From Acidobacteriota bacterium (GTDB taxonomy: Bacteria > Acidobacteriota > Terriglobia > Terriglobales > Acidobacteriaceae): a DNA stretch of 55,667 nucleotides. Position numbers and translations under genes: made by a program. Where the stretch lies: positions 1-55,667 of the forward strand of contig JAJYUB010000023.1 of NCBI GenBank assembly GCA_021792795.1, given 5' to 3'. Positions 1-55,667 of this stretch are shown here, piece by piece. Numbering within the stretch: position 1 is the stretch's first letter; every line of letters starts with the position of its first letter. Below the pieces are notes generated by a model. It was not told the origin of the DNA and did not search any database. It saw only the letters and a list, made by a program, of their open reading frames with translations.

Positions 1-108
1 AAGTCTCGAACCAAAGAAGCACTCGACGAAGCCCTCACCCAACTTTTGCCACAGCTTACTCCAGAGAACGCCGAGGCCTGGTTCAGAACTCGCTTCGGCA
101 CTCTATAG
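1..108 (+). CDS. C-terminal fragment of a transposase, probably IS630 type
   Basis: An open frame enters from the left edge and stops with TAG at 106-108, giving 35 residues. It reads as an acidic helix followed by a WFRTRFG-type ending, which resembles the C-terminus of IS630-family transposases. The catalytic DDE part lies outside the window, so neither function nor intactness can be judged. The next 110 bases up to the neighbouring gene are non-coding and probably include the element end. The family call rests on a short tail only. Confidence 0.45.
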   Translation, partial: KSRTKEALDEALTQLLPQLTPENAEAWFRTRFGTL

Positions 109-218
109 CAACTATGAAAATGCTCTAGTCCCGGGTCTACCTCGCTTGGTTCAGAATGACGGCCCTTCATTCCGGAGGCGATTTTCGACGGAAGAAACTG
201 CGTCTGCCGCAAGCAGCA

Positions 219-1643
219 TCAATCTTCTTCGGGTTCATGAAAATACATGTTCCAGTCGAGATAGTTGCCGGCGGCCTCGTAAACCGCGCTGGCACTCTCC
301 GAGAAGTTGGCGGCGACATGGTGCTCGAAGCCCTCTTCGCAGATGAAGCGCAACAGGCTTTGCAATCGAGGAATTTCCACCACGCCAGCCCCGCCGAAGG
401 TTTCCAGGGGATCGTTAGTGAACCGGCCTCCGCCGACGTAGCCTCGCATTTCGCCCTGGCGGTCGTCGGTGGAGAAGCGCGCATAGCTCATCTCTCCCGC
501 TTTCACGCGGCCCACACAAGTGCCAAAGGTGTTCTCCTTGCCCACCGTGCCGGCGATAATGGCCTGAAAATCCATGACGACATCGTTGAAAAAATGCTTC
601 GGCAGGTTCGAGCAATGGAAACACACCGCCTTGTCCGGGTCGTCGCCGTAGTTGTTGTTCCAGTCCAGCAGCGCGCTGGGAGTTTCCGAAGCCAGCGCCA
701 GCGCATGCATGCTCAACGTGCCCACCACGTCCACCTCGCAGGCCGACGGAATCAGGTTCTCGCTCATCATGCTCATAATGGTGCAGGGCACCACGCCGAA
801 ATATTCTTCCAGCGAGGTCCAGCATTGCACCGCGCTGATGGTGGTTTGCGTCTGCTGCATCCACTGCTCAATCACCCAGCCCAGCTTGGCCATTTTGATC
901 AAAGCCGGCTCCGGCACATCGCCCGTGGGGACATATTTCTTGATCGCGGCCAGCTTCGCTTCCACGTTGCTGTCGCCGTTTTTCAGCCGGTCGATGCGGC
1001 CCAATATCTCCGACAGGTCGATCGGCTCAACCGAGATGCCGCTGGCCTCCAGCAGCTTTTCGCTGTAGCGGACCGTATTGAAGGCCGCCGGCCGCGCGCC
1101 GATCGAGCCGATGCGCAGGTTCGTCAGTCCGCGCACGACACGGCAGACGGCGGTAAACCAGGCCAGATCTTTCTTGAATCCGTCGGAGCTGGGCGAGACC
1201 GTGTGCAGCTTCGTCAGCGAGTACGGAATTCCGTACTGCATCAGGTTGTTGCAGGCCGACATCTTGCCGCAGAAGCTGTCGCGCCGAAACGCGATCGTCA
1301 TTTTCGAGGCCTTGTCCGGCGTCGCCTGCACCAGCACCGGGACCTTCAGCGTCGAATAGCGCATGGCGTCGGCAATGGCGCGCTCGTCGCCAAAGTTCGG
1401 CAGCGTGACGATCACGCCGTCGATCTCATCGCGATGCTGGCGGAACAGATCGCCGCATCGACGGGCCTCCTCGTGGGTCTCAATGGCGCCGTATTTCGAC
1501 TCTTCCGGAGTCAACGCGATGACGCGAATGCCCGCGCCCTCCAGCACCTGCAACATCTCCTCGCGACCTTCTTTCGCCAGGTGGCCAGGGAAAAAACCGC
1601 GATTGCCTACAATCATTCCAAATGTCATCTGCCTGCCGTGCAT
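219..1643 (-). CDS. L-fucose isomerase-like sugar isomerase
   Basis: This 474-residue protein belongs to the L-fucose/L-arabinose isomerase superfamily, whose members interconvert aldoses and ketoses in the cytoplasm with a divalent metal. The N-terminal part has a Rossmann-like region (GMIVGNRGFFPGHL) with the typical VIVTLPNFGDE segment near residues 75-85. The C-terminal half carries WTSLEEYFG and ACEVD, which match the acidic metal-binding positions of the family. I chose the ATG at 1643 because a strong GGAAGGAA ribosome site precedes it; the frame is open further upstream. Fucose is a terminal sugar of fucosylated xyloglucan, which fits the adjoining xyloglucan genes, but the true substrate cannot be read from the sequence. 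No kinase or aldolase for a full fucose pathway is present nearby. Confidence 0.8.
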   Translation of the reverse strand: MHGRQMTFGMIVGNRGFFPGHLAKEGREEMLQVLEGAGIRVIALTPEESKYGAIETHEEARRCGDLFRQHRDEIDGVIVTLPNFGDERAIADAMRYSTLKVPVLVQATPDKASKMTIAFRRDSFCGKMSACNNLMQYGIPYSLTKLHTVSPSSDGFKKDLAWFTAVCRVVRGLTNLRIGSIGARPAAFNTVRYSEKLLEASGISVEPIDLSEILGRIDRLKNGDSNVEAKLAAIKKYVPTGDVPEPALIKMAKLGWVIEQWMQQTQTTISAVQCWTSLEEYFGVVPCTIMSMMSENLIPSACEVDVVGTLSMHALALASETPSALLDWNNNYGDDPDKAVCFHCSNLPKHFFNDVVMDFQAIIAGTVGKENTFGTCVGRVKAGEMSYARFSTDDRQGEMRGYVGGGRFTNDPLETFGGAGVVEIPRLQSLLRFICEEGFEHHVAANFSESASAVYEAAGNYLDWNMYFHEPEED

Positions 1644-1814
1644 TGTTTTCCTTCCTTCTCGTGCTGCGGTATTTGTTTCAATGGCGCAAACTTCACGCAA
1701 TCGATCGATCCTGGAATGAGTGCGATCCCGCCCCCCACCACGCCTAGGCATGCCCGCCAACTTCACCGGCACCCACTTCGATCCACGTCCAGTATTATGC
1801 CACTTTATTCCATA

Positions 1815-1826
1815 TAAAACGATTTA
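1815..1826. promoter_or_regulatory. LacI-type operator, perfect palindrome
   Basis: TAAAACGATTTA is an exact match to the palindrome TAAANCGNTTTA that recurs in this window. The central CG and A/T arms are typical of operators bound by LacI-family proteins. It lies about 20-30 bases downstream of the predicted start of transcription of the isomerase gene, where bound protein would block transcription. It also lies about 195 bases before the GH27 start. Confidence 0.6.
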
Positions 1827-1850
1827 AACGAGGACTCGCATCCACACCGT

Positions 1851-1879
1851 AATGTAGGGACGCAAACACTCCTTGTCAA
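1851..1879 (-). promoter_or_regulatory. Predicted sigma-70 promoter of the isomerase gene
   Basis: On the minus strand a perfect -35 box TTGACA (1874-1879) and a -10 box TACATT (1851-1856) are separated by 17 bases. The predicted start of transcription is near 1844, leaving a leader of about 200 bases that contains the operator. The 376-base gap between the isomerase and GH27 holds nothing else I can support; a promoter for GH27 is not obvious. Confidence 0.6.
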
Positions 1880-2019
1880 TATTGAACGATAGATTGGCTG
1901 GCGATATCGGTCGTATGCAACGACCCATCATCGACGGGCTGGAAAATCCAACTCCTTAATGTCCGCGTAATTTAGGTATACTTCTCGCTGTTAGAAAACG
2001 TTGACTGGAGAGCCCCCGA

Positions 2020-3348
2020 ATGCGCCACTCCGTCTGGATGCTCGCGCCTTTTCTTGCGCTGCCGCTCCTCTGTGGTTCGCAGGTTGCAAGCAAGCCGCCG
2101 ATGGGCTGGAATAGCTGGGATTCCTACGGACTCACGATCACCGGGCCGGAGTTCAGGCAGAACGTAGAGTGGTTTCACGCGCACCTGCAACCCAGCGGCT
2201 GGCAATATGTGACGATTGACGAGGGCTGGTATCTGGCCCAACCGGACAAGGCCTACCAGGGCCACACCCTGGATGCGAACGGTCGCTACATTCCCGCGAC
2301 CAACCGCTTCCCTTCCGCCAACAAGGACCGCGGATTCAAGCCGCTGGCGGACTACGTCCACTTGCTTGGCCTGAAGTTCGGCATTCACATCATCCGCGGA
2401 ATTCCGAAGCAGGCCGTCGCACGCAACCTGCCCATCGCGGGGTCAAGTTACCACGCCGCCGATGCTGCCGACACCTCCGACACCTGCCGCTGGAACCATG
2501 ACAACTATGGCGTCAGAAACAATGCCGCAGGCCAGGCCTATTACGATTCGATTGCGAAGCTTTACGCGGGATGGGGCGTCGATTTCGTCAAGGTGGACTG
2601 CATCTCGCAGCCGTACAAGACGGGCGAAATCCACATGGTGAGCAGCGCGCTGAAAAAGACGGGCAGACCCATCGTGCTGAGCCTTTCACCCGGCCCGACA
2701 CCTCTCGAAGATGCCGCCAATGTGATCGCACAGGCGCAAATGTGGCGCATCTCGGACGACTTCTGGGACGTCTGGAGCCGCGACAACACATCGAGCGATT
2801 TCCCGCAAAGTGTGGTGCATCAGTTCCCATTGCTAGCGCAATGGGAACGCTATGCCGGGCCCGGACACTGGCCGGACGCCGACATGCTGCCCTTCGGCTG
2901 GCTCGGGCCGAATCCAGGATGGCAGCAGCCGCGTCCGTCGCGTCTGACGGCGGACGAGATGCGAACCGTGTTCACACTTTGGTCAATCGCGCGTTCGCCC
3001 TTGATTCTGGGGGCAAATCTCGCCCGAATGGACAGCGCTACAGAGGCACTGCTCACCAACCGAGAGGTGATTGAGGTCGATCAGAATTCAACCGGCAACA
3101 AAGCATTGATCCATACTCCGAAAAGCTGGGTATGGACCGCGCAGGCCGCCTCGGCGAAAGGAGAATATGTTGCGCTTTTCAATGTCAGCGATGCGCCGCT
3201 CGACATGAATTTCACATGGCAGGAACTTGGCCTTCCCGCCGGCAAGCACGTCGCCCGCGACCTGTGGCTGCACAAGGACCTTGGCAGTACCAGCGTATTA
3301 AGCGTCACGTTGGCGCCACATGCTTCGGCACTCTACCGGGTGGAATAA
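2020..3348 (+). CDS. Secreted GH27 alpha-galactosidase
   Basis: This 442-residue enzyme is predicted to release terminal alpha-galactose from polysaccharides such as galactosylated xyloglucan or galactomannan. A signal peptide covers residues 1 to about 26. The GH27 signature PPMGWNSWDSYG follows directly, then VTIDEGWY. The nucleophile is predicted as D193 in FVKVDC and the acid/base as D247 in RISDDFWD. A beta-sandwich-like C-terminal part ends the protein. The start has a GGAGAG ribosome site. GH74 follows 81 bases later on the same strand, so the two are probably co-transcribed. Related GH27 members act on alpha-N-acetylgalactosamine or beta-L-arabinopyranose, so substrate is inferred from context. 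Confidence 0.88.
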   Translation: MRHSVWMLAPFLALPLLCGSQVASKPPMGWNSWDSYGLTITGPEFRQNVEWFHAHLQPSGWQYVTIDEGWYLAQPDKAYQGHTLDANGRYIPATNRFPSANKDRGFKPLADYVHLLGLKFGIHIIRGIPKQAVARNLPIAGSSYHAADAADTSDTCRWNHDNYGVRNNAAGQAYYDSIAKLYAGWGVDFVKVDCISQPYKTGEIHMVSSALKKTGRPIVLSLSPGPTPLEDAANVIAQAQMWRISDDFWDVWSRDNTSSDFPQSVVHQFPLLAQWERYAGPGHWPDADMLPFGWLGPNPGWQQPRPSRLTADEMRTVFTLWSIARSPLILGANLARMDSATEALLTNREVIEVDQNSTGNKALIHTPKSWVWTAQAASAKGEYVALFNVSDAPLDMNFTWQELGLPAGKHVARDLWLHKDLGSTSVLSVTLAPHASALYRVE

Positions 3349-3429
3349 AAATGAAGATCGTGCCATATTGAATCTCCTGACGGTCGCTCGCAAAGGAAGA
3401 AACATGGTCATACAGAAGGCAGAATCGCC

Positions 3430-5730
3430 ATGGTTGCACTTCTCCTTGGCGCAAGCGCCGCATTCGCGCAAGGCCCGAAGCAGGTTCCCTATACCTGGAA
3501 GAGCGTCCAGATTGTCGGCGGCGGGTTCGTGGATGGAATCATCTTCCATCCAACGGCGAAAGATGTGCGCTACGCCCGTACAGACATGGGAGGCGCCTAC
3601 CGCTGGGATGCGACCCCTCATCGCTGGCACCCGATCCTGGACTGGGTGCCGTATGTAGATCGCAATCTTATGGGAATCGAATCGATTGCAGTCGATCCTT
3701 CGGACCCGAACCGCGTCTATCTGGCGTGCGGCACCTACACGAACGCCAACACTCCGAATGGCGCGGTCCTTCGCTCGGACGACCGTGGCCATACCTTCCA
3801 GCGCGCCAATGTGCCCTTCAAATTTGGCGGCAATGAGGACGGCCGCGGCAATGGCGAGCGGCTGGATGTCGATCCGCTGGACGGGCGTGTGCTTTACTTG
3901 GGCACGCGTCATGACGGACTCTGGCGCTCCCACGACCGAGGCGTGACCTGGGCGCGCGTCACCAGTTTTCCCGATGTAAAGGAGGCGGTTCCGCCCGCCC
4001 CGCCGCTGCAACCGGGCGAGACGCGGCGGCATTACTGGCAACGGAGGCCGGTCCGTGGCAGCGGCATCGTCTTTGTCAAGTTCGGCGCACCCACCGCCGC
4101 GTATCGAAAGGACCATCCCAGCCAGACGATCTATGTCGGCGTCTCGCTGATGGATCGTTCCAATCTTTTCGTTTCGACCGACAGGGGCGATAGCTGGCGC
4201 GCCATTCCGTGGGAGCCCCTCCACTATCGGCCGACGCGGGCTGCGCTTTCGTCGGACGGATTTCTATACGTCGTCTACGGCACCGCTCCCGGCCCCAGCC
4301 GCATGACCGATGGAGCGGTGTGGAAGCTGGACACGCACACCGGCGCATGGACTGACATCACTCCGGACCGCCCGGTCGCCGGAGTCAAAGAGTTTGGATA
4401 TGCGGCTGTCTCCGTCGATGCGCAGCATCCGCGCACGTTGATTGTCAGTTCCTTTGGCCGTTCGGTATCGGCAGGCGGTGAGGACATTTTCCGCTCGACC
4501 GATGGCGGAGCGAGTTGGAAGACCATCTTTCATGGGCGAGGCGACGCCAACGGCGTTTACGATTACAGCCTTGCGCCCTATGTGAAGGCCACGCCCATCC
4601 ACTGGCTCTTCGATGTCGAAATCGATCCGAACAACCCGGACCACGCCATGTTTACGACCGGCTACGACGGATGGGAGACCTTCGACCTGACGATGTCGGA
4701 CCGCGGCAAGCCAACGCACTGGAGCGACATGGCGTCGGGCATTGAGGAGACGGTCGCGCTCCAATTGAACAGCCCCGGCCAGGGGGCGCATCTCATTACG
4801 GCAATCGGAGACTATGGTGGTTTCGTCCACTGGGACCTCGACCGCCCTGCCCCTGAGGGTTCATCCGCGCCGCCACGCTTCGGCAACACCACGGGAGTCG
4901 CTTCCGCCACTCTGCGCCCCCAGGCGATTGTGCGCGTTGGCACCAGTGCGGAGCACAAGCCGGACGAAAATATCAGCTACTCGCTCGATGAAGGCCGCAC
5001 TTGGCAAGGCACCGCTGCAACGCCGAAGCCAGGCAGCCGTTTCGGCTCGATTGCCGTCTCGGCGGACGGAAAAACCTGGGTCTGGACGCCGGAGGGCTCT
5101 CCGTCCTACGTTACGCGCGACCTGGGAGCAACGTGGGCCTCATCGACGGGCCTTCCCGCCAATCTCCAGGTCATCGCCGACCCGATCGCGCCCCAAACCT
5201 TCTATGCCTATGCGATTTCCCTCGCGGATCAAACGGTATTTCGCAGCACGGACGGCGCGGCAACATTCAGCGCGCAGAAGTTCACGCTGTCCGATGGACC
5301 ATTCGCGCTTGGCCAGTCTTCACGGGGCGATCCACGAGGTGGTCAAGACCGGCTCTATTCCGCTCCCGGACGAGCCGATGACTTGTGGTTCGCAGCCTTC
5401 AGTGGGCTCTACCATGCCGCGTCGGTTTCGTCCGCGACAAGCGCGAACGACATTTCTTTCACTCGAATGCCCGGAGTTACGGATATCCAGGCGTTCGGTT
5501 TCGGCAAAGCTGCGCCGCACCGGGCCTGTCCCGCAATGTACCTGGTGGGGACGGTGCAGGGTCAGCCGGGCATCTTCCGCTCGATCGACGAGGGGCAGAA
5601 CTGGGCGCGGATCAACGATGACCAGCACCAATGGGGGCTGGTCTTGCAAATTAGCGGCGATCCCCGGTCATACGGGCGCGTTTATGTCGGCACCCACGGC
5701 CGAGGAACGGTCTACGGGGATCCTCGGTAG
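3430..5730 (+). CDS. Secreted GH74 xyloglucanase
   Basis: This 766-residue protein is predicted to cleave the beta-1,4-glucan backbone of xyloglucan. It has a short signal peptide ending near AFAQ and two seven-bladed propellers built from BNR-like repeats (SxDRGxTW and variants). YARTDMGGAYRWD contains the likely first catalytic Asp (D52), and FDVEIDPNNPD contains the likely second (D399), as in GH74 enzymes. The length agrees with a single GH74 module and no carbohydrate-binding domain. The start at 3430 gives a rather short signal peptide, and the frame remains open upstream, so a more distal non-ATG start is possible. It lies directly after GH27 and forms the endo-acting core of the locus. 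Confidence 0.9.
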   Translation: MVALLLGASAAFAQGPKQVPYTWKSVQIVGGGFVDGIIFHPTAKDVRYARTDMGGAYRWDATPHRWHPILDWVPYVDRNLMGIESIAVDPSDPNRVYLACGTYTNANTPNGAVLRSDDRGHTFQRANVPFKFGGNEDGRGNGERLDVDPLDGRVLYLGTRHDGLWRSHDRGVTWARVTSFPDVKEAVPPAPPLQPGETRRHYWQRRPVRGSGIVFVKFGAPTAAYRKDHPSQTIYVGVSLMDRSNLFVSTDRGDSWRAIPWEPLHYRPTRAALSSDGFLYVVYGTAPGPSRMTDGAVWKLDTHTGAWTDITPDRPVAGVKEFGYAAVSVDAQHPRTLIVSSFGRSVSAGGEDIFRSTDGGASWKTIFHGRGDANGVYDYSLAPYVKATPIHWLFDVEIDPNNPDHAMFTTGYDGWETFDLTMSDRGKPTHWSDMASGIEETVALQLNSPGQGAHLITAIGDYGGFVHWDLDRPAPEGSSAPPRFGNTTGVASATLRPQAIVRVGTSAEHKPDENISYSLDEGRTWQGTAATPKPGSRFGSIAVSADGKTWVWTPEGSPSYVTRDLGATWASSTGLPANLQVIADPIAPQTFYAYAISLADQTVFRSTDGAATFSAQKFTLSDGPFALGQSSRGDPRGGQDRLYSAPGRADDLWFAAFSGLYHAASVSSATSANDISFTRMPGVTDIQAFGFGKAAPHRACPAMYLVGTVQGQPGIFRSIDEGQNWARINDDQHQWGLVLQISGDPRSYGRVYVGTHGRGTVYGDPR

Positions 5731-5895
5731 CAAGTGGTACGTGATATCCACGCGAGTCGTGAGATATTTTTACTGTCCGACAACCATGATTCTGTGGATA
5801 TGAAAGCTGTTGCAGAAACCATCACGGTCCAACATGAGCGCTGCATCCGTCATCATCTCAGATCAGCCCTGTATGCAGTTACTTTTTACGCTACT

Positions 5896-5907
5896 TCAAG
5901 CGATTTA
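5896..5907. promoter_or_regulatory. LacI-type operator before the regulator gene
   Basis: TCAAGCGATTTA matches the local operator consensus TAAANCGNTTTA at all but one defined position. It sits 88 bases before the start of the LacI-type gene, in a 264-base gap that otherwise has no convincing gene. A weaker CG-centred palindrome overlaps the start codon itself (5986-5997). Both would fit autoregulation. Confidence 0.4.
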
Positions 5908-5994
5908 GATGGCCAACAGGGGCATGCGCAGACTATGATTCGACACTGGACACTCCTGCTGATAAGCTTGATTTAAATTTTGAATTGAAACGTT

Positions 5995-7110
5995 ATGAGC
6001 CAACGCCAGCCGCTTCCCATCACAGCGAACTTAGCTCAAAAGCCTGTCCGGACGACCCTAAAAACACTCGCCAACCATCTGGAACTTTCCCCGACAACGG
6101 TTTCATTTGTCATCAGCGGATCGCCTTTCGCGGAGACCATCGCAAAAAGTACGCGCGAGAGGATCTGGGCAGCGGCAGAGAAACTGAACTACCGTCCCAA
6201 TGTTTTTGCGCGCTATCTCCACACCAAACGGACCTACAGCGTGGCCGTGCTGGTGCCCGATGTAGGAGATGAATATTCCGCCGCCCTGATCGGCGGGATT
6301 GAAAGCTGTTTGACGAAGAAAGGATTTTTTTATTTCGTCGTCAGTCATCGCGGCGCGCCGGATTTGTTGAGGATGTCCCCCGACACCCTGCTGGACCGCG
6401 GTGTGGAGGGAATGATCTTCATCAACACCCCATTGAATCGCGCGCTGCCGGTGCCGATCGTTGCCATCTGCGACATCACCGAAGGGCCTGGCATTACCCG
6501 GATCAAGATCGACAACGGCAAGGCTGCGACGCTTGCAGTCGACCATCTGCTGGAGCTCGGCCATCGTAAAATTGCCGTCATCAAAGGCCCCGAGGGGAAC
6601 GGGGACACCGACGACCGTTGGGGACAATTTCAAAAAGCATTCAAACGGCACGGCATCAAGATCCGCCCGGAAAATACTGTACATCTCGGCATATACCCCG
6701 CCTGCAACGAAAAAACCATGGCGGAAAATGGATACACGGCGGCACAAAAGCTGCTGGCGCGAAAGCGGGTCTTTACCGCCCTGGTGGCCTTCAACGATGC
6801 CTCTGCCATCGGCGCCATTCGCGCCCTCTCCGACGCCGGACTGCGTGTTCCCGACGATGTCTCGGTCATCGGATTTGACGATATTCCGCAAAGCTCGTTC
6901 ACCGTGCCGCGTTTGACCACCATTCGACAGCCGCTGTCCTCCATGGGCGAACTTGCCGCGGACACTTTACTGGAAAAAATTTCCGGGAACTATGGCGGCC
7001 CCAAGCTGCTGAAGATTCAGCCGCAACTGGTGGTGCGAGAAACGACAGCGGTCTGTCACAAGCCGCCCAGGAACTTGATCGCCGGGAAATCTTCGGCCCG
7101 CTCACGATGA
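5995..7110 (+). CDS. LacI-family transcriptional regulator
   Basis: This 371-residue protein has an N-terminal helix-turn-helix (TLKTLANHLELSPTTVSFVI, about residues 22-41) followed by the hinge region NYRPN-ARYLHTKRT. A periplasmic-binding-protein-like sensor domain comes next (VAVLVPDVGDEYSAALIGGI ... VSVIGFDDIPQSSF). LacI proteins bind palindromes with a central CG and release them when a sugar binds the sensor domain. Several such palindromes lie in this window, and the gene is embedded among the glycosidases, so it is probably the local repressor. The ligand is unknown; a xyloglucan or xylan breakdown product is the reasonable guess. No clear ribosome site precedes the ATG, and a short N-terminal extension precedes the DNA-binding helix. 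Confidence 0.9.
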   Translation: MSQRQPLPITANLAQKPVRTTLKTLANHLELSPTTVSFVISGSPFAETIAKSTRERIWAAAEKLNYRPNVFARYLHTKRTYSVAVLVPDVGDEYSAALIGGIESCLTKKGFFYFVVSHRGAPDLLRMSPDTLLDRGVEGMIFINTPLNRALPVPIVAICDITEGPGITRIKIDNGKAATLAVDHLLELGHRKIAVIKGPEGNGDTDDRWGQFQKAFKRHGIKIRPENTVHLGIYPACNEKTMAENGYTAAQKLLARKRVFTALVAFNDASAIGAIRALSDAGLRVPDDVSVIGFDDIPQSSFTVPRLTTIRQPLSSMGELAADTLLEKISGNYGGPKLLKIQPQLVVRETTAVCHKPPRNLIAGKSSARSR

Positions 7111-7226
7111 CGTCCACTCCACTCGCGGATGTTCCAGCCGCAATTCGCTTTGCCGGCGGGACGATCCCTTCCATTGCAACTCCAGCGTCATCCGGCCCTC
7201 TTTGCGCATCGCGCGATTAAGGCAAC

Positions 7227-7271
7227 TAAAACGTTTTTCTCGACAACTTGCGCTGGATTTCGCCTTATAAT
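7227..7271 (+). promoter_or_regulatory. Operator and -10 box upstream of GH3/GH31
   Basis: TAAAACGTTTTT (7227-7238) matches the local operator consensus except at its last base. A perfect -10 hexamer TATAAT lies at 7266-7271. The operator overlaps or just precedes the place where the -35 box should be, although no good -35 hexamer is visible. The rest of the 352-base gap between the regulator and GH3 holds no gene that I can support. Confidence 0.5.
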
Positions 7272-7462
7272 TGATTCGCTTTGTGAATGGCCTTCGACAG
7301 CGTTCTATATCTGCGGAGGCGAGTTGGCTTTCTGTCTCCGACGAATGGCGAGGAACGGCGATTGCCTCGTTCTCCTGTTCCTTAGACGATATTTTCCGCT
7401 CCAACCATCGGCCAAGAGCAAGGCAATCAAGTTGCACGCATCGGTTCTGTGAGGTATCTTCC

Positions 7463-9682
7463 ATGCGTTTGTTCGTTCTGTTGCTGCTTGCGGGATTGGG
7501 TCTTCCCACGCTGTCCGTCGCGCAAAATCAAACCCAGTATCCATTTCAAAACCCCAACCTGCCGACAGACCAGCGCATTGACAATCTGCTTTCCCTGATG
7601 ACCCTGCAGGAAAAGATCGATGCTCTGGGCACCGACCCGGATGTGCCGCGGCTGGGCGTCCATGGCTCCGGGCATATCGAAGGGCTGCATGGCGTGGCCC
7701 TCGGCGGACCTGGAGGCTGGGGCCGCGTATTTCCCGCCGGCGTCAAGCGCGGCACCCCAGGCGTTCGTCCGCTGAACAAGCCCCTGGAAACGACTCAATT
7801 TCCCCAGGAGGTGGGTCTGGGCGAAACCTGGGACACCGCTCTTCTTGAGCAGGCAGCCCGAGAGGAAGGAATCGAGGCACGCTACATTTTTCAAAGCAGT
7901 GGCCGAGGCGGAATCGTAGTCCGAGCGCCGAATTTGAACCTGGAGCGCGATCCTCGCTGGGGGCGCTCCGAGGAGTCCATGGGAGAAGATCCGTACTTCG
8001 TCGGGACCATGGGCACGGCGTTTGTACACGGCCTCCAGGGGAACGATGGCCGCTACTGGCAAACAGCTTCCCTGCTGAAGCATTTTGTGGCCTACAGCAA
8101 CGAAACCGACCGCAGCGGCTCTTCCTCCAATTTCGACGCCCGTTTGCTGCATGAGTACTACACGGTCGGCTTTCGCATGGCCATCGAGCAGGGCGGCGCC
8201 AATGCCTACATGACCAGCTATAACGCGGTGAATGGCGTTCCCATGACCGCCAATCCCATGCTGAAAGATCTGACCATGAGGAAATGGGGCTTTAACGGCA
8301 TCATCTGTACGGATGCCGGCGCGCTGACGTTTATGGTCACGGCGCACAAGTACTCCGCCAACATGGACGAAGCGGCGGCGGCCGCTATCCACGCAGGCAT
8401 TAACCAGTTTTTGGACAAATATCGCCCCGCGGTCGAAGGCGCATTGCAGAAAAAGCTGATTACGGAAGCCGACCTCGACGAAAACCTGCGAGGGGTCTAT
8501 CGCGTCATGATTCGGCTTGGTCTGCTCGATCCGCCCAGTTTGGTCCCGTATACATCCATCAATGACAAGAACGGTCCCGAGCCATGGAAGGCCGACGCAA
8601 CCAAGCAGCTCGCCTTGCATGTGACGGAGGAATCCATCGTCCTGCTGAAGAATTCCCACCATGCGCTCCCGCTGGACATGTACAAGCTGAAAACCATTGC
8701 CGTGATTGGTCCGCGCGCGGATGAGGTTGACCTGGACTGGTATAGCGGAACTCCTCCATTTGTGATCACGCCACTACAGGGCATCAAGAGCTATGTTGGA
8801 TCGGCGGTACAAGTGAACTATGCGCTGGACAACACAAATGGCGCGGCGGCGCAAGCGGCAAAATCATCCGACGTGGCCATCGTTTTTGTCGGCAACCAGC
8901 CGACCTGCGGGATGGGCTGGGGCCACTGCCCCGATCCGACAGAGGGCAAAGAGGCCTTCGACCGCAAATCGATCGGCATGAACCCCGACCAGGAAAAGTT
9001 GATCGAGGATGTGTATGCGGCCAACCCACGAACGGTCGTCGTGTTAGTTTCTAGTTTCCCCTACACCATCAACTGGGCGCAGGAACATGTTCCCGCCATT
9101 CTCCATATGGCCCACAACAGCGAAGAGGAAGGCCCCGCGATCGCGAATGTCTTGTTCGGCAAGTACAATCCCGGCGGGCATCTGGTCGTAACCTGGCCGA
9201 AATCGATCGGCCAATTGCCGCCGCTGATGGACTACAACATCCGCGATGGCCGCACCTATATGTACTTCAAGGGGCAACCGCTCTACCCGTTCGGCCATGG
9301 ATTGAGCTATACGAAGTTTGGGTATTCCAGCCTGGACATCAGTTCCCCGGCCCTCAAAAATGACGGACAAGTGACGGTCAGCGTAAATGTCACGAACCAG
9401 GGCGAGCGGGCCGGAGATGAAGTTGTTCAGATGTATGTGCAGTATCCGGACTCCAAGGTATCGCGTCCGCGGGAGCAGTTGCGCGGCTTTCAGCGCGTCC
9501 ATCTGGAACCCGGCGCGAGCCAAACGGTGCGCCTGCCGCTGCAAGCCAAGGATCTGGCATATTGGGACGAGGCCGCCGGGCATTTTGTCGTGGAACCGGG
9601 TACAGTCAACATCCTGATCGGCAGCTCATCTGCAGACATTCGTCTGCGAGGGTCGATTCTCGTAGCGAAAGCGCAACCTTGA
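7463..9682 (+). CDS. Secreted GH3 beta-glucosidase / beta-xylosidase
   Basis: This 739-residue exo-glycosidase starts at the ATG preceded by GAGG; the frame is open further upstream but only this start yields a clean signal peptide (residues 1-20, ending VAQ). The (beta/alpha)8 domain contains the predicted nucleophile D284 in IICTDAGAL, where many family members have SDW. An alpha/beta domain (LLKNSHHALPLD ... AVIGPRAD) and a C-terminal fibronectin-like domain (VNVTNQGERAGDEVVQMYV) follow, as usual for GH3. It would trim glucose or xylose from oligosaccharides released by GH74. GH31 begins 29 bases downstream, so the two form an operon. Confidence 0.88.
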   Translation: MRLFVLLLLAGLGLPTLSVAQNQTQYPFQNPNLPTDQRIDNLLSLMTLQEKIDALGTDPDVPRLGVHGSGHIEGLHGVALGGPGGWGRVFPAGVKRGTPGVRPLNKPLETTQFPQEVGLGETWDTALLEQAAREEGIEARYIFQSSGRGGIVVRAPNLNLERDPRWGRSEESMGEDPYFVGTMGTAFVHGLQGNDGRYWQTASLLKHFVAYSNETDRSGSSSNFDARLLHEYYTVGFRMAIEQGGANAYMTSYNAVNGVPMTANPMLKDLTMRKWGFNGIICTDAGALTFMVTAHKYSANMDEAAAAAIHAGINQFLDKYRPAVEGALQKKLITEADLDENLRGVYRVMIRLGLLDPPSLVPYTSINDKNGPEPWKADATKQLALHVTEESIVLLKNSHHALPLDMYKLKTIAVIGPRADEVDLDWYSGTPPFVITPLQGIKSYVGSAVQVNYALDNTNGAAAQAAKSSDVAIVFVGNQPTCGMGWGHCPDPTEGKEAFDRKSIGMNPDQEKLIEDVYAANPRTVVVLVSSFPYTINWAQEHVPAILHMAHNSEEEGPAIANVLFGKYNPGGHLVVTWPKSIGQLPPLMDYNIRDGRTYMYFKGQPLYPFGHGLSYTKFGYSSLDISSPALKNDGQVTVSVNVTNQGERAGDEVVQMYVQYPDSKVSRPREQLRGFQRVHLEPGASQTVRLPLQAKDLAYWDEAAGHFVVEPGTVNILIGSSSADIRLRGSILVAKAQP

Positions 9683-9711
9683 GCAAGTAGTTTCTGTCGG
9701 AGGAAGATATT

Positions 9712-12111
9712 GTGCTGCATCGACCCACCGGAATTTTTGGCACTCGCCCCACCCTTCTAATCTCTTGCCTCTTCTTGTCGTCCGCCGCGCTGATGGCGCA
9801 GACCGGAGTCGTCGTCACCAAAACTACAGTCGGGGCGACGGTCAGGACACCTACGGACACACTGCACCTGACGGTGTGCGGCGCCACCTCTGTGCATGTT
9901 GTGGGCGCACCCAATGCGGAAAACAATGGCAACGTGCTGGCCGGAACTCCAAAAGAGCCATGGATGGTCGACGCTTGCACGCCGGCCAAATTTACGCTCG
10001 ATATTCCAGCGAATCTCCCGGCAGCGTCGCCGCAGAAACATTTGTGGAACCCCGTCGTCGCCACTCTGGACACGGGAAAGGTGCGTGTACGCATCTCGCT
10101 CGACGCAGGCAGCCTTGAATTCCAGGACGAGCAGGGGAACAGACTGCTGCAGGAATTTCAGGACCGGCCTCGCACCTATCGGCCTATGACCCGCAATGGA
10201 GAGGCAATGTACAGCGTCGAGGACCGCTTCTATCCGGCCGTTCGGGAGGGGCTCTACGGGCTGGGGCAACACCAGAATGGCGTCTTCAACTATCGCGGCA
10301 CGGTCGTCGAGTTGGCACAGGCCAATACAGATGTGGACATTCCGCTGCTGGTCTCTACAAACGGTTATGGAATTTTCTGGAACTCGGCGGCGATTTCTTA
10401 TTACGACAATCGCTTCCCTTCGGAAATGCGCTTTAGCTCCAATGCCTCCCACGCCATCGATTATTACTTTCTCTATGGTCCGGAAATGGACCAGATTGTC
10501 CATCAATATCGCGTCATGACGGGCCACGCGCCCATGTTTCCGGAATGGGCCTACGGCTTTTTTCAGTCGAAAGACCGCTATCGAAGCTCGGCGGAATTAT
10601 TGAATATCGCGAATGAATATCGCGGCCAGCATGTTCCGCTGGACGCGATTGTGCAGGACTGGTTCTGGTGGGTGAAACAGGGCGACCCGGAGTTCCGCCC
10701 CAATGCCTACCCGAATGTTACTGAAATGTTGCATCGACTCCATGACGAGAACGTCCATGCCATGTTGAGCGTCTGGGCCGTCTTTAATCCGCAATCGAAA
10801 AACTTTCAAGAGATGAAGCAACGCGGACTGATTGTTCCCGGGACCACCGACTACGATGCTACAAACCCTGCGGCAGGAACTTTCTACTGGAACCACTTGG
10901 TCGGCAAGCTGTTCGCGCAAGGCTGGGACGCGTTCTGGCTCGATAGCTCCGAGCCGGAAATCGCCTACCCGCACGGCGGCGAAAGCGATGCTTCGTTGGA
11001 AGACAAGCAGTTATTCATCGGCAACGGCGCCCTTTATACAAATATTTTCCCGTTGATGCACACAGGAAACGTCTATCGGCACTGGCGTGAGACAACGGAC
11101 AAGAAGCGCGTTTTCATCCTGACTCGATCCGGGTTCGCGGGCCAGCAACGGAATGCGGCGACAACGTGGTCGGGAGACGTTTTCAGCACCTTTTGGGCAT
11201 TCTCCAGGCAGGTGCCCGCAGGGTTGAATTTCGCGCTCTCAGGCATGCCTTACTGGACGACCGACATCGCCGGATACGGACCGCCGCTGGCGCGCGACAC
11301 ACACGACCCGGCGTACCAGGAACTGTACACGCGTTGGTTTGAGTATGGCGTCTTCTGTCCCATTTTCCGTACCCATGGCCACCGCGCCAATAATGAGAAC
11401 GAACTTTTCTCCTATGGGCCCGTCACCCCCATTCTCATCCGCTATGACACGTTGCGCTATCGTCTGATGCCCTACATCTATTCTCTGGCGTGGCAGGTAA
11501 CAGACCGCGACTCCACCATCATGCGGCCACTCGTCATGGATTGGCGAACAGACCCGAACACCTGGAACATCGCCGACCAGTTTATGTTTGGACCGGATCT
11601 GCTGGTCAGTCCAGTCACGCGAAAAGGAGCTACGAGTCGCTCACTTTACTTGCCCGCTTCTCCGGCGTGGTATGACTTCTGGACTGGAGAAAAAACGAAC
11701 GGCGGCCAGCGGATCGAAGCCAGCGCCGCGCTCGACCGCATCCCTGTCTACGTGCGCGCGGGATCGATCCTGCCACTGGGGCCGGAAATCGAGTGGGCAG
11801 GCGAGAAACCGGCTGCGCCTATCGAGCTGCGGATCTATCGCGGCGCCGATGGCAGCTTCCAACTGTACGAGGATGCGGGAGACACCTATGCCTACGAGAG
11901 GGGCGAGCACTCGGTCATTCCAATCCACTGGAATGAAGCGACAAAAACTTTGACCCTTGGCGCTCGGGAAGGATCATATCCGACAATGGTGGCGCAACGG
12001 ACGTTCGACGTCGTCTTTGTCGGAGCAGACCATGGTGCCGGCGCTGAGGCGACCGCAAATCCCGACAAGCAGATTCAATACAGCGGCAGCGCAATGACAG
12101 TGACGCCGTAA
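9712..12111 (+). CDS. Secreted GH31 alpha-xylosidase-like enzyme
   Basis: This 799-residue protein starts at GTG behind a GGAGGAAG ribosome site and has a signal peptide ending near ALMAQ. The predicted nucleophile is D411 in FWLDSSEPE and the acid/base is D489 in TTWSGDVF, both characteristic of GH31. The order is an N-terminal beta-sandwich, a catalytic barrel, and C-terminal beta-domains (proximal and distal). GH31 enzymes in xyloglucan loci remove alpha-xylose from the non-reducing end, and that is the likely role here next to GH74 and GH3. Alpha-glucosidase activity cannot be excluded from sequence alone. Confidence 0.87.
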   Translation: MLHRPTGIFGTRPTLLISCLFLSSAALMAQTGVVVTKTTVGATVRTPTDTLHLTVCGATSVHVVGAPNAENNGNVLAGTPKEPWMVDACTPAKFTLDIPANLPAASPQKHLWNPVVATLDTGKVRVRISLDAGSLEFQDEQGNRLLQEFQDRPRTYRPMTRNGEAMYSVEDRFYPAVREGLYGLGQHQNGVFNYRGTVVELAQANTDVDIPLLVSTNGYGIFWNSAAISYYDNRFPSEMRFSSNASHAIDYYFLYGPEMDQIVHQYRVMTGHAPMFPEWAYGFFQSKDRYRSSAELLNIANEYRGQHVPLDAIVQDWFWWVKQGDPEFRPNAYPNVTEMLHRLHDENVHAMLSVWAVFNPQSKNFQEMKQRGLIVPGTTDYDATNPAAGTFYWNHLVGKLFAQGWDAFWLDSSEPEIAYPHGGESDASLEDKQLFIGNGALYTNIFPLMHTGNVYRHWRETTDKKRVFILTRSGFAGQQRNAATTWSGDVFSTFWAFSRQVPAGLNFALSGMPYWTTDIAGYGPPLARDTHDPAYQELYTRWFEYGVFCPIFRTHGHRANNENELFSYGPVTPILIRYDTLRYRLMPYIYSLAWQVTDRDSTIMRPLVMDWRTDPNTWNIADQFMFGPDLLVSPVTRKGATSRSLYLPASPAWYDFWTGEKTNGGQRIEASAALDRIPVYVRAGSILPLGPEIEWAGEKPAAPIELRIYRGADGSFQLYEDAGDTYAYERGEHSVIPIHWNEATKTLTLGAREGSYPTMVAQRTFDVVFVGADHGAGAEATANPDKQIQYSGSAMTVTP

Positions 12112-12169
12112 GTACGCATCGGACTGGGCCGATAGGCTCAGTGGCGCAAAAATACGACGGTTTCTACTT

Positions 12170-13852
12170 CTACGGTCTTGTAAATGGAGTCGTCTTTACA
12201 ATGCCCTTACCTTCGACGACTGTGTAAATAGCATCCGCTGCGACGTTATCCAGCACCTCTTTTTGCCCGCTCGGCCATTGAATTTCCACCGTTTTCATCA
12301 CCGCATCCTGGCCAAGACCGAAATGCAGGCGCGCGTCGTTGGACGAGAGATAGCTACCGCCACCGTGGACTTCATCGATCTGCGTCATTTTCGCGGTAGC
12401 TACGGTCATGCGGGCCCCGATGGCGGCTCGATTGCTCTTCGTCCCGATCAGCTGGAATAGCACACTGTGATTGGAATTCTTAGTTTCGTTTAAAAATACG
12501 GACGGCGGAGCTCCCTCGTTGTATACGACCACGTCGACATTGCCATCGTTATTGATGTCTCCAAATGCCGTTCCGCGTCTCGATTGCAAAGGCCCATCGT
12601 TCAAGCCGGAGATATCGGCCATTTCTTTGAAGGAACTACCGTCGATATTTCTGTAAAGCTGGATTGGTTCACGATACTTCAGTTCGTCCGGCAACGTATC
12701 GACTAACGGACTGACATTGCCTGTGGCCACAAAAATGTCCGGCCATCCGTCATTATCGAAGTCCGCAAACCCGCTGCCCCAGCGGACAGGAGAGTAGTTA
12801 AGCTGGTGGATATTGACGTTCCAGGTAGTATCCACAAAGCCTTCGTCTCCTTGATTATGGTAGAGCGTCATCGGTTGATATCCGTAGCGAGTAACTACCA
12901 GGTCAAACTTGCCATCGCGGTCATAGTCGCCAAAATCGCCCGCCATATTTCCCATCGGATGCCCATCTTGACTCAAAGCAACACCTAGCAGCATGGCGTC
13001 CTCTTCAAAGGTCCCATTGTGCAGGTTATGGTAGAGAAAATTCGGTCCTTGATCGTTGGCCACAAACAAGTCTGGCCAACCGTCGCCATCGTAGTCTCCC
13101 CACGTAACACCCATGCCAAGGCGTTTGTCCGGGTTGCTGACGCCGGCCTTGACACCGACCTCTTCAAATGTGCCGTCCCCTCGATTGTGAAATAGAAGGT
13201 CCGACTGCCCTTCGCTAATCGGCACCTCGATCGGCAATCCTCGATACGATAACGCCTTCGCGCCTGGCTGAGGCAAATTGTGAATATCACTGTTGACGTA
13301 TCGCGACACAAAAAGGTCCAGATTGCCGTCGCGGTCGTAGTCCCCCCAGGCCGCGCCAACGCTGAAGCCGCCGCCGGCGACCCCCGCTTGCTGGGTCACG
13401 TCCTTGAATTTGCAGCCACCCATGTTCTGATAGAGGACATTGTGCCCGTACCCGGCCACATAAATGTCCGGCAGGCCGTCATTGTTGAAATCTCCAATGG
13501 CCAGACCCATTCCCCAGCCTTTGGTGGTGAGCCCGGCAGCCTGTGTGACATCGGTAAAATGCAAATTCGCGTCCTGACGATAGAGCGTAATCATCGGGTC
13601 GCCGCCATGCAGGTAATGTTCGATGGAGGAACCATTCACCGTAACGATGTCGAGCTTCCCGTCGCCGTCGCAATCGAACAACCCTATTCCCCCTCCCATC
13701 GTCTCCAACAGATATCGCATCTCCGGGGAAGTGTACGGGACCTTCGTAATGCCGACTTCGGACGCGACATCGTGAAAGCGTATCGGAGACTGCGCCGGGG
13801 GCGGCGTCGATGGTCGGAGGAAAAGAGCTAGAAGAAATATTAAGGCGCGCAT
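12170..13852 (-). CDS. CRTAC1-like secreted FG-GAP repeat protein with ASPIC/UnbV domain
   Basis: The 560-residue product has a signal peptide (RALIFLLALFL) and at least seven FG-GAP/VCBS repeats of the form GDYDRDGNLDLFV, GDFNNDGLPDIYV. These build an extracellular calcium-binding beta-propeller. An ASPIC/UnbV domain closes the protein (SNRAAIGARMTV ... LHFGLGQ ... VEIQWPSGQ). The molecular role of such proteins is not established. Pairing with a TPR protein next to a large TonB receptor recurs in Acidobacteria, which suggests a part in glycan capture or in a surface complex. The TPR gene precedes it by 60 bases. It converges with GH31, with 58 bases between the stops. Confidence 0.85.
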   Translation of the reverse strand: MRALIFLLALFLRPSTPPPAQSPIRFHDVASEVGITKVPYTSPEMRYLLETMGGGIGLFDCDGDGKLDIVTVNGSSIEHYLHGGDPMITLYRQDANLHFTDVTQAAGLTTKGWGMGLAIGDFNNDGLPDIYVAGYGHNVLYQNMGGCKFKDVTQQAGVAGGGFSVGAAWGDYDRDGNLDLFVSRYVNSDIHNLPQPGAKALSYRGLPIEVPISEGQSDLLFHNRGDGTFEEVGVKAGVSNPDKRLGMGVTWGDYDGDGWPDLFVANDQGPNFLYHNLHNGTFEEDAMLLGVALSQDGHPMGNMAGDFGDYDRDGKFDLVVTRYGYQPMTLYHNQGDEGFVDTTWNVNIHQLNYSPVRWGSGFADFDNDGWPDIFVATGNVSPLVDTLPDELKYREPIQLYRNIDGSSFKEMADISGLNDGPLQSRRGTAFGDINNDGNVDVVVYNEGAPPSVFLNETKNSNHSVLFQLIGTKSNRAAIGARMTVATAKMTQIDEVHGGGSYLSSNDARLHFGLGQDAVMKTVEIQWPSGQKEVLDNVAADAIYTVVEGKGIVKTTPFTRP

Positions 13853-13912
13853 AGCTTATGAATCGGTCGGCAGTTTTGTCGGTACAGACGCTTTCGATGA
13901 TATAGAACCAAG

Positions 13913-15556
13913 CTATTTGCTGCTCCCTTGTCTCCGATTTTGTCCAGCTTGCCTTTTTCGATCCAGGCTCTCAGCGAGCATCGAACGGGCGCTTTCGTCC
14001 GCTGGGTGCGATTGGACATATCGCTCCAACGGCGGGATGGCCTGCTCATATTGTCCACCTAGAAACGCAGCCCGTCCCCAGTTCAAGTCCAGCCCCTCCA
14101 GCCCGGGCGCCCATTTCGCCGTGTCCTGAAAATACATAGTGGCCTGTGCGTAGTCCTTATTGATTGCCGCAATCACCCCCAGATTGTTATAGCTATCTGC
14201 GATTGCAGGGGCAATTTTGTCCCTCACCGCAACCGCCTTGTGTAGCTCCTGCGGATCGGTCGCCGCGGGTCCCGTCTTGTTATCGCTTGGGAGCTGCACT
14301 GGGGCCTCGCCGTGCGGCGCTTCGGCGCGCTTTCCCTGTTTCGCTTCGTCGATTTGCCGCAGCAAGTCATTGGAAATTTGTATCTGCTTCCTGGCCTCAT
14401 CCGGCTTTCCCGCCTGCATCAGTATCCGGGCCAGCAGATAGTGGGCGCGCTGCACCTGATAGTTGTTTCGCGAGAGATCGCTTATCAGCGCGATAGACTG
14501 CTTCAGGGCAGCTTCTGCATCCGCAGGCTGATTCATCTCGATATACAACTGGCCCAGCATGAAATCGATGTCAGGGTCTTGCGGCGCAAGCTGGCTCGCG
14601 CGAACCAACTCCTTCTCCGCCTCGGGGAAGTTGTGCTGCTTCATGGCGATGTAACCAAGTTGCGTATGGCTGAGTACGTCATTCGGCGAAATTTCAAGTT
14701 CTTTTTGGAACTCCGCGGCGGCCTTGGAAAAATTCATCTCTCCCATGTTCTGTAAGTACGCAGCGCCCAGGGAGTAATGCGCCCCCGGCAGTTTGTCGTT
14801 CTCGGCAATGGCTTTTTTGAATTCCTCCGCGGCCTGTTCCGAATGGTCGGTCTCCGCATACTGCAAACCAATGTCCATGTGTAACTGGGCCGTATCGCCG
14901 AACCCTTTCAGCATTTCGCTAAAGATGGTCGAGGCCTCTTGCTCCTGCTTGAGAGCGAGATCTGCTCTTGCCAGGGCGAGGCCGTCCGGATAGTTTGGAT
15001 CGAGCGCGACCGCAGCCTCAAACTGCTTTTGGGCTTCCAGGTCGTCCTTCAGCAGCAGCAAAACGCGACCGAGCGCCAAATGCGCGGACGCATCTCGCGG
15101 GGCCTTCTCCACCGCTTCCTCCGCCAGTTGCCTGGCCTTTTCCAGGTCTCCGGCAGCAACGGACTCCTGAGCGTAGTCCAGACGCGTCTCCAAGTCGCCT
15201 GGGTCCAGCAGCAGACCTTCGTCAAACAGAGGGGTTGCCTGGCCATAATCGCCGACGTTGGTGAAGTTGCTCGCTAGAAGATCCAGCGCGCGCACCACAA
15301 AGAGCCTGGAGTTGGCGGCGGCTTGCGGTAAATCTCCCTCAGACTGCGCTTTTTGGGCAGCGTCGTAGTCCTGTTGCAATTCGGCCCCAGCAGGGCGGTC
15401 GTCCTGGAAAGCGCGCAAGCGGACCACCGAAAATGCTACGAGGAAAAAAAGCAGTAGCAGCGAAACATGCGGATTTCTATTTCTTGGCAAGGGCTTCCAT
15501 GCGGGTGCGATCGTCGGCAACTCCGAGACGCCAACATCTGTGCTCGGGTCTTCCAT
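13913..15556 (-). CDS. Membrane-anchored TPR protein
   Basis: From the preferred ATG at 15556 the product has 547 residues. After about 25 residues comes one hydrophobic segment (VSLLLLFFLVAFSVV), then around ten tetratricopeptide repeats (for example ARQLAEEAVEKAP, AAEFQKELEISPN, EKELVRASQLAP). The C-terminus is basic and Gln/Arg-rich. TPR arrays bind proteins, so it probably scaffolds the CRTAC1 protein or another envelope partner. An ATG at 15616 is in frame but lies almost inside the terminator of the upstream receptor gene, so I prefer the later start. CRTAC1 follows in the same operon. Confidence 0.82.
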   Translation of the reverse strand: MEDPSTDVGVSELPTIAPAWKPLPRNRNPHVSLLLLFFLVAFSVVRLRAFQDDRPAGAELQQDYDAAQKAQSEGDLPQAAANSRLFVVRALDLLASNFTNVGDYGQATPLFDEGLLLDPGDLETRLDYAQESVAAGDLEKARQLAEEAVEKAPRDASAHLALGRVLLLLKDDLEAQKQFEAAVALDPNYPDGLALARADLALKQEQEASTIFSEMLKGFGDTAQLHMDIGLQYAETDHSEQAAEEFKKAIAENDKLPGAHYSLGAAYLQNMGEMNFSKAAAEFQKELEISPNDVLSHTQLGYIAMKQHNFPEAEKELVRASQLAPQDPDIDFMLGQLYIEMNQPADAEAALKQSIALISDLSRNNYQVQRAHYLLARILMQAGKPDEARKQIQISNDLLRQIDEAKQGKRAEAPHGEAPVQLPSDNKTGPAATDPQELHKAVAVRDKIAPAIADSYNNLGVIAAINKDYAQATMYFQDTAKWAPGLEGLDLNWGRAAFLGGQYEQAIPPLERYVQSHPADESARSMLAESLDRKRQAGQNRRQGSSK

Positions 15557-15622
15557 GATGAGGTCAGTATAAATTGCGGCGATAAGGAGCGCGCAACACG
15601 CGAAACAGGCATCCATCTACGG

Positions 15623-15657
15623 AAAAAAGTTGGGGCACCCCTTGCGGGATGCCCCAA
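15623..15657 (-). terminator. Rho-independent terminator after the TonB receptor gene
   Basis: Read on the minus strand, TTGGGGCA pairs with TGCCCCAA, with an additional CCC/GGG pair beyond one mismatch, closing a GCAA loop. Six T residues follow (15623-15628). It lies 17 bases after the receptor stop codon and before the TPR gene, so the receptor message should end here, with some read-through possible. Confidence 0.8.
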
Positions 15658-15673
15658 GTTCAGCGGAGGTAGA

Positions 15674-18600
15674 TTAGAAGTTATACTTCATGTTTAACTC
15701 GATGATTCTCTGCGTAGGCGCGCCGGCTTTGGTATCCAGAGTGCCCCACGTTGGCGAATCGGCGGCCGTGTTCTGCGTGATTGCCTTGCTGGCGTAGTCG
15801 ACGTTGTAACGCAGTGCCAACTGGTTTCCGCTGCTGAATTCCGGCAACGGATGATTGATCCAGTTGAACATCGAGAGACGGAATTGAACGTTTTGGCTGC
15901 CCTTGATCATGAACGTCTTGTAGAACGCCAGATCATTTTCTAGGTACGCCGCATTCCCAAAGTATGGAAAGTTTTGCCCTCCATACTGGCCGATCGCCGG
16001 CGCGCCGAAGCAAGCCTGCTTCAGCAACTGGCTGCTCTTCAGTCCGGACTGCGGGTTGCACGTCAGCACAGGCATAATCGCGAGAGGAGCATCCGTTCCA
16101 TAGTAGGTATTGGAGCCGATACCGCTGGTAATCCCCAGGGCCTTCGCATTGGCTGGGAGGTTGACGTAGCTTTCCGACAAGCCAAAGTTCGCTCCGGCTT
16201 CCTGCTGCAGACTGCCACCCGCCTGCCAGGAAGTGATACCGGAAACGGTCCAACCGTTGGCAGCGCCACGAAGGAATATGTTGTTCCCATGGATCAGTTC
16301 TCCGAACTGATAGATGTAGTTCGAGTTGAACAGGTAAGGCCGGTCCACATTCAACACGCCGTAGTTGGCGCGGGTGACGAAGGGATCGATCTGGAAGGCC
16401 GCCGTCCCCAGTTGTTTCTGCCAGGTAAAGTTGAAATCGAAGACGAACCTGCCGGAGCGTTTCGTCCACGCGGCCTGCACCGCGTTGTAGTTGGAGAAGA
16501 AGGTCGACTGGTGCATGATGACCTGGTTGGTGCCGTAGGCAAATCCAAACGGATGATAATCCGCGTATTGGTTGCACGCGCTTTTGGTCCCCCCGGTGCA
16601 GGTGGTGCTGACATTTTCCGGGTTGGTCGCGACCAGCCCAGTCTTCTTATCGGGAGCGAAAATCGCGCCCACCGGGGTCTTGTTCTGGTCGGCAAGGGAA
16701 GCGTAGTTCGAACCGTTGCTTGACTCGCCGTCGTTGTCCATCTGGCTGCTGCTGCTGCCGACGTAGGCAACATCCAGCAGAGAGTTCCACGGCAATGTCT
16801 GGTCGACGGTCAGGTTCCAGCTATAGGTGAGCGGAACTCCATAGTCGGTTGGGTCGGCACCCGTATACCCACCGCTAACGCCTTGCTGCCCGGCTATAAA
16901 TCCAGGCTGGCCCGCAATCGCAGCTGGGTTGATCCCGGCTGCCACGCCCAATGGGCTATTGATGAAGCCAATTTGCGACTGCAGGATCTCCTTGCCGCCT
17001 GGCAGACTATAGCCTCGGATGTTCTGCGCCGTCTGCAAATCGGCGGCGTAGTCGTTGTATTGGTCGGCCCAGCGATATGCGCCCCATCCGCCACGTACCA
17101 TGGTCTTGCCGTTTCCAAACACATCGTAGGAAAGACCGAAGCGCGGGGAAAGGAAGGCCAGCCGGTTCGGCATGCCGCTGAGCGGTATGCCGGAACTGAT
17201 GGCATGCCAATAGTAGCCTGGCTCCGCTTTGCCGGAGTAATAGTCCGAGGCGACGCGGTCCGGATAGAAGACGGCCATGCCATTGCCAGTGCGGTCGTAC
17301 CAGTGGCCGACGTGTTCCAGGCGCGCGCCGATTTCCATATTCAGCTTGTTGTTGACCTTCCAGTTGTCGTTCACGTAGACAGAAGTATTTTGATAGGCCA
17401 TGTCGCTGTTGGGCGATTTATTGTTTTCGAAGTACCCGGTCACCGAGCCCATGATGAAGTTGGCGGTGGGGTTGTTCGGCGAACCCACTTCATAGCCTAA
17501 AAACGGATTTTCGTTCTCGCCCCAACCGTTGAAGGCCCCGTTCATCTGCTGGCCGCCCCCTTGATAATTGGAGACGTTCATTGTAAATGCGCCAATTTTC
17601 AAGGTATGGGAACCGATGACCTTGGTGAAGTTGTCGGCAAAGGCGGGATCCTCTTTGCGGACCTGGTAGACGCCGGAAGGCTCATAGTCGTCTCCCTGGG
17701 AGAAATCCGGGAAGGTGAAATTTCCGGCTGTATTGTAGGCTGGGGCCAGCTTCGACCCCGGACTGAAGACCTCTCCATAGCCCGCGCCCGTGGGGTAGCC
17801 AAAGGTAGTTTTATAGGCCCCCGACGCGTTGGCGGGCGAATTCGGCAAATTGCCGTAGCCCCAGCTCGCGATCAGATCATTGGTGGTGGTGGGGTTGAAC
17901 ACATGGATGAAGTGACCGGCAGCGGTCTTGGTATAGGAAAACTGATACAAGCCTCCGCCGGGATACGGGACCGAGTTGCCAGGGGTCCAGTAGATGTGGG
18001 CGCCATTGCCCTGGTCGAGGGAGGAACTGTATTCCTGCTGGTAGGAGACGTAGAGCTTGGTATTGTCGCTCGGGTTCCAGTCGACACGGGCGCGCCATAC
18101 CCAGCCGTCGACGTGGTTGATGATGGGTTGGTAGTAGTTGTAGCCGCCGGGGGTGGTCGCCGGATCGGAATAGCCTCCCGCCGGGTTCGGCGTCCCGTTG
18201 CTGTTGTAAACCTTGGGCCAGAAGGAGGACAAGGCAGCGGACGAGGGCAGGATAAAATTGGCAGGAACAGACTGGCCATTGTCGTAGGTCGTCGTTCCGT
18301 TGGAGCCGCCCAGGTGGTAGCCTGGGAGGGCCGTGGAGGGCAACGCCGCGCTTCCGTCGGAGTACGCGGTGCCGGACAAGTCATCGCACCACTGGCCGTT
18401 TGCGCCGTTCCCGGTAAAGCCGTTGGGGCAAAGCGCCTGGTTGGCCGCGTTATCGTTGGTGAAGTCGCCGGCCATCATCTCCGGAGTGGGAATGTAGGAC
18501 TGGAGGACGTTGGCATTCCCCTGGTCTTGCAGCCATCTCTCATAGCCGCCCCAGAAGAACAGCTTCTTGTGGGTTTTCGGAACATATCCGCCGAAATTGC

Positions 18601-19546
18601 CGCCCGGATAGTAGTACGACGCGCCGCCCTTGGGCTTATGCTGGTGGTTGCTCTGCCAGTCGTTGGCGTTCATCGCGTCGTTGCGGGCATCGAAATACGC
18701 TTCTCCATGGTAGTGGTCGGTGCCGGACTTGCTGATGGTGCTGACCACGACCGGGCCAAATTCCTGGTCCGCGCCGAAGTTGGAGGTCAAGACGCTGACT
18801 TCCTGCACCATTTCAGGGTTGATGGTCCCGATGGAACCGCCCATGTCTCCCGGATCGATGACGTTGACGCCATCCGACAGCAACTGCTGCGGGCCTCTAT
18901 ATTCCGCGCCGCTCACATTCAATCCGTTGCCGACGGAACTGGTCTGCGCGGTGACGGTCAGCGCGTTGAACGACGGGCCGTTGCTGAGCCCGTTCGGGGT
19001 CTCAACGACGCCGGGGAGCACTTTCAACAGCTCGGTCACGTCGCGGCCTTCAAGGGCAATGTTCTGAATGTCGCTGTAATCCAAGACATCCGAGCGCGAA
19101 CCGGTGGTCATTGGGATGATCTGCGCCGCCGCCTGCACGGTCACGCTCTGCGTGGCGCTTCCTACGGCGAGGACGAAATTCGGGACGTCGCGCGAGTCGC
19201 CCGCGTGCAGGACGATCCCGGTAAATTCCCGCGGGACGAACCCCTTCGCAACCGCCTTGACCGAGTAGGTGCCGGGAACAAGAGACGGAAACGCGAAGAA
19301 GCCGGCGTCGCTGGTGACCGCCACGCGCGTGTCTTGCGTGGCCTCATTGATCAAACTGACCTGCGCTCCAGGAACGACCGCTCCGGTGGGGTCCTGGACA
19401 GTGCCGGAAACTGTGGCCGTGGTCTGCGCGTGCGCGAAGGGTAGAAAAACCAAAAGCAGCGCCAAGGCAAGGAATGCGCCCGCACTGCGTTTCACAAGGG
19501 ATAGATCGACGTTCGCAAACGTGCCGAACCCATAAAACTGTTTCAT
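15674..19546 (-). CDS. TonB-dependent outer-membrane receptor, acidobacterial type
   Basis: This 1290-residue outer-membrane protein starts at the ATG behind GGAGGCAAG. It has a signal peptide ending FAHAQ, an N-terminal carboxypeptidase-regulatory-like domain (about residues 30-115, SGTVQDPTGAVVPGAQV), a plug region with STISKSGTDHYHGEAYF, and a long beta-barrel ending in MKYNF, a typical outer-membrane insertion signal. Such receptors import oligosaccharides with energy from TonB/ExbBD. No SusD-like lipoprotein is encoded nearby. It is probably the uptake port for xyloglucan or xylan oligosaccharides. Transcription is predicted from a promoter bracketed by two operators. Confidence 0.88.
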   Translation of the reverse strand: MKQFYGFGTFANVDLSLVKRSAGAFLALALLLVFLPFAHAQTTATVSGTVQDPTGAVVPGAQVSLINEATQDTRVAVTSDAGFFAFPSLVPGTYSVKAVAKGFVPREFTGIVLHAGDSRDVPNFVLAVGSATQSVTVQAAAQIIPMTTGSRSDVLDYSDIQNIALEGRDVTELLKVLPGVVETPNGLSNGPSFNALTVTAQTSSVGNGLNVSGAEYRGPQQLLSDGVNVIDPGDMGGSIGTINPEMVQEVSVLTSNFGADQEFGPVVVSTISKSGTDHYHGEAYFDARNDAMNANDWQSNHQHKPKGGASYYYPGGNFGGYVPKTHKKLFFWGGYERWLQDQGNANVLQSYIPTPEMMAGDFTNDNAANQALCPNGFTGNGANGQWCDDLSGTAYSDGSAALPSTALPGYHLGGSNGTTTYDNGQSVPANFILPSSAALSSFWPKVYNSNGTPNPAGGYSDPATTPGGYNYYQPIINHVDGWVWRARVDWNPSDNTKLYVSYQQEYSSSLDQGNGAHIYWTPGNSVPYPGGGLYQFSYTKTAAGHFIHVFNPTTTNDLIASWGYGNLPNSPANASGAYKTTFGYPTGAGYGEVFSPGSKLAPAYNTAGNFTFPDFSQGDDYEPSGVYQVRKEDPAFADNFTKVIGSHTLKIGAFTMNVSNYQGGGQQMNGAFNGWGENENPFLGYEVGSPNNPTANFIMGSVTGYFENNKSPNSDMAYQNTSVYVNDNWKVNNKLNMEIGARLEHVGHWYDRTGNGMAVFYPDRVASDYYSGKAEPGYYWHAISSGIPLSGMPNRLAFLSPRFGLSYDVFGNGKTMVRGGWGAYRWADQYNDYAADLQTAQNIRGYSLPGGKEILQSQIGFINSPLGVAAGINPAAIAGQPGFIAGQQGVSGGYTGADPTDYGVPLTYSWNLTVDQTLPWNSLLDVAYVGSSSSQMDNDGESSNGSNYASLADQNKTPVGAIFAPDKKTGLVATNPENVSTTCTGGTKSACNQYADYHPFGFAYGTNQVIMHQSTFFSNYNAVQAAWTKRSGRFVFDFNFTWQKQLGTAAFQIDPFVTRANYGVLNVDRPYLFNSNYIYQFGELIHGNNIFLRGAANGWTVSGITSWQAGGSLQQEAGANFGLSESYVNLPANAKALGITSGIGSNTYYGTDAPLAIMPVLTCNPQSGLKSSQLLKQACFGAPAIGQYGGQNFPYFGNAAYLENDLAFYKTFMIKGSQNVQFRLSMFNWINHPLPEFSSGNQLALRYNVDYASKAITQNTAADSPTWGTLDTKAGAPTQRIIELNMKYNF

Positions 19547-19646
19547 CTTGCCTCCAAAGCCCCTAAGGGGCGGATACTCGCCCAAACTCTAACGATCGTG
19601 GATAAGCGTAGCCGCGCAAAGCTACCGGCGGAAATTCAGCACCGTC

Positions 19647-19658
19647 TAAATCGCTTTA
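19647..19658. promoter_or_regulatory. LacI-type operator just downstream of the receptor promoter
   Basis: TAAATCGCTTTA is an exact match to TAAANCGNTTTA. It lies roughly 10-20 bases inside the predicted receptor transcript, a classic repressing position. Confidence 0.65.
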
Positions 19659-19672
19659 CTAGGCCGCAGCAA

Positions 19673-19702
19673 TATGTATTCCAATGGAAGGGCAGTTGTC
19701 AA
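19673..19702 (-). promoter_or_regulatory. Predicted sigma-70 promoter of the TonB receptor
   Basis: On the minus strand TTGACA (19697-19702) is followed after 18 bases by TACATA (19673-19678). It drives the receptor from about position 19666 and sits between two operator copies. Confidence 0.6.
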
Positions 19703-19718
19703 GGCTTTTTTTTGCAGC

Positions 19719-19730
19719 TAAAATGATTTA
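19719..19730. promoter_or_regulatory. Second LacI-type operator upstream of the receptor promoter
   Basis: TAAAATGATTTA differs from the consensus only in the central CG, which is TG here. Its centre lies 72 bases from that of the first receptor operator, on the other side of the promoter. This geometry would allow DNA looping by a tetrameric or paired repressor. Confidence 0.5.
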
Positions 19731-19739
19731 GTTCCCGCG

Positions 19740-20159
19740 TGGGAGGCAAACCTCAACGGACCGCAGGGTCGTCGCCCGGCACCGAAAAACCAAAAAAAAA
19801 TTAGACAATCGCTTTTCTAGATACGCACCACAACTGGAGCACCGCGCGCGGGAACCAGCCCGGCTGGAAAATCGGCCACACAACATTTTTTCGACGTGGC
19901 CAACATCGCGAACTTTTTGGGAGAACATTCGGCGAAAATAGGCCGCAGGACGAACACTCCGGGCCAGATCTCGGTCTCCGTGAGGTCATCGGCCAGCTGG
20001 CGCAGGGTCTCGCAATAGGACAGCCGATGGACCCCAGTCAAATGTCTTCCACGTCGCATTCCACCTTCGCCATGGGCAAATGACGTTCTGGTTCCACGGG
20101 ACGAAGGTACGATGACGCGCGCCGACGGTCCACGGAGACGAACCCGCTTGAACTCCCAC
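19740..20159. other. Gap without a convincing gene
   Basis: This stretch separates the receptor promoter from the VOC gene. It contains an A-rich run near 19787-19800 and some open frames on the minus strand (for example ending at 19817), but none has a good start or a recognisable product. It may hold a decayed gene end. I see no repeat or RNA structure that I can support. Confidence 0.4.
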
Positions 20160-21071
20160 TCACTCCGGCTGCGGCTGTGGCCCGGTAAATGGCGAACAAC
20201 AGGGCTTCTGGGAGGGAAGGAACTGCATAAACTCAACCCGCACGTCATCCGGATCGTAGAGATTGAGCTGATACTTGCCGTCGCGGCCCATCTGCTTGCG
20301 CGAGCCCGGAGAAGGTTTCCAGCCACGCTCCGAGAGTTTGGCAACCACTGTATCGATGTCCGCCACTCCCAGAGAAAAATGGTCCACTACGCCTAACTCG
20401 TGACGACTGGGGTTGGCGGGAACGTTGAGCATGTACTCGATCCAGTCGGTGCCATTGGGCACCTGGATCGAGATAAAGTCTGTGACACCGTCTTTCATGC
20501 CGCCCCTCCAGTAAGGCGTGAACCCCAGAATTTTTTTATAAAAGCTGTCCTCCGCCGCCGCGTTGTGGACTTGAAACCCAGCGTGAATCATGCGAGAACT
20601 GATAGCTCGCGGGGCTGGGGCTGGATGCGAAGGCAGCGGACCGCGCTGGATGAATTCGACCGTGTTGCCTTCCGGGTCCTGCACGCGAAAACCTTGACTG
20701 CCATCTTTCCATCGGGAAACAGAAGCCGGGACAGCGACGCCATCCTGGGCCAGATACACGCGCATCCGCTTCGCATCGGAAGTCGCAAATGCGACATATC
20801 TGAATGGGTGCTCATCGGCATTCTTGGCGGGAAGCACTTCGACCCACTGCTTCGGTACGCCATAGAAACGCACTCCTCCGGGCGCTTCGATCGAAGGTAC
20901 CGCCGCCCAGCCAAGTGTTTGCACATAGAATGTTCGGTCGGACGGAAGGCCCTGTGTCGCCAGGCCGACGCCGGCGATCCCTGTAATCGCCGGGCGCGTC
21001 ACAAGTTTTTTTTGCGCCAAGGCGACCGCACTTATGCAAGCCAGCAATGCAAAGCAATAGAATTTTTTCAC
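20160..21071 (-). CDS. Exported protein with two VOC/glyoxalase-like domains
   Basis: The likely start is GTG at 21071, preceded by AGGA at a good distance and giving a signal peptide (KKFYCFALLACISAVALAQ); total 303 residues. Two vicinal-oxygen-chelate modules follow: about residues 25-135 (FYVQTLGW ... DPEGNTVEFIQ) and 150-290 (DSFYKKILGFTPYW ... YDPDDVRVEFMQF). VOC proteins use a metal centre for isomerase, dioxygenase or lyase chemistry, or have lost activity. A conserved Glu is visible at the end of each module (VEFIQ, VEFMQ). Export is unusual for classical glyoxalases. A LacI-type operator at its promoter ties it to the glycan locus. The substrate is unknown. Confidence 0.8.
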   Translation of the reverse strand: MKKFYCFALLACISAVALAQKKLVTRPAITGIAGVGLATQGLPSDRTFYVQTLGWAAVPSIEAPGGVRFYGVPKQWVEVLPAKNADEHPFRYVAFATSDAKRMRVYLAQDGVAVPASVSRWKDGSQGFRVQDPEGNTVEFIQRGPLPSHPAPAPRAISSRMIHAGFQVHNAAAEDSFYKKILGFTPYWRGGMKDGVTDFISIQVPNGTDWIEYMLNVPANPSRHELGVVDHFSLGVADIDTVVAKLSERGWKPSPGSRKQMGRDGKYQLNLYDPDDVRVEFMQFLPSQKPCCSPFTGPQPQPE

Positions 21072-21115
21072 GAGAGATCCTAAAGACCGTCGATTTGCAA
21101 CAACCAATTTACAGC

Positions 21116-21165
21116 ATAGTAGTCCGACAAGCGGACTCGGCCAAGAAATCGTCTGAAACGATTTA
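21116..21165 (-). promoter_or_regulatory. Promoter and operator of the VOC gene
   Basis: On the minus strand TTGGCC (21139-21144) and TACTAT (21116-21121) are 17 bases apart; the -35 box is poor. TGAAACGATTTA at 21154-21165 matches the local operator consensus at all but one defined position and lies just upstream of the -35 box. The site also adjoins the left edge of the pseudogene on the other strand. Confidence 0.45.
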
Positions 21166-21171
21166 CAATTG

Positions 21172-22640
21172 GCCACTTCCGATCTCTTTCCGAACCAAGA
21201 CCGACTCGGACATCGCCGCGAAAGACGGCAGAAGATGGTCGCAATTCCGGCTGGGCCTCATGGATGAAGTCGCACAGAACCTGGTGGTCAATGCTGCCAG
21301 GGCGGTAAATCCAAACGTAAAGATCACCATCAAGTTCCCCAACTGGTATCCCCATTTCCAGGGCCTGGGATACGACTTGGATAAAGAATCGAAAATTTTC
21401 AACTCGATTTATACCGGGACAGAAACACGCGATCCTGTGGCGACCGACCAGCAATTGCAGCAATACGAGAGCTATCAGATCTTTCGCTACTTTGAAAACA
21501 TCAAGCCCTGCGGCAACCTCGGCGGTTGGGTCGATACCTAAGACATTCGCTACATCGACCGTTACAGCGAGCAACTGTGGGACACGATGTTTGCAAAGGC
21601 CCCGGAGATCACGCTATTCAATTGGGATGCATTGCTGGGGCCTGTCGTGCCCGGGAATCGCGATGCATGGAAGTCTCTCGATACAACGTTCAACTATGAC
21701 GCGATGCTCGCCTGGCAGAAGGATTCCGGCGTGTCGGGTCCACCGGACATGGCGATCGCGGCGGTCTATTCACTGGCGGAAGTCGATCCGATTGTTGAGC
21801 AGCTCGGGCGTCCCATCGGCCTGAAAAGCTACAAACCGTACCAATCCAGCGGGGAGGATTATCTTCACAATTATCTCGGCATGATCGGAATTCCCATCGA
21901 TCTATCTCCCGCCTTCCCGACAGACGCGGACATGGTCCTTCTGACGGAATCGGCCAAATACGATCCGCAAATTGTCGGCAAAATCAAAGGTCAGTTGCGC
22001 GCCGACAAGAATATCGTGATCGCGTCGGGCCTGCTCCACGCATTGCATAGACATGGCATTGAAGATATTGTCCAGATGCACGAATCCGGATAAATCCTCG
22101 GCATCCAGAAATATTGGGGGCCTTTGGGCCGGGAGGCGGGGCCGATCTGGGAGAATCCAAAGCCATCCTGGCGCCGAGGATTAGTTTTCTTACCAATGAC
22201 GCATGGCCGGTTGTGCGAGGGACAGCGAATGGCTATGCGGCCCCGCTGTTGCTGATGGACCGGTATTCAAAGGGAATGCTGTTCGTCCTCACCATACCGG
22301 AAAATTCAACGATCTCTACCGGCTTCCGCAAGCGGTCTTGACCGCCATCAGGAGCTATTTGCTGCGGCAGTTCCCGGTGCAACTGGATGCGCCCAGCCAG
22401 GTGGGTCTCCTTGTGTACGACAATGATCATTTTGTCGTGGAGTCGTATCGCGATGCACCGGTCGATGTCACCGTTTCCGTTCTTGGTCGGCACTCACAGG
22501 TTCGCAATACTGTCACCGGCGCGGTCGTCTCCGGCGAACCGGTCCCGCCGCGGCCCAAGGGGCAGATGCCTCTCACAGAGGAGCGCACCAGCTTCAAATT
22601 GACGATCCTGCCGCACAGATTCATCGCGCTGGACGAACAT
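21172..22640 (+). pseudogene. Decayed gene for a secreted hydrolase-like protein, 5' truncated
   Basis: A coherent protein can be read only by changing frame. Frame A gives TITIKFPNWYPHFQGLGYDL-type sequence from about 21172 and continues past a TAA at 21539-21541 (likely a former Tyr codon) to a second TAA at 22091-22093. From about 22150 a second frame carries the sequence (ISFLTNDAWPVVRGTANGYAAP) and from about 22300 a third (LPQAVLTAIRSYLLRQFPVQL). The 5' part with signal peptide is missing. The style (GIYTGTETRDP-like, YDIRYIDRYSEQLW) suggests a TIM-barrel glycosidase-like protein, but I do not recognise a named family. The gene converges with the SGNH esterase, almost touching its stop. 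Confidence 0.75.
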
Positions 22641-22644
22641 TGGC

Positions 22645-23898
22645 TCACCGCTCGAAGAGTGCCAGCGGGATGGCATCCGCCATGGCGCGATATCCAGCCG
22701 GGGACGGGTGTAGATGGTCGCCGGAATCGTAGCTTGGCAGCAGGTGGTCCGGATGGCTGGGGTCCCGCAACACTTTGTCGAAATCGACGACGGCATCGAA
22801 ATGTCCAGGGTCGCGAATCCACTGGTTGACGGCCTGCCGGTCCATTTCATCCTTTGCCGTGGGGTGGTAGTAGTCGGAGCCGGCGTAGGGTGTAATTGTC
22901 GCCCCGATGACTTCAAGGCCATGCGCATGCGCTCGCAAGACGATCTGCTGGTACGCGCCAAGGATCCGAGCCACCAACGCCTCATGCTCGGCTGACGGAA
23001 CTTCGCCCAATCGCGTCAACCCGCCCAGATCGTTCACTCCTTCAAGAACAATTACGTAGCGGACCCCGGTCTGGGCAAGAACATCGCGATTGAACCGCGC
23101 CAGAGCATTCGGCCCCAGCCCATCCACCAGCAGATGGTTTCCTCCAATGCCCTCATTCAGCACTCCAAGCCTATTGGTCGCGGGCGAACCCTGGAGCCGC
23201 TGCGCCAGCACGTCTGTCCATCGATCATTCCCGTTGGTGGTGGTAGCGTGACCATCCGTAATCGAATCTCCCAGAGCCACGATGGAAGCCCCGTCCGCGG
23301 GTCCCGTCACATCGACGCCCGCAATCTGATACCAATGATCGACCTTCGTGGCATTGGGCAGCTCGGCAGCGGCAACCATGTCGCCATGGACAACATACGA
23401 AGTGGAGCGCGAGCCGGGATGACCAGTCTGCCGCGCAGGCGGTTCACTCAAATGGAAACTGATCGCCAGATTGGAGAGCGCCGCCATCGGATAGTCGATC
23501 GGGTCGGAGATATATTCCGCTCCCGCAGGGATAATGGCCTCCGGATTTCCAGCGAACGTGAACGCCCTGTCGGTCGCTGTATCGATCTTGTCGCTGGAAG
23601 GCGAAATCGGGCCCGCGATGTGGACTGAATCGATGCGCAGTGGAGCGGTCCCAAACGCATTCGATAAATGCACGCGCAACCGCGCGCCGCCGACAGATAG
23701 ATGCACAATCTGGCGTACCGTTGCATCGCGCAGCTCATTCGCTGGCAGAGCGTTCGCCGGCTCCGGCACCTGCTGCGAGGCCGCCCAAGACCCCACCCAA
23801 TGCACTGCAGCCGGCGCATCCTGGGCGAAACATGGCAGCAGCGCGAACGCGGCCAGCCAGACGACAAGCGTGAACGTGACTTGATGTCTAAATCGCAT
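22645..23898 (-). CDS. Secreted SGNH/GDSL-family esterase
   Basis: This 417-residue protein has a signal peptide ending PCFAQ, an N-terminal beta-rich domain of about 190 residues, and an SGNH hydrolase domain. The four blocks are visible: GDSITDG (Ser nucleophile), GIGGNHL, GVNDL and DHLHP (Asp/His). Such two-domain enzymes act on acetyl or other esters; next to GH8 and GH115 an acetylxylan-esterase role is plausible but inferred. It diverges from GH8, and a LacI-type operator overlaps its start codon. Confidence 0.83.
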
Positions 23899-23900
23899 TA
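23889..23900. promoter_or_regulatory. LacI-type operator between SGNH esterase and GH8
   Basis: TAAATCGCATTA matches the local consensus except at one position. It overlaps the first codons of the esterase and lies 76 bases before the GH8 start, so it could control both. The overlap with coding sequence makes a chance match more likely than at the other sites. Confidence 0.35.
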
Positions 23901-23975
23901 GGGTTGATGGTTTCCTGCACGTGGACTAGGATAGCCCTTGTTTCTGCCACGGCCAATACTTTTCCGGAGAATCCA

Positions 23976-25274
23976 GTGCGTATCCGCCCATCGGCCCAAG
24001 CAAGCCGCCTCTTCTGTTTCTATTTGGTCTTCGCCGTTAGCGCAGTCTGCACAACCGCTGCCCAGAAGCATACCTCCTCCAACGGCACCGGCGCGTTTAC
24101 GACAGGCCACTATCGCAGCCTCTTCCGCGAAGGCGGGCACTCGCAGCCGCGGATCGATGCGAAAATCAACGCTGCATTCGATCAGCTTTTCCACGGCGAT
24201 CCCAACACGCAGGCCATCTATTATGCCACCGGAAAAAATGCCGATGGTCCACTCGCGTACATCACGGATGTCGCCCATCACGATGTGCGAACCGAAGGCA
24301 TGTCGTACGGCATGATGATTTCTGTCCAGCTCAATAAGAAGGCCGAGTTCGACGCACTGTGGAACTGGGCCAGGACCTACATGTACATCGGCGATCCGAA
24401 ACATCCTTCATTCGGATATTTTTCGTGGTCGTGCAAACCAGACGGCACGCCGAACGAGGAAACACCTGCGCCGGACGGAGAAGAATATTTTGCGATGTCT
24501 CTCTATTTCGCTTCCGCTCGCTGGGGAAATGGCCCCGGAATTTACAACTACAAGGCCCAGGCGGACGCGATCCTGACCAACATGCGCCATCATCCCGTAA
24601 TGTCGGGACCCACGAAATTCGGCCCGCGCACAGTTGGCAGCATGGTGAATGAGCAATATAAGATGATTCGATTCGTGCCTGGAATTGGCAGAGGAGACTT
24701 CACTGACCCTTCGTATCACCTTCCTGCCTTCTATGAGTTATGGTCGCGCTGGGGGCCGAAACCTGACCGCGCTTTCTGGGCGGAAGCCGCTACCGTAAGC
24801 CGCGGGTTCTTTCCGAAAGCTACGAATCCTCTGACCGGCCTCGCCCCGGATTATGCCAACTTCGACGGCACCCCGCACGGTACCAAGTGGAACCCCATGG
24901 CTGCCAACTTTTCCTTCGATGCGTGGAGGACAGCCAGTAACTGGTCTGTCGATTGGTCCTGGTGGGGAAAAACAGACGGTGAGCGACAACTGAGCGATCG
25001 CATCCAGAAGTTTTTCCTCTCCCAGGGAATCCAAACTTATGGAGACCAGTACACGCTCGCTGGCCACGAACTGGAAGCTCGCCACTCAACCGGCCTGGTC
25101 TCGACCAATGCGGTCGCCAGCCTCGCCGCCACCGGCCCACAGGCGAAACAATTTGTTCAGGCACTTTGGGACGCGCCCATCCCTGCCGGCGAACAGCGAT
25201 ACTACGATGGCATGTTGTACATGATGAGCTTGTTGCATTGCAGCGGAGAGTTCCGCATCTGGGCCCCGAAATAA
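23976..25274 (+). CDS. Secreted GH8 xylanase, reducing-end exo-oligoxylanase-like
   Basis: I take the GTG at 23976 because GGAG lies seven bases before it and the next residues form a signal peptide ([19 protein letters not shown]); an ATG at 23904 would extend the N-terminus. The 432-residue product has the GH8 (alpha/alpha)6-barrel signature [11 protein letters not shown] with the predicted proton donor E107, and FSFDAWR with the predicted base D315. It most resembles enzymes that release xylose from the reducing end of xylo-oligosaccharides. GH115 lies 63 bases downstream, and together they handle glucuronoxylan fragments. Confidence 0.87.
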
Positions 25275-25337
25275 TTGCCTCAGTCGAAATTCACATGGCT
25301 CCGAATAATATCCGTCCAACGCGCAGACAGGAGAGCA

Positions 25338-28268
25338 ATGGCGATGATGATTGGTCCAAGATTTGCGTTCGCCTTGAAAATGGCTCGTCTACAGATTTTG
25401 TTGTCGCTTGCTTTTCTCCTCTGCAGCGGTACTGTCTCGGCGTTCACTCTCGGGGACGCTCCATACATTGAATACGCCGCCAGTCCGGGCAGCTTCGCGA
25501 TTGTGCAGCACGCGCGCGCAGCGACGATTTACGTCGACGCAAATGACGATGCCGGAGTCGTCCGCGCGGCCCACGACCTGCAGTCGGATGTTCGCCGCGT
25601 CAGCGGATGTGTCCCGATCATCACGCACGCTGCCCCACTCCCCACCAATGTAATTCTCATCGGCACCATCGGCAAGAGCGCAATTATTGATCAACTGGTG
25701 CAGAACAAGAAAATCGGCGTAGATGAAATACGCGGTAAATGGGAATCGAACCTGATTCAGGTGGTTGCGAATCCCCTGCCCGGAATCCGAAGCGCGCTGG
25801 TCATTGCCGGAAGCGACAAGCGCGGAACAATTTTTGGGATCTACGATGTGTCGGAACAGATTGGCGTGTCTCCCTGGTATTGGTGGGCAGATGTCCCCGT
25901 CACGCATCGCGATGCGCTGTTCGTCAAACCCGGCAGGCATGTGGAAGGTGAACCGGCGGTGAAATATCGCGGCATCTTTCTCAACGATGAAGCGCCTTCC
26001 CTCACTGGATGGGTCAATGAGAGATACGGCGGCTTTAACCATTATTTTTATGCGCGCGTATTTGAACTGCTGCTCCGGCTGAAGGCCAATTACCTGTGGC
26101 CGGCGATGTGGAACAGCGCGTTTTACGAAGATGACCCGTTGAATGGAACCCTTGCGAATGAATATGGCATCGTCATGGGCACCTCCCATCACGAACCCAT
26201 GATGCGTGCCTGGTTCGAATGGCGGCAGCACGGTGTCGGCCCGTGGGATTACTCGACGAACGCGACAAACCTCGAAGCCTTTTGGGAGTACGGTATCCAG
26301 CGCGGCCGAAATTGGGAAAGCACCATCACGGTCGGAATGCGCGGCAATGGCGACGAGCCCATGTCGCCGACCGATAATATCTCGCTGCTCGAAAAAATCG
26401 TCGCCGCGCAGCGAAAGATCGTTGCGAAAAATCTGACACCTACGCTTGCCGCTGATCCGCAGGTCTGGGCGCTCTACAAAGAGGTCCAGAGCTATTACGA
26501 AAAAGGCATGCGCGTCCCAGACGATGTGACCCTGCTATGGAGCGACGACAACTGGGGGAATCTTCGCAGGCTGCCAACCCCTGCTGAACGTAAGCGGGCC
26601 GGTGGCGCAGGAATTTATTACCACTTCGATTATGTTGGCGATCCCCGCTCCTATAAATGGCTCAACACCTACCCCATCACCAAGGTATGGGAGCAGATGG
26701 ACCTGGCCCACGCCTACGGGGCCAATCGTATTTGGGTGGTGAACGTCGGCGACCTGAAGCCGATGGAATTCCCAATCGAGTTCTTTCTCGATTACGCGCG
26801 CGATCCCATTCGATGGAATCAGGACAATCTTTCGACGTACACGAAATTATGGGCGGCACGGAATTTTGGACCGGAACATGCCGCCGAGATTGCCGACCTC
26901 ATTTCGAAATACACCAAGTACAACGGACGACGAAAGCCCGAGCAACTGGAACCGGGCACATTCAGCCTTGTCAACTTCCAGGAGGCCGACCGCGTTTCCT
27001 CCGACTGGCAATCCATCACGAAACAAGCCGAACAAATTCAGCAGGAACTTCCCCCCGCGTATCGCGATGCGTTCTTTGAGCTGGTCCTGTATCCCGTCAA
27101 AGCGTCGGCCATCGTCAACCAGCTATACATTGCTGCGGGAGAAAATCATCTCTACGCTACGCAGGGCCGTGTCAGCGCCAACGATCTGGCGAAACGCGCC
27201 CGCGCGCTGTTTGCGGAAGACGCCGCGCTTTCCGCTGAGTACAACCATCAGCTTGCCCATGGAAAATGGGACCACATGATGGACCAGACGCATATCGGCT
27301 ACACCTTCTGGAACCAACCGCCGCTCAACGCCATGCCTGCCGTTCAAGAGGTACAGCCTGCCTCCGGCCCCAGAATGGGGGTCACCGTCGAGGGCTCCGC
27401 CATCGCATCCGACCGTTCGCGCACATTGTCGCTGCCGACATTCGACATCTACAACCGGCAGACGCGATTCATCGATGTATTCAACGAAGGAGACCAGCCG
27501 TTTGCCTTTGCCGCGCGCGCCGATCGTCCCTGGATTGCGATGACTCCCGATCATGGGACCATCGCAAAAGATCAGCGGCTGCTGGTTCGTATCGATTGGA
27601 GCCAGGTTCCAGCCGGAGAAACCCCAGGCACAATTTTTATCTCCCAGCGCTCTGGCGCGACCGTCGCAGTGCACCTGTTGGCGTCGAACCCCGCAGCACC
27701 TTCGCGGAACGATCTACAGGGCTTTGTCGAGAGCAATCGTTATGTCTCGATCGAAGCCGCGGATTTCACCAACCGGACCAGCCAAGGCGCAGCGCATTGG
27801 AGCGATCTTCCGGACTTCGGCGAGACCCTCTCCGGCATGACCATCTTTCCGGTGACCGCGCCGAGTGTTCTGCCCCCTCATCCCGCAGCGTCGCTCGAAT
27901 ACAAAATGTATCTGTTCGATCCCGGCGCCTACCAGGTCGAGGCAATTCTGGCCCCCACGCTCAACTTCGTGCCGGGACGCGGCCTCCGCTATGCCATCTC
28001 GTTCGACGATCAGGCCCCTCAGATTGTCGATGCGCTCGCCAATGATTCGGAAAAAGCCTGGACCATCGCGGTCAGCGACGGCGTTCGCAAGGTGACATCG
28101 ACGCTGACGGTGACGCAACCCGGCTATCACACATTGAAATTCTGGATGGTCGATCCCGGCGTCGTATTGGAAAAACTCGTCGTCAGTCAGGGTCGGGTCC
28201 CGCCCAGTTACCTGGGACCGCCAGAGAGCTATCGCAATCTGCGCCTGGTCGAATCAAGCCCAAAGTAG
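25338..28268 (+). CDS. Secreted GH115 alpha-glucuronidase
   Basis: From the ATG at 25338, preceded by AGGAGAGCA, the product has 976 residues with a signal peptide ending CSGTVSA. The GH115 core is clear: RGIFLNDEAPSLTGWVNERY, LKANYLWPAMWNSAFYEDD, GTSHHEPMMRAW and ITVGMRGNGDEPMS. C-terminal parts after about residue 680 form beta-sandwich domains as in family members of this size. The enzyme removes (4-O-methyl)-glucuronic acid from internal and terminal xylose residues of glucuronoxylan. It belongs to an operon with GH8, and a CE15 relic follows 10 bases later, which completes a former glucuronoxylan set. Confidence 0.92.
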   Translation: MAMMIGPRFAFALKMARLQILLSLAFLLCSGTVSAFTLGDAPYIEYAASPGSFAIVQHARAATIYVDANDDAGVVRAAHDLQSDVRRVSGCVPIITHAAPLPTNVILIGTIGKSAIIDQLVQNKKIGVDEIRGKWESNLIQVVANPLPGIRSALVIAGSDKRGTIFGIYDVSEQIGVSPWYWWADVPVTHRDALFVKPGRHVEGEPAVKYRGIFLNDEAPSLTGWVNERYGGFNHYFYARVFELLLRLKANYLWPAMWNSAFYEDDPLNGTLANEYGIVMGTSHHEPMMRAWFEWRQHGVGPWDYSTNATNLEAFWEYGIQRGRNWESTITVGMRGNGDEPMSPTDNISLLEKIVAAQRKIVAKNLTPTLAADPQVWALYKEVQSYYEKGMRVPDDVTLLWSDDNWGNLRRLPTPAERKRAGGAGIYYHFDYVGDPRSYKWLNTYPITKVWEQMDLAHAYGANRIWVVNVGDLKPMEFPIEFFLDYARDPIRWNQDNLSTYTKLWAARNFGPEHAAEIADLISKYTKYNGRRKPEQLEPGTFSLVNFQEADRVSSDWQSITKQAEQIQQELPPAYRDAFFELVLYPVKASAIVNQLYIAAGENHLYATQGRVSANDLAKRARALFAEDAALSAEYNHQLAHGKWDHMMDQTHIGYTFWNQPPLNAMPAVQEVQPASGPRMGVTVEGSAIASDRSRTLSLPTFDIYNRQTRFIDVFNEGDQPFAFAARADRPWIAMTPDHGTIAKDQRLLVRIDWSQVPAGETPGTIFISQRSGATVAVHLLASNPAAPSRNDLQGFVESNRYVSIEAADFTNRTSQGAAHWSDLPDFGETLSGMTIFPVTAPSVLPPHPAASLEYKMYLFDPGAYQVEAILAPTLNFVPGRGLRYAISFDDQAPQIVDALANDSEKAWTIAVSDGVRKVTSTLTVTQPGYHTLKFWMVDPGVVLEKLVVSQGRVPPSYLGPPESYRNLRLVESSPK

Positions 28269-28278
28269 AAGGGGATGT

Positions 28279-29185
28279 ATGTTGAAAATGCGATCCACGC
28301 TGTGGTTGTCTGCCCTGTTGTTTGCAGCGGTGGTTGCCCGCCCGCCCGCGCAGGCAACAGCCCAGGCCGCAAAGACGGCAGAAAGCGCGTTGCCGCCTCC
28401 CGTGCATCTCACCTCCGAGCAAGACCACCTGCGAACCATGGACCTGGCTGGCAACAGCAGGTACTCGCCAAAGGGTGGGGATATGCGATCTACATTCCGA
28501 CCAGTGTGCAGGCCGATAACAGCGCGGGCTTGACCGAGGGCATTATCGGGCTGGTGAACAAAGGCCAGCCGCGCAGCCAGGACGATTGGGGCGCATTGCG
28601 CGCGTGGGCGTAGGGGGCAGTCGCGCGCCGGATTATTTCGAGACCGATAAAGCTGTCAATGCCAACCAAGTCGGCATTGCCGGCCACTCCCGTTATGGCA
28701 AGGCCGCGCTGGTTGCCATGGCATACGACCTGCGCTTCGCAGTTGGCTATATCAGTTCCTCTGGAGAAGCCGGGGCAAAACTCTACCGGCGCAATTTCGG
28801 AGAACAGGTGGGGAACATTGCAGGAACGGAAGAATACCATTGGATGGCTGGCAACTTCCTGCGCTACGACGGCCCGCTGACCACGAACGATTTGCCGGTC
28901 GACGCCAATGAACTGATCGCCCTGTGCGCGCCGCGCCCTGTTTTTATCAACGGCGGCGCAACCCATGGCGATGGCTGGGTGGATGCCAAGGGCATGTTCC
29001 TGGCTGCTGTCGGCGCGGACCCTGTGTATCGGCTCCTGGGAAAAAAGGGACTTGGGACGGCGCAGTTTCCGCCCATCGGAACTCCTCTCATCGACGGCGA
29101 CCTGGCGTTCCGGCAGCATCGCCAAGGACACACGCAGGCGCCGAACTGGCCATGGTTTCTGAAGTTCTCGGCCCGTTATTTCTAG
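28279..29185 (+). pseudogene. CE15 glucuronoyl esterase, inactivated by deletion and frameshifts
   Basis: The 5' end encodes a start (ATG 28279, good ribosome site) and signal peptide, then HLTSEQDHLRTMDL in frame 1. The sequence jumps in a second frame directly to QQQVLAKGWGYAIYIPTSV, so roughly 200 codons normally between these parts are missing. Near 28611 a TAG replaces a Trp codon and a two-base gain shifts the frame again. The third frame carries the catalytic GHSRYGKAAL, EEYHWMAGNFLRYDGPL, HGDGWVDAKGMF and the C-terminal GHTQAPNW. CE15 enzymes cut the ester between lignin and glucuronic acid of xylan. The nucleophile Ser and the C-terminal His remain, but no intact product can be made. 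Confidence 0.85.
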
Positions 29186-29231
29186 CATTTCTCCTATTGG
29201 TGTAGGGTGCAGGTTCCAGACGGGTCGTCAT

Positions 29232-29257
29232 CCTGAGGTCGCCGCAGCGACCTCAGG
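29232..29257. repeat. Perfect 11-bp inverted repeat
   Basis: CCTGAGGTCGC and its exact complement enclose a four-base loop. It lies between the CE15 relic and the transporter stop. No T-run follows on either strand, so it is not a simple terminator. A related-looking stretch (CCCTGAGCGAAGCCGAAGGG, 29309-29328) lies 50 bases further on. Both resemble short dispersed genomic repeats and may be decayed copies. Confidence 0.7.
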
Positions 29258-29370
29258 CATCGGTATTTTCAAATCAAAGCCAATGCCAATACTCTTCGCG
29301 GAGTTTACCCTGAGCGAAGCCGAAGGGCTCAAAATGGCGATCTTTCCTTTATAACAACCGGAGAAAAGCT

Positions 29371-30456
29371 TTAAAGCAGGCCGTCGGCCCCAGCACTGGC
29401 CCGCAAGCAATCGCGGTCGTCTTTTCTCTGTGCGGTATCGTCCTGGACAGGCTTCGGTGGCAGGATGACCTGCAGAACTCCCAGCATAACGGCAGTGATG
29501 GGCGCGGCCAGGGCCACTCCGAGAGCGCCAGCCAGCATGGCGAGAAGGAGTTGGACCGCCAAGGTGAGTGCCGGTGGAAGCCTGACGATGTGCCGTTCGA
29601 TCAAGGGAGTGAGGAGGTTTCCTTCAAGGAAATGCGCCACGCAAAACAACAGGATTGTTAGCATGCCTTTTGTTGGACTGATGGCGAAGGCGAGCAGCGC
29701 CGCTGGCAGGAACGAAAGCACTGGGCCAAGATTCGGAATAAAGGTCAACAACCCGGCGATGATGCCCAGAGTGCCCGCCAGAGGAATCCCAAGTGCCCAC
29801 AGTCCCGCGGAGACGAAGAGCCCGATGCCGACCATGGAGATCGCTTTGGCGACAAGCCAGGAGCGCAGCATTTGTGTCGCACTGCCCAGGCATGCATCCA
29901 CTTTCATACGATGGGCCTGGGGCGTCAGTCGATGCAGTCCTCGCGAATAAAGCGCCGGCTCTGCAGCTACATACAGGCTGACCGATGCAACAACAAACAG
30001 GCCCACAAGCACCGACGCGGTCGTGACGACTGCGCCGCCGATCCGCGTGAGCGCATACGAAAGCCCGCCAGACAACGGCCCCAGACCCGTATAACGGGAA
30101 AGCAGCCAGCGACCCCAGCTTTGTCCTTGAAGCTGCGCGAGGATCCGGTGGACCGCGGCAGGAAGATCGATTTGGAGATCGCTGAATTGCTGCACCAGCG
30201 CGGGACCGCGGATCCAAATTCCCAGACCCATGCAAATGCCAAACGCAACCAGGACAGTCGCAAAGGCAACGTTTCGGTGAAGCTTGAACTTGACTTGAAA
30301 ATATTCTGTCAGGATCGAAAGAAACAGAGCGCCAATCAGCCCGGCAAAGAGTACCAACAAAATCACGCGGGTCATCCAGACAAGCGCCACAGCTAGGGCC
30401 ACGGATGTACAAACCGCGATGACGAAGCTGGCGCGCTTGTTGAAGTCGTTGCTCAC
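29371..30456 (-). CDS. AI-2E/PerM family membrane transporter
   Basis: This 361-residue membrane protein starts at GTG. It has two hydrophobic helices at the start (FVIAVCTSVALAVALVWM, ILLVLFAGLIGALFLSI), a soluble-like middle segment, and four to five helices at the end with GIIAGLLTFIPNLGPVLSFLPA, the conserved PerM/AI-2E signature. Family members are proposed exporters of small molecules or ion/H+ antiporters, and autoinducer export is known only for a few. The substrate here is unknown. The small Cys-rich gene is upstream on the same strand, 164 bases away. Confidence 0.87.
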   Translation of the reverse strand: MSNDFNKRASFVIAVCTSVALAVALVWMTRVILLVLFAGLIGALFLSILTEYFQVKFKLHRNVAFATVLVAFGICMGLGIWIRGPALVQQFSDLQIDLPAAVHRILAQLQGQSWGRWLLSRYTGLGPLSGGLSYALTRIGGAVVTTASVLVGLFVVASVSLYVAAEPALYSRGLHRLTPQAHRMKVDACLGSATQMLRSWLVAKAISMVGIGLFVSAGLWALGIPLAGTLGIIAGLLTFIPNLGPVLSFLPAALLAFAISPTKGMLTILLFCVAHFLEGNLLTPLIERHIVRLPPALTLAVQLLLAMLAGALGVALAAPITAVMLGVLQVILPPKPVQDDTAQRKDDRDCLRASAGADGLL

Positions 30457-30620
30457 CGATCTTTCTCTCGCCGTTCAATCGCTTGCTTTTTGACGCGCTC
30501 CGAATGAGCCTGAAAACGAAGGGCCATGGTCTGCGCAGCGGCCAGTATCGACGCCTGTCCACAGAGCCAGCGCGCAAGGAACGGTAGTGCCTGCATTGAC
30601 GACCACCATTTTTCTTCCGG

Positions 30621-30956
30621 CTATGCCGATTTTTGGAGCGCGGCATGAAAAGTTGCTGGAACCGATGCGCTTCCGGCTGGCATCGGATCCGGAATTTGCG
30701 CGTGAACGCCGCTTTGCGTCGCTCCCTTGTCGCGCACAACGAGAATAACGCCCGATGACGTCCACCGTCTAGGCGTGAATAGCTTCGTGCAGTCGGCGCA
30801 CAGCCAGAAGAACCTCTGTGGCGACGAGCGCATGGGGAATCCTCCGTCGGCTCTTTCAAGCAGTGGATCGGCGGACACTTCCAGTTCGAGAAGATGGAGC
30901 GAACCATCCCGCAGATAGGGTGAGTCGCAGCAACATAGCGGATTGGCGCAGAGCAT
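30621..30956 (-). CDS. Small Cys-rich, putative metal-binding protein
   Basis: The product has 111 residues and a good ribosome site (AGGAAA, seven bases before ATG). The N-terminal segment LCANPLCCC and a later LCADCTKLF give a CxxxxCCC...CxxC arrangement that could bind zinc or an iron-sulfur cluster. A basic patch (FTPRRWTSSGVILVVRDKG) follows, then a low-complexity tail. I do not recognise a named family; similar short proteins seem to occur in Acidobacteria. Other frames in this stretch look like shadows. Confidence 0.55.
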   Translation of the reverse strand: MLCANPLCCCDSPYLRDGSLHLLELEVSADPLLERADGGFPMRSSPQRFFWLCADCTKLFTPRRWTSSGVILVVRDKGATQSGVHAQIPDPMPAGSASVPATFHAALQKSA

Positions 30957-31379
30957 ATGAATTTCCTATCGCGGAATCGCCCAGAGAAACATCCGTGAGG
31001 TGTTGTCAACGTGAATGGGCCGGAGGTCGAAAGGGCTGCTCCAACGCTTCACGGAGCTTTGCGCCACGACATCCCCCTGTGGGCTCTCTTCAGTTCCTTG
31101 TGGACATTCACAGGAATCCTTACGCACGCACTCTCTTGCAAGCCAGTCGCCAAAGTCGGCATCAATATCATCTGAGGTTTGCGTTCAACAGCGGCTTGCG
31201 CCTCGATCAACTTGTCCAAGGATTGGTACAGCAACGTCCAAACTCTTTGACAATGCTTCGAACTGTTTGCGTTGACTCTGTCAGTATTCCAATGATTTGC
31301 AGGACATTCCAGAATGGCGCTCGGCTTGCTTTTCAGAAACGTGTGTGTTGCCCGATAAAGCCCACAAAAGGAGAAATCT
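30957..31379. other. Gap upstream of the exported helical protein
   Basis: Open frames exist on both strands here, but they have no ribosome sites and no recognisable content. The stretch presumably carries the promoter of the gene at 31380, and a TTGACA-like box occurs at 31237-31242 (TTTGACAA). I see no repeat or structured RNA that I can support. Confidence 0.4.
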
Positions 31380-31943
31380 ATGAAACTTCGATCGATATTT
31401 CGAATTTCCGGCGGTCTCGCCGTTTTCGCGTTGCTGCTGGCGATGAATGCCCCGTTCGCGACAGCGCAGGCGTCGGACTCAGAACAAATTTCGGGCCTCT
31501 TGTCGGAGGCCCAGCACCACGCCATGCTCGTAGACGATGACGCCTCTGCCCTTCAGAGCTTTACTCGTTCCAAACTCTCCTGGCAAACGCACGGTAAGCA
31601 ACTCGAATCGATGAAAGCGCATGTCAACGACTTGGGTAAAGTGATCAAGCAGCTAAACGATCTGCGTTCGGAAGGTTCTCCATGGCAGCAGCAGGCGATC
31701 GACCAGATCAATCCCTTGTTGCAGGACATGGCAGACCAGCTTACCGCGACCATCAATCATTTGAACGAAAATCAAAATCGAGTGAACATGCCCGCCTATC
31801 AAGACTATGCGCGTGGCAACTACGAGCTTGCGAACAAGACCGTCCAAGCCATCAATGACTTTGTCGATTACGACAAGGCGAAGTCGCAGTCTCAAGCTCT
31901 TGAGCAAAAGTTAGAGCTGCCAACAGCAAATGAGGGCGAATAA
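31380..31943 (+). CDS. Exported helical protein of unknown function
   Basis: The 187-residue product starts behind AAGGAG and has a signal peptide ending APFATAQA. The mature part is almost entirely helical and Gln/Asn-rich, with FTRSKLSWQTH, HVNDLGKVIKQL and LTATINHLNENQNRV. It has no cysteines and no visible catalytic motif. Comparable exported proteins appear to be common in Acidobacteria, but I know of no assigned function. It stands alone before the universal-stress gene. Confidence 0.7.
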   Translation: MKLRSIFRISGGLAVFALLLAMNAPFATAQASDSEQISGLLSEAQHHAMLVDDDASALQSFTRSKLSWQTHGKQLESMKAHVNDLGKVIKQLNDLRSEGSPWQQQAIDQINPLLQDMADQLTATINHLNENQNRVNMPAYQDYARGNYELANKTVQAINDFVDYDKAKSQSQALEQKLELPTANEGE

Positions 31944-32193
31944 GACACATGCTGGCTGGCAGCCATCCTCGGCCATCCGGCCCGGAGGGGTGCGCCCTTG
32001 AATCCTGGCAGTACGGTCCGGCATTCATAGGCAAGGGGCCAGGATTTGCTTCTGCCGCGCCGCCGGCAAGGTGGCGCGGCAGATACTTGCAGCCGACTAC
32101 CCAGAGTGGCTTCCGCGCTTGTGCGAAGGATCATTGCGTGGGAGGTCGCAACAAAGTTCCGCACTCGACTCTTACCTAAACAGGAGGATCGCC

Positions 32194-33309
32194 ATGGCAC
32201 GCCACGCCCTCAGCATCAGAACCATCGTTGTGTGCATGGATTTCACGCCGGCGTCTGACCGGGCGCTGCTTTATGCCCGGCGCTTTGCCGTTCACTACGG
32301 TGCCAGGCTTCTGCTGGTGCATATTGTCGATCCGGCGGCTGTCTCTCCCGACGAGATGGATGCTCACCTGGCGCTGCGCGACATGATCGACTCAGCGAAG
32401 ACGGACATCCAGAACATCTGCGCGGAGTTGGCCGGCAACGCACTGGAATGTAACTGGATCGTGCGGCATGGCAACGTCAGAGACATGATCCTGGATGCGG
32501 CGCGCGAAAACCAAGCCGATCTAATAGTGCTGGGAAGCAAAGGCATGGCCCTCACAGGGCGGTCGAGTTTCGGCACTGTGGCCGAACAACTGGTGCGCGC
32601 GGCCCCTTGTCCAGTGTTGACGGTAGTGCCGGAAGCGCGCTGGCAGGAACTGGAGGATGGGCATCGCAGACTGCTGCTGGTCCCAACCGATTTCTCCGAG
32701 GCTTCGCACGCGGGGTTGGTGTATGCCTTGGCATTTGCGCAGTCCGTTGGCGGCTCCCTGCTTCTGGTGCATGCCGTTGCGTATCATCCCGTGGTGGGGC
32801 CAATCGCGGGGCAGTTGGCGGAGCTGCGCGCAAAGGGAATGCAGATGCTGCTCGCCCACGCTCAGGCGGCCCATGTGGAAGCTGAATCCATTGTGCGGGC
32901 AGGCGATCCGGGTGAGATCATTCTCGAACTGGCCAGGGAACGGAAGCCGGATTACATCGTGATGGGTGTCCGTGGAGGAGATCTGGCGGACGGCACGCGC
33001 CTTCATGGACGAGTGAAGGAGTTGATGCATCGATCGCCCTGCCCAGTGCTTTCGATCTATTCGGGAAAATCGTGGGGAACAACTTCGTCCAAGGCCCCCG
33101 AAAAGGTTTCGGAGACCATGTCCGTGCCCCGTCAGTCCGCTGCGACACACCCTGTAGTTGGCAATCCCCCCAGGATGTACGGTCTCAACGCTGGATTGCC
33201 TGAGTGCTGCCGGACAACATTGGCCTGGCTTTGGAAACTCCGAGGGCGATGGTCAACAATGGGCGCTTGGCGCTGCCATGGCATCCAGGATCTGAATCAA
33301 AGCTTTTAG
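32194..33309 (+). CDS. Tandem universal stress protein (two UspA domains) with odd tail
   Basis: From the ATG behind CAGGAGG the product has 371 residues. Domain 1 spans about residues 8-145 (IVVCMDFTPASDRAL ... VLGSKGMALTGRSSFGTVAEQLV). Domain 2 spans about 152-290 (LLVPTDFSEASHAGLV ... VMGVRGGD). Each keeps the nucleotide-binding G-x2-G-x9-G(S/T)-like pattern more or less well, better in domain 1. A tail of about 80 residues with no Usp homology follows and its last 19 codons overlap the opposite-strand receiver gene. The tail may come from loss of an original stop. The protein probably supports survival under stress or low oxygen. Confidence 0.85.
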   Translation: MARHALSIRTIVVCMDFTPASDRALLYARRFAVHYGARLLLVHIVDPAAVSPDEMDAHLALRDMIDSAKTDIQNICAELAGNALECNWIVRHGNVRDMILDAARENQADLIVLGSKGMALTGRSSFGTVAEQLVRAAPCPVLTVVPEARWQELEDGHRRLLLVPTDFSEASHAGLVYALAFAQSVGGSLLLVHAVAYHPVVGPIAGQLAELRAKGMQMLLAHAQAAHVEAESIVRAGDPGEIILELARERKPDYIVMGVRGGDLADGTRLHGRVKELMHRSPCPVLSIYSGKSWGTTSSKAPEKVSETMSVPRQSAATHPVVGNPPRMYGLNAGLPECCRTTLAWLWKLRGRWSTMGAWRCHGIQDLNQSF

Positions 33310-33651
33310 ATTGGCCCCCTTGCCATAGAACGCGTCGGCCGCAACCCCCGGTGGCATATCGTCGCCTGAATATGCGCCACTCATGGCGATTGTCTTGATC
33401 GCCGGGAACCGGCGGCGGACCACCGAGAGCAATTCAAAACCGGACATACCCGGCATGTTGAGATCGGAGAGCAGAATGTCCGGAACCTCGTGCTGGAGAT
33501 TGGAGAGCGCGGAAAAACCGCCCGCACAACATCGCACGCAATATCCACTGCGCGTCAGTATTTGCGACAGTAATTTCCGGACGGACAACTCGTCGTCCAC
33601 GAGTAGAAGTTTCCCTTTCGCATTGGGCTGCGGCGTGCTCTCGCCATACAT
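33253..33651 (-). CDS. Single-domain response regulator (CheY-like receiver)
   Basis: The 132-residue product is a lone receiver domain: acidic pocket D19/D20 in LLVDDE, phospho-acceptor D63 in LLSDLNMPGMSG, and a switch residue in TIAMSGAYSG. The conserved Lys is in FYGKGAN. It has no output domain and so acts by protein contact. The 3' end overlaps the 3' end of the universal-stress gene by 57 bases in tail-to-tail orientation. No cognate kinase lies directly beside it; the kinase at 35916 is a candidate. Confidence 0.85.
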   Translation of the reverse strand: MYGESTPQPNAKGKLLLVDDELSVRKLLSQILTRSGYCVRCCAGGFSALSNLQHEVPDILLSDLNMPGMSGFELLSVVRRRFPAIKTIAMSGAYSGDDMPPGVAADAFYGKGANLKALIQILDAMAAPSAHC

Positions 33652-33760
33652 CGGAAGTCTCCTCTTGGCGCATGGTTTCCACTGTTTAGATTTCGATATT
33701 GTTCACTCTCTCCGCGGACCACGCAGGCCCCGATACCTCAGCCTCTTTGCAGCCCTGCCT

Positions 33761-34204
33761 CTACGCAGCACGCGCCGCAATAATCACGACAGGACAAGAA
33801 ACTCTCCGTCTGACGCGGCGGACGAGTTTTCGCTGAATATCTCTGGAGGAAGCGCCATTTATCCCGAATGCGACCAGCTTCGCTTTGATGTCCCACGCTC
33901 TCTTTGAAATGACATCTTCAGGTGTCCCAAACAACAGAAGCGATGCAACATTCCTGCGAATATTTCTCAACCTGCGGGCAAGTGTCTCCAGGCGGTACAG
34001 AATACCCATCTGTGCATCTGGACTTGATGGCGCCCGCTGCACATCGACCACATGTACCAGCTCAAGATCGACGCAATTCCTATCTGCCATTTCACAGACG
34101 GATGCCAGGGCCTCGTCAGAATCGCCCTCCAGATCGGTGACATAAAGAAGGGTCCCAGAGGTCGATTGGTTCGTTGCGGGCGTTCTGCCGAAGCAGCTTC
34201 GCAT
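33761..34204 (-). CDS. Universal stress protein-like protein
   Basis: I choose the ATG at 34204, preceded by GGAG at seven bases, giving 147 residues; an upstream start at 34270 is possible. The fold resembles UspA: TLLYVTDLEGDSDEALASV at the start, a central helix, and KLVAFGINGASSRDIQRKLVRRVRRRVSCPVVII at the end. The nucleotide-binding glycines are poorly kept, so it may not bind ATP. It probably belongs to the same stress group as the tandem Usp protein. Confidence 0.65.
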   Translation of the reverse strand: MRSCFGRTPATNQSTSGTLLYVTDLEGDSDEALASVCEMADRNCVDLELVHVVDVQRAPSSPDAQMGILYRLETLARRLRNIRRNVASLLLFGTPEDVISKRAWDIKAKLVAFGINGASSRDIQRKLVRRVRRRVSCPVVIIAARAA

Positions 34205-34580
34205 GAATGACTCCAAAGTGGTGGAGGACGGCTTCAAGGGTCCGCCCTCCACCCCGCGCCGATGGAACACTGGTTCGGTTGTCCCTCGGCGGACATATCT
34301 TTCGCGAATGCAATTGAGCTACCAGACTCGTTGGCTTTTGCGATGCCCTGTTTTCTAGCAGATGCTGCGCAACAGTTCTAACCATCAATGCATCTGTCCT
34401 AATTCTTTGACGGTCCTGTCAGACAATTCGGACAAATCGTCCTGTCCCGATATTCGCTGGCGGCACAGTGCGTGTATTTCCAATATCTTCAGCGTCTGGC
34501 GAGCATTTGGTCTGCGAGTTGCATCGATCCGTAGTGTGCGTGCAACTCGCAGAGAGGGGAAGCACGAACCAGGAGATACC
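34205..34580. other. Divergent intergenic region before rubrerythrin
   Basis: This region lies between the Usp-like gene and the rubrerythrin gene. A short near-direct repeat, CGTCCTGTC / GGTCCTGTC, occurs twice around 34412-34446. It could be a regulator site, but no protein can be named. No gene is supported here. Confidence 0.35.
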
Positions 34581-35219
34581 ATGAGCCGAATTCAAGGGAT
34601 GTTTGCTGGTGTGGCCAAGGCCTCACTTGCTCTAATAATGATGATGTTGCTGGCCGGGACCGCAGGTGCTGGGGCCGCCAACACAACCCTGCGGAACATG
34701 CAAACAGCTTTCAACGGCGAAAGCAATGCGCATGTGCGCTATCTTGCCTTTGCCAAGCAAGCCGATCGCGAGGGCTACGGAGAGGTTGCCAGTTTGTTCC
34801 GCGCGGCGGCACGGGCCGAACAAGTCCACGCCGCGAACCATGCCGCGGTCATAAAAAAGATGGGTGCCGCTCCCCAGGCCAACATCGAATCGCCTGAAGT
34901 GAAGTCTACACGCGAGAACTTGGAGACCGCGATCAAGGGTGAGACCTATGAGCGCGACACCATGTATCCCGATTTCCTCAAACAGGCGAGACTCGACGGC
35001 AACAGCGCCGCGGTGCGAAGCCTCAACTTTGCGAAAACTGCCGAAGCGGAGCACGCCAAACTCTATGCGCGGTCGTTGCAGAATCTGGACAAGCTGAAAG
35101 GTTCGAAGAGCGCGATCTTCTTTGTATGTCCGACTTGCGGCTACACAACAAGCGAGATGAATTTCACGAATTGTCCATCGTGCTTCACCCCAGGGGAAAA
35201 GTTCGAAAAAGTAGCTTGA
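34581..35219 (+). CDS. Rubrerythrin with an export signal
   Basis: The start ATG follows AGGAGATACC. The 212-residue protein begins with a hydrophobic signal-like segment (ASLALIMMMLLAGTAGAGA) and then a ferritin-like diiron four-helix bundle with NGESNAHVRY, AEQVHAANH, KGETYERDTMYP and AEAEHAKLY. A rubredoxin-like iron site closes it (CPTCGY and CPSC). Rubrerythrins reduce hydrogen peroxide. They are normally cytoplasmic, so an exported form is noteworthy. The next gene, a membrane DUF2231 protein, may supply electrons, which is an inference from adjacency. Confidence 0.85.
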   Translation: MSRIQGMFAGVAKASLALIMMMLLAGTAGAGAANTTLRNMQTAFNGESNAHVRYLAFAKQADREGYGEVASLFRAAARAEQVHAANHAAVIKKMGAAPQANIESPEVKSTRENLETAIKGETYERDTMYPDFLKQARLDGNSAAVRSLNFAKTAEAEHAKLYARSLQNLDKLKGSKSAIFFVCPTCGYTTSEMNFTNCPSCFTPGEKFEKVA

Positions 35220-35286
35220 GCGGCAATTCCGGTCTGCTGGCCGGCATTGGCGGCGGACCGGCGCTATACCAGTTTGGAGGTTCATC

Positions 35287-35847
35287 ATGCCGCAATTCCC
35301 GCCCCTGCCGAGCTGGGACTCGTTGCATCCGCTCATCATTCACTTTCCCATCGTGCTTCTGCTCCTGTGCCCATTGTTCATCTTGATCAGCGCGGTGTTG
35401 CCTCCGCCGAAGGGCGCGCCCTATATGATCGCCGCGCTTCTTGTCCTTCTCCTGGGCACTGCCAGTCTGTTCGTAGCCGCCTCCACGGGAAAGGCCGCGG
35501 CGAAACTCGCGGAACGCGGAGGCGCAATGAATGCAGTCCTTGAAACTCACGAAGACCTCGCGGCGGAAACCAAGATAGTGTTCTCGGAGTTGTCTGTTAT
35601 TTTGCTGGGAATGTTTCTGCTGCCCCGCGTTCTGCGGCGCCGGGAAACCAGGGTGTTCTCGACAGCCCTGCCCCTTACGTTCCTGGCCCTGTATACCGTC
35701 GGCATCGTGTTCCTCGTCAATACAGCGCATTCCGGTGGCCGGCTGGTGCATGAGTTTGGCGTGCATGCCATGGTCCCGGCAACGGCCGGCCATGCGGCTG
35801 CTCCTCCTGTGGCAGAGATCGACGTGGCAAGCGGGGACAAACCATAG
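35287..35847 (+). CDS. DUF2231-type membrane protein
   Basis: The start follows GGAGG. The 186-residue protein has four predicted membrane helices. The first contains LHPLIIHFPIVLLLLCPL, the DUF2231 hallmark, and later conserved histidines occur in THEDLA and NTAHSGGRLVHEFG. These histidines could ligate heme, as in b561-like proteins, but this is not proven for the family. It is 67 bases downstream of rubrerythrin and likely in its operon. Confidence 0.75.
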   Translation: MPQFPPLPSWDSLHPLIIHFPIVLLLLCPLFILISAVLPPPKGAPYMIAALLVLLLGTASLFVAASTGKAAAKLAERGGAMNAVLETHEDLAAETKIVFSELSVILLGMFLLPRVLRRRETRVFSTALPLTFLALYTVGIVFLVNTAHSGGRLVHEFGVHAMVPATAGHAAAPPVAEIDVASGDKP

Positions 35848-35915
35848 CCACCGAAGACTCGCAAAGCCGGGAAGCTGAAGCGTACCCTTAAGGAGATGTC
35901 CTTTTCACGACAGCA

Positions 35916-37235
35916 ATGATGCACAAGGCCCCGTCGCTGGAAGCATTCGAAACCGGTGCGTTCAGAAGGCAACAGACTGCTTTCTGTGTGCTCACGCTTT
36001 TTGTCCTCGGGGTGCTGCTTCTTCTGCACACGGTCTTCGCTTCTCTGCTGGGCGAGCCTTCCCACTCGGTCATCCTGGTCCTCGGCATCGGCTTCTCGCT
36101 GAAAGTTTTCGAGATCGCCTGGCTGCAAGGACGGTCGAACGAAATTACTGAAAAGACCGCCAGACGGGAGACCGTTCTTTCCATTGCGGGAATCTTCATC
36201 CTTGCCGGGCTACTCGCGATTTTGACTGACCGCGATGATAGTCCCTACTTTGTTCTGCTTGCGATTCCCATTCTGCAGTGCGCTTACTATTTCGGATTGA
36301 TGCCCACGGTCCTTACAATTTGTTCGGCAATCGGAATGGTCTTTTTCTGGACCCAGCATTTCTTTACAATGCATCCTCCCCCGCGACCTACCGAATTTCT
36401 GGAGATCGGCATGATCTCCATCCTCTATGGCCTGATGGGAATCCTGGTATGGCTCCTCGTCCATCAACTCAAACAGCAACAGACCCGACTGTACGAGAAC
36501 ATGTCCGAGTTGGAATCCACGCGGGAGAAACTGGCCGTTGAGGAGAAGCTGGCAGCGGTCGGCAGGCTTGCCGGCGGCATCGCGCACGAGATTCGCAATC
36601 CCGTCGCCATGATTTCCAGTTCGCTCGCGACCGCAGCCAACTCCCACGTTGGCAGCGCGGACCGCGAAGAGATGGTCCAGATCGCGGCACGGGAAGCGGA
36701 CCGGCTGGAGCGTTTGACCACGGAGTTTTTGAGCTATGCCCGGCCCAGCGCCCCTCAGCGCTCCCCCGTTTTCGTCCACGATCTGCTTTCCTATACCGCG
36801 GATGTAGTAAAGGCCCACGCCGCGCGCAGGTCGATCGAGGTAAGTTGCTCTTCCGCAGGAGACCTGGCGATCGATATCGACCTCGCTCAGGTCCAAGGGG
36901 CGCTGTTGAATCTGGCGCTGAATGGAATCGATGCCGCCTACTCACCCGGATCGATTGCGCTGGACGCGGCACGGAACGACACTCTGGTTCAGATCGACGT
37001 CCGGAATACAGGCGACCCCATTTCCGATTTGGACCTTCCGCGGATCTTCGAGCCATTTTACAGCGCCAAACCGGGCGGTACCGGCCTCGGACTTGCGATC
37101 GCCCGCCGTGTCGCCCAGGCCCATGGAGGCGATCTATGGGTGAGCTGCAATCGAAAGGGCTGTGTGATCTTTTCCATGACTCTCGCGGCGGCCCCTGGTG
37201 AAGTTCGGCATAAAGAGTTGCACAAGGAGTTGTAG
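35916..37235 (+). CDS. Membrane sensor histidine kinase
   Basis: The 439-residue kinase has six predicted N-terminal helices (residues about 20-190), then a coiled linker (QQQTRLYENMSELESTREKL). The dimerisation box AGGIAHEIRNPVAMI holds the phospho-accepting His. The ATPase part shows the N box (NLALNGIDAA), a G1-like RNTGDPISD and GGTGLGLAIARR. The order and the NtrB-like core fit a kinase for sigma-54-dependent regulators. The signal is unknown; the sensor is in the membrane without a large periplasmic loop. Its stop directly abuts the regulator's start. Confidence 0.9.
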   Translation: MMHKAPSLEAFETGAFRRQQTAFCVLTLFVLGVLLLLHTVFASLLGEPSHSVILVLGIGFSLKVFEIAWLQGRSNEITEKTARRETVLSIAGIFILAGLLAILTDRDDSPYFVLLAIPILQCAYYFGLMPTVLTICSAIGMVFFWTQHFFTMHPPPRPTEFLEIGMISILYGLMGILVWLLVHQLKQQQTRLYENMSELESTREKLAVEEKLAAVGRLAGGIAHEIRNPVAMISSSLATAANSHVGSADREEMVQIAAREADRLERLTTEFLSYARPSAPQRSPVFVHDLLSYTADVVKAHAARRSIEVSCSSAGDLAIDIDLAQVQGALLNLALNGIDAAYSPGSIALDAARNDTLVQIDVRNTGDPISDLDLPRIFEPFYSAKPGGTGLGLAIARRVAQAHGGDLWVSCNRKGCVIFSMTLAAAPGEVRHKELHKEL

Positions 37236-38627
37236 ATGGGCAAAGTACTGATTGTCGACGATGAGCCGAGTATGCGGCGTATTCTGGCTGCGAATCTCCG
37301 CCTAGACTCTCATGGGGTCGTCGAAGCGGCGGGGGCTCTGGAAGCGAAAACCATTCTGGCTGGGGAAGATTTTGACGTTGTCCTCACCGACCAAAAAATG
37401 CCCGACGGCAATGGACTGGATGTCCTTCTGGCCGCAAAGCAGGGCGATCCGACAACTTCGGTGATTTTTCTGACTGCGGTCGGCACGCTGGAACTGGCGG
37501 TCGAGTGCATGAAGGAAGGCGCCTTCGACTTCCTCACCAAACCGTTTGTCCCGGACGCTGTTCGGGCTGCCGTCAAGCGCGCCTCCGAGCGCACCGCGCT
37601 CTTGCGGGAAAATGCCGTATTGAAGACAGCGGTGCTCAAGCTGGAAGGCCCGGACGAGATCTTTGGAGAGAGTGAAAGCATCCGCGCGGTCCGCGAGATG
37701 ATTGGCCGGGTCGCGCCGAAAGACACGACGGTCCTTATCACCGGGGAAACAGGTACCGGCAAGGAACTGGTCGCGCGCGCAATTCACCGCAACAGTCTCA
37801 GGGCGCGCAGACCCTTTATTGCCATCAATTGCGCTTCCGTATCGGAGACGCTGATCGAGAGCGAGTTGTTCGGCCACGAGCGTGGCGCCTTCACGGGCGC
37901 GGACCAGATGAGGACCGGGCTGTTTGAGGCCGCCCACGAGGGAACGCTCTTTCTGGACGAGGCGGGAGAACTGTCCGCCGCAGCCCAGGCAAAACTGCTC
38001 AGGGTGCTTGCTGATGGCGAGATTCAGCGCGTGGGCTCTACAAAGACCCGCCACGTTGACGTGCGTGTGGTTGCGGCAACGCACCGTAATCTCAGGGACC
38101 GTGTCCAGGAAGGATCGTTCCGCGAAGATTTGTACTATCGCCTGGCGGTGCTACCCATCCATCTTCCACCTTTGCGCGATCGCCGCGAAGACATAGCGGG
38201 CCTCTGCGATGTTCTCTCCACAAGAATTGCAAAAGAGATGAAAGTCCCCCGGCGGCCGCTGAGCCAGGCGGCAATGATCAAGCTGACTCAGTATCGCTTC
38301 CCCGGCAATATTAGGGAACTGCGAAATCTTCTCGAACGCGCTCACATCCTTGGACAACACCCCCAGTTACAGCCCGAAGATTTCCCCCTGAATCCGGCAA
38401 CGACGGCCGAACTTAAACCTGACGCGGAACTCGATGCCGGGCAATTGGCAGCCCTGCTACCAGGCCATCTCGATCTTCGTGAGGTCCTCGGAAAGATTGA
38501 GCTGGCATTGATCGAGCGCGCTCTCAATGCGACAGATGGAGTTCAGGCGGAGGCCGCACGACGGCTCAACCTTTCCCGCAGCGATATGGGCTATAAGACC
38601 GCGAAATACGCCCTCGGCAAAAGATGA
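37236..38627 (+). CDS. NtrC-family sigma-54-dependent response regulator
   Basis: This 463-residue regulator starts one base after the kinase stop, with AGGAG inside the kinase end. The receiver domain has D8/D9 and the phospho-acceptor D52 in LTDQKMPDGNG. The AAA+ domain has GETGTGKE, the sigma-54 contact loop GAFTGA, and FLDEAGELS. The C-terminal Fis-type helix-turn-helix is present (AEAARRLNLSRSDMGYKTAKY), with Met-Gly in place of the more common residues. It activates sigma-54 promoters when phosphorylated; I could not find a convincing -24/-12 site in the window. Confidence 0.92.
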   Translation: MGKVLIVDDEPSMRRILAANLRLDSHGVVEAAGALEAKTILAGEDFDVVLTDQKMPDGNGLDVLLAAKQGDPTTSVIFLTAVGTLELAVECMKEGAFDFLTKPFVPDAVRAAVKRASERTALLRENAVLKTAVLKLEGPDEIFGESESIRAVREMIGRVAPKDTTVLITGETGTGKELVARAIHRNSLRARRPFIAINCASVSETLIESELFGHERGAFTGADQMRTGLFEAAHEGTLFLDEAGELSAAAQAKLLRVLADGEIQRVGSTKTRHVDVRVVAATHRNLRDRVQEGSFREDLYYRLAVLPIHLPPLRDRREDIAGLCDVLSTRIAKEMKVPRRPLSQAAMIKLTQYRFPGNIRELRNLLERAHILGQHPQLQPEDFPLNPATTAELKPDAELDAGQLAALLPGHLDLREVLGKIELALIERALNATDGVQAEAARRLNLSRSDMGYKTAKYALGKR

Positions 38628-38788
38628 ATGCAAGTATCGCATGGCCTGTTTTTTGCTCTGAACTTGGCAGCCTCCTACAGTCAAGCCCGAAAGTTTCTGT
38701 AGAATGCCATTCCTCAGGGTAGTTGGTTCTTGTTTCTGTTGGTTGACGGGCAGCTCGCGGAGGGCGTAGCCCGGAGCGAGTTGGCCCG

Positions 38789-39418
38789 TCAGGCGGCCAC
38801 TGCCGGGGTCTCGGTTGCGCTGACCGGTCCCTCCTCCATGCGCAGATACATTCGCTCCATCCACTCCCGATTGGTTTCCATCGGCAGCACCGTGACCAGC
38901 CGCAGGCACGACTGCTCATGAGGAAACACCCGGACCACTCTGGTCCGCCGCTTCGACTCCTGGTTCTGCCGCTCCAACATGTTCGTCGTGCGCATCCGCT
39001 TGCGATGCGCTTCCGGCAGCGCGTAGACGCCAAGGATTTCTTCCCCGTGTTCTTCCAGCAACCGCGCCACCCTGGGAGCTTTTTTCTCCAACTCCGCGAT
39101 GGCCACTGCCAGCGCCGCCCTGGCCGCTTCGCGTGTCGCGGCTTCGGTCACCGCCTTCATCGGCCGCAGCACCTGCGGACGCTGCTGCCGACCGCACAGA
39201 CTCAACGCGTTGCGCAGGAAGTGTACCTGGCACCGCTGCCACACCGCGCCTTGAAGGTGCCGCTCGATCGCCTTCACCATGCCGGCATGATCGTCGCTCA
39301 CCACATACTGCACAGCGCGCAAGCCGCGCTGCTTCAGATCGCTGAACACCGCGCCCCAATTGGCCTCCGACTCCGACTCGGCAATCCACGCGCCCAGCAC
39401 CTCGCGGTAGCCCGCCGC
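38789..39418 (-). mobile_element. IS256-type transposase remnant (3' part)
   Basis: The frame encodes GYREVLGAWIAESESEANW, VVSDDHAGM, WQRCQVHFLRN and TNMLERQNQESKRR, the second Asp, C/H motif and catalytic Glu region of IS256 (mutator) transposases. The N-terminal half with the first catalytic Asp is missing, so it cannot transpose by itself. The frame continues without a stop into IS110-type sequence upstream. Downstream, a GAAACTTTCGGGCTTGACTG stretch near 38679-38700 (minus strand) may be the element end. Confidence 0.8.
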
Positions 39419-39637
39419 GCACTCGACTCCCAGCTCGGCCAACTGCCAGTAGAGAACGTAGCCCGTCGGGCGGCCTGTAGCAGGCACGCGGTTGCTCCAC
39501 CGCGCCCAGCTTCTTCACCAGCTTGGGATCGGCTCCGCGCGGTTGGCGATCGTTCCCAGGCTGCGCACTTCGCCATGCGCCTCGGCAATCGTCTCGGCAT
39601 GGACATCCAATCCCAAAAATCGTGCCTTTTCCTTCAT
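39419..39637 (-). mobile_element. IS110-type transposase remnant (5' part), frameshifted
   Basis: From an ATG at 39637 the sequence reads KEKARFLGLDVHAETIA, then SLGTIANR, KLVKKLGAVEQ and PTGYVLYWQLAELGVEC, in three successive frames. This is the DEDD-type N-terminal region of IS110 transposases, including the LDVHAETI part with a catalytic Asp. Two frameshifts and a small deletion disrupt it. It joins IS256-derived coding sequence at 39418/39419. Confidence 0.75.
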
Positions 39638-40028
39638 GACCGGTCCCTCTCCGCTTGTGGCCCTGCGCCGTGATTCGTTTCCGATTCACAGCCTAACCCA
39701 CGACCAGCGCATTGGGCCGGTCACTCCATTTTGACTAGTGTTGCCGCTCGCAACTACACGCATTTCACTGCCTTGACAACGCCTTCGTCCTTATCGAGGG
39801 CCACCCTCGGATTTTCTCCGCTGCGGCGCAGCCGCTTTCCGCTTGGATCGCGTCTCCCAGTAGTATAGGATTCTTACTTGAGTAGATGAAGCGCTGGCGA
39901 TTCGTCAGCAACCCTCCTGAACAATATTTTTGCAATACCAATCGTGGCCGGACACAGTCGGGACCGCCTTCTGAACCAGGGAAGCGTCCGCGTGCCCAGG
40001 CCCCGGAAACGAGCGGAAACGAGCAAAA
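39638..40028. other. Gap: possible IS110 end, then purA upstream region
   Basis: The first 90-100 bases lie where IS110-family elements keep their non-coding end, which in active members encodes a bridge RNA. I cannot delimit such an RNA here. From about 39740 the sequence is ordinary intergenic DNA up to purA with no gene. A TTGACAACGCC stretch at 39774 recurs at 41584 on the other side of purA. Confidence 0.35.
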
Positions 40029-41369
40029 ATGCAAGCGAAGACGGCAGTAGTTTTGGGCGCCCAGTGGGGCGATGAAGGCAAAGGCAAGATTGTCGACGTC
40101 CTTTCCGGACGATTTTCCGTGGTGGCGCGCTATGCCGGCGGCCACAATGCCGGACATACGGTGATTATTGATGGCAAGAAATTTGTGCTGCAACTGGTGC
40201 CTTGCGGCGTGCTTCGGCCTGGCTGTCGCGCCGTCATCGGCAATGGCGTTGTCCTGGACCCAATGGCGTTTCTTACGGAAGTGGCGCGGTTGAAGGAACT
40301 TGGCGTGAATGTAGCGGGGCAGCTCTTTGTTTCCGATCGAGCGCATGTCATCCTGCCCTACCATCGCATGATTGAGCTGGCGTCGGAAAATGCTCCGGGG
40401 CGGATGAAAATTGGCACCACCAGCCGAGGCATTGGACCGGCGTACGAAGACAAGATGAAGCGGGGCGGACTGCGGGTCGTGGATCTGCTGAATCCGGAGA
40501 TTTTGCGTACGCACATCAAGAATGCGTGCCAGGAAAAAAATACGATTGCGAAGGCCTTGTTCGCAAGCGAACCGCTGGACCCGAACAAGATGTATGAAGA
40601 GTATGCGCGCGCCGCCGACGCAATCGCGCCGTTTGTCGCCGATACTTCGAGGATGTTGAACGATGCGTTGCGTGCAGGCGAAAGCATCATGTTTGAAGGG
40701 GCGCAAGGCACCTTGCTCGATATCGACCACGGGACCTATCCATTCGTCACCTCCTCTTCGGCAACGGCAGGCGGAGCGGCCACGGGGACGGGCGTGGGAC
40801 CGACGAAGATTGGCACCGCGATTGGCGTGACCAAGGCGTATGTGACGCGGGTGGGCGAAGGGCCGTTTCCGACGGAGATTCACGACGCCCAGGGCGAGCT
40901 GATTCGAGCGCGTGGGCAGGAATATGGCGCGGTGACGGGGCGGCCACGGCGCTGCGGGTGGCTGGATCTGCCGTTGCTGCGTTATTCCAGCCAGATCAAC
41001 GGCACGGAGTGGCTGGTGGTCACCAAGCTGGACGTGCTGGACACGCTGAAAGAGGTCCCGGTATGCACGGCGTACAGGATCGATGGAAAGACGACCGACA
41101 CCATTCCGGCGGATGTGCGCGGTCTGGAATCGATTGAGCCGATCCTGACGACGATGAAGGGTTGGGGCCTGGACTCCAACGACGGGGCCACTGAAAATGT
41201 GCGCACGTTCGAAGGACTGCCCTCTGCGGCAAAAGAGTATTTGAAGTTCCTGGAAGCGGAATCCGGCGCGAAAATCGGCATGATTTCGACCGGATCGGAC
41301 CGCGACCAGACGATTGTACTGCCTGAGTTTGCCGCCATGCTGGACAGGATGTCGACGAGCGGGAAATGA
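40029..41369 (+). CDS. purA: Adenylosuccinate synthetase
   Basis: This 446-residue cytoplasmic enzyme converts IMP and aspartate to adenylosuccinate with GTP, the first committed step of AMP synthesis. The GTP-binding loop GAQWGDEGKGKIVD, the IMP-binding GHNAGHTV and GTTSRGIGPAYEDK, and the C-terminal TGRPRRCGWLD and GSDRDQTI are all present. Length and motif order match intact homologues. The ribosome site is weak. It is a housekeeping gene between the IS remnant and the minus-strand cluster. Confidence 0.97.
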   Translation: MQAKTAVVLGAQWGDEGKGKIVDVLSGRFSVVARYAGGHNAGHTVIIDGKKFVLQLVPCGVLRPGCRAVIGNGVVLDPMAFLTEVARLKELGVNVAGQLFVSDRAHVILPYHRMIELASENAPGRMKIGTTSRGIGPAYEDKMKRGGLRVVDLLNPEILRTHIKNACQEKNTIAKALFASEPLDPNKMYEEYARAADAIAPFVADTSRMLNDALRAGESIMFEGAQGTLLDIDHGTYPFVTSSSATAGGAATGTGVGPTKIGTAIGVTKAYVTRVGEGPFPTEIHDAQGELIRARGQEYGAVTGRPRRCGWLDLPLLRYSSQINGTEWLVVTKLDVLDTLKEVPVCTAYRIDGKTTDTIPADVRGLESIEPILTTMKGWGLDSNDGATENVRTFEGLPSAAKEYLKFLEAESGAKIGMISTGSDRDQTIVLPEFAAMLDRMSTSGK

Positions 41370-41469
41370 TCGGGCATAGCGGAAAAGAATGGACTCCGCA
41401 ACCGCCTTGTCGCCAGTTCGCCCGCGACGCGATATTTTTTGGTCCAGCCCTATTGAATCCGCTCTCCCC

Positions 41470-41502
41470 ATCATTCCTTCGCAAACAGCGCGAAGGAATG
41501 AT
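41470..41502. terminator. Strong 13-bp hairpin downstream of purA
   Basis: ATCATTCCTTCGC pairs perfectly with its complement around a seven-base loop. It lies 100 bases after purA and could end or stabilise its message. No T-run follows on the plus strand, so intrinsic termination is doubtful. Confidence 0.5.
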
Positions 41503-41950
41503 GGTACAAGGACGAAGGCTTCTACGATGAAGCAGTGGTTTTTGGTTGAGGACCAGAGCTTCTGGAACAAAGAGAAGCTGGACTTGACAACGCCTTTCCT
41601 TTTTTATCGACGGGATGACAAGACTTCTATCTCCAGACATCGCCTCCCGATTAGAGCGGTTCTCCTTCTCGCGTGTCCTTTTGAGGCCCTACATTGCCGC
41701 CATTTCTTGAGGAAATGGCGTAACCATCGACTCTCCAGCCATCGATCGCGCAATCGATGCGGCGGCGGAGCCAGTTGAAGATTGCTTCTGGCTTACATAT
41801 CTTTCTTGCCATTTTTGTGAGCTTCTTTTGTCCAGTTTTCCTCTCCGATTCACCGGCACAAAACTTGCCAGGCAAGCAGGTCTGGAGTGCGGGGTCTTTT
41901 GTGCCAGCAGATGGAAGAGGAAGCGAGACGAAAGGGCCCGGGCATGCCGC
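41503..41950. other. Gap after the peptide-cluster genes, with a doubtful small frame
   Basis: This stretch lies between the purA hairpin and the peptidase stop. On the minus strand a frame from an ATG at 41812 to a stop at 41651 would give 53 residues (MARKICKPEAIFNWLRRR...). It has only a weak ribosome site and no known family, so I do not call it. Nothing else is visible. Confidence 0.35.
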
Positions 41951-42709
41951 TTACTGCGAGGAAGATCCTTCTACGAGCGACAAGTCTCGCCCGAGACTGG
42001 TCAAATCGAAACCAGACGGGGACACCTGATCGCTGCCAACCCAGTCGGAGCTGAGCACAGCGTAGGTTTCAACGTTGTAACAGCCGTAAAATTCCCAGCT
42101 CATGGTCTTGAGCGCGCCCCAGGTAACCACGTAGATGCCGTCTTCACCGTAGCCGACGGCCGTAACGCAATGGCCGTTCGCAAGCTGGGGAGCGGCGTCC
42201 TCCGGTGCGACCGAGGCGGGAATCGCCCACGGAATTTGAGGCCAACCGGTGGGGTCCCCCGCCAAGACAAACTTTGGCAGATCGAGCCCGACGTACGCGC
42301 TCCCGAACAGGTAAACGATGCCGCGCAACTCGTCCGCATCCTGTGCCTGCGCTTTGACAAAGGAGTGGACGCGATGCTTGCCAATGCCGGTCTTGCGCCA
42401 GTATTTTAGAGCGTCGAGCATGGAGACGCAGTCCATCAGCCGGTCTCCAGTGAGGTGGGCGTGGGCACGGATGACGTCTGCATCGGTAAGAAAGACACCC
42501 CGCCGATTGGCCGCAGTCCAGTGATGCACCATGTGGCCGGCGGCCGCGGAGGTGCAGCAATTGAATTGATTGTTTGCCAGCATCGGCCACGACGTAGTGG
42601 TCTCCAGCAACTCCTTGGCTGGCGGCGTCGGCAGTGAGGCGATCTTGACGTAGTCTGCCAGGTGCAGGGTCCTAGAATCGTGTTCCGACTGTACTCTGCC
42701 GAGTTTCAT
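41951..42709 (-). CDS. Papain-fold (C1-like) cysteine peptidase
   Basis: The start ATG has a perfect GGAGG site that lies inside the end of the kinase gene (38-base overlap), so the two are translationally linked. The 252-residue product has no signal peptide. NNQFNCCTSAAAGHMVH aligns with the Gln and catalytic Cys region of papain-type peptidases, and NGHCVTAVGYGEDG with the catalytic His. The position of the catalytic Asn (papain NSWG) reads VTWG, so a triad Asn is not evident. It could be a peptidase, a transamidating enzyme or a non-catalytic relative. In this operon it is a candidate for cutting the modified small peptide. Confidence 0.65.
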   Translation of the reverse strand: MKLGRVQSEHDSRTLHLADYVKIASLPTPPAKELLETTTSWPMLANNQFNCCTSAAAGHMVHHWTAANRRGVFLTDADVIRAHAHLTGDRLMDCVSMLDALKYWRKTGIGKHRVHSFVKAQAQDADELRGIVYLFGSAYVGLDLPKFVLAGDPTGWPQIPWAIPASVAPEDAAPQLANGHCVTAVGYGEDGIYVVTWGALKTMSWEFYGCYNVETYAVLSSDWVGSDQVSPSGFDLTSLGRDLSLVEGSSSQ

Positions 42710-45095
42710 TGTGCCTCCTATGGGTAGAAGGATGGGCCAGCTTCATGCGGTCGAGCAATCGCTGGTAGCGGGGGTCGTCGTGGAGGTCCCGGAGACTGGG
42801 CAGCACCGTGACATAGGCCACCAAAATGTCATGCATGTCCGCAGCTTTCTCCAGCCAGGTGAAAGCGAGATCATGTTCGCCGAGAGAAACTGCGGCGACG
42901 GCGATCGCCACCGGCATCCGATTGCCTTTGTTCGCCAGATCGAGAAGATTGGCGAGGACCTCGCGGGCCTTGTCATGGTTCCCATTCTGCGCATGGGCCT
43001 CCGCAAGCCAGCCCAGCAAAACAGGCATGCGGCTGTGCTCAATGCCGCGCTGGAAGGTGGCGACCGCTTCGTGCGCGCGCCCTGAAAAGGACTGTGCCAA
43101 CCCCAGCGAATAATACAGTTCAAAATAATGCGGAGAAGAGGTGAGCGCGGTCTGCGCCAGCAGGATGCTGCTGTCGTGGTCGCCCAAGTATGTCCGCAGT
43201 ATCGCTTCTGCAGCCAGCAACGGAGTCGAAAGTGGATCGTAGCGAAGTCCGATGCGTACCTGCTCCAGTGCGTCCTGCAGCATTCCTTGCGTCATCAGAT
43301 GACAAACATACAGGTAGTACGACTCGCCACGCTGGGGACGCAACTCAATCGCCTTCACAATATGGTCGCGCGCACCGATCCAATCCCAGTCGTAGAACTG
43401 CAGCACGGAGGCCAGCGCCAGGCGGCCTTCCGGAAGGTCCGGATCGAGCGCAACGGCCTGTAGCGCGGAGGAGCGCGCGATGGGCCATGCCTGATCGGGT
43501 GCCATCAGGCCGAGGGTCCCCTGCAGGCAATAAAAATCGGCCACTCCGGCATACGCCGCGGCGGAGTTTGGGTCCAGTTTGAGGGCCTGCTCAAAATAAC
43601 GGCCAGCGAGCTGAACGTCCTCAATCGTCCTTTGTCCCCAATGGTAGCGGCCTTTCAGGTACGCCTCGTATGCCTCGGTCTGCATCGGCGTCCTTGTCTG
43701 AAGATCGGATTGGCGAAGATTGAGCGAGAGCTTTTCCCGCAAGGCAGAAACCACCGCCGTCGCCAGCTCATCCTGCAACTCGAATACGTCCGCCATCTCC
43801 CTGTCAAACCGGGACGACCAGATATGAAATCCCTTGCGCACGTCGGTGAGCTGCATGGTGATGCGAATACGCGCTCCGGAACGGCGCACACTGCCCTCCA
43901 GAATCACGTCGACATCCAGCAGCTTGCCAATTTCGCGGATATTTTGAGGTTTCCCTTTCAATGAAAAAATCGAGCTTCGAGAGACAACGTGCAACCCAGG
44001 GAGTGTCCCCAGAGCATTGATCAATTCGTCCGTGAGACCGTCGCTAAAATATTCGTTCTCCTGGTCGGAGCTGACATTCTGCATCGGCAGCACAGCGATC
44101 GAGGAACTTCCTCGGTCGGGCTGGATCGGAGAGGAGCGGGCCGTCGCAGCGGCGCCGCTCGCCGGGTGCTCTCGGAATGTCCCGGTCTCGGCATCCCAGG
44201 CGTCACGGAAGCCCATGGAGACGGTAGGCGCAAGGCTGGCAGGCTTGATGGCCGCCGGCATCGGCGCTTCACCGACATTCTCGCTTAACAGGCCCAGGAT
44301 CTCGGCAGCTGAGGAATGGCGCTGGTGCGGTTGCAGCCGCAATGCGCCCTCCACTGCAAGGTGGATGGAACTGGGCAGATCGGGCCGGGCATGGTGCAGC
44401 GGAACGTAACGTCCGGCGGCGATGGCTGTCATGGTTGCGGACTGTGTCGCCTGCCGGAAGGGGGAATGCCCCGTCGCCATTTCGTAGATCACGACTCCGA
44501 GCGCCCATATGTCCGCGCGATAATCCACCGGCTCCCCGGCAAGCTGCTCCGGCGGCATGTAGGCAAGCGTGCCCATCACTTTGTGCGGCGCGGTCAGTTG
44601 TTGCTGATGAGCGATGCGGGAAAGCCCAAAGTCGAGAATCTTTACGGTGCCGGAGTCCAGCAGGAAGATGTTTCCTGGCTTGATGTCGCGATGCACAATG
44701 CCCGACATGTGCGCGGCGTGCAGCCCAAAGGCAGTTTGCCGCCCAATGTCGCGGATACTGGAGACCTTGATCGGGCCGTCATTGAGTCGCTGGGAGAGGG
44801 TCTGACCGCGGTAATAGGCCATCACCAGCAACAGTGAACCGTCCGGAGCTGTCTCGACGGTATAGATGGTGCAGAGGTTCGGGTGGTCCATGGCCGAGGC
44901 GGCGCGCGCCTCGCGCAGAAATCGTTCGCGCATCTCGATGTCTTCAGAGATCGACGGCTGCAGCACCTTGATCGCGACCGTGCGTTGAAGCCGGATGTCC
45001 TCTGCCTCGAAGACAACGCCCATTCCCCCTTCGCCAAGCTTTCTGACAAGGCGATATTGAAGAAGTTCGTCTCCGGGACTGAAGGCCATCTGCAT
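42672..45095 (-). CDS. Hanks-type Ser/Thr kinase with TolB-like and TPR regions
   Basis: The ATG at 45095 lies one base after the stop of the preceding gene, which implies coupled translation. The 807-residue product has a kinase domain (about residues 5-275: LGEGGMGVVFEAED, VAIKV, HRDIKPGNIF, DFGLSR, MPPEQL). A disordered linker follows, then a TolB-N-like domain (SIAVLPMQNVSSDQENEYFSDGLTDEL, about 330-480) and a TPR-rich C-terminus. No membrane helix is obvious. Such kinases with TPR ends are common in Acidobacteria. Here it may sense a state of the cell and control the peptide cluster or phosphorylate its proteins; the target is unknown. Confidence 0.88.
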   Translation of the reverse strand: MQMAFSPGDELLQYRLVRKLGEGGMGVVFEAEDIRLQRTVAIKVLQPSISEDIEMRERFLREARAASAMDHPNLCTIYTVETAPDGSLLLVMAYYRGQTLSQRLNDGPIKVSSIRDIGRQTAFGLHAAHMSGIVHRDIKPGNIFLLDSGTVKILDFGLSRIAHQQQLTAPHKVMGTLAYMPPEQLAGEPVDYRADIWALGVVIYEMATGHSPFRQATQSATMTAIAAGRYVPLHHARPDLPSSIHLAVEGALRLQPHQRHSSAAEILGLLSENVGEAPMPAAIKPASLAPTVSMGFRDAWDAETGTFREHPASGAAATARSSPIQPDRGSSSIAVLPMQNVSSDQENEYFSDGLTDELINALGTLPGLHVVSRSSIFSLKGKPQNIREIGKLLDVDVILEGSVRRSGARIRITMQLTDVRKGFHIWSSRFDREMADVFELQDELATAVVSALREKLSLNLRQSDLQTRTPMQTEAYEAYLKGRYHWGQRTIEDVQLAGRYFEQALKLDPNSAAAYAGVADFYCLQGTLGLMAPDQAWPIARSSALQAVALDPDLPEGRLALASVLQFYDWDWIGARDHIVKAIELRPQRGESYYLYVCHLMTQGMLQDALEQVRIGLRYDPLSTPLLAAEAILRTYLGDHDSSILLAQTALTSSPHYFELYYSLGLAQSFSGRAHEAVATFQRGIEHSRMPVLLGWLAEAHAQNGNHDKAREVLANLLDLANKGNRMPVAIAVAAVSLGEHDLAFTWLEKAADMHDILVAYVTVLPSLRDLHDDPRYQRLLDRMKLAHPSTHRRHNETRQSTVGTRF

Positions 45096-45096
45096 A

Positions 45097-45840
45097 TCAG
45101 AACTCTCTGGACTGGGAAGCGATTGCGACTCCGGGAGAGGTAAAAATTGTCGCGGCACTTGCTGGATCGTCAATGCGCACGAAGTGCTCCAGAACATCGG
45201 AGAACACATGTTCGAGATGAGCGATGGTCGCGATGGCGCTGGCGGTAATCAGGTCCTGATGGCGCGGAAGCAGCGGCAGCGAATCCAGGGCCGCATCGAA
45301 CTCCGCGACGTGGCCCGGATCCAGCCTGGCATGCATGACGTGACACGACATGGAGGCGAGGGGAATGCCGGTACGCAGGGAAACTTCCTCCAAAAATTCG
45401 ATCAACGTGGGCGCTTCCAGTACGGCAATGTATCCCAAATAGGCGATCGGATGAACATGAAACATCCAGTAATACTGCACGCCCACCAACGCAGCAACGC
45501 TGGCATAGGGCAACCGCTGCAGCACTCGTTGCCGCGGCACGCCCAGGGAGGCAAGATCGTTCAGCAGCCACTGCTCATGGCCCGCTTCCTCTTCGGCGTG
45601 TTCCAAATAGTAATCACGGAGCCATGCAGCGAGCGGACCGTCTGCCAACTCGGCAGAGCAACGCTCCGCAGCGGTCCGCATCGCAGGGGCTGAACTGACA
45701 GTCACTCCGTAGATGGCAAAGAGAAATTCCGGGTAGAGCTCGTTTAGCCTTGGGTGAAACCATACGTCATGGATCAAGGAACTGAGGCGTCCCCGAAAAA
45801 TAGACACTGTTTCGCGCAGACGTTGACTATGCGTCGTCAT
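45097..45840 (-). CDS. Heme-oxygenase-fold (HDO / PqqC-TenA-like) enzyme
   Basis: The 247-residue, all-helical product starts at an ATG behind GGGGAG. The EHAEEEAGHEQWLLND segment (about residues 80-95) and the later CHVMHARLDPGHVAEFD (about 165-181) carry the Glu/His and Asp/His pairs expected of heme-oxygenase-like diiron oxidases. Members oxidise amino-acid or fatty-acid-like substrates, and some act in peptide natural-product pathways. The ligand pattern can be seen but metal and reaction are inferred. It lies between the small peptide (64 bases before) and the kinase (coupled after). Confidence 0.7.
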   Translation of the reverse strand: MTTHSQRLRETVSIFRGRLSSLIHDVWFHPRLNELYPEFLFAIYGVTVSSAPAMRTAAERCSAELADGPLAAWLRDYYLEHAEEEAGHEQWLLNDLASLGVPRQRVLQRLPYASVAALVGVQYYWMFHVHPIAYLGYIAVLEAPTLIEFLEEVSLRTGIPLASMSCHVMHARLDPGHVAEFDAALDSLPLLPRHQDLITASAIATIAHLEHVFSDVLEHFVRIDDPASAATIFTSPGVAIASQSREF

Positions 45841-45904
45841 GCCGTCTCCCCGGCAATCCTGGCGCTGCCCGGAACTTTGCGGACAGCTACCTGCGAGTTC
45901 TCAG

Positions 45905-46108
45905 TTAGAGCGCCAGTGTTCCCATACGATGGGAATCGCCGTCTTGCACCTTGCGCTGGAAAAAGTCGTCGCCCAGCTTGACGCGCACGGAGATCAAAGC
46001 GTCAATTTCCGCCGCGCTAAGTTGGTTGACACTCTGCACCTCGGCATCCGTCAGGGGGTGATGGATTTGGACAAGTCCAGCCTGTTGCAGCCTCTCTACA
46101 TTGGTCAT
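45905..46108 (-). CDS. Small cysteine-free peptide, candidate RiPP precursor
   Basis: The ATG at 46108 follows AAAGGA at a good distance, giving 67 residues; a longer in-frame version to 46180 lacks such a site. The N-terminal two thirds look like a structured leader (VERLQQAGLV, LTDAEVQSVNQLSAAEIDAL, ISVRVKLGDDF). The last part is short and polar with one Ser and one Thr (DGDSHRMGTLAL) and could be a core. It contains no Cys, so lanthionine rings cannot form. The LSxxEIDxLISVxxKL pattern resembles short proteins that I recall as 'aroma-sacti cluster' peptides, but this needs a profile search. Its place directly after a LanM-like gene supports a substrate role. Confidence 0.6.
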   Translation of the reverse strand: MTNVERLQQAGLVQIHHPLTDAEVQSVNQLSAAEIDALISVRVKLGDDFFQRKVQDGDSHRMGTLAL

Positions 46109-46193
46109 ATACGGTCCTTTCAACGTTGAAGCGCACAACCCATCCATCACAGCGCGCTCAATACATCCGAATCTTAGCACACAATTTCAGGAT

Positions 46194-47978
46194 TCATTTC
46201 AGACTCAGAATCGACGTTAAGAGGGCCGGGACCTGGATGTTCTCAATGCTTTCGGTGGACAGTCCCTCGATCTGTCCTAGGACCGGCTGGGCCGGAGTAC
46301 AGGCCGCGAAGCCGCGCGCAATTGGACGCCCGGAGCTGTTCGCCAGCGTGCGGCTGTCCGGCAAAACGACCAGGCGAGGGACGTGCATGTGCAGTAGCGC
46401 AGTCGTCTCTGTACGCAGCAACGACCAGGGCAGCCCGGCAGATGTCTCGGTATCAAGTCCGGAGAGAATGGCGTTCCGGCGCCGGTACCAGGAGTGAAGA
46501 TACCGGGGCCCCAGAGACCGGCCCAGCAACAATCCATACGATAGAGTGTCGCGCACCACCATGCGCGGCGCATGCGCCTTCTCCAGTACCGCGCGCCAGC
46601 GCGCACCGGGCCCGATGAGGGTTTCCCGTCCGCGCATCAGGAGTTCCGCGGCATGACGATATCCGCTCAACATCCGCGGCAGCACTGCGATGGCCGTTGT
46701 TTGGTTCGGCGTGTTGGGATGGGCGACGAGTTCGGCGTCCACGGAGATCAAATGATAGCGACCCTCCGGCGATACGGCCCATCCTGGAAGCTCCACTCCC
46801 GGCACGGGCGTGGCGTGTCCGAATAATCCTGAGATGTCCGGTTGATCGGAAACACGCCCGATTGGGAGCAAACCGGTGCTGACAATGGATTCCAAAGCGC
46901 CCGCAATCGCGGCATTTTCCAGTGAAGTTTCTGTACCTGGGCGAACAGGAAGATTCGGCGTTGCAAGGCATTCGGCATCGGTCACCGCCGGTCCCCAGGG
47001 GGTAGCGACGATATTGCCGAGGTGAAGATCGGTCAGCCGCGCATGTTGCGCCAGGCATAGCATGGCCCCGGCCGCATGCCAATAATCCAGCACAGGCATT
47101 GAATCGCCGTTCGACCTCTCGTTGGAATTTTCAGAGAGCGAGTTTTCTTCTGGAAACACAGATTCTGCCCAACCGTAATGGAACCTGACATCGTTCGTCA
47201 GCACTCGCGCGGAGGGCAAGCGCAGTTCAGGATCGAGGCGGGCGATCGCTACGAGCAGCGCATGCCAGAGCCACTCTCCTGTGACTGGACGGGGCTTGTA
47301 ATACAGACACCCTCCTCCCACGAAGCCGACGCGCAGCACGGAATGACCGCCGGCGTGAGCGTCCGAGGTGGTTTCGCAGATGGATTCGATGGGGGGCAAG
47401 GCGGTCAGTTGCAGCGCCGCGGCAATCCATTGTCGGTCTCGATGCAGCCGCTCCAGAAATGTAACCGTGGCAGTTACCCACTCGGAAACGACGCTCCCGA
47501 TGAGCGACAACAGCAGCGGGAACTTGCGGAACAGGTCGCTCGCAACCGGCGACGCAGGCTGCTCTTCTGCATCGAGGCAGCTAGCGCCAACCGCCTGTGT
47601 AAGAACGCCAAGGAGCCGGTCCTTGAGAAGGAGAAGCAGCGAGTCCAGCGGAATGGGTTCCCCGCGAAAGGCCCGCTGCTCTGGTGGAACTCGCTGTTTC
47701 AGTCGATCGGATGCGGTGGCAAGCCAAGGCCCTAGCAGCGCTTCCATGATTGGAGGCAGGTTTCCTGCAAATGCCGCATCGTCACTGGGGAATGAAAGGG
47801 GCCCCACGCCTGTTGAGGGAACGGGTCGCAGCGTACCTCGATGACCGACAACCAGCAGTACGGCATCGTTGTTCCGCTGGTCGAACGGTCCAATATTTGC
47901 CATGAAATCACGCACGCCGGTGTTGCGAGTATCCATCAGAATTTCCGGGCAGAATTTCCGGGAACTCGCGCCTGTCAT
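46194..47978 (-). CDS. LanM-like lanthipeptide dehydratase without a cyclase domain
   Basis: The product has 594 residues from the ATG at 47978 (AGGGCG just before it); starts at 47999 (TTG) or 47936 are possible. It resembles the DUF4135 dehydratase part of class II lanthipeptide synthetases. The kinase-like ATP site is visible: LYYKPRP near residue 228, TDLHLGNIV near 316, and TDAECL near 333. The spacing of these Lys, Asp/Asn and Asp residues agrees with LanM enzymes. These phosphorylate Ser/Thr and then eliminate phosphate to give dehydro-residues. LanM proteins normally continue with a zinc LanC cyclase of about 400 residues; here the protein ends without it. The small peptide gene follows 85 bases later. 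Confidence 0.78.
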   Translation of the reverse strand: MTGASSRKFCPEILMDTRNTGVRDFMANIGPFDQRNNDAVLLVVGHRGTLRPVPSTGVGPLSFPSDDAAFAGNLPPIMEALLGPWLATASDRLKQRVPPEQRAFRGEPIPLDSLLLLLKDRLLGVLTQAVGASCLDAEEQPASPVASDLFRKFPLLLSLIGSVVSEWVTATVTFLERLHRDRQWIAAALQLTALPPIESICETTSDAHAGGHSVLRVGFVGGGCLYYKPRPVTGEWLWHALLVAIARLDPELRLPSARVLTNDVRFHYGWAESVFPEENSLSENSNERSNGDSMPVLDYWHAAGAMLCLAQHARLTDLHLGNIVATPWGPAVTDAECLATPNLPVRPGTETSLENAAIAGALESIVSTGLLPIGRVSDQPDISGLFGHATPVPGVELPGWAVSPEGRYHLISVDAELVAHPNTPNQTTAIAVLPRMLSGYRHAAELLMRGRETLIGPGARWRAVLEKAHAPRMVVRDTLSYGLLLGRSLGPRYLHSWYRRRNAILSGLDTETSAGLPWSLLRTETTALLHMHVPRLVVLPDSRTLANSSGRPIARGFAACTPAQPVLGQIEGLSTESIENIQVPALLTSILSLK

Positions 47979-48018
47979 TCGCCCTGAATCCGTACGCAAC
48001 AGATCGATGGATCCCGGC

Positions 48019-50673
48019 CTAGTTGGCTACCGCAGACGTCGGCATGGAGCGAATATAGGCCACGAGCGCTTTCATGTCCGGGGGGTTCATGTTGGTCAGC
48101 GGCATGCCTCCCTGCTGCATACGAATGGTGTGATGCCGCAGTAAGTTCTCCAGCACAGCCGCCGGTAGCAGCGACGCGGTACCGGCCAGAGGCGGCGCGG
48201 CGATGGTTCCGGTCAGTCCGCCCACGCCGTGGCAGGTTTCGCAGCGGTTGTGTTGGAATATCTGCTGGCCGCGCAGCTCCAATGGAGTGGGAGGCGGCGG
48301 CGCGGGTTTCGGCGCGGTCCGGGCCACAGTAGCGGGTGCCGACGTGGTCGACGCGGGCGCTGCGCCAACGCCAGCCACGCTTGCGGGTGGATTGGCCGCC
48401 GCCGCAGGGGTCGCGCCCAGACTCCCCAGATACGCGACAAGGTGCTGCATCTGCGTATCGCTCAAGTTGAAGGTTGGCATTCCGCCAGCTCGCATTCTGG
48501 CATTGGGATGGTGAATGAGATACGGCAATTTCTCCCCAGGGAACTTGCGCGTAATTCCCACCAGCGACGGCGCGAATTGCGTTCCATGTGCCGTGGGGCC
48601 GTGGCAGGCGGAACAGCCGTTTTGTACAAAAACAGCGCGGCCCTCCGTAACCGGGGATGCCTTTGCTGCTGGGGTCGATGGGGCTGCAGCGGGTTGTGCG
48701 GGCGGGTTGGCCGAAGGCGCGGGCGCACTGATAGCCGTTGCCGCATTTTTCGCTGGCGCAGTTGTTGTGACAGGCTTCTGCGCGACCGTGGCTTGTTTCG
48801 CCGCAGCGAGGCTCCGGACATACGCGATAAGAGAACTCTCCTCAGCCTGCGATCCGGTAAATGGGGGCATGCCGCCGGCGCGCATCCTCGCGTTGGGATG
48901 GTCCACAAGTTTCGCTAGCTGCTGGTCGGACAGCCCTGTAACTAAACCCGCAAGCGGGGGCACCCGTGGCGTCCCCACGCCTGCTTGTCCGTGACAGGCA
49001 AAACAGGCATGCGCCTCAAAGACCTTTTCCCCAGCGGCGGCGGAAGGCGATTCCGGCCCAGCAGCATTCTTAGCGGGGGCCTGTTTGCCGTTGGCCGCCG
49101 CGACGCCGGCAGCAGCAAGCGGCGGGGCCGTGGCAGCAGGCGTGGATGGGGTCGCAGCGGGCGAGGCCGTACTCGTCAGCCCTGCGGCGGACGAACCCGG
49201 CGAGCTTCCATTCAAACTACTCAGATAGGTGTACAGCGCCGTCATGTCGGGAGCGGCGAAATCGAACGCGGGCATACCGCCAGCGCGCATCTTCGCATTG
49301 GGATGGTGCAGCAGGGCCGTAATCTGCGGCAGAGAAAATGTGGCTGTAATCTTGACAAGGCTGGGAGCAGCTGCCGTCCCCGTAGCATCGCTCCCGTGAC
49401 ATCCCGAACATCCTTTGGAATCGAAGACTTCCTTCCCTTTGGCAACTAAAGGATTGACGGGCCCGGACGAGAGAGGCTGCCCACTGGCGGACTCCATGCG
49501 GGGATGGAACGGAGTCTTGGTGTAGTCTTCCGCCTGCTTGGCCTGGAATGCGAGTTGGGACGCTACAGTGGGGTCGCGCAAATCGTCCAGGTGGCTCCTG
49601 ATCCCGAGAAAGATCGTTCCGACTAAAACGATGGTGACTGCCAGGAGCGGAATCGGCCTTCGCCACGGTCTACGTTCCAGCTTGCGGTCTAAAAATGGCA
49701 CCAGAAAAAACAGCAGGGCGACGGTCCCTGGGACCCCAATGACTGCAAGTGCCTCCAATCGGCCTGGCCAGAACTTCAGCCATTCAAACATGGGCAGGTA
49801 ATACCACTCAGGACGCGGAATGAACTGGGTGTTTGCGGGATTGGCGATAGGGCCAAGCTGTACAGGATGGAAGTATGCCAGAAATCCAAGACCGACCATC
49901 AGGAGCATCGCAAACGCCATGTCCATGATGACCTGCCGAGGATAGAAACTCTCCGGAGGCAGTTGCGGATGGATAGGATCTTCGTCGATTGGACCGGCTG
50001 CGCCTGCCTTTCGGAACAGCGCGATGTGCAGGCCGATGAACAAGAAGATCATTGCCGGAATCAGAAACACATGTCCAAAATAAAAGCGCGATAGCGTGAG
50101 CGTTCCCAGCGTGTCGCCGCCGCGCAGCATATCCGTAAGCCATTGCCCAATAAAAGGAACTTCCCCGACGATGTTCGTTCCGACAGCCGTGGCAAAGTAG
50201 GAGCTTTGGTCCCACGGCAGCAGATAGCCGGTGAAGCCCATGCCAAGGACCAGGAAGGACAGGAACGCACCGGAAATCCAGAGTAGTTCGCGACGGCCTT
50301 TGAACGACCCATAGAGAAAGGTCTGGAGAAAGTGCAGTACCAGCACGACGATCATGGCGCTGCTGCCGTAGTAATGCAGGCTACGTAAAAAATCGCCGGC
50401 GGCCACCTCTTTGGTAATGTAGGCGACGCTGGTATGCGCCGATCCCGCCGAGGGAACGTAGTAGAGCGCGAGACATAGGCCCGTAATCACCTGGGAGATA
50501 AAGATGAAAAGCAGGCCGGAACCGAATATATAGGCCCAGCGCGCGCCGCCGGGAACGGGCTCATCCAAAGATGCGCGCATGATATTGCGTATGCCAGTGC
50601 GCTTGTTGAACCAGCTATAGAAACGCGCTGGCATCTTCTTCTGCGGGACATCGGCCTTCACTGGTTCATCCAC
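48019..50673 (-). CDS. Cytochrome b of a bc-type complex fused to four c-type heme domains
   Basis: The gene starts at GTG behind AGGTGA and encodes 884 residues. Residues 1 to about 380 form a full-length cytochrome b: paired heme His in LHYYGSS/LHFLQ and FGHVF/GLHIAL, and the quinol-site PEWY motif. The rest carries four CxxCH heme sites (CSGCH, CFACH, CSACH, CETCH) in cytochrome c domains joined by long Ala/Pro-rich linkers, each with a GGMP-type Met ligand segment. It passes electrons from quinol, with the Rieske protein, to periplasmic acceptors, or runs in reverse. No separate cytochrome c1 exists. The Rieske gene lies 8 bases upstream. The 4-heme tail is much longer than usual. Confidence 0.92.
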   Translation of the reverse strand: MDEPVKADVPQKKMPARFYSWFNKRTGIRNIMRASLDEPVPGGARWAYIFGSGLLFIFISQVITGLCLALYYVPSAGSAHTSVAYITKEVAAGDFLRSLHYYGSSAMIVVLVLHFLQTFLYGSFKGRRELLWISGAFLSFLVLGMGFTGYLLPWDQSSYFATAVGTNIVGEVPFIGQWLTDMLRGGDTLGTLTLSRFYFGHVFLIPAMIFLFIGLHIALFRKAGAAGPIDEDPIHPQLPPESFYPRQVIMDMAFAMLLMVGLGFLAYFHPVQLGPIANPANTQFIPRPEWYYLPMFEWLKFWPGRLEALAVIGVPGTVALLFFLVPFLDRKLERRPWRRPIPLLAVTIVLVGTIFLGIRSHLDDLRDPTVASQLAFQAKQAEDYTKTPFHPRMESASGQPLSSGPVNPLVAKGKEVFDSKGCSGCHGSDATGTAAAPSLVKITATFSLPQITALLHHPNAKMRAGGMPAFDFAAPDMTALYTYLSSLNGSSPGSSAAGLTSTASPAATPSTPAATAPPLAAAGVAAANGKQAPAKNAAGPESPSAAAGEKVFEAHACFACHGQAGVGTPRVPPLAGLVTGLSDQQLAKLVDHPNARMRAGGMPPFTGSQAEESSLIAYVRSLAAAKQATVAQKPVTTTAPAKNAATAISAPAPSANPPAQPAAAPSTPAAKASPVTEGRAVFVQNGCSACHGPTAHGTQFAPSLVGITRKFPGEKLPYLIHHPNARMRAGGMPTFNLSDTQMQHLVAYLGSLGATPAAAANPPASVAGVGAAPASTTSAPATVARTAPKPAPPPPTPLELRGQQIFQHNRCETCHGVGGLTGTIAAPPLAGTASLLPAAVLENLLRHHTIRMQQGGMPLTNMNPPDMKALVAYIRSMPTSAVAN

Positions 50674-50681
50674 AAGGTCAC

Positions 50682-51236
50682 CTAGCTTAACACTTCACGG
50701 TTGGGAACATTCTCGCGGAAATACTCGAACTTCACCAGGAGCTTTCCGTCCACAATTTTGTGCGGAAGCGGGTCCATTCCGCGTGGCGCCGGGCCGGAGA
50801 CATGCTTTCCATCGGGCTTAAAAACACTCCCATGGCAGGGGCAGAAAAACCCATCCTGGGCTTTCTGCCAGGCGACAGCACATCCCAGATGAGGGCAGAT
50901 GTCGGAGAGCACAGTAAGCGCTCCATCCGCGCCCTTGGTCACATAGACGGTCAGGGAGGAATCGACCTCGCGCCACCCATCCACTTGCTTGAGGGTGAGG
51001 TGTTTCAGGATTGGCTGCGACAGATTGGAAAACTCATCCATGGAGCCTATGGGCGACCATGTGCTCTTGGATTTCGCATAGAGCGGATATAAAACATAGC
51101 GAAGCACAGGAATTGCAAGCAGCGCGCCCATGCCCGCGCCACCGATGCCAAGCAGAACTCCAAAGAAAGAGCGGCGATCGATGACGATGACGTCTTTATT
51201 TGAAACAATTTTCTGGATCTCTTCCTGCTGCTCCAT
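50682..51236 (-). CDS. Rieske iron-sulfur protein
   Basis: The 184-residue protein has an N-terminal membrane anchor (FFGVLLGIGGAGMGALLAIPVL) preceded by RRSF, suggesting a twin-arginine-like export signal. The 2Fe-2S cluster motifs CPHLGC and CPCHGS each supply one Cys and one His. It works with the cytochrome b/c fusion directly downstream as the quinol-oxidising part of a bc-type complex. The ribosome site AGGAGAG is strong. The Cyc2-like gene ends 10 bases upstream. Confidence 0.94.
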   Translation of the reverse strand: MEQQEEIQKIVSNKDVIVIDRRSFFGVLLGIGGAGMGALLAIPVLRYVLYPLYAKSKSTWSPIGSMDEFSNLSQPILKHLTLKQVDGWREVDSSLTVYVTKGADGALTVLSDICPHLGCAVAWQKAQDGFFCPCHGSVFKPDGKHVSGPAPRGMDPLPHKIVDGKLLVKFEYFRENVPNREVLS

Positions 51237-51245
51237 GCTTCTCTC

Positions 51246-52565
51246 CTAAAAAATCAGCCACAAAGCCAGATACACGGTGTTGTTGTCGGATGCGTTCCGC
51301 TGCGCGCCGTCGTAATTGCTGCTGGCGCCGTTGAATTTGAAATATCCGGAGTAATTGGCATCGATGTCAATGTTTTGTACCGGCCAGTAGCCGAACTGCG
51401 CAATGTAACCGCTGGTGTCGGGATTGCCGTTCTTGCTGCCGGTCAGCGGCGCGGGCGCATAGAGCAGCGCGTCGCCGTTGCCGGTGGTGGAGAACAGGGC
51501 CCCAGTCGCGCTGTATTTACTTGCCCAGTGGTAGGTGCTGTCCAGTTTGAAAGTGTTCAAGTGGTTAGATTGGGTGCTCGCCCCGCCTACGGCATAAGTG
51601 GCGTCCAAATTCGAATTTTCATGGATATAGGTCCCATGAATGTCCAGCAGGTTGGGGCCAAAGGGGCGCTCGTACTGGAAATCCAAAGAAGGATCCAGAT
51701 ATGTGTCTTCCGGGCCCGACACTGCGTTGGGGAAGGACTTGACGTAGATCCCATAGGTCCCCACCTCAAGATAATTGCTGCCCCAGGTCTGTTGCCACGC
51801 CGCTCGCCAATAGGGAGCGACTCCCGAGATGTTGTATGCCTGGCCAACCCCAGTCACCGGAGTCGAAGCGCCTGCATGTTCCGATCGATATGCGGTAATG
51901 TCGGCGTAGAGGTGGTTGTTCCACATGCCGAAGCCGCCGACACCCGCGACATCCTGCCCAAGATTGCCGTTGATGATGGGCGAGGCCAGCGGACTCACGC
52001 CGGAGGAAGTCGAGATCCACGGAAATCCCCAGGCGGGCGTGCTGTTCCAAATATCTTCCACGGTGGGATTGTTGTTGATCGTGATGCCGTATTCCAAGTC
52101 CTTGCCGGCGAGCTTTCCCTGGTTGGCGTAGCGCAGGTCGGTGTTGTCCATGCCAAAGTGGTCGTCCGCGTGGGTGTAGGTAAACTGCGCCAGGCCGCCA
52201 AAGTGCAAGGCGTATCCACCGGCAAGAAAGATGCTCAACTGTTGCGGAAAGGCCGCCGCGTTGTTCTGCGAAGCCGGCTGGTTCGCCTGAAAGGAGGTGT
52301 TGGAAAGCAGCAGCATGGCGGACAGCGGAATGTACTTGGAGAGAAGCAGGTCCTTCGAGTTCCCCACCTTGTCCTTGGCGGTCATGTCCGTCAGCACATA
52401 GCCTTGCAGCTTAAAGTTGCGCCCGAAGGCGGTCAATTCCGGAGGGTTGGTGTGACAAACATTGCAGGAAAGGCCCGTCTGCCGCGCAAAACTTGGGACT
52501 GCGTAGGCGCGCTCCAGCCCAAGGAAAAGGAACGACACTGCCATCAGCTTTACAAATCGGTGCAT
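51246..52565 (-). CDS. Fused monoheme cytochrome c / outer-membrane beta-barrel, Cyc2-like
   Basis: This 439-residue protein has a signal peptide ending RAYA and then VPSFARQTGLSCNVCHTN, with heme attached at C34/C37 and ligated by H38. PPELTAFGRNFKLQGY follows. The remaining 380 residues are beta-rich with alternating polar/aromatic strands and end in ALWLIF, an outer-membrane insertion signal. This layout and the ARQTG-CxxCH-P-L-FGR-FK pattern are those of Cyc2, the fused cytochrome-porin that oxidises extracellular Fe(II). It is the first gene of a row leading to Rieske and cytochrome b/c genes. The iron-oxidising role is inferred; other cytochrome-porins of unknown function share the pattern. 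Confidence 0.75.
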   Translation of the reverse strand: MHRFVKLMAVSFLFLGLERAYAVPSFARQTGLSCNVCHTNPPELTAFGRNFKLQGYVLTDMTAKDKVGNSKDLLLSKYIPLSAMLLLSNTSFQANQPASQNNAAAFPQQLSIFLAGGYALHFGGLAQFTYTHADDHFGMDNTDLRYANQGKLAGKDLEYGITINNNPTVEDIWNSTPAWGFPWISTSSGVSPLASPIINGNLGQDVAGVGGFGMWNNHLYADITAYRSEHAGASTPVTGVGQAYNISGVAPYWRAAWQQTWGSNYLEVGTYGIYVKSFPNAVSGPEDTYLDPSLDFQYERPFGPNLLDIHGTYIHENSNLDATYAVGGASTQSNHLNTFKLDSTYHWASKYSATGALFSTTGNGDALLYAPAPLTGSKNGNPDTSGYIAQFGYWPVQNIDIDANYSGYFKFNGASSNYDGAQRNASDNNTVYLALWLIF

Positions 52566-52582
52566 GAGCCAATCCTTTGAAA

Positions 52583-52607
52583 CGGCGGCTGAACGTGGCA
52601 GCCGCCG
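52583..52607 (-). terminator. Hairpin terminator after glycogen phosphorylase
   Basis: CGGCGGCTG and CAGCCGCCG form a perfect nine-base stem around a seven-base loop. On the minus strand TTT follows the stem. It lies 53 bases after the phosphorylase stop and just before the start of the Cyc2-like gene, so it likely isolates the two. The T-run is short. Confidence 0.6.
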
Positions 52608-52660
52608 AAAAATGAGTCTCTCGAGAATCGCCCTTCCCGCCGCGCTGGGACGCGACTGCC

Positions 52661-55192
52661 CTATCGGGGGAATGGGCGTACTTCAATGGATGCGGTTTTC
52701 CAAATGTCGGTGCAGTATTCGCGAATTGCGCGGTCCGAGGAGAATTTTCCGATGCGGGCCACGTTCATTATAGACATCCTGTTCCATCGCTGTCGATCCA
52801 GAAAGGCCCGACCGACGCGGTCCTGACAGTCGATGTAGGAGCGGTAATCCGCCAGCAACATGTACTCATCGCGATTGAGGAGGGAATCGAAGAGAGGACG
52901 GAAGAGCGACATGTCGTTGCGCGAAAGCGGACCTGAAACGAGCTGGTCGAGGACTTCGCGCAGTTCGGGATCGTTCTCGTAGTACTGGCGCGGGGTATAT
53001 CCGTTGGCCCGGAGCTGTTCCACCTGCTCCGCTGTCAGCCCAAAGAGAAAGAAATTGTCCGCTCCCACCTCATCACGAATCTCGATGTTGGCGCCGTCGA
53101 GAGTGCCAATGGTCAAGGCGCCATTCATTGCGAATTTCATGCAGCCTGTTCCCGAGGCTTCCTTCCCCGCAGTCGAAATCTGTTCGGACAAGTCCGCTGC
53201 CGGATAAATCCTCTGCCCCAGGGAAACGCTGTAATCGGGGAGGAAAACAATCTTCAGCCGGCCTGCAACGCTTGGATCGTTGTTGACCGCATCCGCGACA
53301 GAATGAATCAGTTTGATCATCAGCTTGGCCATGCGATAGCTGGGAGCGGCCTTGCCCCCAAAGATGAAGGTGCGCGGAGGAATGGAAAGTCCGGGATCCT
53401 GTCTCAGGCGATTGTAGAGGGTGAGAATGTGCAGAACATTCAGGTGCTGGCGTTTGTACTCGTGAATGCGTTTTACCTGGATATCGAACATGGAGGTGGG
53501 GTCGACCGAGATGCCGGTTGTTTCCAAAATGTAGGAGGCCAGGTCCCTCTTCACCTCTTCCCGCGTGTCGTTCCAGCGGAGGAGAAACCGCGAGTCGGCG
53601 GCGCAGGGTTCCAGCTTTCGCAACTCCTCCAGATCAGTCGGCCACTTGGAACCGATATGTTCCGTGATCAGGCTGGACAGGCGCGGGTTGCTCAACAGCA
53701 GCCACCGCCGAGGAGTGACCCCGTTGGTCTTGTTGCTGAAGCGTTCCGGCCATAACTGGTAGAAATCGTGGAAGAGTTCCTCTTCCAGCAGGCGGGTATG
53801 CAATTCTGAGACGCCATTGACGGCATTGCTGCCCACAACCGCCAAATGCGCCATGCGCACGTAGCGTTCTCCGTTCTCGTCGATTAACGACATTCTGGCT
53901 GCCCGGGCGTCGTCGTTCGGATAGGCGGCGCGGACGTCCGCAAGAAAACGGCGGTTGATCTCGTAGATGATCTCCAGATGTCGTGGAAGCAGTTTGCCAA
54001 ACAGCCATATCGGCCAGCGCTCCAGCGCTTCGCTCAAAAGGGTGTGGTTGGTGAACCCGAAGGTCTTCCGAGTGATCTCCCAGGCCGGTTCCCAATCCAT
54101 GTCGTACACGTCGACGAACAGGCGCATCAGTTCGGCAACGCCGATCGAAGGATGCGTGTCGTTCATCTGGATGGCCCATTGCGTGTCGAAATCCTCCAGG
54201 CTGCGGCCGCGGAGTCCGTGGATACGGATCATGTCCTGCAGCGAGCAGGAGACGAAAAAATACTGTTGTTCCAGGCGGAGCTGTTTGCCTTGCGTCTGTT
54301 CATCGTTGGGATACAGCACGCTGGAGATGGTTTCCGATTCGACTTTCCTATCGACAGCCCCGAAGTAGTCGCCAACGTTGAATCGTGTAAAGTCGAAGGA
54401 CTCCGTCGCTTGCGCCTTCCACAGTCGCAGGCGGTTGGCCATGTTGTTGCGAAATCCAAGGATTGGGGTGTCGTAAGGCAACCCGCTGACGACATAGTCC
54501 GGAACCCAACGAACCCGATAGCGGCCCTGGCGATCGGAATACGCCTCCGTGTGCCCACCAAATTTCACCTCCATTTCGCAGTCGGTGGAAGGGATCTCCC
54601 ATGGATTGCCCAACTGAAGCCATTTGTCGGTCCGTTCGACCTGCCAGCCGTCTTCAATGACCTGCTGAAACATGCCGAACTCATAGCGAATGCCATAGCC
54701 GATGGCGGGCACGCTCAACGTGGCCAGAGAATCCATGTAACAGGCGGCCAATCGCCCCAGGCCGCCATTTCCCAGGCCAGGCTCGGGTTCAGTTTCGACC
54801 AACTGCTTCAAGTCGATTCCGAGTTCAGAAATGGCTTGACGGGTCGGTTCCAGAATGTCGAGCTTGTTCAGATTGTTGGCAAGATGCTTCCCCAGCAGAA
54901 ACTCCGCGGACAAGTAACAAACGACACGAATGTCCTTCTGCCGGTAACTCTGGACCGTATTGATCCACCGCTCCATCATGCGATCGCGCACCGCATGGGA
55001 GAGCGCCATGTAGAGATCGTGCTGATTGGCGACAGCCGGATACTTCCCCATGGTGAAGTAAAGATGATCGAGGAAGGAGCGCTTCAAGGCATCGGCGCTG
55101 ATGGTGGCGCGATCGCTCACGATCGCATTCTCCTGTTTCGATGGGACTGATTTCCTGGTTCGAGGCGACTTTGCAGTCTTGGCATTGGCCAC
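52661..55192 (-). CDS. glgP: Glycogen/starch phosphorylase
   Basis: The gene starts at GTG with AGGAG eight bases before it, giving 843 residues, the usual length. The enzyme releases glucose-1-phosphate from glycogen or maltodextrin in the cytoplasm, using pyridoxal phosphate. EPEPGLGNGGLGRLAACYMDS, the substrate region NDTHPSIGVAELMR, FGGKAAPSY, and the PLP-lysine segment TGCMKFAMNGALTIGTLDGAN are intact. It is transcribed toward the cytochrome genes but probably ends at its own terminator. Confidence 0.96.
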   Translation of the reverse strand: MANAKTAKSPRTRKSVPSKQENAIVSDRATISADALKRSFLDHLYFTMGKYPAVANQHDLYMALSHAVRDRMMERWINTVQSYRQKDIRVVCYLSAEFLLGKHLANNLNKLDILEPTRQAISELGIDLKQLVETEPEPGLGNGGLGRLAACYMDSLATLSVPAIGYGIRYEFGMFQQVIEDGWQVERTDKWLQLGNPWEIPSTDCEMEVKFGGHTEAYSDRQGRYRVRWVPDYVVSGLPYDTPILGFRNNMANRLRLWKAQATESFDFTRFNVGDYFGAVDRKVESETISSVLYPNDEQTQGKQLRLEQQYFFVSCSLQDMIRIHGLRGRSLEDFDTQWAIQMNDTHPSIGVAELMRLFVDVYDMDWEPAWEITRKTFGFTNHTLLSEALERWPIWLFGKLLPRHLEIIYEINRRFLADVRAAYPNDDARAARMSLIDENGERYVRMAHLAVVGSNAVNGVSELHTRLLEEELFHDFYQLWPERFSNKTNGVTPRRWLLLSNPRLSSLITEHIGSKWPTDLEELRKLEPCAADSRFLLRWNDTREEVKRDLASYILETTGISVDPTSMFDIQVKRIHEYKRQHLNVLHILTLYNRLRQDPGLSIPPRTFIFGGKAAPSYRMAKLMIKLIHSVADAVNNDPSVAGRLKIVFLPDYSVSLGQRIYPAADLSEQISTAGKEASGTGCMKFAMNGALTIGTLDGANIEIRDEVGADNFFLFGLTAEQVEQLRANGYTPRQYYENDPELREVLDQLVSGPLSRNDMSLFRPLFDSLLNRDEYMLLADYRSYIDCQDRVGRAFLDRQRWNRMSIMNVARIGKFSSDRAIREYCTDIWKTASIEVRPFPR

Positions 55193-55549
55193 GGGGATTT
55201 CTCCTGAATGCTGGTATGCACAAATTTAGGAACAAATTAAGGATGCGAGCGGTACGATATCGCAAGGAAATGCTTATCGCATATACATCTATTAAGACGC
55301 AGCTGCGGGGATTCTGTTTTTTCGCTCTCCCGTCCGACCTGGAAATCCTGGGAAGGTCCAGGCTGCGCGCGGTCCTTGCCGGTAACGCGTCCAATCTCTT
55401 CCGGCGAAGCAATCGTGCGTTCTCGCTTGTGCTCCGGTGTCCGGGCAAAGCTACAACCGAACAGGGGCATGGATTTCCAGACTCGTCCCGGCGGACGATG
55501 GTGTTGCAATTTGTGAAAAGGAAAAAACTCTCCAGAATAGGAGTGAAAA
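55193..55549. other. Upstream region of glgP without a gene
   Basis: This gap holds the presumed glgP promoter on the minus strand, though no clear pair of promoter boxes stands out. An AT-rich patch around 55205-55245 is near the start. Open frames here are short and without ribosome sites. The hairpin array begins at its right end. Confidence 0.4.
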
Positions 55550-55667
55550 CCACCGCCTGAAGGCGGTGGCTCTGATAACGGGCTGTAAGCCCTGTTCCGG
55601 CCAAAGGCCGGCAGAATGTATCCCGCACCAAGCGGGCTTCAAGAAGTAGATGGACTTAACCATCTAC
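55550..55667. repeat. Array of consecutive hairpins, possible mobile-element end or structured RNA
   Basis: Five stem-loops follow each other in 118 bases. They are CCACCGCC/GGCGGTGG (55550-55569), AAC-GGGCT/AGCCC-GTT (55577-55596), CCGGCC/GGCCGG (55597-55611), CCCGC/GCGGG (55622-55636) and GTAGATGG/CCATCTAC (55646-55667). A small sixth one, CTTC/GAAG, sits at 55637-55646. The last ends exactly at the window edge. Such arrays occur at ends of IS200/IS605-like elements, in REP-type repeats, and in their associated guide RNAs. The flanking gene that would decide this is outside the window. Confidence 0.7.

Follow-up and report, generated by a model that had tools for sequence, protein, structure and literature searches.

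Five genes on the minus strand of a contig from an Acidobacteriota bacterium probably specify a RiPP-type pathway, to which we assign a probability somewhat above even (roughly 0.55). In this pathway, Ser59 and Thr64 of a small peptide would be dehydrated, a heme-oxygenase-like diiron enzyme (HDO) would oxidize or desaturate a residue in the tail of the peptide, and a leader would be removed. The genes lie in a stretch of 55,667 nucleotides (contig JAJYUB010000023.1), which is called the window here. Because the LanC domain and Cys residues in the precursor are both missing, we class the locus as RiPP and not as lanthipeptide. The five-gene cluster resembles a more elaborate offshoot of a simpler module of peptide, oxidase, and kinase, which recurs in Acidobacteriota and may gain new enzymes along with a new peptide tail.

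From the predicted functions, we infer the following scheme. A core module comprising a leader-bearing peptide, HDO, and a kinase/TPR protein would have gained a cyclase-free LanM-type dehydratase and a papain-like protein. Residues 3-47 of the peptide would be the leader. The dehydratase would phosphorylate Ser59 and Thr64 in the tail sequence GDSHRMGT and then eliminate phosphate, yielding Dha and Dhb. With no Cys in the peptide and no LanC domain in the enzyme, these could not close into thioether rings. HDO, with O2 and a diiron centre, would oxidize or desaturate a tail residue, the papain-like protein would cut off the leader, and the kinase/TPR protein would sense or regulate.

Organization and distribution of the locus

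All five open frames were confirmed on the minus strand, in the tight order given in the initial annotation: dehydratase, peptide, HDO, kinase, and papain-like gene. The one-base gap that it described separates the HDO stop from the kinase ATG (45095), and the 38-base overlap is shared by the kinase and the papain-like gene (kinase end 42672, papain-like ATG 42709). Two other genomes have this order between different flanking genes, so it is not due to chance.

The same five genes were indeed found elsewhere in Acidobacteriota, as the initial annotation had proposed to check. Acidipila rosea DSM 103428, the sole relative in a scan of named genome contigs, carries all five in the same order between different flanks. 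In genome G404, the dehydratase is followed by approximately 2.7 kb with other open frames and then by the peptide, HDO, kinase, and papain-like genes. A search of 61 near genomes matched two, the window's own and G007. One G007 contig ends within the dehydratase, and a second carries the kinase C-terminus followed by the papain-like gene; the HDO and peptide were not found in this genome, which is 72% complete. Three genomes therefore have the five genes in order and a fourth has parts of the set on two contigs, and this recurrence supports the RiPP-type reading.

When the dehydratase was sought in 399 genomes of the class, nine gave some match. Two of these (G000 and G404) have the dehydratase family of the window, two (G256 and G134) have a different short stand-alone DUF4135 protein, and the matches in the remaining five (G063, G067, G099, G291, and G318) lie in full-LanM-like open frames of 800-1093 aa. 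Because a limited number of first-look candidates was scored per genome, the genome searches reported here may have missed some representatives.

Among the five proteins, Pfam and NCBIfam searches revealed no transporter, which we count against the RiPP-type reading, and no radical SAM or PqqD-like protein; Pfam revealed no YcaO protein. A role in defence was considered separately. A PADLOC scan of the dehydratase, HDO, kinase, and papain-like protein (the peptide was excluded) returned kinase-domain models for the kinase only, the best being PD-T4-6 (E = 5.9e-78), and so gives no specific support to such a role.

A core module of peptide, HDO, and kinase

The initial annotation treated the five genes as the basic unit, and this view had to be revised. 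The core consists of three genes, for peptide, HDO, and kinase, and most genomes that have it lack the dehydratase and papain-like genes. Among the 399 class genomes, 10 gave a match to a peptide model of two rows, and in eight of these the tail is a different one. The loci around the matches show the order peptide, HDO, and mostly kinase. An HDO profile built from ten loci and searched in the same 399 genomes (E <= 1e-10) matched 18, of which 15 are strong (E <= 1.2e-67); nine of these 15 match by construction, because they are rows of the profile. A related peptide is located directly upstream in all 15 strong loci. Ten of them are in genomes with a peptide-model match, and in the other five (G022, G088, G282, G340, and G344), the upstream peptide was found on reading. 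Three weaker matches (G357, G403, and G418; E = 2.5e-14 to 7.3e-18) lack a peptide of this kind in the stretches read and were excluded from the 15. The profile matches in G270 and G344 cross one stop codon; the frames themselves have lengths of 227 and 231 aa, respectively.

Of 10 genomes from the window's genus, three matched the peptide model: the window's own, G003, and G005. The latter two have the three-gene module with the tail MRPNFPV, and the search of near genomes gave no dehydratase match in either. In a sample of the phylum, 9 of 396 genomes matched, three of them outside the class. One of these (G644) has peptide, HDO, and kinase; another (G773) has a cyclase/TPR protein after the peptide and HDO (TIGR04510, 255.7 bits, under the cut-off of 400); and in the third (G676), the peptide is beside GoxA- and GoxB-like genes, with no HDO within the stretch read.

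The peptide and its tails

The proposed precursor is a Cys-free peptide of 67 aa (45905..46108, minus strand), with the sequence AAAGGA six bases upstream of its ATG. The initial annotation had noted this frame, and it is kept in two other genomes. The peptide behaves as a real gene, given its 91% identity to the Acidipila rosea homologue and 64% to that of G404, and a pS of 0.38 versus a pN of 0.05 between the window and Acidipila. A further idea, that the peptide is exceptionally conserved relative to its enzymes, was ruled out: its identity to the G404 homologue lies in the range of 62-64%, as does that of HDO, the kinase, and the papain-like protein.

Residues 3-47 (45968..46102, minus strand) comprise a leader-like domain matching NF045560 (E = 5.5e-5). 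The RiPP-like character claimed for the peptide thus finds a basis in a leader domain, although the score of 23.3 bits is under the curated cut-off of 30, and this shortfall counts against the RiPP-type reading. NF045560 matches all 16 peptides scanned at E <= 0.01 (15 from the class sample, plus Acidipila; the G003 and G005 peptides were left out), and the three peptides from other classes match at the same threshold. The leader match in 16 of 16 peptides and the presence of the peptide upstream of every strong HDO locus support a RiPP-type pathway.

The proposed core is the tail octapeptide GDSHRMGT (residues 57-64; 45917..45940, minus strand), which contains Ser59 and Thr64. It is identical in the three dehydratase-linked peptides and absent from the 17 other HDO-linked peptides. 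Among all 20, three tails consist of GDSHRMGT plus three residues, 13 are of the type P-N-[FI]-[PFG]-[VI], and four are of other types. The C-terminal residue is V, I, L, F, or Y in every case, and beyond this hydrophobic end, the tails have no residue in common. Each of the three dehydratase-linked tails has one Ser and one Thr, both invariant. Many tails of peptides without a dehydratase also have Ser or Thr, and we count this against the RiPP-type reading. The three dehydratase-linked peptides have no Cys, which fits the missing cyclase and is not special evidence for it. Cys is absent from 18 of the 20 HDO-linked peptides, including 15 of the 17 without the GDSHRMGT tail, so its absence was rejected as a mark of the dehydratase variant, and its being so common is a further point against the RiPP-type reading.

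The dehydratase and papain-like genes go with the GDSHRMGT tail. PF13575 was sought in 18 genomes that have NF045560-type peptides, and matches were found in G000, G404, and G773, the last in a 1200-aa frame on a different contig. The 13 class genomes whose peptides carry other tails gave no match. The papain-like profile matched only G000 and G404 among the 18. The dehydratase and peptide thus vary together, as the initial annotation had suggested they might, and the tie of both added genes to this tail supports the RiPP-type reading. However, the compared genomes are related, so the association does not represent 13 independent events, which weakens the case. The dehydratase variant probably arose once, to judge from its HDOs: those of the window, Acidipila, and G404 form one branch with support of 100/100. 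This single branch is also consistent with a RiPP-type pathway and supports it.

The kinase and its neighbours

The kinase (42672..45095, minus strand) contains HRDIKPGN and DFG motifs, and matches to Pkinase (E = 1.7e-50) and to TPR models in its C-terminal part agree with the earlier description of a Ser/Thr kinase with TPR parts. It is 84% identical to its Acidipila homologue and 64% identical to that of G404. A kinase-domain protein is encoded next in 12 of the 15 class loci; G282 keeps the TPR part only, and no such protein is encoded on that strand in G340 or G382. Because a cyclase/TPR protein occupies its place in G773 and in Sinorhizobium fredii, the kinase most likely regulates. Four genomes (Acidipila, G007, G003, and G005) have a gene for an FHA/GAF/SpoIIE-type phosphatase beside the module; the other stretches among the 26 compared, that of the window included, have none. 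This gene may be a mere neighbour of the module.

Alternatively, the kinase, with the phosphatase at these four loci, might constitute a phospho-signalling unit, and the peptide might be a small adaptor whose N-terminal domain binds HDO and whose conserved C-terminal tail docks on another protein. The uniformly hydrophobic tail ends would be possible for docking tails, and the frequent kinase neighbour, the phosphatase genes, and the lack of a transporter among the five proteins are in line with this idea. We nonetheless consider it unlikely. NF045560 is, by NCBI naming, a domain of RiPP-type peptides; a related HDO is found within a YcaO-TfuA cluster (see below); the tail and the added dehydratase change together; and the window itself, like most stretches compared, has no phosphatase gene.

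The dehydratase

The stand-alone LanM-type dehydratase (DUF4135) occupies 46194..47903 on the minus strand. Its open frame covers 46194-47999, and its start is likely the ATG at 47903 (MANIGPF), which matches the start of the Acidipila homologue. The profile searches proposed in the initial annotation, with PF13575 (DUF4135) and PF05147 (LanC), upheld the description of a LanC-free, LanM-like dehydratase: the match to PF13575 (E = 2.7e-50) spans positions 1-374 of the 378 in the profile, and no LanC family was reported by Pfam or NCBIfam. The match to TIGR03897 (LanM) is limited to model positions 86-509 of 932 and scores 164.6, with a cut-off of 304. The motifs SDAHAGGH, YYKPR, TDLHL.N, TDAE, and RDTL.YG are invariant in the three genomes, and in a profile alignment with LicM2 (E = 2.3e-20), D.H, YYKPR, TDLHL.N, TDAE, and RDT..YG face the same LanM motifs. 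We take these residues to be the kinase and elimination residues of LanM, and their intactness supports the RiPP-type reading.

Of the five proteins, the dehydratase evolves fastest, which we count against that reading. It is 62% identical to its Acidipila homologue and 42% to that of G404, whereas the other four are 81-91% and 62-64% identical, respectively. Comparison of the window with Acidipila gives a pN of 0.22 and a pS of 0.60; the gene is under purifying selection, yet the loosest of the five. Its rapid change, together with the fact that the core module works elsewhere without a dehydratase, raises the possibility that the peptide and HDO form a real pathway in which the dehydratase does not dehydrate this peptide, because it has another target, only phosphorylates, or is drifting. 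We view this with more doubt still than the adaptor, given that the motifs are intact in three genomes, that selection acts against amino-acid change, and that the enzyme is confined to loci with the GDSHRMGT tail and its invariant Ser and Thr.

HDO

The HDO gene (45097..45840, minus strand) encodes a protein that matches PF14518 with 32.3 bits (E = 1.1e-7; cut-off 28.9). Residues E84, E85, H88, E142, H170, D174, and H177 are kept in all 20 sequences compared, and from the HDO literature, we presume that they include those that bind iron. An AlphaFold model (pLDDT 87.6) matches 3dde (E = 9.7e-8), UndA (E = 5.4e-5), TenA proteins, CADD, and HrmI, in agreement with the heme-oxygenase fold named in the initial annotation. 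By model and conserved residues, the protein has this fold and a diiron ligand set, with a putative O2-dependent diiron activity. The intact ligands support the RiPP-type reading.

CADD spends its own residue, and PqqC has the same fold as HDO. The peptide might serve as the starting material of a small cofactor or signal, like PqqA for PQQ, or be consumed by HDO, and although the CADD match and a precursor that is conserved between genera and not diversified would suit such a role, it is improbable in view of 20 tails that share nothing besides their hydrophobic end and of five proteins that include neither a radical SAM nor a PqqD-like protein.

HDO is 85% identical to its Acidipila homologue and 62% identical to that of G404. 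By comparison, it is only 37% identical to the HDOs of G003 and G005, which belong to the same genus, and this low identity suggests replacement or exchange of modules.

The papain-like protein

The candidate leader peptidase (41951..42709, minus strand) is 81% identical to its Acidipila homologue and 62% identical to that of G404. Its residues N46, C52, H180, and W197-G198 are invariant in five of five relatives and, in our judgement, resemble papain motifs. The Cys-His pair C52/H180 is thus kept in all five, and the papain fold named in the initial annotation found no confirmation in any profile: Pfam and NCBIfam gave no significant match, PDB profiles gave none at E <= 5, and an hhalign comparison with an S. 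medicae C1 peptidase was not significant (E = 0.075, probability 0.7%). Because of the lack of Pfam and NCBIfam matches, the term papain fold rests on the motifs, and the protein is a peptidase candidate on that ground. The AlphaFold model, made from an alignment of only five sequences, has a pLDDT of 31 and was left out of the fold search. That neither model nor profile confirms the fold is a point against the RiPP-type reading. The only database match is to phrog_19005, of unknown function (E = 4.7e-15), in a PHROGs scan of the window's papain-like protein, peptide, and dehydratase plus one paralogue, in which the two peptidase-like proteins alone matched. The family also stands alone: a member in G015, where the module is absent, is 38% identical.

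Relation to known systems

Like LanM enzymes such as LicM2, the window dehydratase has a DUF4135 domain with the catalytic motifs. Unlike them, it has no LanC domain and its TIGR03897 score is sub-cut-off, and the peptide beside it is Cys-free. The portion of PMC10676384 that was available reports that the excised LanM dehydration domains of three enzymes suffice for dehydration, a precedent that supports the RiPP-type reading. The same portion states that, in dehydrazoles, the DUF4135 domain of CcaM needs its own cyclase domain, which we count against it. Dehydrazoles (CcaM, carnazolamide) resemble the proposed pathway in that a DUF4135 dehydratase is used without making lanthionine. They differ in that CcaM, as described there, has a class III cyclase domain and acts after YcaO, and the five window genes have neither.

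HDOs in RiPP clusters are already known from the available sections of two papers (PMC6511847, PMC8120280). Deletion of varO left only two of four thiovarsolin compounds (PMC6511847), a second precedent in support of the RiPP-type reading, and the authors proposed that VarO is a dehydrogenase that introduces a double bond into an Arg side chain. An excerpt of a 2026 HDO review cites the VarO work for ribosomal peptide modification (PMC13108848). The window HDO might likewise target Arg, the residue suggested for VarO (PMC6511847); counted by eye, 13 of 20 tails have Arg among their last eight residues. Similarly, an HO-like gene is present in thioamide clusters of several Sinorhizobium species (PMC8120280). 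These systems share with the window an HO-like protein that acts, or is proposed to act, on a ribosomal peptide, and VarO is likened to the window HDO by protein type. In contrast to the window, they have YcaO-TfuA, according to the sections available; the window lacks these and has a free dehydratase.

The remark in the initial annotation that it knew of no characterized pathway with this set of genes needs qualification by these published clusters. Leader, HDO, and kinase together with a free dehydratase and a Cys-free peptide make a combination that was not found in the literature searched. In open-licence literature, we found no paper naming the NF045560 or TIGR04510 models and no LanM with a missing cyclase domain; queries combining HDO with lanthipeptide gave only the thioamide work, and HDO with RiPP gave nothing on point beyond it among the matches listed.

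We tentatively suggest, as something that could well prove wrong, that the locus represents a thioether-free RiPP class whose single Cys-free precursor is modified by both a free-standing LanM dehydratase and a diiron HDO. Such a class would be modular, with a fixed leader, HDO, and kinase- or cyclase-TPR protein, and with the tail and extra enzymes swapped together. If this is true, a LanM dehydratase would leave Dha and Dhb open beside an oxidized residue. In the boldest version of this idea, HDO would act on the hydrophobic C-terminal residue, for example by turning it into an enamide through UndA-like oxidative decarboxylation. Searches for lanthipeptides that take LanC-domain proteins as their starting point, as described in PMC7268733, would miss a locus of the window's kind.

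A related HDO occurs in a RiPP context outside the phylum. With a core-module HDO (L033) as query, 15 plasmid records matched; four of them reach a cover of 80% or more, all from Sinorhizobium fredii (35.6% identity, or 36% when rounded). In S. fredii SMH12, as read from an unannotated record, the HDO gene is divergent from genes for a 67-aa peptide, YcaO (PF02624, E = 1.2e-65), TfuA (PF07812, E = 1.5e-32), and a guanylate-cyclase/TPR protein. These clusters are probably those of PMC8120280, as far as its available sections go, and the related HDO in a YcaO-TfuA cluster supports the RiPP-type reading. The S. fredii peptide has no NF045560 match at E <= 0.05, and its N-terminal part aligns with the leader profile (hhalign E = 4.3e-5, probability 69.5%).

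Two NCBIfam models offer further likenesses. NF045560, the aroma-sacti domain, corresponds to the leader-like domain of the window peptide; unlike an aroma-sacti type sactipeptide system, the five proteins include no radical SAM protein, and the peptide scores below that model's cut-off. The peptide-modification cyclase TIGR04510 has a counterpart in the neighbour of HDO in the module, which is a kinase with TPR parts or, in G773, a cyclase resembling TIGR04510.

Genes adjoining the module

A gene encoding a phosphatase of the FHA/GAF/SpoIIE type adjoins the module in four genomes, Acidipila rosea and compared genomes G007, G003 and G005 (DNA stretches L002, at 8401-10008, L028, L089 and L090). 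The modules accompanied by this gene comprise either five or three genes, and gene orientation varies among them. In two genomes, the core peptide-HDO-kinase module adjoins genes for pro-kumamolisin type peptidases (PF09286; L062 of G022, 3760-5574, and L034 of G382, 9130-10833), which might take the place of the papain-like gene. Frames resembling quinoprotein dehydrogenases, recognized by eye, lie close to the module in three genomes (L069, 11-760; L060, 1679-3247; and L064, 6163-7737), although this proximity may be coincidental.

Within the window, a minus-strand transposase-like frame with an internal stop (38789-39700) separates the module from a regulator gene. Judged by eye only, it looks like a broken insertion element.

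Related peptides and clusters

The leader-like domain modeled by NF045560, which module peptides match, seems to be common to different oxidative systems. In G676, a genome outside the class, genes for GoxB-like and GoxA-like (CTQ enzyme) proteins directly adjoin an NF045560-type peptide gene, in place of the HDO gene (L081, 7614-10889).

The DUF4135 protein is also stand-alone in another acidobacterial cluster, present in G256 (L037, 5580-10741) and G134 (L038, 4752-9933). These proteins comprise 447 and 472 amino acids, respectively, and match PF13575 with E-values of 3.6e-67 and 7.7e-73. The associated peptides belong to the NHLP clan (NF038399, E-values of 6.9e-7 to 2.8e-13), and the clusters also encode a TPR-containing Ser/Thr kinase, along with an uncharacterized protein of 316-324 amino acids.

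Two loci were observed on Sinorhizobium plasmids. An unannotated S. fredii locus (L091, 1499-7684) encodes a peptide, YcaO, TfuA, and a cyclase/TPR protein, together with a divergent HDO. On pSymA of S. medicae (L092, 4235-8448), a full-length LanM family gene is divergent from a gene annotated as a C1 family peptidase, and the pair is flanked by IS66 elements.
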